35,145 bases of DNA, taken from a virus. Each line of letters starts with the position of its first letter. Positions within the stretch are counted from its first letter, which is position 1. The position numbers were made by a program, and so were the translations under genes. Below the pieces are notes generated by a model that was not told the origin of the DNA, made no database searches, and saw nothing but the letters and a program-made list of their open reading frames with translations. This document shows positions 1 through 35,145 of this stretch, one piece after another. The DNA lies in IMG/VR virus record IMGVR_UViG_3300021957_000141, positions 1-35,145 of that record; one strand, 5' to 3'.

Positions 1-4
1 TCGT

Positions 5-169
5 TTATTTTGGAATAACCTCAAAGCAATAAACCGTTGTTTGACTCGTAGTTATCAAGACTTTTGCATCTTCAAGTGCTTCTTCGCACTCGCTCTGAGT
101 GGGAAACTGATTGAGTTGATAGTGTTCAATATTGTTATTGATAACTTGAAACCAGATTAAAAACCACAA
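5..169 (-). CDS. Small hypothetical protein, 54 aa (left allele)
   Basis: I do not recognise the family. The first residues (WFLIWFQVI) are hydrophobic, the rest is polar with an acidic helix, and it ends in VIPK. I chose a TTG start because the upstream 158-aa gene ends at the same point and a strong ribosome binding site (GGGAGGTGG) sits just before this TTG; longer in-frame starts run far back into the upstream gene. The right-hand copy (34385-34549) differs at only 2 of 54 residues although many third positions differ, so the protein is under constraint. It follows the membrane-protein pair at the distal end of the late operon, next to the lysis genes. Confidence 0.65.
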   Translation of the reverse strand: MWFLIWFQVINNNIEHYQLNQFPTQSECEEALEDAKVLITTSQTTVYCFEVIPK

Positions 170-170
170 T

Positions 171-647
171 CTACCACCTCCCTTGATATTGACCCCAGAA
201 ATAGAAAAATAAAAACAAAGCACCCCCACTGATTGCAAAAATTACAGCTCCGATTGCAAAGTTAATCACAGCATCTATCCGCGCCTGCTTCCGATATATT
301 TCATCCTTACGTTGCTTTCGCATTTGTGCCTCAATACCGAGCACTTCCTCCCATTTTTTTGGCCCGTAATGCCATGAAATGTAATCTTTTAATTCGCTCC
401 TCATTCTGGAAAGCTCTTCTTTTTTCGACCAGATCAAAATTGCTGTTTCTTCATCTGATCCCTTGAAGGTTTTCTGCCAAAAGGGAGGGTTCTTCTGCCG
501 ATCTTCAAGATGGTTAAAGTCGGCACACGCCTTACCCCACGTTGCCAAAGATTGGCCCATTTCGGAAAGATCTTTGTAAGTGTCTAAGCCTGCGCGGAGC
601 GTCTTGTAAGCGCCAGTAGCCATCAAGGTGATGCTTACCGGGTCCAT
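171..647 (-). CDS. 158-aa single-pass membrane protein of marine phages (left allele)
   Basis: The protein has a conserved N-terminal MDPxS followed by a helical segment, a KNPPFWQKTFKGSDEE block at about residues 52-67, a charged coiled stretch (about 75-125) and a C-terminal membrane helix (about 128-151) ending FYFWGQYQGRW. I recognise this as a widespread hypothetical protein of marine podoviruses, usually near tail-fibre and lysis genes; its function is unknown to me. The right-hand copy at 34551-35027 has the same length with 94 of 158 residues identical by hand count. Its position between fibre and holin genes suggests a late membrane or virion role, but that is inference. Confidence 0.8.
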   Translation of the reverse strand: MDPVSITLMATGAYKTLRAGLDTYKDLSEMGQSLATWGKACADFNHLEDRQKNPPFWQKTFKGSDEETAILIWSKKEELSRMRSELKDYISWHYGPKKWEEVLGIEAQMRKQRKDEIYRKQARIDAVINFAIGAVIFAISGGALFLFFYFWGQYQGRW

Positions 648-651
648 AGGA

Positions 652-846
652 CTAGCCCATCTTAGTCAGAACTGCGAGCAAGAGTGCAATGATAAACCCA
701 GCCGTTCCAATTAGGATAGCCTCCAGCCTCTTAATCCTGATGAAGACCTCTTTAAATTGTATCGAAGCCTGCGTTGAGAGAGCCACCACATCCTTCTCGA
801 CAATATCAATACGCTCATGCGCAGACGCTACTGTACGTTTATCCAT
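652..846 (-). CDS. Small coiled-coil plus membrane-anchor protein, XhlA-like
   Basis: The 64-aa product has a charged amphipathic N-terminal half (heptad-like IDIVEKDVVALSTQ...IKRLE) followed by one membrane helix (about residues 43-61) and a short KMG tail. That layout matches the haemolysin XhlA/holin-accessory type, but a match on layout alone is weak. It starts with ATG after an AGGAATA ribosome binding site and sits just upstream of the 158-aa membrane protein. The same sequence begins again at the right end of the window (35032 onward). A lysis-accessory or membrane-tethering role is inferred from topology and position. Confidence 0.7.
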   Translation of the reverse strand: MDKRTVASAHERIDIVEKDVVALSTQASIQFKEVFIRIKRLEAILIGTAGFIIALLLAVLTKMG

Positions 847-855
847 GTCTTATTC

Positions 856-1353
856 CTATGGTTTAGTAGGCCAATCGGCTTCATTTAAATTGGGCCAGTT
901 GGCATGGCTTGTAACATCACGCAGCGCCTGACGGTACGTTGTCATCGCCGCATCCATTGCCACATCAGTCAAGGCAAAGTAATCAGTTCCAGCAAGCAAG
1001 CCATCACGTTTGTTGCGATTGCTCTCAGCCACACTAGCGTCAAGTTTAGCTTGATATGCAGCCTCATGCTCTGCCTTGGTGGTCGTTACGCCATCCTCAG
1101 TCGTGTCAGCAAACATATCTTGAACAACATACTTCTCAACCCAATTACCGTTGCCATCCTGCTCAACGCCATCACGCACAGATGCTTGATACGCCGTTGT
1201 GGTAGCCGCTGGGCTGCGCAGAACAGCCTCTAAGTTAAGGCCAGAAAGTGTCATAGACGTCCAAACACGGGGCATAGAGGTATTTTTGTAGTGCGCCCTC
1301 CATTGCCCTTGCGTTTTGACTTCGCCTGTTTCTGTGTGTCGATATTCAGACAT
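856..1353 (-). CDS. Tail fibre assembly chaperone-like protein
   Basis: The 165-aa product ends in a domain I recognise from phage tail-fibre assembly proteins: NKRDGLLAGTDYF, then MTTYRQALRDVT and the terminal WP repeat ADWPTKP. The N-terminal part (EYRHTETGEVKTQGQWRAHY) resembles the start of such proteins too. It lies immediately downstream of two fibre genes, which fits a chaperone that folds or trimerises fibres and may or may not stay on the virion. The XkdW/phage tail assembly chaperone grouping is from memory of the C-terminal pattern, not a search. Confidence 0.7.
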   Translation of the reverse strand: MSEYRHTETGEVKTQGQWRAHYKNTSMPRVWTSMTLSGLNLEAVLRSPAATTTAYQASVRDGVEQDGNGNWVEKYVVQDMFADTTEDGVTTTKAEHEAAYQAKLDASVAESNRNKRDGLLAGTDYFALTDVAMDAAMTTYRQALRDVTSHANWPNLNEADWPTKP

Positions 1354-1382
1354 CCGAGTGATCCTTTCGTGATGCTGTTGAT

Positions 1383-3332
1383 TTATGCAATTGCGTAGAA
1401 GATGTAGTTTGAACCATTAACATTTAGGTTTTGCTGTGTTTCCTGATTAACAATAAAGCCACTGCTTGCGGGGTCAATTATGTCCTCAGAAGTTCTTTGT
1501 CCTTCGGTGTCGTTTAGAAAGAGAGAAGGACTATTCCCTGCAATAATGCCTCGTAGGCTATCGAAAAATACCCAATTACCATTAGCATCAGTTCGCTTAA
1601 TAAGAATAAACCTACTGCCGGAAGTAAAGCCACAATCAATAGTTTGGCTAGAGCCATTTCCAGTGTACGAACCGACTTTACTTATGCCAGCTAGTGTCGC
1701 AAAAAAGAACCCGACTAAAGATGTGCCTGTGTTCCAGATAGCGTTCTCTCTAATCCCAAACTCAGTTGCCGAAGGACTAGGCCACAGTGCGCTTGTTGTT
1801 ACAACATCATCATTAGTGTCTAATCTTAACTGTATGTTTGATCCTAAGTCGCTTTGGTACACATACCATTGCTCAGTAGCTCTGTTTTTTATCCAAACCA
1901 TCTCAGGAGCTACGCCGAGGTTATGCTTTAAACGTCTGTTTGCAGTATTTTCTGTATTCCAGCAAACAACATCAAAGTAGGAAGGCGCACGTTTCCACAT
2001 CCAAGAATAAGAAGTACTGCTGGCACTAGAGTTACCATACCAACCGCCACTAAAGTCCATAACAAACCCTGTGCCGCCATTTATTTCAGCAGAAGTAGAA
2101 TTAGTTATTAAGATTTTATTGCTTATTAGTCTTGGGGCAGCATACAAGTCTCCAGTGCCACTTATATTTGATTTATATAAAGCAAAATCTACTCTATCAA
2201 AGTCAGATTTAAAATGTGGTTCGTTAGCTGTTCTTGTTTTCACATCAAACACCTCAGTCCCAGCCGTAGGTGCAGCAAGAGGGCCACGGCGGATGGCCAT
2301 GTAGATGTAGGTTGAGCCATTATCGTTGTTACTTCCCCCGGGGTTTGTAACTTTAAAACCTGTGGCATTCGGCCCTACCGCATTATCCGAAGATTCTGCG
2401 GCGCTAGAGTTTGCCTTTAGAATACGCATTGTATTACCATCAGCAGGCATACCCCGCATAGTGTCTACTATTTCCCAGTTATCTGTTCCATTTGTATTCT
2501 TGTACATAAGCCACTGAGGCTCAAACCCCAAGTCAATCTCAGGGCCATCAGTAGAACCATTACCAACATAACTACCACACTTGATAATGTCCGAACCATC
2601 AGGGCCGAACTCACCGTCACCGTCATTGTGTGCGAAGATGTAGGCTATGTAGTTTTTACCGCTAGTATTTATATCTAACTTGTTGCCCACCGTAAACTGT
2701 GTGGCGGTGGGTGCTGTGTCATTAAACCAAGCAACATTGTCTTCTCTAGCATCAGTCTTCTGCAAAACCAGTGCGTAATCTTCTGGGTTAGTGGCGTCAA
2801 CACCACGATGATACACAGCCCAATCTTTAGCATGATCGTAACTTTTTATGATAATGCAACCTGGTACGCTTCCTAGATTATGATTTATAGTTAAGCCCGC
2901 ATTGCCCGTACCAGAGTAAGTAACCACATCAAAAAACTTGGGGGCTTTGCGGAATGACCAAGCGACATATTCAAACCCGTTTACATTTAGATTGGCGTTG
3001 TAACCTGCTGCGAATATACTAAATCCATCGCTGTTAAAGGACTTTAAGTCCTTATCCGCTGGGCTAGGTGATGTACTAGCGTAGGCCGATTGAGTGCTGT
3101 TTGAGTTCAGGGATTTCCTAGCTCCTAACAAAGGGCTAAAGAGGCTATGATCTGAGGTGCTAGACCTATTCTTTACCCAAAGCAGCCCATCCTCGCCAGC
3201 AAGGTCTATTCCAGTAGTTATATCACGCTCAGTCGCATTCCCAGTATACAAGTAAGTGCTGAACACATCTGTAATATCAAGACCGCCAGCACCGCCAGCG
3301 GACGCAGCCGCTAATTTTTTCCATCCTGACAT
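1383..3332 (-). CDS. Receptor-binding/tail fibre protein with DUF7483-like repeats
   Basis: The 649-aa protein opens with MSGWKKLAAASAGGAGG and then carries about three copies of a beta-rich unit. Each unit has an FxVxxY(T)GNGSxxxIDxGFxPxxxxxK core, a NWxxxDxxRG stretch, and ends in a variant of GFxVxxxxxxxNxxGxxYIYxAI; the protein ends in such a unit (NVNGSNYIFYAIA). This repeat is common in marine podovirus fibres. The gene starts one base inside the stop of a tiny preceding reading frame and lies after the T7-type fibre, so it is likely a second fibre or the receptor-binding tip attached to it. Host recognition is inferred from family and position. Confidence 0.75.
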   Translation of the reverse strand: MSGWKKLAAASAGGAGGLDITDVFSTYLYTGNATERDITTGIDLAGEDGLLWVKNRSSTSDHSLFSPLLGARKSLNSNSTQSAYASTSPSPADKDLKSFNSDGFSIFAAGYNANLNVNGFEYVAWSFRKAPKFFDVVTYSGTGNAGLTINHNLGSVPGCIIIKSYDHAKDWAVYHRGVDATNPEDYALVLQKTDAREDNVAWFNDTAPTATQFTVGNKLDINTSGKNYIAYIFAHNDGDGEFGPDGSDIIKCGSYVGNGSTDGPEIDLGFEPQWLMYKNTNGTDNWEIVDTMRGMPADGNTMRILKANSSAAESSDNAVGPNATGFKVTNPGGSNNDNGSTYIYMAIRRGPLAAPTAGTEVFDVKTRTANEPHFKSDFDRVDFALYKSNISGTGDLYAAPRLISNKILITNSTSAEINGGTGFVMDFSGGWYGNSSASSTSYSWMWKRAPSYFDVVCWNTENTANRRLKHNLGVAPEMVWIKNRATEQWYVYQSDLGSNIQLRLDTNDDVVTTSALWPSPSATEFGIRENAIWNTGTSLVGFFFATLAGISKVGSYTGNGSSQTIDCGFTSGSRFILIKRTDANGNWVFFDSLRGIIAGNSPSLFLNDTEGQRTSEDIIDPASSGFIVNQETQQNLNVNGSNYIFYAIA

Positions 3333-3382
3333 TATGCAGAACTCCCGATTGATACCGATTTTGCGCCGCCGCGTCTACGCAT
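3332..3382 (-). CDS. Possible 16-aa peptide bridging the two fibre genes
   Basis: Between the stop of the 954-aa fibre and the start of the 649-aa fibre a short frame begins with ATG overlapping the fibre stop (ATGCGTAG) and ends with TAA overlapping the next ATG (TAATG). The peptide is MRRRGGAKSVSIGSSA, basic then Ser/Gly rich. The double coupling to both neighbours makes it a good relay for translational coupling. Whether the peptide matters is unknown. Its length is far below normal calling limits, so confidence is low. Confidence 0.3.
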   Translation of the reverse strand: MRRRGGAKSVSIGSSA

Positions 3383-6239
3383 AAGCTGCCGATGACAAAA
3401 CGCCGTTCCAATTGCTTCCGCCATCTCTTGTATAGAACACATATAAGTTGCTTGCGCCACTTGCAGGTGCGTCAGGTGCTGTACCACCTGCCCACTTAAC
3501 TGAGCTAGGCCATGTGACAGTTCCACCGTTACCTGTTAACTGTAGGATGAAGCCCGTTGATACACCGCTCCCTAAAGAAGGCGAGCCAAAAGTAAACGTG
3601 GTGTTACCCGTCATTGTTAAGCTGAATGCACCGCCTGCATCTACATCTGCTGTTGGCGTTGTTCCTGATAGCGCATCGTAATCTTCCCCAAGCGCCGCAT
3701 CAGTTAACAGCGTGTCAATCTGCGTTCTTGAGTTGTTCACCTCAAGGCGCTCAACGCCACCTGTTACGACCCGCCATTGATTTGCTGCATGAAACTGAAG
3801 GTATGTGTCTGTGTCACCGTCATGGAAGATTTGATCTCCTACATACAAATCACCTGCAAAATAACCGTCTTTCCATCGTGTGCCAGGGTCACCCCAATCA
3901 TCTGTGTTGTCTGAACCTAACCCCGATGTTCCACAAGGAATTATACGAGTATTGTTAAAATCAAATCTAATACCAGAATTAGCTGACGTAATAAATAGAT
4001 CATCTGATTTAATGCCAATACTACCACGAAGAGATCCGCCTTCGTAGAAAGAAATCATATTTCCTTCGTCAGTAATTCTGGATACGGTTAATGGAGTTGT
4101 ATTTGCAGCATTAATTTCAACTTTACCTGTGCTTTCTATAGAGGTTCCAGCTGTCCCTATAAGGCTGTTAGTTTTACCAACAATAAAGTTTCCTGATGAG
4201 TCAATCCTAGCTCTTTCTGATCCACCTGTTTCAAACGAAACTGTATCAGCGGCGGGAAAACGTATGCTTGTATCTGTATCACCGTGGTGGAGGATTTGAT
4301 CGCCAACCTCAATGTCACCAGTAAACGAAATAGTGTATGATGTACTATCTGCTTGATCACTACGCAAAAAGTCAGAGCTATCCGTAACGCCAGCTTCCCA
4401 AGCTGAACCCGTATATATCTTTAGTGTATTACTGGTGCTGTTGTAGAATAAGTCGCCCTCGTCAAGATTAGTCGTTGGGTCAGAAGAACCTGTCCTATAT
4501 ACATTTGCAAAACTATTTACTGAGCTAAGATTTGTAGCCACAGTGTTGACGTTAGCAATTGACCCACCAACATTGTTTACATTGCTAATTGATCCAGCAA
4601 CAGTTCCTATATTATCAGAGCCAGATAGGTCTGTGGCGACTGTTCCAATATCTGTGGCGTCAGCAGCGACAGCAGTAACGTCTGCGCTAATTCCAGATAC
4701 TGTGGACATTGCAGTAACATTGGCAGAAGTTCCAAGAACATTCATTACTGTGACGTTTGCAGTTGTTCCAAGAACATTCATGTCATTTACAACATCAGCC
4801 GTACCTAAAATGCTCATATCCGTTACAACTGCGCTCGTTCCTAGAAGGCCCATCGCAGTGACATTGGCTGAAGTGCCTAAGACATTCATGTCATTTACTA
4901 CGTCGGCAGTTCCAAGAATTGACATGTCCGTTACAACTGCGTTTGTTCCTAAAAGGTTCATTGCAGTAACGGTTGCCGCAGTGCCTAGCACGTTCATGTC
5001 ATTAACGACATCCGCCGTGCCAAGAACATTCATGTCTGTCACAACGTCTGCTGTAGCCAGAACATTCATGTCTGTTACAACATCAGCAGTCGCCAGGATG
5101 TTCATGTCGTTCACTACGTCAGCAGTCCCAAGGATCGCCATGTCTGCAATAACCGCAGAAGCCGATAGAGCGTTAATGTTGGTTTGCTCTACGCTTGTGG
5201 GCGTAGTGCGCAGCCAAGACGTTGTGCCAAGGTTATAAACTTTTGTGGCGTTGTTGGTAGTATCGAAAAACAGTGCGCCATCAATCAGCGCATTGCCGTC
5301 ATTGTCCACAGTCGGATCGCCGCCAGAGGTAGACTTAGCCCCTAAGTAGCGATCATCGAAGGTGTCATACACAGCTTCCGCCGCAGCCTGGGCTGCTTCA
5401 GATGCAGTTTGCGCCGTTTCTGACGCGCCCTGAGCCGTGACGCTTGCGTTCTTTGCAACGACACTGGCATCTCTTGCTGCCTCAGAAGCCGCCTGAGCAG
5501 TCTCTGCGTTTGTTTCTGCTGTCTCTGCTGCTGTCTCGCTTGCCGCCGCTGCCGTGGCGCTGGTGGTTGCTGCCGCTGCATCAACAATCAAATCATACTT
5601 TGCGCTGTTAGCATTTGTCGTAAGTGGTTGTGCGCCGCTTGATGTATGCTCAGAGTTCACAAAAAAGATATTATTGGTGCTGGTGTCCTTAACTAGGTCA
5701 CGGACTTTGTAGACAGTTGAAGCGGCCCAATTCCCTTTGAAAGTGCCAAGCTCTTGAGTAATCGCCAGATCGCCAGACCCGTCAAACGAAAACACCTTGT
5801 TCGCCCGATCTGCCGCAGAAATTACAAACTCAGAACCAGCCAGCACGTTTGTTCGAGAAGCTTTAATTGTTCGACCAAGCTCTTCTTTGTGCTGCTGAAC
5901 CATAAAGGTCAGCTTGTCCAAACTGTTTTCAAGGGATTGCGCTGGGAATGGATCGTTGGGAACTAGGTCTAGCCCCTGATCCAAGTCCATTTCTCGCAGG
6001 ATAACAACAGTAACGCCAGACGCCGGCGCGCTGCCAAACACTACGTTGCCGCCGCTTGCCGAACCCACGCCCGTGACTGTGTAATGCGTTGTAATTGTCT
6101 GCACGGTCTCTGCGCCATTGGCGGCGCGAAGGATAACCGTTAGATCGCCCTGGTCAAAAATCTTAAAGCCATAAGCAAAGGTTGTGAGCGACCCGTTGCC
6201 GCTATAACTTGCTCGGTTCGTGCTACTTGATACCGTCAT
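3375..6239 (-). CDS. T7-type tail fibre protein
   Basis: The N-terminal ~130 residues match the T7 gp17-type fibre attachment domain (SYSGNGSLTTFAYGFKIF, then HYTVTG and LDQGLDLVPNDPFPAQSLE). This domain binds the tail nozzle/connector region. An Ala-rich coiled coil follows (about residues 220-300, SETAAETAETNAETAQ), then about 13 tandem 12-residue repeats (361-516). The C-terminal half has two copies of a VGDQIxHxGDTDTxxxF motif and a terminal domain ending RDGGSNWNGVLSSAAYA. It is longer than T7 gp17 (553 aa), mainly because of the repeats and C-terminal domains. It starts in a TAATG overlap with the 1097-aa ejection protein. Confidence 0.85.
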   Translation of the reverse strand: MTVSSSTNRASYSGNGSLTTFAYGFKIFDQGDLTVILRAANGAETVQTITTHYTVTGVGSASGGNVVFGSAPASGVTVVILREMDLDQGLDLVPNDPFPAQSLENSLDKLTFMVQQHKEELGRTIKASRTNVLAGSEFVISAADRANKVFSFDGSGDLAITQELGTFKGNWAASTVYKVRDLVKDTSTNNIFFVNSEHTSSGAQPLTTNANSAKYDLIVDAAAATTSATAAAASETAAETAETNAETAQAASEAARDASVVAKNASVTAQGASETAQTASEAAQAAAEAVYDTFDDRYLGAKSTSGGDPTVDNDGNALIDGALFFDTTNNATKVYNLGTTSWLRTTPTSVEQTNINALSASAVIADMAILGTADVVNDMNILATADVVTDMNVLATADVVTDMNVLGTADVVNDMNVLGTAATVTAMNLLGTNAVVTDMSILGTADVVNDMNVLGTSANVTAMGLLGTSAVVTDMSILGTADVVNDMNVLGTTANVTVMNVLGTSANVTAMSTVSGISADVTAVAADATDIGTVATDLSGSDNIGTVAGSISNVNNVGGSIANVNTVATNLSSVNSFANVYRTGSSDPTTNLDEGDLFYNSTSNTLKIYTGSAWEAGVTDSSDFLRSDQADSTSYTISFTGDIEVGDQILHHGDTDTSIRFPAADTVSFETGGSERARIDSSGNFIVGKTNSLIGTAGTSIESTGKVEINAANTTPLTVSRITDEGNMISFYEGGSLRGSIGIKSDDLFITSANSGIRFDFNNTRIIPCGTSGLGSDNTDDWGDPGTRWKDGYFAGDLYVGDQIFHDGDTDTYLQFHAANQWRVVTGGVERLEVNNSRTQIDTLLTDAALGEDYDALSGTTPTADVDAGGAFSLTMTGNTTFTFGSPSLGSGVSTGFILQLTGNGGTVTWPSSVKWAGGTAPDAPASGASNLYVFYTRDGGSNWNGVLSSAAYA
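4692..5159 (-). repeat. Thirteen tandem 36-bp (12-residue) fibre repeats
   Basis: The tail fibre encodes about thirteen consecutive 12-residue units of the form ADVVxDMNVLGT, residues 361-516. Two alternating subtypes occur, one with xDM and one with NVTAM. The uniform spacing suggests a regular beta or triple-helical shaft segment. The units differ at many silent positions, so the array is old rather than a fresh slippage product. Confidence 0.9.
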
Positions 6240-9200
6240 TATCTACGACCCTCGTTTTTTAACTGCTCAACCTGCTCATATGCTTGCCGCATATTTGCAT
6301 ATTCTGGGTTTTCAAGCAACGCTAAGAAACCCGCCTCTATAAAATTTTGGTTTATTGATCGTAACATCGTTACCTTGGCTTTATCTGGGATGCCTTTATA
6401 TTGGTCAGATCCAGTTACTGCCATAATAGTTTGCCTAAAATCCAAAGACCCAAAGCCTGGGGTGTTGATGCGAATTTCATTTTTTGCCAGATTTACCAAG
6501 TCAGACTGCATGCCGTAGCTAAGTTTGATTTGGCCCATTTTTTGCGGGTTAGTCAAAGGCCACTTGTTTGTTACACGCTGCAATCGGATCAGCTCTTTTT
6601 CATAGTTTTCCAGCTCCTCACCGCGCTTCAAACGAAGGCCTGATATGTTGCTAAACAACGCGGCGCCTGGGTTGGCGGCAAAGCTAAATTCGTCCGATCC
6701 TTTTACATTCCCTAGCGTATCATAAACAACAGCGTTTAAATCGCGCTCATCCCGAATGAAACTGTCCTTAGATTGTAGCGCGCTGACATGTGTGAGATAC
6801 CCAAGGAATTTTGTCCCTATATCGCCTTTTGGCGTTCCGACCATAGCATAGTTTGGCGTCCCGTCTGCAAGTGGGTATGCAAAAGACTCGTTTCCATCTT
6901 CGGCAATGACAGTCTTCGTTACATCTTCAATTGTGTAATACTCAATGTCTTCTCTTGGCTTGACCCTTGTTGGATCAGCAAGCCGCGCAAACATACGCTG
7001 CAATGAGCTTAGTGGGTTTGGAACGCCAATTGGGCTTGCGCTTTCTGCGTAGCTGCGTGAAATGTCAGCAGGATCAAAACCTTCAAAAAAGGCAGTGAGG
7101 TCTGCAATCCCCTGCAACATAGACAAATCTTTGTAATAATCTGCGGTCGCTAAAATTGCAGTTTGGATATATTGTTGCGCCAACTCAGGATCACTCGTTA
7201 TGTTCCCCCTTTGTATAGAATCAGCCGTAATCGCAAGCAAACCGCCAACAGGTTCAAACCCTTGATAGCCTACATACGTTAAAGGGCCGTTTGGCGCGCC
7301 AAACGGATCGTAGAGCGGCATATCCTCTGGGAAGCCTTCGCCCTTTAACACAAAACTATAAGGTTGCCAGCCAGGTGGCAAAGAGTCCCTAGTCCTTTGA
7401 TCGCTTGGCATGCCGCCGGTGATACGGCCATCCATTGCGTATTGAGATGTTTTAAAAATAACCGCGCCGCCAACAGTATACCTGCCAAGTGCAAGTTGCT
7501 GTGCTTTGGGGCCACTAAATCCAAGCAAATCATAAGATGTTTTGCTAACTGGTGTGTATTCCATTGTGCGCAACAACGCATTCGTCGGCGCAGTTACAAA
7601 CGGCATAATAAATCTGCCGAATAAATTTCTTTGAACGTAGCCGGCTACCTTTGACATAACCCCTAAATCAGACTGCAAAGTGTCATATCTTGCTTTGTAA
7701 TCCAGTTCCTCTCCAACAGAAGATGGATCAAGCATCATCATGCCGGCCTCATCTAAAGCCTCTTGCTCAGTCATTCCTTGGCGCAACGAATGCTGATAAC
7801 GCTTATTTATAGATGTGTAAAACTCGCCACGCTGGGAAATAGTTTTGGTAAACTCATCAGCCGAAAGCAATAGACGGAATGGTATTCGCATGCGCTTGGC
7901 AACTTCGTCCAAAGACCTGCCGAGCATGCTTCCTTCAAGCTTTGTATCAACTGAAGAAGAAGCCGCATATTGCTCAACATCCAACTTGCTTGCTCCAGAC
8001 GGCATTTCAGTCCGCCAAGCAATTGAAGCCGCTTTCATTGCGTCACCAAAAGAATCCGACCATCCCTTCAGGCGAAGAAGAGCGTCTTCCATATAAATTT
8101 GATCTTCACTAATAGGCGCGTACACTTCTCCAAACTGCTTCCTACCCGCTCTAATTACACTTCCCCACACTCCAGCCGCAGCCTCAGTCGGAAGCTGGAA
8201 CAACATAAAAGAAGTAGTGCCAACTATGTTTTTTACCTGCGTGGCTGGTGATGACAGCAATCCGGCCAAGTAAGCCTCATGCACCATCCGTTTTGTTTTT
8301 GCGTACTTACCAACTCTTGCGAATCCGTTAACGCCTGCCACTCCAGATGTCTTTGCAACTTTTAATAAAGAAGAAGCCAAAGCCCTTGTGCTTTGTTCAG
8401 CTCCACTTTCCGAAAGCAGCCTTTGAGCTTCTTCGCCAAAACGAGTTGCGTCCATCTCACCATCAACTCTAATTTGAAATGATTGCAATGCCCGAGCCGC
8501 TTCTGTCTGAGCGCCTTTGAGCTGCAACTGAATGCCGCTGTGAATGGCAAGCTGCCTGCGAAACTTTAGTTGAACATCAGCACCAGCACCTGTTTTTATT
8601 TGCTTTGCCAGCTCTTCAAGCTTCGTCGCACTTCTTACAAGAAGTTCCCGAGATGCAACAAACATCTCTGCGGTCATGCCGCCTTCGCCTATTCTGCGAG
8701 TAAGCAGGCTGCGCGTTAGGCCGATCTCATCAGCAACCAGACCCGCAGCTGCTCTGGCTGTTTCTGTATTAGAAATCTTGCCTCGCGCTATAGTGGCTGT
8801 CTCGCCCTTAAAGTTATCACCAATTGCTGTAATTACAGCCAAGACATCATCAGAAGTGTCGATGTAATCAAAGTTGAAATCACCGCCGTCTTGCAGCGAT
8901 TTAATGTTATTCGCCTTTACATCAATGCGGCTTAGGACTGCTTGGGCAACCTCATCTGAGGCAGTGCCTGTTTCAGGATTAAATCCTCTGACCTCTGCGT
9001 TAAGAGCTGCTTGAGCATCTTTGGCAAGATTAGTTGCTGCCAGCTCTGCCTCGGCAGCGTCATCAGCCAAGGCAGTTTGGGCGTCTTGCAGCACATCTGT
9101 CGGCGCTTCTTCACCAATCCCAGGCGCCTTGAGGCCTCGCTCTTCAAACTTTGCCACGCCTTCTGGACTAAGAACCTGGCCGGCAAGAGCGCGCTTGGTT

Positions 9201-9532
9201 GCGCTTTCGGAGAATGCACCTTGATCTGGGACTAAGCCTGCCTCTTGTGGCGTGGGCATCCGAGGGGCAACGGACGGATCAAACGCCGGCGTTGCTGCAA
9301 TTTCGTCAGGCGTCATCACGCGCGCAGCTTCAGGGCCGACAGGCTTGGGCTTAGGGGGGTTAGGCCGCACACTTGGATCAAGCTTGTTAAGAAGTTTAAA
9401 CAACTCGCCAACGCCTGCTACCTGCACACCTTCTTGCTCTGGGCCTTGGGCAAACTCAGTTGGCTGACCAACCGCAGTGATGCGCTGCTTGGCTTCTTGC
9501 TCTTGTGCTACCTGGTTTGGATCAAATGCCAT
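6239..9532 (-). CDS. Large internal virion/ejection protein, 1097 aa
   Basis: The protein lies in the slot normally held by the T7 gp16-type internal virion protein, between the other ejection proteins and the fibre. It begins with a proline-rich, low-complexity region (about 1-130). A long alpha-helical, Ala/Glu-rich part follows (130-400). Next is a segment with hydrophobic patches (VHEAYLAGLLSSPATQVKN at about 413-431; LFGRFIMPFVTAPTNALLRT about 640-660) that resembles the large polyvalent-protein-associated domains of phages and mobile elements. I see no lytic transglycosylase motif. It is probably ejected into the cell to help form the DNA channel. Family assignment is by pattern and position only. 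Confidence 0.65.
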   Translation of the reverse strand: MAFDPNQVAQEQEAKQRITAVGQPTEFAQGPEQEGVQVAGVGELFKLLNKLDPSVRPNPPKPKPVGPEAARVMTPDEIAATPAFDPSVAPRMPTPQEAGLVPDQGAFSESATKRALAGQVLSPEGVAKFEERGLKAPGIGEEAPTDVLQDAQTALADDAAEAELAATNLAKDAQAALNAEVRGFNPETGTASDEVAQAVLSRIDVKANNIKSLQDGGDFNFDYIDTSDDVLAVITAIGDNFKGETATIARGKISNTETARAAAGLVADEIGLTRSLLTRRIGEGGMTAEMFVASRELLVRSATKLEELAKQIKTGAGADVQLKFRRQLAIHSGIQLQLKGAQTEAARALQSFQIRVDGEMDATRFGEEAQRLLSESGAEQSTRALASSLLKVAKTSGVAGVNGFARVGKYAKTKRMVHEAYLAGLLSSPATQVKNIVGTTSFMLFQLPTEAAAGVWGSVIRAGRKQFGEVYAPISEDQIYMEDALLRLKGWSDSFGDAMKAASIAWRTEMPSGASKLDVEQYAASSSVDTKLEGSMLGRSLDEVAKRMRIPFRLLLSADEFTKTISQRGEFYTSINKRYQHSLRQGMTEQEALDEAGMMMLDPSSVGEELDYKARYDTLQSDLGVMSKVAGYVQRNLFGRFIMPFVTAPTNALLRTMEYTPVSKTSYDLLGFSGPKAQQLALGRYTVGGAVIFKTSQYAMDGRITGGMPSDQRTRDSLPPGWQPYSFVLKGEGFPEDMPLYDPFGAPNGPLTYVGYQGFEPVGGLLAITADSIQRGNITSDPELAQQYIQTAILATADYYKDLSMLQGIADLTAFFEGFDPADISRSYAESASPIGVPNPLSSLQRMFARLADPTRVKPREDIEYYTIEDVTKTVIAEDGNESFAYPLADGTPNYAMVGTPKGDIGTKFLGYLTHVSALQSKDSFIRDERDLNAVVYDTLGNVKGSDEFSFAANPGAALFSNISGLRLKRGEELENYEKELIRLQRVTNKWPLTNPQKMGQIKLSYGMQSDLVNLAKNEIRINTPGFGSLDFRQTIMAVTGSDQYKGIPDKAKVTMLRSINQNFIEAGFLALLENPEYANMRQAYEQVEQLKNEGRR

Positions 9533-9535
9533 TTA

Positions 9536-12500
9536 TTATTCTCCTAACCGAGCCAGCTCTGCGTCTTGCGCCGCAACCGCTTCATCGTAGTCCGTAAACC
9601 TTGGCACATCAGTGGCTCCTCCAAAATAGTTTGGATCGTACACAAAGAATACTACATCAGGTTCGCCATTGTTGAAATCATTAAATGTGTCTTTGTTCCA
9701 GCCTGGAGGGGCGAACTCATCATTCCAAGGCAACCTTGCAACAGGCTTAAAGCCAGCGGCTTCGTATATGCCAGGCAAGAATGTGTCGAATGCGTCAAGC
9801 TTGCGACCCCCAGCTTCTACTGCGGCTTGTATCATTGAATAACCAACGCTGCCGGTCTCATTCGCAGATTGGAACACTGCCACAATGTCTCCGTCTGGCT
9901 TGATTGCAAAGCCGCTTCCATTTTCGGTTCTGAATAACCGAGCGTTGGAAAGCTCTTCAGAAGATTTAATTTCAACTTGCGCCGCAAATTCATGTGCAGA
10001 CATGGCCTTAGTCATATCTGCATTAAATGTGTCCGCTGTTTCTACAGCGAAAACTTCATTTATTTTTGGCAATGATATATTAGACTCTTGATACAGTCGC
10101 TGTGTAAGTGGATCAGGATCTAAGCTTAAAAGCCTAGTTCCCTCAGACCCTGTTCCGCTTTCTCTGGTGTAAGGCTTGGATGCTTCGCTATCAAGGCCTG
10201 GACCTCTGCGCTGCGCTCGTATGGTGCGCTTGGGGTTGCTGATGCTTCTGAACCCTGTGAGGACGCTTTCGCCTGCCGATTCATTTGCAACTTGAGCTTC
10301 ATCGCCTGCTCGAACTCCTGATCGTAATCCACTTGATATTCCCTCCGCTGCTTCAGAAAATGACCCTGGGCGAGAAACTACGCCTAAGTCAGTAAATAGG
10401 TTTTGTTCATAAAACCACAAGATTGCCTGGGTGTCCTGCTCAGATAGGCCGTCTTCGCCAAGCTTGTCAATCAGCCTTGACGTAAATTCTTCCATGCGTC
10501 TGCGCTCGGGCTGGTTGCGAGGGCCACCTGTGATAGAGCCATCAGGATTGCGCATGTTGCCAAAGTGCCTGTTGTAGGAACGGGCAAACCACATGTCTTT
10601 TGTAGTGCCTTGGTAACCGTTAATATTTAATGAGAACCGGCCTGTTTTATCACCCAAGATCATAGCGCCTAAATGCAGGCTGTCCTTACCCCCACTAAGA
10701 CCGCTAGGGCCACCGCCAAGTCCTGCGGCTTTGCGCAAGTCTGTCATTTCTTTTAATGTGTGAGAAGAAAGCCACCAATCAGCAAATCCTTCTGGGCCTT
10801 TAGTCTCAATCAAATGGGCAATAACTTTCATGCCAGAAGCAACAGACTTTTGCTTCATTCCCCATCCAGCGCCAGATATGCCCTCAGTAACAGCTCCAGG
10901 CTGCGGCGGATCTACTGGGACTTTTCCCGTTTTTAAGAATTGCAAAAACGCTGCCGTTGCTGCTTTTGTGTTATTATTGACCTTGTTGCCAATCGATGTA
11001 GGCGCAGCAAACGCCGACCAAATTACACGCAGTGTTTCGTCATTTGCCAAAGCCTCAAGGCCTGGAGTCTGCGCCAGTGTTTCAAATGTCTTCTTAACAT
11101 CTGCATCATACCACCCTCGGCCGCTTGTGGCTTGTTCCATTTGGTACGCGACTTCTTCCGCAGCAGCAGTCACTGCTAAGTCGAAGTCTTCTTCTGTATT
11201 AGGATCTAGCTGCCGGCCATGAATCTTAACGTGTTTCTCTTCAAAAAACTGAACAAGGTCTTCAACTTTTGGCTTAGACCCGCCTCTGGATTGAGCAATT
11301 TCCGAAACTCGGTTTGTTGCGCTGGCGTTTTGCTCACCGCCCTCTCTGGCCGCAACGTAAAATGCAGCATCGGGAGTTTGAGGCGTAACTAGTTTACCAG
11401 CCGCAGCAAGGCCGCGATCTACTATAGGCCCAACAGGGTTGCTAAACATTGTCGAGCCTTCTTGCGCTATGCGCTGCTCGGCCTGTGCGCCTGCTTTGAT
11501 TAAAGAAGGCTCTAACATTTTAAAGCCTTTTTTCATAAGAGCTGCGATTGGCTTGCCAACAGCAGTGGCCTCGGCAACGCCTGCTGCCATAAGGCCCAGC
11601 CCCATCAATCTTTGAAAGCTTCCACTATCTCCATCACCCGATCCAAACGCTGACGCAATGGAAGATGCGGCGTCAAGTGCTAAACCCGTTGTCGCGTAAA
11701 GAGGGCTAATAGGGGCGCTTTGATTGCTCTGGCTAAACATTCGGTAACCTTCTTGAATGTCCAAAGCCCCGAAAGTGGCGAAATCCGCAACACCTACCTC
11801 TAAAGGATTTGTCTCTCCCGTGCCGAATAGTGCGTTAGAGTACACGCTTGCAGAGCTTCTCAAAGATCCAGTTGCCGCTCTAATTGTTTCGTCAATAGTG
11901 CGGAAATTTATTTGAGCATTACGCTGCGCCGCATCTTGCTCTATTAAAGCTCTTGCCCTTTGTTCAGCCTCTTGTATGACACTAGGATCAGTTTCGTCTT
12001 CTACAGAAGCCCTTATATTTGCCGCCTCCTGAATGACGCTAAGGCTAACTCCTTGCTCCTCTAACAGCTCTGTTCGCATCCCCTCAATTGAAAGCCGCAC
12101 GGCAAGGTCTTCAACAAACCTAGTCCCTGCTTCTCTTATCGTAGGATCGCCCTCGCCAAAAACAAGGAAAGGCTCTCCGCTTGCTAGCTTCTGCGCTATT
12201 TCATCTGGAGATAAAGTTAAGTCTTCCTGCGGCCCCATAAGACCGGCGGCTTCTACAACTTCAGGTGTGTAGCCAGCAGCGTCAAAGTCTTCCATAGTTG
12301 GCATGGAGCCGGTGGCTGCTTTGCGCTCATTGGCAAAAGAAACAGCGCCCTCTATTGGGGCAGATTCCGTTGTCGGAGCCACAAGAGAAGCAGGAGCTGT
12401 CTCCATAACCTCTGGCTGCGGCGCTGGATAGTAGCTCTGAAACTCAGGTGTCTCGGGGCCGAACTCCATGCCTTCAATCAGTATGGATCTTGGAGGGTCT

Positions 12501-12700
12501 ACCGTTTCGCCCTCTTCACCAATCTTTATGTACCCACCTTGGGACATGGGAAGAAGGATGTCGTGGGTATTGGTCTCGGTGTTAAAGACGCTCTTCTTGT
12601 TCTTTTCAATAGCAGGGTTGATGCCAGCCTCGGAAATAAGGCTAGCCTCAAGGTATTTGTCCATTTCGTAGTCGGTGTCGTTTCCTAATAGATCTGCCAT
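9536..12700 (-). CDS. Large ejection/polyvalent protein with GNAT-like C-terminal domain
   Basis: The 1054-aa protein sits between two other predicted internal virion proteins. Its first third is acidic and helical. A middle domain (about 570-790) contains GRFSLNINGYQGTTKDMWFAR and resembles a domain found in large phage polyvalent proteins. A basic, Gly/Ser/Arg-rich linker (about 790-860) is the region that overlaps a nested out-of-frame gene. The C-terminal part (about 890-1030) has a GNAT-like pattern: a beta strand (DIVAVFQ), GYSMIQAAVEAGGRKLDAF, then LPGIYEAAGFKPVARLPWND and DVVFFVYDP. It may be injected with the DNA and act on host proteins or small molecules. Catalytic activity cannot be told from sequence alone. 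Confidence 0.6.
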   Translation of the reverse strand: MADLLGNDTDYEMDKYLEASLISEAGINPAIEKNKKSVFNTETNTHDILLPMSQGGYIKIGEEGETVDPPRSILIEGMEFGPETPEFQSYYPAPQPEVMETAPASLVAPTTESAPIEGAVSFANERKAATGSMPTMEDFDAAGYTPEVVEAAGLMGPQEDLTLSPDEIAQKLASGEPFLVFGEGDPTIREAGTRFVEDLAVRLSIEGMRTELLEEQGVSLSVIQEAANIRASVEDETDPSVIQEAEQRARALIEQDAAQRNAQINFRTIDETIRAATGSLRSSASVYSNALFGTGETNPLEVGVADFATFGALDIQEGYRMFSQSNQSAPISPLYATTGLALDAASSIASAFGSGDGDSGSFQRLMGLGLMAAGVAEATAVGKPIAALMKKGFKMLEPSLIKAGAQAEQRIAQEGSTMFSNPVGPIVDRGLAAAGKLVTPQTPDAAFYVAAREGGEQNASATNRVSEIAQSRGGSKPKVEDLVQFFEEKHVKIHGRQLDPNTEEDFDLAVTAAAEEVAYQMEQATSGRGWYDADVKKTFETLAQTPGLEALANDETLRVIWSAFAAPTSIGNKVNNNTKAATAAFLQFLKTGKVPVDPPQPGAVTEGISGAGWGMKQKSVASGMKVIAHLIETKGPEGFADWWLSSHTLKEMTDLRKAAGLGGGPSGLSGGKDSLHLGAMILGDKTGRFSLNINGYQGTTKDMWFARSYNRHFGNMRNPDGSITGGPRNQPERRRMEEFTSRLIDKLGEDGLSEQDTQAILWFYEQNLFTDLGVVSRPGSFSEAAEGISSGLRSGVRAGDEAQVANESAGESVLTGFRSISNPKRTIRAQRRGPGLDSEASKPYTRESGTGSEGTRLLSLDPDPLTQRLYQESNISLPKINEVFAVETADTFNADMTKAMSAHEFAAQVEIKSSEELSNARLFRTENGSGFAIKPDGDIVAVFQSANETGSVGYSMIQAAVEAGGRKLDAFDTFLPGIYEAAGFKPVARLPWNDEFAPPGWNKDTFNDFNNGEPDVVFFVYDPNYFGGATDVPRFTDYDEAVAAQDAELARLGE
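10126..10332 (-). CDS. Nested out-of-frame gene inside the 1054-aa protein
   Basis: A 68-aa frame starts with GTG preceded by a strong ribosome binding site (GGAGGG, about 9 nt upstream) and ends TAA. The product looks like a normal soluble protein: an acidic start (MDYDQEFEQAMKLKLQMNRQ), a short polar linker, and a helical end (EVQALIAKHPSLTPEKAEQ then GLRELGF). In the same stretch the long frame codes a basic, low-complexity linker, as expected where the long frame is the one giving way. It is therefore a candidate overprinted gene. No homologue is recognised with certainty. Confidence 0.5.
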   Translation of the reverse strand: MDYDQEFEQAMKLKLQMNRQAKASSQGSEASATPSAPYERSAEVQALIAKHPSLTPEKAEQGLRELGF

Positions 12701-14469
12701 TAGAACAATCCCTGATTTGCGTATCTAGCTCTTAAAATTGATTTGAAGACGGAATAAGAGTTTCTACTTCTAGCCTGTTCGTCTGCGTTTAAATCGTTGT
12801 ACCAAGCATCTAATGAGCCGAAAGGATCAGATATGTCTACAGTAAACCCAGGCAAATCTCTTGATCTGCTTTCAGCGAAATCCACATACTCAGCTCTCAA
12901 CTCTTCCTTGTAGATAGCGTCAAAATCATTTATTTTTTCCTTAGCAAAGTCGCGAATCTCGGCAAGAGTCATCGGATTGCCCTCGGACTCTCTGCGGCTA
13001 TGTTCGTCCAGAAGGGCAAAGTCAGCCTGCTCAAAAGCTGTCTTAGATGCCTGGGCAAGCCTGTCATCTTTTCCGATTGCCATTTGTGCATTGTATCTAA
13101 AATGTCTGGAAATAAGCTTAGAGCCAACGGCCAAGCTTTCGTCAGCCTCGTTAAATATTTTTGTCTTTAATGATAAAAATTCCGATTGTGACAAGAAGCC
13201 TTTTTTAGAAGTAAGTTCCTGAATTGTTAACATGCCTTCTTCAGCCATCCCATGAAGCACATGATTCACTTCAGCATCACCCTTGCCGGCAGGCCTAAAC
13301 ACAGGGGCTGCTTCAGAAACTGACATGGCTTCTTCCATCGCTTCTTGCTGCGCAGGGCTGGCCCACATCTGGCGCTTTAGCCCTTCATATAGAATAGTTT
13401 GAGCAGCCGTTCCAGATATGCTCCCAAAGTCTGCGCCCATAGAATCGTAAAGCTTTTTCATATCAATGGGGTCTAGTACCTGACGCAGCGTAGCCTCAGA
13501 CACAGTGTCTGTGCTGTCTAAGGAAACAACAAGATTGAAAGCCTTTGTGTTTGATTTACCTGCTTCCTCTTCCCGCTCATCGTCTATTTTTTCTTGAGCA
13601 GAAAAGAATGTTGAGGCCATCTGGATTGTGTCCTGCACAACTGCATTGGCCTCTTCCGCCGGCACAGCCATAAGCATATTCAAGACATGAGGCGGCAAGG
13701 TGGAAATACCAACCATGTCTTTCGCGCTCATTTTACCATTACGCACCATTTCAATCTGGTTCAAAGTCGCTGAAAGACCTATTGCCTTGTTTAAGTCAGT
13801 GCCTGCGTATGCTGGAACAAGGTTTTTAAAAGCCTTTGACAAAACCTTTTGGGGAACATTGCCCATAATTTCTGGGTTCACACCGCCGTTTCTAACAGCT
13901 TGCTCGACCATAGACTGTAATTGAGACTGCTCCATAGCAAGCTCATTAGGTGTAATATCCAGGTAGGGATTAGAGTAAATAGAAACCTGCTGGTCTTCTC
14001 GAGCCTTCAGTGCAGCCTGCCTGCGCTTTTCAATCTTTAGGTCAACAACCTCTTGCAGCCTAAACTTGATAGGTATTTCCATTTGGCGGAAGCTGTTGTC
14101 AAAGTCTTGCAGCGCGTATTTGTTTTTGCCAACAGTAGATCGCATCGTATCATAAACGCCTTTGACGCCCTGCGCATATTTAAGCTCACCGTCAAAAATG
14201 TTTCCGACATCCCTGTCTTTTTCAAGCTGGCTAGACAAAGCCATCAAGCCCTCTTTGGCTGAAAAGATCGCCTCGTTCTTTTGTGTCTCAGTAATCATCT
14301 TATAGCGCATGTTGGCATATTCACCAACTTGGTTCGCAACCTCTGTTGCAATGGCGCCCTTCTGCAATTCAGCCTGGACAAAAGGCTGGGCATTCATCCT
14401 AGCTGTGATACGAGCGCCAGGGGCTTCAGAAGTTGGACGGCCTTGTGATCTGTAAACTGGTATTCTCAT
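12700..14469 (-). CDS. Internal virion protein, 589 aa
   Basis: The product begins MRIPVYRSQGRPTSEAPGAR, a short basic head, then is almost entirely alpha-helical and charged without membrane helices. Its place directly after the gp14-like protein and before the largest ejection protein corresponds to T7 gp15, though it is shorter than gp15 (747 aa). It would form part of the internal core and be ejected into the periplasm to build the DNA conduit. I see no enzymatic motif. It overlaps the neighbouring stop and start codons on both sides, in keeping with a translationally coupled late operon. Confidence 0.65.
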   Translation of the reverse strand: MRIPVYRSQGRPTSEAPGARITARMNAQPFVQAELQKGAIATEVANQVGEYANMRYKMITETQKNEAIFSAKEGLMALSSQLEKDRDVGNIFDGELKYAQGVKGVYDTMRSTVGKNKYALQDFDNSFRQMEIPIKFRLQEVVDLKIEKRRQAALKAREDQQVSIYSNPYLDITPNELAMEQSQLQSMVEQAVRNGGVNPEIMGNVPQKVLSKAFKNLVPAYAGTDLNKAIGLSATLNQIEMVRNGKMSAKDMVGISTLPPHVLNMLMAVPAEEANAVVQDTIQMASTFFSAQEKIDDEREEEAGKSNTKAFNLVVSLDSTDTVSEATLRQVLDPIDMKKLYDSMGADFGSISGTAAQTILYEGLKRQMWASPAQQEAMEEAMSVSEAAPVFRPAGKGDAEVNHVLHGMAEEGMLTIQELTSKKGFLSQSEFLSLKTKIFNEADESLAVGSKLISRHFRYNAQMAIGKDDRLAQASKTAFEQADFALLDEHSRRESEGNPMTLAEIRDFAKEKINDFDAIYKEELRAEYVDFAESRSRDLPGFTVDISDPFGSLDAWYNDLNADEQARSRNSYSVFKSILRARYANQGLF

Positions 14470-14996
14470 TATGTAAACAAGCCCCCTTCATACGAGGTTT
14501 TAGCAGCTTGACCAAAGCTCCGAATCAGACTTGTCGTTCCTTGCGCTCTTAGCCCAGCGGCTTGCGCCCCGCCTTCCATGCGTGACAGTTCAGCACTTAG
14601 CCTAGAACTTTCTTGCTGATCGTCAATCTGCATGTTTGTGACCGTGTTATTAAAATCGATGACAGCTTGGTCATATTCAAACTCTCTTGCAGCCTGACGC
14701 ATAACTCGCATTGGAGTGCCGTGAGATATATCTATGCCAGCGCCGCTGTACTGAGCGACAACAGACCCCTGGGCCTCCGCAAAACGAAACCGATCAACTC
14801 GCTCTTGCAAAACTGCATTGCGGTTGATGATCTCACGTTGCTTTTCAAGTAGATCAATGTCTCGCTCAATTAGGCCAGCGTTGAACTCGCCAACTCTTGC
14901 AGCAGCGGCAGCAGCTTTGTTCGCAGAGTTTTTGGCTGAAATGCCGCCGAAAATATCAAGACCAGTTTTTATTGCAAGCAATGCTGTTAAAGCCAT
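14469..14996 (-). CDS. Internal virion protein, T7 gp14-like
   Basis: The 175-aa protein opens with a short hydrophobic segment (ALTALLAIKTGLDIFGGISA), then Ala-rich helices, and contains SGAGIDISHGTPMRVMRQAA, a pattern I recognise from the gp14-type internal virion proteins of podoviruses. Length is close to T7 gp14 (196 aa). It is probably the first ejected protein, placed in the outer membrane. It follows tail tubular protein B as in T7-like gene order. Confidence 0.75.
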   Translation of the reverse strand: MALTALLAIKTGLDIFGGISAKNSANKAAAAAARVGEFNAGLIERDIDLLEKQREIINRNAVLQERVDRFRFAEAQGSVVAQYSGAGIDISHGTPMRVMRQAAREFEYDQAVIDFNNTVTNMQIDDQQESSRLSAELSRMEGGAQAAGLRAQGTTSLIRSFGQAAKTSYEGGLFT

Positions 14997-15005
14997 TTAA
15001 TCACC

Positions 15006-17015
15006 TTACAAATCAAATGTGTTCATGCGCGGATATAGCGCCAGAACAGTCATTGGTAATGGCTGTGATTGCCGCACATAAATGCGATCACCTTCAACGA
15101 AACCGCCTTCAAACTCGATTTCTTTGTCTCCCGTGAATAATGGCACAGCTTCGTCCATATTCATAGAGCTGTCGCGGAAAAATATTCTATCGGCGCTTAC
15201 CGAGTTGCTGCCCACCTCTGCACCAACTGTCTCGTAAAAGCGTACAGTTATGTCGTGGATTCGTTTTGGCTTACCTTGAGAAGTCCCGTCCTGCGATCCA
15301 GACTCTAAACGCATTGTTTGCATTTCGCTTGTGTAGCCAAACCCAACAGCCCCCGTTGTGACAGAAAAGTCTAACGCCACCCCGCCGTTTGAAACTGTCT
15401 TTTGCGCATGTGTGGCGCCGTTGGCTAGTATCGAAAGCTCTTCGCCCTCTAAGTGATACAGGCCAGAAAGAGTTGTGGTTGCAGATCCTGAGTAAACCAA
15501 CCCGCTGTCCACAAAAAAAGCAGCAGTCGTATCGCTGCCAAAGTCAAATGTCTTCATCACCTCAACATACTGTTTGGTCACGCCGTCAATCGTGCGCTTT
15601 ACGATCATGTAAAGCTCATCCTCGCCACTATCTGTCGGCAAGGTGACTATGCTTTCAACCTTAGCCTGACCACCGCCAAACGACCCGCCTATGATGTGTT
15701 TGTGCCACGCAACAATTTCTTCTTCACGCCGGTAGGTCAATCCAAGCAAAGTGCCATCAGTGCGGCGCGCCCAGATAATACTTTCAGGTTCTTGCTGATA
15801 TGCAAACTCCTTTATCCCACCTTCAGTCAAATGCTCGGACAGGATTGTAATGTCTGGGGCTGCATAGCCTGCAACGTCCACCTCGCCTATATAACGAAAC
15901 TCTCTGACCTTACGAGCGCCGCGCTGGGCAAACAAAGTAACGTCAGCAACCTGGACGACTTCGCTGTCGATACAGCCATAGTTAGAATACTTGCGGATCA
16001 CTGTCTGCGTAGGCGTAATCGGCCCACCATTGGTTGTAGTCAAGACATACTCACCGCCAGACGTACCAATGTTAAGTATTCGAGTGGCTGACAGGTAACG
16101 GATTGCGTTTACCTTGTTAGACGCAATGGTGTAGATCAGAGCATCATCGTCAGCAGTGCCGGTGTGAAAATTTAAATAGTCAGCACTTTTAGAAAACCAC
16201 AACGTCTGAGGATTGTTGTTAGTTGCCGCAAAAACCAACCGCTGTTCAAAAAACGTAACAACGCTAGGGTAATTGTTAGAGCTAGTAAGAACTGGCGTGT
16301 TGTTTTCGTTAATGCTAGGAGTAGCAAACGTCCAAGCATTGTGATCGGTGCGAGATAATGTGCGGACAGCGTGACTTGGATGCACCAAATACATAACATC
16401 CGCAGACTGTGCAAAACGGACATCACTTACCTGCGCGGATGTGTAGGGTGTTGCAACCTCAAACAATTTGTCAACACTAACGCCAGAACCAGTGTAGGTT
16501 GTGAAACCTGTGGTATTGATAGCATTGCCAAACAAGTCAGTCAGCGTGAACGTGTTAGTTGTAGAGTTAGCAATAAGATAATTTCGAGCAACTAACTCAG
16601 TCATGCCCCCGCCTGTGTTGTACAGGTAAACCTCATCTCCATTGGTAAGGCCGTGAGAACTGCTAGTCAAAACACCAGGGTTTGCCTTTGTGATTGCTGA
16701 AACATTCTTTTCGCTATCAACCAAAACCTGCAATCCGTTGCGGAAAACACGCATGTACTGATTGCCAAACTCTAGCGCATAGGTGTCGGATGTTTTAAAC
16801 TCAAAAGGTATCAAACGGGTAATGCTTGAGCTGTCTTTTACTTCGCCTAAGTATTCTGTGCCTGGGCGGCGCGAAACGCCGCCATGAGGCTGCACAATCA
16901 TGTTTGTTAGAATAGAAAGACCTTCGAGGTACTTCTCAATCGTAGCGCGCCCCTCTAGACGCGGAGAAATTTCACCGGCTGTAAACGTGCTAATTGCTGG
17001 GGCTGATCGCGCCAT
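15006..17015 (-). CDS. Tail tubular protein B (nozzle)
   Basis: The 669-aa protein starts with the hallmark of this family: FTAGEISPRLEGR, then YLEGLSILTNMIVQPHGGVSRRPGTEYLGEV, followed by beta-rich sequence with TFFEQRLVFAATNNNPQTLWFSK at about residue 250. These match the T7 gp12-type nozzle protein, although T7 gp12 is longer (794 aa). It forms the distal tail tube to which fibres attach. It overlaps the tail tubular A stop by one base (TAATG), so the two are co-translated. Confidence 0.9.
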   Translation of the reverse strand: MARSAPAISTFTAGEISPRLEGRATIEKYLEGLSILTNMIVQPHGGVSRRPGTEYLGEVKDSSSITRLIPFEFKTSDTYALEFGNQYMRVFRNGLQVLVDSEKNVSAITKANPGVLTSSSHGLTNGDEVYLYNTGGGMTELVARNYLIANSTTNTFTLTDLFGNAINTTGFTTYTGSGVSVDKLFEVATPYTSAQVSDVRFAQSADVMYLVHPSHAVRTLSRTDHNAWTFATPSINENNTPVLTSSNNYPSVVTFFEQRLVFAATNNNPQTLWFSKSADYLNFHTGTADDDALIYTIASNKVNAIRYLSATRILNIGTSGGEYVLTTTNGGPITPTQTVIRKYSNYGCIDSEVVQVADVTLFAQRGARKVREFRYIGEVDVAGYAAPDITILSEHLTEGGIKEFAYQQEPESIIWARRTDGTLLGLTYRREEEIVAWHKHIIGGSFGGGQAKVESIVTLPTDSGEDELYMIVKRTIDGVTKQYVEVMKTFDFGSDTTAAFFVDSGLVYSGSATTTLSGLYHLEGEELSILANGATHAQKTVSNGGVALDFSVTTGAVGFGYTSEMQTMRLESGSQDGTSQGKPKRIHDITVRFYETVGAEVGSNSVSADRIFFRDSSMNMDEAVPLFTGDKEIEFEGGFVEGDRIYVRQSQPLPMTVLALYPRMNTFDL

Positions 17016-17620
17016 TAGAACCTCGACTCAATAAATTCGCTTGCCTCTAGGCGTTGTGGCGCGCCTTCAGTGCCGTCAACAAATGCGGCTTGTTTTAATT
17101 TGTCAGAGTATTCTGCCGCCATCATTTGCTTAACAGTATTGGAGCCAGTAATTGCGTAACTAACCTCAAAGGCTATAGCAGCGGCCAAAGTGTCAATCAG
17201 ATTGGCGTCATACTCTTGCGGATCTGTAACCCGAGAAACATACTTGATTTTGGCAATACCTTCGTCAGAAAGCAGCTTACGCCCCTCAATGACAAACACA
17301 GGGCCACCTGTGTTGCTGAACATATTGTCTTGTGGGTATGACAAAGTACCGTTGCTAAACTCTAACACTCGCAAACAATACGGGCTGCTTGGCAAAGCAA
17401 ACTGATTTGCATAGCCAAACTCAGGTGATTCGCTTTCTTTTGGCAGCTCGGCCCTACGCAGAAGGCAGTTCCAAGGATGAGCGCGAAACACGCTGTCTCG
17501 TACACTGTCAAACCTTTGGTTGATTAAGCGCGCTGGCTTACTGTTTTCCTCAAAGCTTGAAATGTTGTTCGCACCCAAGCTGTTCAACGCATAGTTTGCA
17601 ATATCAACCGTACTGGTCAT
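17015..17620 (-). CDS. Tail tubular protein A (gatekeeper/adaptor)
   Basis: The 201-aa product shows the T7 gp11-type pattern: a start with IANYALNSLGANNISSFEE, then RFDSVRDSVFRAHPWNCLLRRAELP, and a helical end with LAAAIAFEVSYAITGS. Length matches T7 gp11 (196 aa). It forms the ring between portal and nozzle. It starts 15 nt after the U-tract of a strong hairpin terminator and has a GGAGAGA ribosome binding site, so its expression depends on read-through or on an internal promoter that I could not identify. Confidence 0.9.
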   Translation of the reverse strand: MTSTVDIANYALNSLGANNISSFEENSKPARLINQRFDSVRDSVFRAHPWNCLLRRAELPKESESPEFGYANQFALPSSPYCLRVLEFSNGTLSYPQDNMFSNTGGPVFVIEGRKLLSDEGIAKIKYVSRVTDPQEYDANLIDTLAAAIAFEVSYAITGSNTVKQMMAAEYSDKLKQAAFVDGTEGAPQRLEASEFIESRF

Positions 17621-17635
17621 CAGCTCTCTCCATGT

Positions 17636-17661
17636 GAAAAGAGGGGGCGGCGAACCGCCCC
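17636..17661 (-). terminator. Intrinsic terminator between capsid and tail genes
   Basis: On the minus strand a perfect 7-bp stem (GGGGCGG / CCGCCCC) with a TTCG loop is followed by CTCTTTTC. It lies 7 bp after the cement-protein stop and before tail tubular A. The U-tract is short and broken, so it probably attenuates rather than stops late transcription, giving more capsid than tail mRNA. Confidence 0.75.
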
Positions 17662-17668
17662 ACTCCTA

Positions 17669-18127
17669 TTAGTCTACCACATACATGATAGTTAGCTCAA
17701 TAGAGCCAGTAGCAGTACCCGCATTAGTCACGGTGATTGCTACGCCGTCCTCGTTTGTATCTGTCTCTGTGCCAGAGCCTAGAGCGATAGTTGCAAGAAC
17801 GTCTACCTTTTGAGCAGATGTTGACGCCGCCGCTGCCTTGTAAGCTGCCGCCGCCGCAGACACAGCCGTACCGGCTGCATTTGTGTGGGCCGCATAGCCA
17901 ACAGATAGTGTTGTGCCGCTACCAAGCGCGTCATATGCCAGGTTTCCTTGAACCAAGCGTGCGCCATCAGGTAAAACAAACATCTCAATTTCACTAGCTG
18001 CCGCCAGTGAAGCTGCTTCGTATGTGCCATAAGCTACGCGGATGCGTCCACTAAGCTCATTGGCTTGATTCATCACTGCCGGTGTGGCGCGTGAGTTGGT
18101 TCGTTGTGCGGAATATACAGTAGCCAT
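17669..18127 (-). CDS. Probable head decoration/cement protein
   Basis: The 152-aa protein follows the major capsid gene by 12 bp and is small, beta-rich and Ala/Thr/Gly-rich. It contains GARLVQGNLAYDALGSGTTLSVGYA, a pattern I associate with the Bordetella phage BPP-1 Bbp16-type cement protein. The local order (portal, Bbp19-like, scaffold, capsid, this gene) also parallels BPP-1. It ends VVD just before a terminator and is probably made in high amounts. A head-fibre protein would be an alternative. Confidence 0.6.
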   Translation of the reverse strand: MATVYSAQRTNSRATPAVMNQANELSGRIRVAYGTYEAASLAAASEIEMFVLPDGARLVQGNLAYDALGSGTTLSVGYAAHTNAAGTAVSAAAAAYKAAAASTSAQKVDVLATIALGSGTETDTNEDGVAITVTNAGTATGSIELTIMYVVD

Positions 18128-18139
18128 TTTTCAGTCTCC

Positions 18140-19000
18140 TTATTCGTTACAAGCGATTTCGACGACTTTGGACTCTTCCATCCGTGTCGCACCGACTGAC
18201 TGACAATAGTACACCTGAGTCGCATATGACTTGTCTGCACGTTCATCAATGCGTGCTGATGGCTCTTTGCCAATAGCGCACTTGATGCCGTCTGTTGCAA
18301 ACGCAATCACTTGGCGGTCAGAGTTACTGTCTGTACCCAAGCGGTTTGAAACGATGAAGTTGAAGCCAACAAACGTGTTGATCTCACCCATCGCCAAAGC
18401 TTTGACAGTGTTGTAATCGCTCGAAGTTACAGTTGTGTTGTTCAACAAATCAGAAACCTGCTTTGGAGAAACAAGAATGTTACGCGCGATAGAAGGATCT
18501 ACGTTGCCACTGTCAAGGATCTCTTTAGCTTCAACTAACTTAGCAATGGTCAAACCGGCAGATCCATGTGCGATCTTTTGGCCTGCTGGCAATGCTGTAG
18601 TGGTTGAACCGTCTTTGCCTGTTGAGGCGTTGCCGAGAGCTGCTGTAATGATAACATCATCCATTGCGCGGCCCATAGCTGCGGCAGCAGCACGGCTATA
18701 TGTTGAAGTCGGATCAACGAGTAAACGCACTTTGTCCTGATCGTCGATCAGATCGGCATACTCATAGTCAGACATAGTAACCATACGGCGTGAATGTGGT
18801 GTGTCCACAATCGGTGTATCCGCATGACGCGAAGTGCGCAGGATAGCGGCTGCTGATCCTACTTGGTCAAAAAAAGCTTTTTCGCCATTCACGCTTTCCA
18901 CATCTACCGCGTTACGCAGCAGAGAACCCATTTGCTGCGAAAGCATTTGGATGTTTGCAGAAAACTGATTGACAAAAGCTGTGGTGATTTGAGAAGACAT
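18140..19000 (-). CDS. Major capsid protein
   Basis: The 286-aa product follows the scaffold gene and has the pattern of an HK97-fold podovirus coat family: SSQITTAFVNQFSANIQMLS, then NGEKAFFDQVG, the TPHSRRMVTMSDYEYADLID block (about residues 68-87), RAAAAAMGRAMDDVIITAALGN and a basic C-terminal half. It has a strong ribosome binding site (AAGGAGAGA) and a 129-bp gene-free leader (19001-19129) with GC-rich short hairpins in which I see no convincing promoter. It is smaller than T7 gp10A (345 aa). Codon choice looks like its neighbours. Confidence 0.85.
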   Translation of the reverse strand: MSSQITTAFVNQFSANIQMLSQQMGSLLRNAVDVESVNGEKAFFDQVGSAAAILRTSRHADTPIVDTPHSRRMVTMSDYEYADLIDDQDKVRLLVDPTSTYSRAAAAAMGRAMDDVIITAALGNASTGKDGSTTTALPAGQKIAHGSAGLTIAKLVEAKEILDSGNVDPSIARNILVSPKQVSDLLNNTTVTSSDYNTVKALAMGEINTFVGFNFIVSNRLGTDSNSDRQVIAFATDGIKCAIGKEPSARIDERADKSYATQVYYCQSVGATRMEESKVVEIACNE

Positions 19001-19129
19001 TTGTCTCTCCTTGCTCTGTTACAGTTAAAGTTGCTGCGCTTGGTTGTCCCCGAGGGGGCCGTGCTACTGCTTAGGGCAGCTAATCCGCTTGACACACAAG
19101 CTTGGCGGCGTGGGCCTAAAGGTTATCCA

Positions 19130-19942
19130 CTATGACATGAGCGCGAATAGTCGCTGCGCTTCCGCAACATACGCATCATGCTCTGGATGCTGTGCATCCA
19201 AATACGGCCCGTCTTGCCGCATAACCTCTTTCAGTTGACGCTGCGCCTCTTCTGGCGTCATTATCAACTCAGTCGGTTCACCGACTAGGTTATCCTCTCC
19301 AATCTGCTCTGCCAAGGCAGAAAACATTTTTATAACTTCTGGATGATCTCCAAGCATGCGGCCATCCGAAAGCTGCACATCCTCAAACATGTCCATGCCC
19401 TTTTCGCCCAGCAGCGTCCTAGCGGCGCTCTGAGCCATTCCTATGCGCTGTTCATACGCTTGGCCGAACTCTTGCCGCAGAACTTGCTCTGACTCATATA
19501 CGGCGCTCTCAGAGCGGCTCTGAGCGTCTGCCTTGGATGTCTCGCCTGTATCATTGATGAATTTGGCAATGCGATCTACCTGACGAGGCTGTAGCCCCGC
19601 TTCCCACATGGCCTGCTTTAGGCCAGAGATAGCATCTTTGCTCATGCCATCGCCTAAGTTCATCTCATAGGCGTCAGCATTATCTGGGCGCCCAACAGAA
19701 TTGTAAAACTCATTGTACTGGTCATCTGTCCAGCTCTTACCAGGCTTTGCAATTTTATCAGCGCCAATCATGCGCTGCGCGTTCACATAGCTTTTCGCCA
19801 AGCTGGCTGGGTCTGTAAACGTCCGCAGTGACGGTTCGCCACGCAGATCCTCTGGCAAACTGTCCAAAAATCCTACAGGCGCAGCTTCTGCACCCCCTGC
19901 GACTTCTTGAGATCCAGTGTCTTGGATTGCCTCTTCGCTCAT
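19130..19942 (-). CDS. Capsid assembly (scaffolding) protein
   Basis: The 270-aa protein is acidic and helical. After a loose acidic start it contains FLDSLPEDLRGEPSLRTFTD and SLAKSYVNAQRMIGADKI, a signature I recognise in podovirus scaffolding proteins, then a basic-acidic C-terminal helix ending RLFALMS. It lies immediately before the capsid gene, the standard position. It directs procapsid assembly and leaves before DNA packaging. It overlaps the preceding 69-aa gene by 4 bp (ATGA). Confidence 0.85.
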   Translation of the reverse strand: MSEEAIQDTGSQEVAGGAEAAPVGFLDSLPEDLRGEPSLRTFTDPASLAKSYVNAQRMIGADKIAKPGKSWTDDQYNEFYNSVGRPDNADAYEMNLGDGMSKDAISGLKQAMWEAGLQPRQVDRIAKFINDTGETSKADAQSRSESAVYESEQVLRQEFGQAYEQRIGMAQSAARTLLGEKGMDMFEDVQLSDGRMLGDHPEVIKMFSALAEQIGEDNLVGEPTELIMTPEEAQRQLKEVMRQDGPYLDAQHPEHDAYVAEAQRLFALMS

Positions 19943-20148
19943 CGTTTTTCCTTCTCTTCGGTCAACATACGGACAATCAGCAGCACCGCTGCGCGCTGAC
20001 CTTCATTAAATGCAGTTTCATAAGGATTGTCCGAAAACGTGGTTGTCTCATATCCAAACCTAGATTTGAGATCACTTAAAACTTTTGCGCCATCCTCTGT
20101 ATTAAAGGTGCGCCGGTAAGCTAACTTCAGATCGTCTATTTGCTTCAT
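19939..20148 (-). CDS. Bbp19-like small head-region protein
   Basis: The 69-aa product matches a small phage family recognised by YRRTFNTEDGAKVLSDLKSRFGY and DNPYETAFNEGQRAAVLLI. The family is named after Bordetella phage BPP-1 Bbp19 and is found between portal and scaffold genes. Its function is not known to me. It overlaps both neighbours by 4 bp, so it is made together with portal and scaffold. Confidence 0.75.
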   Translation of the reverse strand: MKQIDDLKLAYRRTFNTEDGAKVLSDLKSRFGYETTTFSDNPYETAFNEGQRAAVLLIVRMLTEEKEKR

Positions 20149-21746
20149 TGACCACCACCCTGAGTGGCCTTAACTAAAGGCGCAACATTGCCAGCAGCCT
20201 CAGACGCCATCATCTCACGCTGCATCTGCTCTTGAACTTGGGCCTGCTCGGCCTGCTCTTTGCGAACCTGTTCAACCTCATCAGCACCTCTGATAATCCG
20301 AGCCGGCAGACCTGCTGTCTCAACCAAATACTGAACCATCTTGTCGCCGTCCAGATAATCCGTAACAGGCGCAACCTCACTAACTTGCAGCAAGATCTCA
20401 AACCCGCGCAGCATCGCCTGCAAGTCTGTAAGCTTCTGAGCCTTGGCGAGTGGAGAAACGTACTCAATGTCAATGTTTTGCCCCTGCAACTCTTCAGGCG
20501 GCTCTGGAAGTAAGCCAGCTCTAAGAAGTAAAGCAAAGGAACGGTCGATCAGCGGCTGGAGTAGCTCGGCCTGCAACCGTCCTAAAACAGGGCCGAGCAA
20601 ACGCATTTTCTCCTCGTTCCTTTGCAATACCTCAGTCGCTGTCATGTTGGCCCCTTGGCCTAACAACAACTGATCTACATAAAACGCCTGACGAATTGAA
20701 TTTCGGCGCTGCTCTTCCATGTTAAGACCTAAAGGATTGTTTGCGCCAATGTTCAAAGGCTCCAAACGATCCCGTGTCCCCGAGCGGTAAAAGTTTAACG
20801 CGCCAGGTGTAGTGCGAACAGGCATCATAAACCCGTCATCTGGAACCATCAAAGGAGGATCAATCTGCTTTTGAGCCGCCTTGATTGTCGTTTCAGACAT
20901 CTTGTTTAACATCTTAACGTCAGGCAAAGCAGTCATTGCTGGCGATCTGCCGTAAGTAGAAACGCTATCTTTGACAAAGCGCGGACACATAAAGGGAAAC
21001 TCATCAAAGCCGCCCTCAGAAAGCAGCTCAAGATTGTCAGACAAGTAATAAACAGACGCGACAGGCTTGTTCTTGGCTAGTCGCCCAGACGCCTCTGCGC
21101 GCGGAAAGACAGCGTGGATCACTTGATGCTCCTTATAAGGATCATCTTTTAAGTCTTTTTCTATCTGTCTAGGCATTTTAACATTAGGGAACTGCATGGC
21201 AATCGCCCGAGCCGTCAACTTGAACTTACGGTAAACAGTGTCAACCCTGCCGCTAGGATCTTCGCTTATGCAAACCTCGGCAATGTGGCGACACGCAAAC
21301 CGCAAACCACCTTCTTCATACTCAACGTAAAAAGCCCCTGTGCCAAAAACAACCAAGTCATAATACAACTCATGGATTTCTTGCTGAAAGTTAGACCGAT
21401 TGAAATGCTGGTACATCTGATCCATGCAGATCTCTAACCACTCATTCGCTGCATCGTCGCGCTGCAATCCAGTGTCGCGGTAACGCATAGAAAACCAAGG
21501 CGTACTTGGCGAAGTTAACATGCCGTGCAGTGAAGACGCCAACAGCTCAACAGCATGGATAGCCGTGCCGTCAAAAATACGTTCAGTTCGCTTGTCACCT
21601 TGGGTGCGCTTTTTAGTAATATCTGCCTTACGAGGCAGCATGAAATCAGCTAGCTCTTGCCAGTGTGACTCCCAATTGGAACGCTGGCTTTGTAACGTCT
21701 TGTATCGCTTATCTAAACGAGCAACTAAAGGTTTTACTTCTGCCAT
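20145..21746 (-). CDS. Portal (head-to-tail connector) protein
   Basis: The 533-aa protein is the T7 gp8-type portal by length and motifs: an early RSNWESHWQELADFMLPRK segment, then ERIFDGTAIHAVELLASSLHGMLTSPSTPWF, LYYDLVVFGTGAFYVEYEEG and a long C-terminal helical barrel region rich in Gln/Glu (about residues 490-520). It forms the dodecameric ring for DNA entry and exit and binds the terminase. It starts in a TAATG overlap with the 71-aa gene upstream. Confidence 0.92.
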   Translation of the reverse strand: MAEVKPLVARLDKRYKTLQSQRSNWESHWQELADFMLPRKADITKKRTQGDKRTERIFDGTAIHAVELLASSLHGMLTSPSTPWFSMRYRDTGLQRDDAANEWLEICMDQMYQHFNRSNFQQEIHELYYDLVVFGTGAFYVEYEEGGLRFACRHIAEVCISEDPSGRVDTVYRKFKLTARAIAMQFPNVKMPRQIEKDLKDDPYKEHQVIHAVFPRAEASGRLAKNKPVASVYYLSDNLELLSEGGFDEFPFMCPRFVKDSVSTYGRSPAMTALPDVKMLNKMSETTIKAAQKQIDPPLMVPDDGFMMPVRTTPGALNFYRSGTRDRLEPLNIGANNPLGLNMEEQRRNSIRQAFYVDQLLLGQGANMTATEVLQRNEEKMRLLGPVLGRLQAELLQPLIDRSFALLLRAGLLPEPPEELQGQNIDIEYVSPLAKAQKLTDLQAMLRGFEILLQVSEVAPVTDYLDGDKMVQYLVETAGLPARIIRGADEVEQVRKEQAEQAQVQEQMQREMMASEAAGNVAPLVKATQGGGQ

Positions 21747-21961
21747 TATTTTATCCCATAACTTGTCATCAGTGTGCGCTTAGGGCGCGATTTAGAATCC
21801 TTAACACCCTCAACCGCACCACCCTGCGTCCGACCAGCCATCTTTTGCTGCGCGCGTTCCAAAGGATCAACAGTTGACTGCCCCAGCAACGCAGCAGGCT
21901 GGGCGGCATTACCACCCATAATCCCTGCAATATTGCCCAGCTTCTTTTTCTTAATAAGCAT
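21746..21961 (-). CDS. Small hypothetical head-region protein, 71 aa
   Basis: The product starts MLIKKKKLGNIAGIMGG and continues with a polar, basic stretch ending LMTSYGIK. I chose the ATG at 21961; a TTG 12 nt upstream would add MDSI and overlap the preceding gene. No family is recognised with confidence. It lies between the acidic 247-aa protein and the portal with tight coupling on the portal side, so it is probably a minor virion or assembly protein. Confidence 0.6.
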   Translation of the reverse strand: MLIKKKKLGNIAGIMGGNAAQPAALLGQSTVDPLERAQQKMAGRTQGGAVEGVKDSKSRPKRTLMTSYGIK

Positions 21962-21965
21962 AATG

Positions 21966-22709
21966 CTATCCAATCAATGACCGGCGTCTGCGCGTCTTGC
22001 CTTCTTCCTCACCAGAGCCAAGCAAACCGCCAGGTGTTGTAAGAATAGTTGATTTGCGCCCCTTCGTCATCTTTGCTATAGCTTTGTCTTCAGCAGGGCC
22101 AACAGATGTTGTCTGAGCAGCAGCTTGCTGAACAGCAGCGCCGGCAGCAGTTCCAACAGAAGCGGCAGAAGCTTTTTCAGCCGCTTCAGCCTTAACATCC
22201 GCCAATGCTTCAGCTTTTGCAGCCTCATCCTCTAAAGCCGCCGCAGCGTCTAAAGCATCTTGGTCAACAACACCCGTAAAGCTGGCGTCAGATTCTATCT
22301 TCTCTTCTTCCGTTGTTACGCCATCAGCATCAATGTCGCCGTCAACAGTGAACGTGTCTTCAGCAATTTCTTCAACTTCTGTTAAAGCAGTGTTTGTTAC
22401 CTCATCAAGAACAGTTTCTGTCTCTGCCTCTGCCTCTACCTCTACCTCTACCTCTGGCTCTACTGTCATAATTGTGGTTGGCTTATCGTCGTTCTGTGAG
22501 CTTTTCATAGACTGCTCAACTGCGGCTCTAGATCTTGCCTGCCTACCAGCAAGGTCTCGCTGATAAGCAGCATTCTGTTCTTTAATGCCTAAGTCCATCA
22601 AAAGATCGTCAGTGGCGCTGTTCTTGGGAAGATCCGACACACTCCCGCCGTAGCCTTTGCTCTTGTCACTCTTTGGTTCAGGACTTCCACCACCACAAAA
22701 AGCACCCAT
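21966..22709 (-). CDS. Acidic low-complexity head-region protein
   Basis: The 247-aa product begins MGAFCGGGSPEPKSDKS, has a strongly acidic middle with a VEVEVEAEAETET run (about residues 86-98) and an Ala/Glu region, and ends in a conserved tail KSTILTTPGGLLGSG...RRRRSLIG. The tail motif (ILTxPxGLLG...LLG/LIG) recurs in podovirus proteins encoded between terminase and portal. The middle is probably disordered. A role in portal or head assembly is inferred from position. The function is unknown. Confidence 0.6.
   Translation of the reverse strand: MGAFCGGGSPEPKSDKSKGYGGSVSDLPKNSATDDLLMDLGIKEQNAAYQRDLAGRQARSRAAVEQSMKSSQNDDKPTTIMTVEPEVEVEVEAEAETETVLDEVTNTALTEVEEIAEDTFTVDGDIDADGVTTEEEKIESDASFTGVVDQDALDAAAALEDEAAKAEALADVKAEAAEKASAASVGTAAGAAVQQAAAQTTSVGPAEDKAIAKMTKGRKSTILTTPGGLLGSGEEEGKTRRRRSLIG
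22422..22457. repeat. Hexanucleotide microsatellite CTCTRC x6
   Basis: Six consecutive 6-bp units (two CTCTGC, three CTCTAC, one CTCTGG) code the VE/AE dipeptide run in the acidic 247-aa protein. The frame is kept under unit gain or loss, so this is a likely site of length change between strains. Confidence 0.85.
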
Positions 22710-22711
22710 AA

Positions 22712-23176
22712 CTAAACATCCTTATATGTTAAAGTTCCCGCAGAAACATAGCCCAGGCGCCCCAACAAAGCAGCGCCCCTTTCAGTGTTAACGCCAGAAG
22801 TCGCACCTGTCAAAATTTGACTTGCACCAACGTCCCGCGCCCAATCTTCAAAAATCTTCATAAGCCTAACACCAACCATGCCGCCTCTATATTCAGGCTT
22901 GACATACCATATATAATCGCCAGCGACTAGAGTGTCGCTATATGGGTGCTTAATCGTCATGCCAATAATGCAGCCAGCAAGGTCTTTGCCAGCCCAACAA
23001 CCTAAAACTAAACTATCATCGCTGCAAATACGGTCATCAACCCAATCGCACATCTTGTCCCAATTAAAGTCAATAACGCGCTGGTAAGACTGAGAATGAA
23101 ATTGCTGCGCCAAATCAGTCACAGCCGCAGCGTCTAAAGAAGACGCCTCCCTATACTTACGCCGCAAATGGATCAT
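22712..23176 (-). CDS. GNAT-family N-acetyltransferase
   Basis: The 154-aa product has the GNAT fold order: a beta strand with LVLGCWAGKDLAGCIIGMTI, then YIWYVKPEYRGGMVGVRLMKIFEDWA (residues 89-114), where RGGMVG is the acetyl-CoA pyrophosphate-binding motif A, and a C-terminal LLGRLGYVSAGTLTYK. The substrate is unknown. It overlaps the terminase large subunit by 20 bp. Similar genes sit next to terminase in other marine podoviruses, suggesting a late or virion-linked role such as protein modification, but this is inference. Confidence 0.85.
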   Translation of the reverse strand: MIHLRRKYREASSLDAAAVTDLAQQFHSQSYQRVIDFNWDKMCDWVDDRICSDDSLVLGCWAGKDLAGCIIGMTIKHPYSDTLVAGDYIWYVKPEYRGGMVGVRLMKIFEDWARDVGASQILTGATSGVNTERGAALLGRLGYVSAGTLTYKDV

Positions 23177-24434
23177 ATTCCATTACCGCCATTTTCTGAG
23201 AAACCGCCATGCGATCCCTGCTTTCTCGCAAACCAACTGCCAAATACCTAAAAGCATCCGCTGCATGGCTCGACCAATCATGGACAGGCGAAGACCTAAA
23301 GCTCCTAGTGCGCTCGTTATACGCTCTATGATACTGACGCAAACACTCCAAACCATGTCCGCACTTCTCCCTGTCAAACCATAAACGCGGGATCAACATC
23401 TGACCCGCATGGATACCATCCTCAATCGGAAGCTTAGGAACAACTCGAAAGTTTAAACCCAAGTCCCAAGCAACCTCACGCCTACTCTTGCCAGACCCTA
23501 ACTCACGAACCTCAATATCGTGCGGCGCATTGTGATCCCCATACAAATAGCCCTTTGACGTTAAAATTTTGCAGTAATGAGGCAACCCCTCTCCACGGGC
23601 CTCGTAAAAATCTATCACATGTATAGCACGACCAACCGATTGCGTAAACCATATCGCTGTGCTGTCGCCAACACCCAAGTCCCACCAAGTGTCAACACGC
23701 ACACTCGGATCATAAGGAACATTGGAAATCCGCCCATCCAACTGAGCAACCTCCATCTCCTTGCCATAAACAGCGCCAGGAACATTCGCATTCCAAGAAC
23801 ACTCAAATTCCTGCTGATACTGGTCATGCGTCATCATAGACTTGGCAGCAGACAATTCCTCATCATCCAGCAAGCCTGTCTCACTCGCCTTGTAAACCGC
23901 AGCCAGCCAATCAGGATTGGAAGCAGCCTCTTCATACTTATCAAAAAAAGCATTGTGACCCTTCGGCGTCCCGACAAACACACACCAACCCTTGCGATCA
24001 GATAACGCCGGCCTCAACACCTCGGGAAAAACATTCTCAGGCATGTCGGCAACCTCATCCATAACACAACCGTCAAGATAAATCCCACGCAAGCTGTCTG
24101 GATTCTCAGCGCCCAACAAACTAATCCTAGCGCCGTTAGGCAAATCACAACGCAATTCAGTCTCATGAAACCGAACATTCGGGATCTTGCCTGCAAACTG
24201 TTTTATATAATCCCAAGCAACATTCTTCGCCTGGCGATAGGTGGGCGCCATGTAGGCATAGCGGGGGTTCTCTTTCCCAGACATCAAGGCATCGCGCAAA
24301 ACATGGTTGATCGCCCAGACCGTTTTGCCAAAGCGGCGGTGGCAAACAACTACACCCCAACGCTTCAAAGACATCTCATCGTGCAGCTTTAACTGCAACT
24401 CCCTCGGCTCATAAGGAATCTCAATGTGCGTCAA
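23157..24434 (-). CDS. Terminase large subunit
   Basis: The 425-aa packaging motor has an N-terminal ATPase with a Walker A-like CHRRFGKT (residues 31-38) and Walker B with the catalytic pair DE at 126-127 (CVMDEVADM). The coupling motif is GTP at 155-157. The C-terminal RNase H-like nuclease has WWDLGVGDST (D252) and HDWSSHAADAFRYL (D386 to D393). The start is TTG (24434), overlapping the TGA of the 90-aa gene upstream. The next in-frame Met is residue 21, too late to keep the adenine-binding region intact. A weak start may hold down terminase amount. Confidence 0.93.
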   Translation of the reverse strand: MTHIEIPYEPRELQLKLHDEMSLKRWGVVVCHRRFGKTVWAINHVLRDALMSGKENPRYAYMAPTYRQAKNVAWDYIKQFAGKIPNVRFHETELRCDLPNGARISLLGAENPDSLRGIYLDGCVMDEVADMPENVFPEVLRPALSDRKGWCVFVGTPKGHNAFFDKYEEAASNPDWLAAVYKASETGLLDDEELSAAKSMMTHDQYQQEFECSWNANVPGAVYGKEMEVAQLDGRISNVPYDPSVRVDTWWDLGVGDSTAIWFTQSVGRAIHVIDFYEARGEGLPHYCKILTSKGYLYGDHNAPHDIEVRELGSGKSRREVAWDLGLNFRVVPKLPIEDGIHAGQMLIPRLWFDREKCGHGLECLRQYHRAYNERTRSFRSSPVHDWSSHAADAFRYLAVGLRESRDRMAVSQKMAVMEYDPFAA

Positions 24435-24703
24435 TGCTCCGTAACCTTCTTCTGATCCCTGAATACCAGTATGTCATTACTCTCAAGGATAGCCTCGTAT
24501 AAATCAATAAGCAATATTGCCGACTCAATCTGCTCAGATGCGCTGCGGCCAGTGACAACAGTATCCCTCAAGGCCTCTAGGTGGCCTAGCATGGCTTGTT
24601 GCGAAGGCGACAGGGAGTAAGTCAAAGTGTCTCTAGCTCCGGTGTAATATAGAGGTATAAGGGCGCGCGGTTTTGCGGGGGGTGGGGGGGTCGGTTTGCG
24701 CAA
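24431..24703 (-). CDS. Small hypothetical protein between the terminase subunits
   Basis: The frame can be read from a TTG at 24703 (90 aa), giving a proline-rich start, but I see no ribosome binding site there. A TTG at 24625 has GGAG about 11 nt upstream and would give 64 aa beginning with TYSLSPSQQAMLGHLEALRD. The second half is a neat helical protein (SEQIESAILLIDLYEAILES). Its stop overlaps the TTG start of the terminase large subunit, so coupling is likely. No family is recognised. The stretch upstream (24704-24926) has no gene I can support. Confidence 0.5.
   Translation of the reverse strand: MRKPTPPPPAKPRALIPLYYTGARDTLTYSLSPSQQAMLGHLEALRDTVVTGRSASEQIESAILLIDLYEAILESNDILVFRDQKKVTEH
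24674..24690 (+). other. G-rich tract (G6-T-G7)
   Basis: The plus strand reads GCGGGGGGTGGGGGGG. It lies inside or just before the 90-aa frame, which reads it as PPPP. Such tracts can form G-quadruplexes and are hotspots for slippage and sequencing error, so the reading frame here deserves caution. Confidence 0.7.
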
Positions 24704-24726
24704 AACGCATGGCTTAACCGTGGTGT

Positions 24727-24757
24727 CATAATAACTATTATGTTAAATAGAACGCAA
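24727..24757 (-). promoter_or_regulatory. Candidate promoter with 16-bp palindrome before terminase
   Basis: On the minus strand TTGCGT (24752-24757) and TATTAT (24728-24733) are separated by 18 bp, a plausible sigma70 promoter. The -10 lies inside the palindrome CATAATAACTATTATG (24727-24742), which could be an operator. It would drive the 90-aa gene and the terminase large subunit onward. No experimental support. Confidence 0.4.
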
Positions 24758-24926
24758 GGCATTGTTGTTGTTGTAGATTTTATTCGCGACTGCCATGCAG
24801 CAAACGCAAACCACAAGATGTTGTGCCTACCCTGCCTCGCCGGCCTGGCGCCGAGGTGTCTCAGCATGCCGGCTTCACGCGCGTAGCTGTCAACGACAGG
24901 ATGTGTTGTATACACATGATCCGACA

Positions 24927-25391
24927 TCAATGCTTCGTCACCGCATCTTCCTTTTGGTCAGGCACAACCTCAGTTGTATTGACCTCTACATCACCACCAG
25001 CCCAACTGATTGTGAACGTCTGGGCCTGTGGCTGGTCTTCCTTCTTGTCTCTCACACCCCACGGCATGTTCCGTGCTAGCGTCCACTTCAATGTATCAAT
25101 CTCAAGCCTACGCCGTTGCACCTCTGCGTTAGCCAGCCTGTTGTCCTCAAACGTAGGAAGTGGCGACACTGCCAGGTTGTTGATGTGGTCAGTGAAGTAT
25201 TCTGACTGCATGACCCTGCCTCTTCGATAGACCTCATACAGATCATCATCACGCAACACAGCTTGCATGACGCCTTGGTAGGTCGGCATGCCTTTTGTTT
25301 TGAGAATGTTTTTGAGTGTTTCGCCTACTGCCAAGCGGTCAGCGATCTTGTGCATCAGCTCGGCGTCAATTTTTACTGGTTTCTTTGACAT
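24927..25391 (-). CDS. Terminase small subunit
   Basis: The 154-aa protein has an N-terminal helix-turn-helix region (LMHKIADRLAVGETLKNILK, then GMPTYQGVMQAVLRDD, residues 12-50) and a central helix with LEIDTLKWTLARNMPWGVRDK, the pattern of Sf6-type terminase small subunits. It recognises the packaging site and loads the large subunit. It begins 24 bp after a candidate promoter and is the first gene of the late block. A 223-bp gene-poor stretch separates it from the next gene, which could hold the packaging site. Confidence 0.88.
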   Translation of the reverse strand: MSKKPVKIDAELMHKIADRLAVGETLKNILKTKGMPTYQGVMQAVLRDDDLYEVYRRGRVMQSEYFTDHINNLAVSPLPTFEDNRLANAEVQRRRLEIDTLKWTLARNMPWGVRDKKEDQPQAQTFTISWAGGDVEVNTTEVVPDQKEDAVTKH

Positions 25392-25414
25392 GTGTGCCTC
25401 ATCTGTTTTTTGGG

Positions 25415-25442
25415 ATCATAGCACAAAAAAGGCCCAGCGCAA
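25415..25442 (-). promoter_or_regulatory. Candidate late promoter before terminase small subunit
   Basis: On the minus strand TTGCGC (25437-25442) and TATGAT (25415-25420) are 16 bp apart. The -35 and spacer coincide with the second arm and U-tract of the terminator that ends the replication operon. The compact terminator-promoter fusion fits the start of the late operon. Confidence 0.45.
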
Positions 25443-25454
25443 TAATGCTGGGCC
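25425..25454 (-). terminator. Intrinsic terminator at the end of the replication operon
   Basis: On the minus strand an 8-bp perfect stem (GGCCCAGC / GCTGGGCC, plus-strand arms at 25447-25454 and 25431-25438) with an 8-nt loop is followed by six T (25425-25430). It lies 61 bp after the last replication gene. The strength suggests a real boundary between early and late transcription. Confidence 0.85.
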
Positions 25455-25515
25455 AGTTGTTGAGTGTTGAGCTGTGGAAACAGGTGGAAGCAACTCAACG
25501 GGCAATTACTTTTTA

Positions 25516-26103
25516 TCAGAATGGAATGTCATCATCAAACACTTTCGGCCTTGCTCGAATGTCTATCACCTCTGCGGCTGGAAATGATTCTTTGACTGCC
25601 TTCTCGAACTCTCCTGCGTTGTGATCTCTGAAGTGTCTGTATGCGAGTGCTACCTCTCTGAGTGTTAGCAGCTCCATGTCTGGCCGTTGCTCTTTAATCT
25701 TTTGCCACGACCTTCCGTCTTTCATTATGCCAAACATCTCGCCATCCAGTTCCATCTCCCAGATGTCTGTTGAGGCTCTCTGTGCGCCTAGTCTCTCTGC
25801 CTCTGCATCCATTGCTTTGAGGCCTCTTACGACAATCTCTGCTCTGACCTTACATTCTTCTGGATTGTTTTCTTCGATAGCCTTGTTCATCTTTGCCATT
25901 GCAGATCCATACTTCTGCGCTGTTTCGACGCTTACCAATTCTGGCAGCATGTCGATGCCCCACTTTGTGTCCATCTGTATTGCCAGCCGATCCATTGGGG
26001 CGATTGCATAGTCACACATGATTTGATCCTTATGTGCTTGCGGGTTGAATATTCTGTCTGCCTTCTTTTGGCGCCTTGGCCTCTTGGGCTTCTGCGTGTC
26101 CAT
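25516..26103 (-). CDS. Replication-operon protein with an SSB-type C-terminal peptide
   Basis: The protein (195 aa from the ATG at 26103, chosen because GGAG lies 6 nt upstream; GTG at 26115 would give 199 aa) has a basic start (KPKRPRRQKK) and a helical body with no OB-fold that I can see. It ends KVFDDDIPF, the same last seven residues as E. coli SSB (FDDDIPF), preceded by a looser linker. In bacterial SSB this peptide docks DnaG, PriA, RecQ, Exo I and the Pol III chi subunit. The gene sits between the iteron cluster and the operon terminator. I infer that it recruits or diverts host SSB partners. The body is unrecognised. Confidence 0.75.
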   Translation of the reverse strand: MDTQKPKRPRRQKKADRIFNPQAHKDQIMCDYAIAPMDRLAIQMDTKWGIDMLPELVSVETAQKYGSAMAKMNKAIEENNPEECKVRAEIVVRGLKAMDAEAERLGAQRASTDIWEMELDGEMFGIMKDGRSWQKIKEQRPDMELLTLREVALAYRHFRDHNAGEFEKAVKESFPAAEVIDIRARPKVFDDDIPF

Positions 26104-26111
26104 CATCATCT

Positions 26112-26256
26112 CCACAGTTCATCCACCACAGTTTCATCTAATCCACATTCCACCACAGTAGTATGTCTAATACATACAACTACTGTGGTGGAAGTATTTG
26201 TGGCCTTTTCTTCCACAGTTCCACAGTTCATCCACAGTTCAGAAAAACAACTGTGG
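26112..26256. repeat. Iteron cluster, candidate replication origin
   Basis: The octamer CCACAGTT occurs directly at 26112-26119, 26126-26133, 26213-26220, 26221-26228 and 26232-26239, and inverted at 26249-26256. Variant CCACAGTA occurs at 26153-26160 and inverted at 26181-26188. The latter two are part of a long imperfect palindrome (26148-26193). Two near-consensus DnaA boxes are present: TAATCCACA (26139-26147) and TCATCCACA (26228-26236). It lies directly after the primase-helicase gene. I infer an iteron-type origin; an operator cluster is the alternative. Confidence 0.65.
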
Positions 26257-26272
26257 AAGTGTGGAAACAGCA

Positions 26273-28462
26273 TCAAACTTCCTCCCAATTGATCCATTCG
26301 CCGACCACTACGCACGGCACATCTCTTCCGCTTCGGCTGTCTCTTATCTCTGCGACTTTGAGGTTGCCTGTGCTGATCCACTTCTTGACGATTGCTTTTG
26401 CCTTTGCTTTGTCCCCTGGCTTTTCTGTGTCGAGGTCGAGCTGTTCTGCGACTGCATTGCCGATCCAGTTCTTTGCTCTGATGTCTGAGCGGTATGCCTT
26501 GTCGTTCTCCTCTGCCTTGCCGACTGCTCTTTGGACATCGTAGAGGTCTTTGGTTGTTACGCCGTCGAATAGATCAGGCAGCTTAAATTCTGTGGCTACG
26601 CCTATGTGTTCACCGTTTGCTATTTCGACTGAGACCATGCGGCGGTATGTTGCCTTGTCTGATGGCGGTGCAAGGTTTGCTTTGCCATCGTCCTGGCGGA
26701 ATATGCCGAGTGCTTCTTGTTCGTCCACACCAAGTGCCATTGCGTCTTCTGGAGTGATCCTGTTTATCACTCTTGCCGCTCTTGCTGCACCGATCAGACT
26801 GCCTGCGCCGCGCACTGAATCAACCGTTGCGTCTTCTCCGTTGCCTTTACGGATGTGATGCACAAGCTGTACTGAGCTGTTGGTGTCTCTTGCCAGCTTC
26901 CTGAGCATTGATACGACTGCCTGGATGCTGCCATTGTTGTTCTCATTAACCAGGTGGGCAGATATGAATGGATCTAATATTACGACACCTATGTTGTTCT
27001 CTTTGATCTTGCGGATCATAAAGGCCAGCAGCTCATCGTTCTGGATCAGGCCGTCCCTGCCTTCTGCTGCCAGGGTGATCTGCATGGTGTCCTCACCATC
27101 CATGAACAGCTTGCCTTTGATGTCATCTGGCGTGAGGCTATAGTGCTGCATGGCTGCTATGGTTCTCATTTGAAGTTCTGAGATCGGATCTTCCAAATTT
27201 ATGACCCATGTGTTGCACTGCTCCTTGACCCTTACGCCAAGCAGGTCTTTGCCTGTCGATATTGCCAGTGCTTCCACAATGATTGCTGATGTCTTGCCAA
27301 TGCCGCCGGCAGATGCTGTGACGCTAATGTATTTCTTGATGTAGTCGTATCCATAGACCCACTCTCTGCGGGGCAGTGTGAGCGCATCAAACATTTCGTA
27401 AGGCGTGGGCCATTCATTGCCTGTATCAGGCTCTGTGTAGCTCTGCGTTGGCTCTGTGGCTATTTGCAGGGTCTGGTTCTGCTGCTCCATGCGCTCGGCT
27501 GCTGGGTCTGGCGGTGGCGTCCAGCCTTTTGCTCTGGCTCCGTCGATTGCCTTCTGCACCTCTGCCCTTGTTTCGTCCACTGTGTAGCCGCCAAGGGTAA
27601 AGCCATCTGTGATCGCGTGGATTTCTTCGTCGGCTAGGCCTTTGTTGACGTATGATCCAACCAGGCGCACCATATTGTGATGCCAATCCTCGCCTGCTAG
27701 CACGTTCTGGACTGCCAGTTGCCTGTCCATTGCTTGCTGGCCGAGGTCTATGCTCATTGTGCTAGCAGCCTGTGGCTCTGCCTTTGGGAATGCGCGCATC
27801 ATGCGTTCAAACTCTACTGGTTCTCTGTCTGTTGAGAACTCTGTCCGCATTGTGACCAGCTCTGGAACATATCCTTTGTCTTGTTTCTTTTGGTTGGGCC
27901 ATGAGACTGTGCCTGCCACGCGCATGATGCGTGATGGGTTAACGACTGCCGCATCTGTTTGGAGTGAGGCGGCGATTGCTTTTTGTACATCACGCCATGC
28001 TTGCATGTTTTGCACTGGCTCTTCGAGCCGCCAGTATGCGTGGCCTCTTGCGAATGGCGTTGTTCCTGTCTTGATCGACATTGTGAACTTTGGGCCTGCG
28101 AAAGACAGGATATTTTCCATTGCGCCTGCTGTGTCTGCGTCTGCGAAGCAATAAAACGCGGCTAGGATGTCTGTGTCTTTGGCTGCTTGGCCTGCCGGTA
28201 TCTCTATGATTGGGTCAATTGGATTGATGCACATGTATATGTTTTGCTTGGCAGCGTTCATTGCCTCGGCATGCTGGGCTGCGTCTTCTATGTTTTTTAG
28301 TGCAAATCTTGCGGCGTTTGCTGATCCAGATTGCGATATAGAACGTATCTCTATGAGCGGTTGGCCTACAGTGTTCCAATTCTCTGTAATCTGTGCTATG
28401 AACTGCTTAATGATTTCGGTTTTGGGAGCCATTTCCATTTGTTCTTCCACTTCCATTTTCAT
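26273..28462 (-). CDS. Primase-helicase fusion, RepA/AAA_25-type
   Basis: The 729-aa protein starts after a strong GGGGAGGAA site. The N-terminal domain (about 60-200) resembles the archaeo-eukaryotic type primase-polymerase of plasmid and phage replicators: an acidic pair in FADAD (D108, D110), RGHAYW with H141, and a VVNPSRIMRVAGTVSWPN segment. The C-terminal domain is a RepA/RecA-fold helicase: Walker A AGGIGKT (385-391), Walker B VVILD (493-497) and QLVHHIRKG (532-540). The last ~100 residues probably form a winged helix. It would open and prime the origin next to it, then hand over to the host polymerase, since no DNA polymerase is encoded here. Confidence 0.85.
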   Translation of the reverse strand: MKMEVEEQMEMAPKTEIIKQFIAQITENWNTVGQPLIEIRSISQSGSANAARFALKNIEDAAQHAEAMNAAKQNIYMCINPIDPIIEIPAGQAAKDTDILAAFYCFADADTAGAMENILSFAGPKFTMSIKTGTTPFARGHAYWRLEEPVQNMQAWRDVQKAIAASLQTDAAVVNPSRIMRVAGTVSWPNQKKQDKGYVPELVTMRTEFSTDREPVEFERMMRAFPKAEPQAASTMSIDLGQQAMDRQLAVQNVLAGEDWHHNMVRLVGSYVNKGLADEEIHAITDGFTLGGYTVDETRAEVQKAIDGARAKGWTPPPDPAAERMEQQNQTLQIATEPTQSYTEPDTGNEWPTPYEMFDALTLPRREWVYGYDYIKKYISVTASAGGIGKTSAIIVEALAISTGKDLLGVRVKEQCNTWVINLEDPISELQMRTIAAMQHYSLTPDDIKGKLFMDGEDTMQITLAAEGRDGLIQNDELLAFMIRKIKENNIGVVILDPFISAHLVNENNNGSIQAVVSMLRKLARDTNSSVQLVHHIRKGNGEDATVDSVRGAGSLIGAARAARVINRITPEDAMALGVDEQEALGIFRQDDGKANLAPPSDKATYRRMVSVEIANGEHIGVATEFKLPDLFDGVTTKDLYDVQRAVGKAEENDKAYRSDIRAKNWIGNAVAEQLDLDTEKPGDKAKAKAIVKKWISTGNLKVAEIRDSRSGRDVPCVVVGEWINWEEV

Positions 28463-28480
28463 TGATTCCTCCCCTGAACT

Positions 28481-28510
28481 GCCCAGCGGTCATAGCCGCT
28501 GGGCTTTTTT
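28481..28510 (+). terminator. Plus-strand (antisense) intrinsic terminator
   Basis: A perfect 9-bp stem GCCCAGCGG / CCGCTGGGC with a 6-nt loop is followed by six T on the plus strand, although all genes here are on the minus strand. On the coding strand it is a hairpin without a U-tract, between the ssDNA-binding candidate and the primase-helicase. It may stop antisense transcription or act as an mRNA processing or stabilising hairpin. Confidence 0.7.
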
Positions 28511-28513
28511 CAT

Positions 28514-29134
28514 TTAAAACTCTGCGTCAACTGGGGCTGGTGCAGGAGCTGGTGGTGGTGGTGTGGGTGTGGGTGCAGCTTCTTCGACTGCTATTCCTGC
28601 GGCGACACCTTCTTTCAGGCTGTCTGGTTTGTCTACCCACTTTACGATCTCGAAAATCGGGTAGCATGTGGAGCCTTTGGTGAACTTGATCTCCTTGGCC
28701 TCGACAACTTTGATGAGTGGCATTTGGCCGTTTGTGCCTTGGCTCAGTTTTGGAGCGAGGTCTGTCAGAGCGGCCCAGACGCCGGCGCCTGCTTGCTCCC
28801 ACATGGCGACTTTGCCGTCACCGATAGCACACTTGACCGAAAAACCTTTCTTGTAGTCATCGCCAGGCTTAGTCATCATTTGATTGACTGTCGGGTTCCA
28901 CTTCCACTCGGGAGCTACGCCGACCATGCCGTCTGACTTCTGCCAGCCTGTCTTTAGAGTGTCTAAGTCAATGACAAAGCCTTTGGTTTGCGCAGCCTCA
29001 AACTCATCCTTTGCCGCACCGTCACGGGTGTAGAACTGCTTGGCTCTAACGGAGCCATCCTGTGTGCCTCGGGCTGACCATTGCAGGAAGGTGTTAACAT
29101 CGGAGCCTGATGCCCCTAGATCTATTTCAAACAT
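28514..29134 (-). CDS. Probable single-stranded DNA-binding protein
   Basis: The 206-aa product has a beta-rich body (residues 1-165) with aromatic and basic positions (WKWNPTVNQM, GFSVKCAIGDGKVAMWEQ), then a proline-alanine linker and an acidic terminal Phe (PVDAEF). A body, flexible linker and acidic tip ending in Phe is the layout of phage ssDNA-binding proteins such as T7 gp2.5. No specific family motif is certain. It sits between a recombination nuclease and the primase-helicase, the usual place for an SSB. A good AAAGGA ribosome binding site is present. Confidence 0.6.
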   Translation of the reverse strand: MFEIDLGASGSDVNTFLQWSARGTQDGSVRAKQFYTRDGAAKDEFEAAQTKGFVIDLDTLKTGWQKSDGMVGVAPEWKWNPTVNQMMTKPGDDYKKGFSVKCAIGDGKVAMWEQAGAGVWAALTDLAPKLSQGTNGQMPLIKVVEAKEIKFTKGSTCYPIFEIVKWVDKPDSLKEGVAAGIAVEEAAPTPTPPPPAPAPAPVDAEF

Positions 29135-29194
29135 TTTGTATCCTTTACGTTGTTTGATTGTTGGAGTTGTTGTGCGCGTAACCCTGCGCTGGGA

Positions 29195-29944
29195 TTAGAT
29201 GCCATACATTTCTTCCCGCAGATCTTCTGCCCCGTTCCAATAGAACGTGTTAGGGTTGACGGGTATGACCTCTCTAATATCTTCCGCGCTACCTGAGCGC
29301 AGGAACTTTTCTAGCCGAGCGATTTGCTTCTTGGCCCTGACAAGGATCTCTGTCGGATCGCCGTCTTCAAGCATGTTGGTTTTCTTTGATGACACATAAA
29401 GAAACTTGACCACCTGGTTGCCTCGGGCTTTCTGATAGATCGCGCGTTGCAGTTGATGCTCTGGCGACATCGTGCTTGGGATGCGTCCTGTTGTTTTTAG
29501 ATCAATGACTACGCCGTGATCAGGGAACACAAAGTCAAGGTAGCCGATCACAGGGATCTCGAAGTCATCTGTCTTGGCTGTGATGCTAATCTTTGTTTGC
29601 CCGTCTTCAGGAAACTCAGGCTTGCCGTAATGCTCAAGCTCTTGAAGTGTTAGCTCCATGCACGGCTCAATCATGGCGCGCTCTTTGGTGATCTTTTCGT
29701 CAGCCATAAAGAACGTGCTGTCAAACTTTTCCAATGCCTGATCCAGCGCGCCGGATTTGTGCAGCTTGCCGGTCAGTGTGTTGGCGACAGCATCCTCTGT
29801 GCAGATGCCACGCATGGCAGCGGCGCCCATAGGTGTGCGCTTCTTGAACAAGTATGCCGCAACCCAAACGTCTGGCGCGTTAGACCAGAGGTTGATTGAT
29901 GATGCCGACAGGTGCTTGATGCCGTGCTTTTCAAAACCGTTCAT
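29195..29944 (-). CDS. RecB/Cas4-like PD-(D/E)XK exonuclease
   Basis: The 249-aa protein shows the nuclease core GYLDFVFPDHGVVIDLKTT (D137, D148, K150) followed by the Q-x5-Y helix motif QLQRAIY (164-170). The N-terminal SASSINLW and GICTEDAVA (E50) segments match the PDDEXK_1 family. I see no iron-sulphur cysteine set, so it is RecB-nuclease-like rather than true Cas4. It probably resects or recombines replicating phage DNA, or degrades host DNA. It overlaps the RuvC-like gene by 4 bp (ATGA). Confidence 0.85.
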   Translation of the reverse strand: MNGFEKHGIKHLSASSINLWSNAPDVWVAAYLFKKRTPMGAAAMRGICTEDAVANTLTGKLHKSGALDQALEKFDSTFFMADEKITKERAMIEPCMELTLQELEHYGKPEFPEDGQTKISITAKTDDFEIPVIGYLDFVFPDHGVVIDLKTTGRIPSTMSPEHQLQRAIYQKARGNQVVKFLYVSSKKTNMLEDGDPTEILVRAKKQIARLEKFLRSGSAEDIREVIPVNPNTFYWNGAEDLREEMYGI

Positions 29945-30411
29945 GCTGTTAGCTTTCCAAAGAGGGCCAAAAGACAGGCTTCACTTCTGCCATCGTCTTT
30001 GACACGTTTAAACAAGTCAGCTTGTGCAGGCCATCTCTGGCTGGCAAGTGATCTGCTAAGGCCTTTGTCTTTGTTGAGGCCAAGGTATGACTTCCACTTG
30101 GCCGGCGTTACCAATGTCATTGGCAGCTTGTGTGCTGCGATTGCCATCTGCGTGGCGCCGTAGGACTGACCGAATCTGAACATGCTGCTCACCCCGTTGC
30201 CTCTGACGGCACTGACCTGCTCCAATATTACATGGTGCGGCTCATCGCCTTCTGGTTTAAGTATTTCGTGCAGCTCATACAGGTTAAGCTCCGTCTTGCC
30301 TTTGATGTTTTTGTAAACCGGCATGTCATGCACCTCGACGCTGTTGCTGTCAGGCCAGTAGAATGCAATTGCACCAGTGAAGCCTGGGTCTATGCCGACA
30401 AAGACTGTCAT
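29941..30411 (-). CDS. RuvC-like Holliday junction resolvase
   Basis: The 156-aa protein has the RuvC/RNase H-fold catalytic set: GIDPGFTGA (D8), VILEQ (E64) and the C-terminal DDGRSEACLLA (D139/D140, E144). Length and the motif VTPAKWKSYLGL agree with phage RuvC-type resolvases. It would resolve branched replication intermediates before packaging. It starts in an ATGA overlap with the 60-aa gene upstream. Confidence 0.9.
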   Translation of the reverse strand: MTVFVGIDPGFTGAIAFYWPDSNSVEVHDMPVYKNIKGKTELNLYELHEILKPEGDEPHHVILEQVSAVRGNGVSSMFRFGQSYGATQMAIAAHKLPMTLVTPAKWKSYLGLNKDKGLSRSLASQRWPAQADLFKRVKDDGRSEACLLALFGKLTA

Positions 30412-30590
30412 ACCTGATCTCGGATCTTAATGCCGTTAAAGTTAAGAAAGAAGAAGATTGCTTCTTCTGTTAGATCGCGCAGGGTTGGGTCTTGCCCATC
30501 CATCTTTGCCCGATTGGTTTGCAGAACGCGCATGCCGTCAGCAAGCTCACACTTGATGCGGTGGTTCCACTGCTCTTTCTTCTGTTTCAT
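30408..30590 (-). CDS. Small basic hypothetical protein, first gene of the leftward operon
   Basis: The 60-aa product is helical and basic at the start (MKQKKEQWNHRIKCELADGMRVLQ) with a hydrophobic FFFLNFNGI near the end. I do not recognise it. It follows the leftward promoter with a GGGGGAA ribosome binding site 5 nt before ATG, and overlaps the resolvase by 4 bp. As the first gene after the operators it could be regulatory, but there is no clear DNA-binding motif. Confidence 0.65.
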   Translation of the reverse strand: MKQKKEQWNHRIKCELADGMRVLQTNRAKMDGQDPTLRDLTEEAIFFFLNFNGIKIRDQV

Positions 30591-30603
30591 AGTTCCCCCA
30601 GGG

Positions 30604-30692
30604 TTGCTAGTCGTTCACCATACATAGTGCTAGCAATTATTTTAATCAAGTGTAATTTTTTGCTAGCAAAGGTATTGCAAAGTTGCTAGCAA
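30604..30692. promoter_or_regulatory. Operator array of TTGCTAGCAA palindromes
   Basis: Perfect 10-bp palindromes TTGCTAGCAA lie at 30660-30669 and 30683-30692, a one-mismatch copy GTGCTAGCAA at 30627-30636, and a partial copy TTGCTAG at 30604-30610. Spacings are 23, 33 and 23 bp, so two pairs are arranged symmetrically around the centre of the divergent promoter region. One operator lies within the spacer of each promoter. This is the arrangement expected for a repressor that controls both early operons. Confidence 0.8.
30621..30649 (-). promoter_or_regulatory. Leftward early promoter
   Basis: On the minus strand TTGATT (30644-30649) and TATGTA (30621-30626) are separated by 17 bp. The operator copy GTGCTAGCAA (30627-30636) lies in the spacer. 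It would drive the resolvase-nuclease-SSB-primase operon. Confidence 0.6.
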
Positions 30693-30703
30693 GATTCTAT
30701 ATG
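30675..30703 (+). promoter_or_regulatory. Rightward early promoter
   Basis: TTGCAA (30675-30680) and TATATG (30698-30703) are separated by 17 bp, with the operator TTGCTAGCAA (30683-30692) in the spacer. Transcription would begin about 25 bp upstream of the first small plus-strand gene. A second, weaker match uses TTGCTA at 30683. Confidence 0.6.
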
Positions 30704-30736
30704 TAATGTATAGACAGAAACAAAGGGAACACGGAC

Positions 30737-30946
30737 ATGAAAATGGAATTCAAATTTGCAGATGGCGCTCACTTTGCAACCAACTCGGCAAAGCCGGTTA
30801 ATATTACTCAATTTGAGGAAGACTGCTTTCAACTCTTTATGGTTAAAGGAGACAAGACCATGAACCACCCCCTGCATATGCACTTTGAAACATTTGACGA
30901 GGCAGTGGAGTTTGCCGAGAACGTAGTCGGCCTTCAAGCCGCTTAA
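30737..30946 (+). CDS. Small hypothetical early protein, 69 aa
   Basis: The first rightward gene starts with ATG after AAAGGGAAC. The product is amphipathic, with FEEDCFQLFMVKGDKTMN and a His-rich LHMHFETFDEA, ending in an acidic helix AVEFAENVVGL. I recognise no family. Its place directly behind the early promoter suggests an early host-takeover or regulatory role, which is inference. It is followed by a GC-rich hairpin. Confidence 0.7.
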   Translation: MKMEFKFADGAHFATNSAKPVNITQFEEDCFQLFMVKGDKTMNHPLHMHFETFDEAVEFAENVVGLQAA

Positions 30947-30953
30947 CACAACA

Positions 30954-30973
30954 CGGGGAGCTGCGGCTCCCCG
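30954..30973 (+). other. Intercistronic hairpin without U-tract
   Basis: A perfect 8-bp stem CGGGGAGC / GCTCCCCG with a TGCG loop follows the first early gene by 8 bp. The following bases (CTATCACTT) are not a U-tract, so it is more likely an mRNA-stabilising or processing element than a full terminator. Confidence 0.65.
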
Positions 30974-30997
30974 CTATCACTTAGAAAAGAATATACC

Positions 30998-31294
30998 ATG
31001 AAATATAAACTATCAGATAAAATTAGGTTTGATGCGTCACCAAAAGGCGAAATCATGCTGAAGGATTTAGTCGGACGTTATGTATATGTCCCATTAGGAA
31101 AGGCAGCTAAGACAGTCTGCCTAGATCACGTTGCCTCTGATGACACAGATAATGTCTTTTACAATCGTGATGAAAGCATAGGGTTTGACATAAATTATAT
31201 TTGGCAGTGCCTTATATATACAGATGAAGAAAGATCTTACTTTAGAGATTTTTATGAGGCAGCCAGAGATAAACAATGGGGAACACGCTTATGA
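30998..31294 (+). CDS. Hypothetical early protein, 98 aa
   Basis: The product is acidic and aromatic-rich (VGRYVYVPLGKAAKTV, then NYIWQCLIYTDEERSYFRDFY) and probably a small globular protein. No family is recognised. The ribosome binding site is weak (AAGA). The TGA overlaps the start of the next gene (ATGA), so the two are coupled. The local base composition is somewhat more AT-rich than in the structural genes. Confidence 0.65.
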   Translation: MKYKLSDKIRFDASPKGEIMLKDLVGRYVYVPLGKAAKTVCLDHVASDDTDNVFYNRDESIGFDINYIWQCLIYTDEERSYFRDFYEAARDKQWGTRL

Positions 31295-31509
31295 CAATCG
31301 ACGAAATCAAATCCGCAATTGCCAAAGATACCAGTTTCATTGACAATAAATTAAAGGTCATTGACGAACTGAAAAAATACTATGGGGAGGGTGTTCGATC
31401 ATCATCGGCCAGCGCCGACATTGGAATGGAAGCAGCTATGCTGCAAAACGCAATTGAGTCCCGCAAAAATTTTAAGCAGTTACTGAAGGAGATGACAGAT
31501 GAAAGCTGA
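31291..31509 (+). CDS. Hypothetical early protein, 72 aa
   Basis: I chose the ATG at 31291 (ATGA overlap with the previous stop, GGGGAA about 8 nt upstream) over one 15 nt earlier. The product is helical (TIDEIKSAIAKDTSFIDNKL; ESRKNFKQLLKEMTDES) and probably a coiled-coil. No family is recognised. It overlaps the 30-aa membrane peptide gene by 11 bp. Confidence 0.65.
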   Translation: MTIDEIKSAIAKDTSFIDNKLKVIDELKKYYGEGVRSSSASADIGMEAAMLQNAIESRKNFKQLLKEMTDES

Positions 31510-31591
31510 TTGGGAAGACTATGTAATTATCATCAGCGCGTTTGTCGCTGGGAATGTTTGGATTTCTGGCATTGTATGGGGGTGGTGGTGA
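31499..31591 (+). CDS. 30-aa membrane peptide
   Basis: ATG at 31499 opens a 30-codon frame for MKADWEDYVIIISAFVAG followed by NVWISGIVWGWW, one membrane helix with a short acidic N-terminus and tryptophan-rich end. A GGAG site lies about 8 nt upstream. It overlaps the preceding gene by 11 bp and the next by GTGA. Small early membrane peptides are common in phages. The function is unknown. Confidence 0.6.
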   Translation: MKADWEDYVIIISAFVAGNVWISGIVWGWW

Positions 31592-31770
31592 GCGAACTAT
31601 CCCCTGCCGATCAGGCCATACTGCAATACCTGCGCACTCAAGTGGATCGCTTGCAAGATGAGAGGTATCGTAAAGACGCAAGGCCGAGCATTGCCAATGA
31701 GCTTCAGATTGCCCAGCGTGATCTGAAGCAATACACATCTGACCTTAGAAAAAAAGGATACAATATATAA
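31588..31770 (+). CDS. Small coiled-coil early protein, 60 aa
   Basis: The best start is GTG at 31588 (GTGA overlap with the previous stop, G-rich site upstream); an ATG at 31576 is possible. The product begins SELSPADQAILQYLRTQVDR and is a charged helix throughout, ending KKGYNI. No family is recognised. Its TAA overlaps the ATG of the next gene. Confidence 0.6.
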   Translation: MSELSPADQAILQYLRTQVDRLQDERYRKDARPSIANELQIAQRDLKQYTSDLRKKGYNI

Positions 31771-32162
31771 TGGTCAAAGTAGTAGACGTTGAAATAAACT
31801 TCATGTCATTTAAACGCGCATTTAATCGGGAACCCACCGAGGCAGAGATGGGCGCCCTTATGAGACTGAACGCCAAAAGAAACGAGGGGCAATGCGGCGG
31901 CAAGAATACAATTGCAAAGATTGACAGGCGCCTTGCGTCAGCATCCAAGGCTCGGGATTACATTAAAAGCCAGCCGCTCAAGCGCAACATCGTAGTCACC
32001 CGCACTGCTTGGTCTGTTAATTACCTGCTCAAGTTGGAATTGAACAAATCACAAATCATGGACGTTCTGCACATAAGTGAGATCGCTTATGATCGGGCCG
32101 TCAAGCAATACAATCTGCCGCGTGACGGGATTGAGAGAAGGTTTAAAAATGAAAAGAGATGA
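31770..32162 (+). CDS. Putative helix-turn-helix early regulator, 130 aa
   Basis: The product is basic. Its C-terminal third (LNKSQIMDVLHISEIAYDRAVKQYNL, about residues 91-116) reads as a helix-turn-helix: a first helix, a short turn, and a recognition-type helix. An N-terminal segment resembles a homing-like or DNA-binding helix pair. It is the only gene in the early block with a credible DNA-binding motif, so it is the best candidate to act on the TTGCTAGCAA operators, although this is inference. The start overlaps the previous stop (TAATG). Confidence 0.55.
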   Translation: MVKVVDVEINFMSFKRAFNREPTEAEMGALMRLNAKRNEGQCGGKNTIAKIDRRLASASKARDYIKSQPLKRNIVVTRTAWSVNYLLKLELNKSQIMDVLHISEIAYDRAVKQYNLPRDGIERRFKNEKR

Positions 32163-32418
32163 GATATTAAAAGAAGCAGCGCGCATAATCAGCACCGAAA
32201 GGGCAGACGATTATGGGCCGGCAGATGAATCGTTCAAGCGCATTGCTCGGCTTTGGACATCTTATCTTGATGTGGCTGTTAGCCCTATGGACGTTGCCAA
32301 CATGTATATTTTAAGCAAGGTGCAGCGAACTCTCATGTCTCCAGCTAAAGAGGATACATGGCTGGACATCTGTGGCTATGCTGCATTGGCAGGCGAGATG
32401 ATGACCAATGAAAAGTAA
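32149..32418 (+). CDS. DUF6378-like protein
   Basis: From the ATG at 32149 (GAGAGAAGG upstream) the 89-aa product has the family pattern ISTERADDYGPADESFKRIA, LWTSYLDVAVSPMDVANMYI, SKVQRTLMSP and DTWLDICGYAALAGEMM. I recall this as DUF6378, widespread in phages; the DDYG and DICGYAAL blocks resemble the all-alpha MazG-like nucleotide-hydrolase fold, but activity is unproven. It overlaps the preceding gene by 14 bp and the following one by 11 bp. Confidence 0.75.
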   Translation: MKRDEILKEAARIISTERADDYGPADESFKRIARLWTSYLDVAVSPMDVANMYILSKVQRTLMSPAKEDTWLDICGYAALAGEMMTNEK

Positions 32419-32518
32419 ATTTACAGAACATGAGGTTCATATAGCTGGCCTAGTTGGGGCTATCTTTGGCTTCATTAGCGGCGCTGGCTTGATGGCGCTC
32501 ATTGCAATTATATTCTAA
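32408..32518 (+). CDS. 36-aa membrane peptide, last gene of the early operon
   Basis: ATG at 32408 codes a short polar start (MKSKFTEHEVH) and one glycine-rich membrane helix (IAGLVGAIFGFISGAGLMALIAIIF). It overlaps the DUF6378-like gene by 11 bp and ends 6 bp before a strong terminator. The function is unknown. Confidence 0.6.
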   Translation: MKSKFTEHEVHIAGLVGAIFGFISGAGLMALIAIIF

Positions 32519-32524
32519 CAAAAA

Positions 32525-32553
32525 CCCTCGCAACCAAAGTTGCGAGGGCTTTT
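32525..32553 (+). terminator. Intrinsic terminator of the rightward early operon
   Basis: A perfect 10-bp stem CCCTCGCAAC / GTTGCGAGGG with a 4-nt loop is followed by CTTTTGT. The plus strand also has AAAA before the stem, so it may work weakly in the other direction. Confidence 0.9.
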
Positions 32554-32605
32554 GTAACTAACGACGAGTGGTGACCAAACCTCCCGCTTCATGAAAAATC
32601 TTACT

Positions 32606-32634
32606 TTGATTGTTAAATCATTGCAAGATAAAAT
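32606..32634 (+). promoter_or_regulatory. Candidate promoter for a small RNA
   Basis: TTGATT (32606-32611) and TAAAAT (32629-32634) are exactly 17 bp apart, a good sigma70 match. No gene on the plus strand follows; a strong terminator ends the unit at about 32807. Confidence 0.55.
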
Positions 32635-32640
32635 ATCGTG

Positions 32641-32807
32641 TGAGTGGCCGCTTTAACGAATGTGACGCATTTGGTAGAGCGCGACCAACAAAAACCGACC
32701 AAGCCCCGTGGCATCGAATGGTTGTATGTTAGTGGAAAGCCACCCACTAGATATTTATAGCAGCGCATAAAATTGCTTCAAGCTTTTTATGCGCTGCTTT
32801 TCTTTTT
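32641..32807 (+). ncRNA. Candidate phage small RNA (about 165 nt)
   Basis: The unit runs from the promoter at 32606-32634 to a terminator: a 13-bp stem GCAGCGCATAAAA (32760-32772) / TTTTATGCGCTGC (32785-32797) followed by TTTTCTTTTT. It has no credible coding frame; the longest ATG frame near its end gives 14 codons without a ribosome binding site. Possible local hairpins are TTGGT/ACCAA around AGAGCGCG and TAGTGG/CCACTA around 32732-32751. It does not fit a tRNA. Its end overlaps the last 20 bp of the convergent 70-aa gene. Ends are inferred. Confidence 0.5.
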
Positions 32808-32999
32808 ATTCATCATGGAAATTCGCTTGCCTTTTGCAACGGCTTCGCTCTTCGATGACGCTCCCCAAGCTTTCAAAGATTTAAGGAGCGGCGTGTCCGT
32901 GCCGTCTTTCTTCTTTGTCGGCCCAGGCATCTTGCCCATGCGTTGCAGGAAGGCTGCGCGCCGGCCACTGTTGCCGGTTCTTTCTGGTGACGCGCCCAT
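32787..32999 (-). CDS. Small basic conserved phage protein, 70 aa
   Basis: The product MGASPERTGNSGRRAAFLQR continues with MGKMPGPTKKKDGT, then PLLKSLKAWGASSKSEAVAKGKRIS and a lysine-rich end. I recognise it as a recurrent podovirus protein (MPGPT...LLKSLKAWG), of unknown function, possibly a DNA-associated virion protein. It is the last gene of the leftward late operon and its stop lies inside the stem of the small-RNA terminator. Confidence 0.7.
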   Translation of the reverse strand: MGASPERTGNSGRRAAFLQRMGKMPGPTKKKDGTDTPLLKSLKAWGASSKSEAVAKGKRISMMNKKKSSA

Positions 33000-33000
33000 G

Positions 33001-33174
33001 TTAGGCAGTCCTGTTCATCATTGACTTCTTTTTCTTGGCGGTCTTCTCGCTATTTTTAAAAGCCTGCGCGGTTGGTGCGCCGGCAGATCCAGGCTTCCGC
33101 ATTTTCTCACCAGATCCAGCGGCAATGCGCTTTTTCTTTTTGTGAATATTTGAGTACAAACCATCTTTAGCCAT
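33001..33174 (-). CDS. Small lysine-rich conserved phage protein, 57 aa
   Basis: ATG at 33174 (8-bp overlap with the amidase end) opens a 57-codon frame for a basic peptide with YSNIHKKKKRIAAGSGEKM and RKPGSAGAPTAQAFKNSEK. This pattern (GLYxNIHxKxKRIxxGSGEKMRKPG) recurs in many tailed phages with unknown function. It ends in a Lys run and is followed, one base later, by the 70-aa gene. Both are very basic and may be packed with DNA. Confidence 0.8.
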   Translation of the reverse strand: MAKDGLYSNIHKKKKRIAAGSGEKMRKPGSAGAPTAQAFKNSEKTAKKKKSMMNRTA

Positions 33175-33601
33175 TTAACCATTCTCCTACGTTAAAGCCT
33201 GGGCAGGCTTTGCTTGCATAATCATTGTGACCCGAGACCGTTTCAATCTTTGGGTGCTTTTCTTTGTATTGTGCAATCAACTTTCGCAAAGCTGCATCCT
33301 GCTCTGCCGTAAAGTTATCTTCAAACTTGCCATTGGCTACACCGCCGCGACCACCGACTAAGCTTACGCCTAGAGTTGTAGAGTTTCGGCCAGCAACGTG
33401 CGCGCCTTTGCGATCATCTGATCGGCCATGCGCAACTGATCCATCACGATGCACAATGGCATGGTAACCTATGTCAGACCAGCCTCGCTCCTCAGTGTGC
33501 CACCGGCGGATCTCAGCAACAACATCTTCAGCCGACTTGCTTTCGTACCACTTAGCGTTTGTTGCTGTGCAATGCACAACGATTTCATTTATTAGCCTCA
33601 T
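33167..33601 (-). CDS. Endolysin, N-acetylmuramoyl-L-alanine amidase (T7 lysozyme type)
   Basis: The 144-aa enzyme cuts the amide bond between MurNAc and L-Ala in peptidoglycan. Zinc ligands are visible: H10 in VVHCTAT, H125 in SGHNDYASK and C133 in ACPGF. The IGYHAIVHRDGSVAHGR block and K131 fit the Amidase_2/T7 gp3.5 layout. There is no signal peptide, so it depends on the holin upstream, with which it overlaps by 4 bp (ATGA). The RNA polymerase-inhibiting role of T7 lysozyme is unlikely, since no phage polymerase is present. Confidence 0.92.
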   Translation of the reverse strand: MRLINEIVVHCTATNAKWYESKSAEDVVAEIRRWHTEERGWSDIGYHAIVHRDGSVAHGRSDDRKGAHVAGRNSTTLGVSLVGGRGGVANGKFEDNFTAEQDAALRKLIAQYKEKHPKIETVSGHNDYASKACPGFNVGEWLNG

Positions 33602-33975
33602 TTAGATACTCCTTTCACTCGCTCAAAACTTCGCATGCCAGCTAATCCAAGCATGCCTGTAAGCACTGGCAGCATAACGGACATGTCCGCTTGTGGCACA
33701 ATGAATCCAAACCCCGCTGCCATTGGCGAGATAAGAAAGTTGACGGCCAGACCCAAGACGCACACATAGCCACACAGGGGGCGCCAGGATGCTTGGAACC
33801 AGTTGCCTTTAGCCTCGGCCTTGTTGACTTCTATCTGCGCTAGGAGGGCTTCCTGCGCGTGCTTATCGGCCATCGTACTCAACTCATGCCCCAAGCGTGC
33901 CGCCTGATCTTTGTCTTGGATGAACTTACCAGCAAGCTCTGTTGCTGGCCCTATAAGTGCGCTTAATATACCCAT
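33598..33975 (-). CDS. Holin of the 3TM family
   Basis: From the ATG at 33975 the 125-aa protein begins GILSALIGPATELAGKFIQDK, has a charged helix (about 20-55), then KGNWFQASWRPLCGYVCVLGLA and two further membrane segments (FLISPMAAGFGFIVPQ; MLPVLTGMLGLAGMRSFERV). This is the pattern of the 3TM holin family named from gene transfer agent release proteins. It permeabilises the inner membrane so the amidase can reach the wall. The start overlaps the preceding stop (TAATG); longer upstream frames lack a ribosome binding site and overlap the EF-hand gene. Confidence 0.85.
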   Translation of the reverse strand: MGILSALIGPATELAGKFIQDKDQAARLGHELSTMADKHAQEALLAQIEVNKAEAKGNWFQASWRPLCGYVCVLGLAVNFLISPMAAGFGFIVPQADMSVMLPVLTGMLGLAGMRSFERVKGVSK

Positions 33976-34289
33976 TACTTTCTCCCCATCCATGCTGTTG
34001 CGCCCATGAAAGCGCCGACAATGCCAGCGCCAGAAATGTAGAATAGATTGCTTATGTCGCTCAGTGCTGTAACGCGGTCCAAAGGTATAAAGAACATTGT
34101 AACCGTAAAGACGCCCATGCCTATCAGTGTCCAACGGGCCATGCGAAGCTGGGCCAGGTGTTTGCGCAGCGCATCCTCTGTTTCCCTAATCTCTTTGGCC
34201 TTTGCCATCTCAGAGTCAGAGACAACGCCATCGCCATCCATATCGTAGGCGTCATACTTCGACTGATCTTCCAACTTCTTTGCCGCCAT
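33975..34289 (-). CDS. EF-hand membrane protein, lysis-associated
   Basis: The 104-aa protein carries a textbook 12-residue calcium loop DMDGDGVVSDSE (residues 16-27, with D at 1, 3 and 5, G at 6, V at 8 and E at 12) in a charged N-terminal region. A helix and two membrane segments follow (about 53-69 and 82-102). It is directly coupled to the holin. A calcium-sensing or divalent-cation role in lysis timing would be a natural guess, but this is inference. I have seen similar proteins in marine podoviruses without known function. Confidence 0.75.
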   Translation of the reverse strand: MAAKKLEDQSKYDAYDMDGDGVVSDSEMAKAKEIRETEDALRKHLAQLRMARWTLIGMGVFTVTMFFIPLDRVTALSDISNLFYISGAGIVGAFMGATAWMGRK

Positions 34290-34404
34290 CTTTTACACTC
34301 CTGGCATACGCTATCGCATAATGCTTGTGATGCGTTATTATAACAACTTTTCCGTCTTTGTCATATACAACATAATCACCCTTCTTATTTTGGTATAACC
34401 TCAA
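34252..34404 (-). CDS. Possible 50-aa overlapping protein
   Basis: The 95-bp gap between the 54-aa gene and the EF-hand gene is covered by an open frame that reads like protein: YVVYDKDGKVVIITHHKHYA then IAYARSVKDGG. The only start I find is TTG at 34404, inside the 54-aa gene, without a ribosome binding site. It overlaps that gene by 20 bp and the EF-hand gene by 38 bp. The left allele keeps the same frame open to its end (codons for LFQNKR). A +1 frameshift from the 54-aa gene at its CCAAAATAA end is another way to make it. Confidence 0.35.
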   Translation of the reverse strand: MRLYQNKKGDYVVYDKDGKVVIITHHKHYAIAYARSVKDGGKEVGRSVEV

Positions 34405-34549
34405 AGCAATACACCGTCGTCTGGCTTGTGGTTATCAAGACCTTTGCATCTTCAAGTGCTTCCTCGCACTCGTTCTCAGTGGGAAACTGATTGAGTTGAT
34501 AGTGTTCAATGTTGTTATTGATGACTTGAAACCATATTAAAAACCACAA
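34385..34549 (-). CDS. Small hypothetical protein, 54 aa (right allele)
   Basis: It is the counterpart of the gene at 5-169, with the same TTG start after the stop of the 158-aa gene. The site here is GGGGAGATGG, slightly weaker than in the other copy. The only protein differences are EN for QS at residues 25-26. In this copy the lysis genes follow, which shows the gene's true downstream neighbours. Confidence 0.65.
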   Translation of the reverse strand: MWFLIWFQVINNNIEHYQLNQFPTENECEEALEDAKVLITTSQTTVYCFEVIPK

Positions 34550-34550
34550 T

Positions 34551-35027
34551 CTACCATCTCCCCTGATGCTTGCCCCAGAAATAGAACGCCAGAAACAGCA
34601 AGCCACCACTGATCGCAAAAGCAATAATGCTGACAGTCCAATTTATAAGATTATCAATAAACTCTTGCTTGGCATACGCTGCCTCTTTACGAATTCTACG
34701 CTGCTCCGCCTCAATTCTTAGCACCTCTTCCCAAGCCGAGGGGCCGTAAACGAAACTGATTTCGTCTTTGATGGATTGCCTCATTTCGTCAAAAACGCGG
34801 CGCTGGTTCCATATCAACACAGCGTTTTCTTCATCTGATCCTTTGAAAGTCTTTTCCCACCAAGGCGGGTTCTTAGACCTTTCCTCAATCTTATTGAAAT
34901 CAGAGAACGCTTTTCCCCAGGTCGCCAAGCTGTTGCCCATAGACTGAAGGTCTTGACCCGTGGATATAGCTGCCTTGAGCGTCTTATAAGCGCCTGTGGC
35001 AAGAGCAACACAGCTAATCGGGTCCAT
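34551..35027 (-). CDS. 158-aa single-pass membrane protein (right allele)
   Basis: It has the same length and layout as 171-647: MDPIS start, KNPPWWEKTFKGSDEE block, charged helix and a C-terminal membrane segment ending FYFWGKHQGRW. Ninety-four of 158 positions are identical by hand count. Differences are spread over the central charged helix and the first membrane residues, while SLATWGKA, the KNPP block and the last 20 residues are kept. This pattern indicates two functional alleles rather than a decaying duplicate. Confidence 0.8.
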   Translation of the reverse strand: MDPISCVALATGAYKTLKAAISTGQDLQSMGNSLATWGKAFSDFNKIEERSKNPPWWEKTFKGSDEENAVLIWNQRRVFDEMRQSIKDEISFVYGPSAWEEVLRIEAEQRRIRKEAAYAKQEFIDNLINWTVSIIAFAISGGLLFLAFYFWGKHQGRW

Positions 35028-35145
35028 AGGACTAGCCCATCTTAGTCAGAACTGCGAGCAAGAGTGCAATGATAAACCCAGCCGTTCCAATTAGGATAGC
35101 CTCCAGCCTCTTAATCCTGATGAAGACCTCTTTAAATTGTATCGA
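35019..35145. repeat. Exact 127-bp overlap with 639-765
   Basis: Every base is identical to 639-765, and identity stops at the window end. It holds the first bases of the 158-aa gene and, from 35032 on, the 3' part of the gene at 652-846, cut by the contig end. An exact 127-base terminal match is what a de Bruijn assembler with k=127 leaves at a junction. Confidence 0.9.
35032..35145 (-). CDS. Partial second copy of the coiled-coil membrane protein gene
   Basis: This is the 3' 114 bp of the gene annotated at 652-846, identical base for base. Its 5' part lies beyond the window. It most likely represents the same gene seen again after circular closure, not a second gene. Confidence 0.7.
   Translation of the reverse strand, partial: SIQFKEVFIRIKRLEAILIGTAGFIIALLLAVLTKMG

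Follow-up and report, generated by a model that had tools for sequence, protein, structure and literature searches.

A conserved structured element directly after stop codons in marine phages, apparently made independent in one lineage

Does the gap between two convergent operons of a phage encode a small RNA peculiar to that phage, or does it hold part of something more widespread? The question is raised by an IMG/VR virus record of 35,145 bases (the whole stretch analyzed, hereafter the window), which encodes a portal protein about 59% identical to those of pelagiphages of the HTVC010P group and in which a first-pass annotation proposed a complete, stand-alone transcription unit. The early operon of the window, on the plus strand, ends with a gene for a 36-aa membrane peptide (MKSKFTEHEV...IAIIF; 32408-32518, with the stop codon at 32518), and the late operon, on the minus strand, includes the lysis genes and, at its end, a 70-aa gene (32787-32999, minus strand) with a partial, below cut-off match to DUF6321. 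The two operons are separated, in this order, by a terminator, a promoter match, a folded segment and a stem with a T-rich tail, all on the plus strand. GC skew tracks gene strand only.

The signals on which the proposed unit was built are present. The intrinsic terminator of the early operon maps to 32525-32548, and the sigma-70-like promoter consists, as described, of the -35 box TTGATT (32606-32611), a 17-nt spacer and the -10 box TAAAAT (32629-32634), with 9 of the 12 consensus positions matched. Transcription is predicted to start at about 32640, the first base of the closing helix described below, given the usual distance between the -10 box and the start site (6-7 nt after the box). The region contains 10 promoter-like sites in 3.5 kb compared to 5.0 +/- 2.5 in shuffled sequences, and the promoter match by itself is not significant; the promoter is supported by its position and by its sharing between lineages, not by the match score. 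The downstream stem (32759-32798) has 14 bp plus a small inner stem, rather than the 13 bp originally given, and together with the T-rich tail (to 32807) also covers the end of the convergent 70-aa gene, the 3' end of which overlaps the stem. The statement that no frame lies in between was nearly right: a 40-codon frame starting with TTG (plus strand) and a 51-codon frame starting with ATG (minus strand) exist, but relatives carry indels that are not multiples of three.

The 175-nt RNA from this region is predicted to fold more stably than 200 of 200 shuffled sequences (z = -4.7; z = -2.9 without the terminator stem). The folded segment is a structured element (32636-32757, plus strand) that we assign to class A, with a covariance-model match of 106 bits (72 bits with a broad model). 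It starts with the invariant motif UCGUG (32636-32640), which in relatives comes after a stop codon, and is closed by helix P1 of 8-9 bp, formed in the window by GUGAGUGGC (32640-32648) and GCCACCCAC (32739-32747). Within P1 lie the P2 hairpin (32649-32681), with outer strands CGCUUUA/UAGAGCG, inner strands GAAUG/CAUUU and the apical loop UGACG, and a variable P3 arm with an A-rich stretch (32682-32738; ACCAACAAAAACC). This architecture of UCGUG, P1, P2 with a conserved apical loop (UUGGCRC or UGUCGGG) and a variable arm recurs across the element copies, the smallest form being 64 nt long (L038, L494, L506 and L509), and class B shows GNRA-like GCGA loops on the plus strand. Pairing between the loops of P2 and the third arm seemed possible in the short forms and was discarded as inconsistent across classes.

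The comparative analysis that had been suggested as a check strongly supports, at the sequence level, a structured RNA. Double-sided changes exceeded those in every shuffle, with 36 against 13.5 in one alignment and 136 cells against 31.5 in a second one, the latter consisting of 106 rows, 7 of them weak antisense matches, and being model-fitted, hence biased toward structure. P1 is swapped as a whole between lineages with the pairing kept (GTGGGTGG, GCGGGTGG, GTGGGCGG, GTGGGGAG, GCGGAGAGC, TGGGGGCG): most copies have GTGGGTGG/CCACCCAC, and the alternative pairs are GCGGGTGG/CCACCCGC, GTGGGCGG/CCGCCCAC, GTGGGGAG/CTCCCCAC and GCGGAGAGC/GCTCTCCGC as well as GTGGGGCGAG/CTCGCCCCAC, GTGGGCTGCG/CGCAGCCCAC and TGGGGGCG/CGCCCCCA. 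Because the first scans had specified P1, we also ran a scan blind to P1, in which only TAATCGTG, a gap and the P2 loop of class D were fixed; a perfect P1 of at least 8 bp was found at 47-80 nt in 21 of the 24 matches, compared to 2.5% of random sites with a perfect partner of at least 7 bp. In a close relative with a 97% identical lysin (L008; 1345-1450, minus strand), the same place is occupied by a non-homologous inverted repeat, TCGTGAGGCCAGC...GCTGGCCTCACGA, which has nothing but UCGUG and the closing helix in common with the other copies.

Scanning viral contigs in IMG/VR for patterns of the element yielded about 150 copies in phage contigs, although a few of these could be due to chance or to antisense reading. 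The stop codon of an open frame lies 0-8 nt ahead of the element in 145 of 157 copies. The same is seen close to the window: in most relatives the element directly follows the stop codon of the 36-aa peptide gene, and in an alignment of 19 distinct intergenic sequences from the window and its close relatives, the terminator and the promoter are missing in most, which run from the early-gene stop codon directly into TCGTGTGRGTGGC...GCCACYCAC and on to the shared terminator stem. By interior sequence, several classes can be told apart, all with the same outline. Most carriers have neither a promoter nor an intrinsic terminator at the element; in these, the early mRNA ends with the element or contains it as an internal segment. 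The downstream gene is convergent in 124 of 148 copies and co-directional in 24.

Class D departs from the prevailing arrangement in that the element lies between variable, co-directional early genes, with about 35 nt separating it from the next start codon; this codon and a ribosome-binding site belong to a constant stretch that comes after the element. In the class D loci L255, L256, L266 and L281, the consensus of this stretch is approximately CGCGACAAGATAACAAAACAGAAAGTGAGTGCAATG, leading into variable genes; the downstream genes include one for a helix-turn-helix-like protein (L255) and one for a cytosine-methylase-like protein (L256). Near the element in another class D phage (L259), a protein resembling a homolog of an early gene product of the window (32077-32418; PF19905/DUF6378 domain) is encoded.

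The element is a single-copy feature shared across unrelated gene modules. Of 23 phage contigs between 23 and 36 kb long, the window included, 21 carry one copy, and the model finds none in the other two; its secondary matches in three contigs (G014, G017 and G020) come from reading that one site in antisense, apart from a single weak match in G014. At least two different head modules occur among the carriers, whose structural, replication and lysis modules differ. For example, the gene for a RepA-like primase-helicase, which in the window (26273-28462) encodes a 729-aa protein with an AAA_25 (RepA-like) domain and matches to primase/helicase families, was matched in the window, G009, G018 and G021 and not in G005, G008 or G019. 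The model found no element in HTVC010P, Greip or Skadi-5, and there was no significant match between three element classes and the cultured phages in INPHARED. Pattern matches in bacteria were regarded as chance, as the model finds none in three of those genomes, nor in 385 genomes of that class, in searches run without a positive control.

Against this background, the claim of a stand-alone unit appears valid for the window phage and two sister lineages, which have the terminator and the promoter in common, and fails in nearly all other carriers, where the element follows a stop codon within the early transcription unit and no promoter intervenes. The upstream terminator is confined to the window lineage and close recombinants: it is shared, along with the promoter, only with L085/L006 and L110/L111, and the promoter hexamers are identical in all three lineages. 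Behind this terminator-promoter cassette, the three lineages carry three different classes of the element, and all three lineages with an early-operon terminator before the element have the promoter aimed at P1. The element's own downstream terminator is kept in 11 of 11 window-type relatives. Thus, judging from these comparisons, the promoter and the upstream terminator appear to be local additions, the conserved part being the fold at 32636-32757, and what the window shows seems to be a widespread element that became independent in this lineage, not a small RNA peculiar to the window phage.

The annotation further pointed to complementarity between the 3' end of the RNA and the mRNA end of the 70-aa gene. 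The complementarity is real (32787-32807) and is mere overlap of convergent transcripts. As predicted from sequence, the neighboring convergent genes fall into several unrelated families, among them those of lysozymes, peptidases and amidases, and class D has no such gene. Because the neighboring gene is not conserved, the overlap is incidental, and antisense action on the 70-aa gene as a conserved function is not supported by these comparisons.

As far as Rfam 15, INPHARED and the literature are concerned, the element is previously undescribed. The window and 18 carrier loci gave no Rfam 15 matches at gathering cut-offs, the region and a few loci gave only chance-level or terminator-like matches at a relaxed E-value, and no description of the element was found in the literature. 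A GGTAGAGC stretch recalls the D-arm of tRNAs; it is not conserved outside class A, and ARAGORN finds no tRNA or tmRNA.

Several known systems resemble the element in part. Small RNAs derived from 3' UTRs of bacterial mRNAs combine an Hfq-type seed with a terminator; like these, the element is an mRNA 3' end in most carriers and has its own promoter in one lineage, but it has a three-way-junction fold and most copies lack an intrinsic terminator. Integron attC sites are variable-length inverted repeats located after a gene, with a short conserved core and a freely varying stem, and occur in arrays with an integrase. The element shares the gene followed by a variable-length inverted repeat (roughly 60-140 bp), the short conserved core, the varying stem and the link to gene insertion, but differs in having one full copy per genome, imprecise junctions and a different core, and no integrase was recognized among the proteins scanned, which represent part of the genes. 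The element resembles the packaging pRNA of phi29-type phages, likewise phage-encoded, in length (about 120 nt), in its paired ends and in having two arms; however, its carriers encode TerL-type terminases (large-subunit matches) and several unrelated structural modules, and there is no match to the Rfam pRNA. The element is most comparable in kind to candidate structured RNA motifs from comparative genomics (e.g., PMC2864571) and to the phage and marine families of Rfam, which were likewise found by covariation in phages and marine metagenomes, are intergenic and have no known function; it differs from these in lacking an Rfam 15 match, in being fixed to stop codons and in being present in a single copy per phage.

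As to which strand acts, sequence statistics alone point both ways. Fold energy shows no strand preference. The wobbles in P2 favor the plus strand (44 G.U versus 13 A.C read on that strand), and the imperfect pairs of P1 point to the minus strand, with 32 A.C versus 1 G.U on the plus strand (11 versus 0 without the innermost pair), because A.C on the plus strand would be G.U on the minus strand. The rewired promoter and the constant link to plus-strand stop codons, class D included, favor an RNA from the plus strand.

The best-supported reading, which we hold tentatively, is an early phage RNA that acts in trans and is recognized through UCGUG and the P2 loop. The element would work as an RNA that is produced early, either as the 3' terminus of the early mRNA or by excision from within it, and its conserved unpaired loops would mediate the action, most likely by contacting a protein of the host or the phage. 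In the window lineage, the terminator would have severed the element from the early mRNA, and the promoter aimed at the first base of P1 would restore synthesis, yielding an RNA of about 165 nt. Action in trans is favored because a cis-only 3' UTR element needs no promoter of its own after separation from the mRNA.

A serious but less probable rival is that the element is a cis-acting 3' end structure, which takes the place of an intrinsic terminator in shielding or setting the 3' ends of the early and the convergent late mRNAs. This would fit the 124 of 148 copies located between convergent genes and the dearth of intrinsic terminators downstream (9 of 118 copies that are not window-type, with 3.6 expected by chance); moreover, P1 is palindromic, so both convergent transcripts would end in a stem. 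However, P1 is not directly followed by a U-tract and thus does not qualify as an intrinsic terminator (GC-rich stem with an immediate U-tract), and a plain stem has no need of conserved apical loops. A terminator role is also hard to reconcile with the window, in which the element is kept between two flanking terminators with its own predicted promoter, and the class D copies, inside operons about 35 nt before the next gene, argue against a pure terminator.

A second serious rival, slightly less probable again, is a site acting at the DNA level, with the hairpin serving as single-stranded DNA in replication initiation or attC-like cassette recombination and genes entering at its 5' edge. The relevant evidence consists of truncated 5' remnants of the element (6-17 nt, TCGTGTGGGT...) that lie directly upstream of extra genes, which are then followed by the full element: L085:1895-2330, L297:4320-4720, L107:3138, L110:6930 and 7311, and L405:3684 (0-based starts, listed strand). 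The informative remnants are the longer truncated ones, chosen by eye from the scan output; the count of bare TCGTG after stop codons (127 versus 251 for permuted words) is uninformative. These remnants show what appear to be scars of gene-cassette entry at the 5' edge of the element. Genes resembling GIY-YIG and HNH homing endonucleases adjoin the element in L202, L360 and L042, which suggests that the junction attracts mobile genes. The variation of both neighboring genes, the single copy per genome and the mixed wobble direction in P1 and P2 are also compatible with a DNA site. Nevertheless, the remnant junctions are imprecise, there are no arrays of full copies, no integrase was recognized among the scanned part of the proteins, and a promoter aimed at P1 would be senseless for a DNA site; given that the replication modules of the carriers differ, the distribution hardly fits an origin that depends on a single replication protein.

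A leader or attenuator, in which a ribosome terminating at the neighboring stop codon governs the folding of P1 and hence expression of the downstream gene, appears improbable: P1 begins inside the footprint of the terminating ribosome and class D has the constant ribosome-binding region and start codon just downstream, but most copies have no downstream co-directional gene, and the window has no upstream frame that stops at the element. A chance fold combined with ordinary intergenic conservation, which might be suspected given that the element interior alone is no more stable than shuffled sequences, can be dismissed, being refuted by the scan blind to P1 and by the replacement of P1 with different, fully paired sequences in many lineages.

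The trans-acting early RNA, then, is the reading that we prefer. In a broader form that we put forward with considerable doubt, unrelated marine podoviruses would share a single-copy RNA class that is cut from the early mRNA at the stop codon and usurps a host function in trans, and early-gene cassettes would be swapped at this very element. The element spans lineages with differing structural, replication and lysis genes and therefore probably serves a host-related need rather than one phage machine. Abundant marine phages carry a strongly conserved fold in a position locked to the stop codon, and the window lineage, with a terminator and a promoter brought in, represents a natural rewiring experiment in which the choices between RNA and DNA and between cis and trans action are directly testable.
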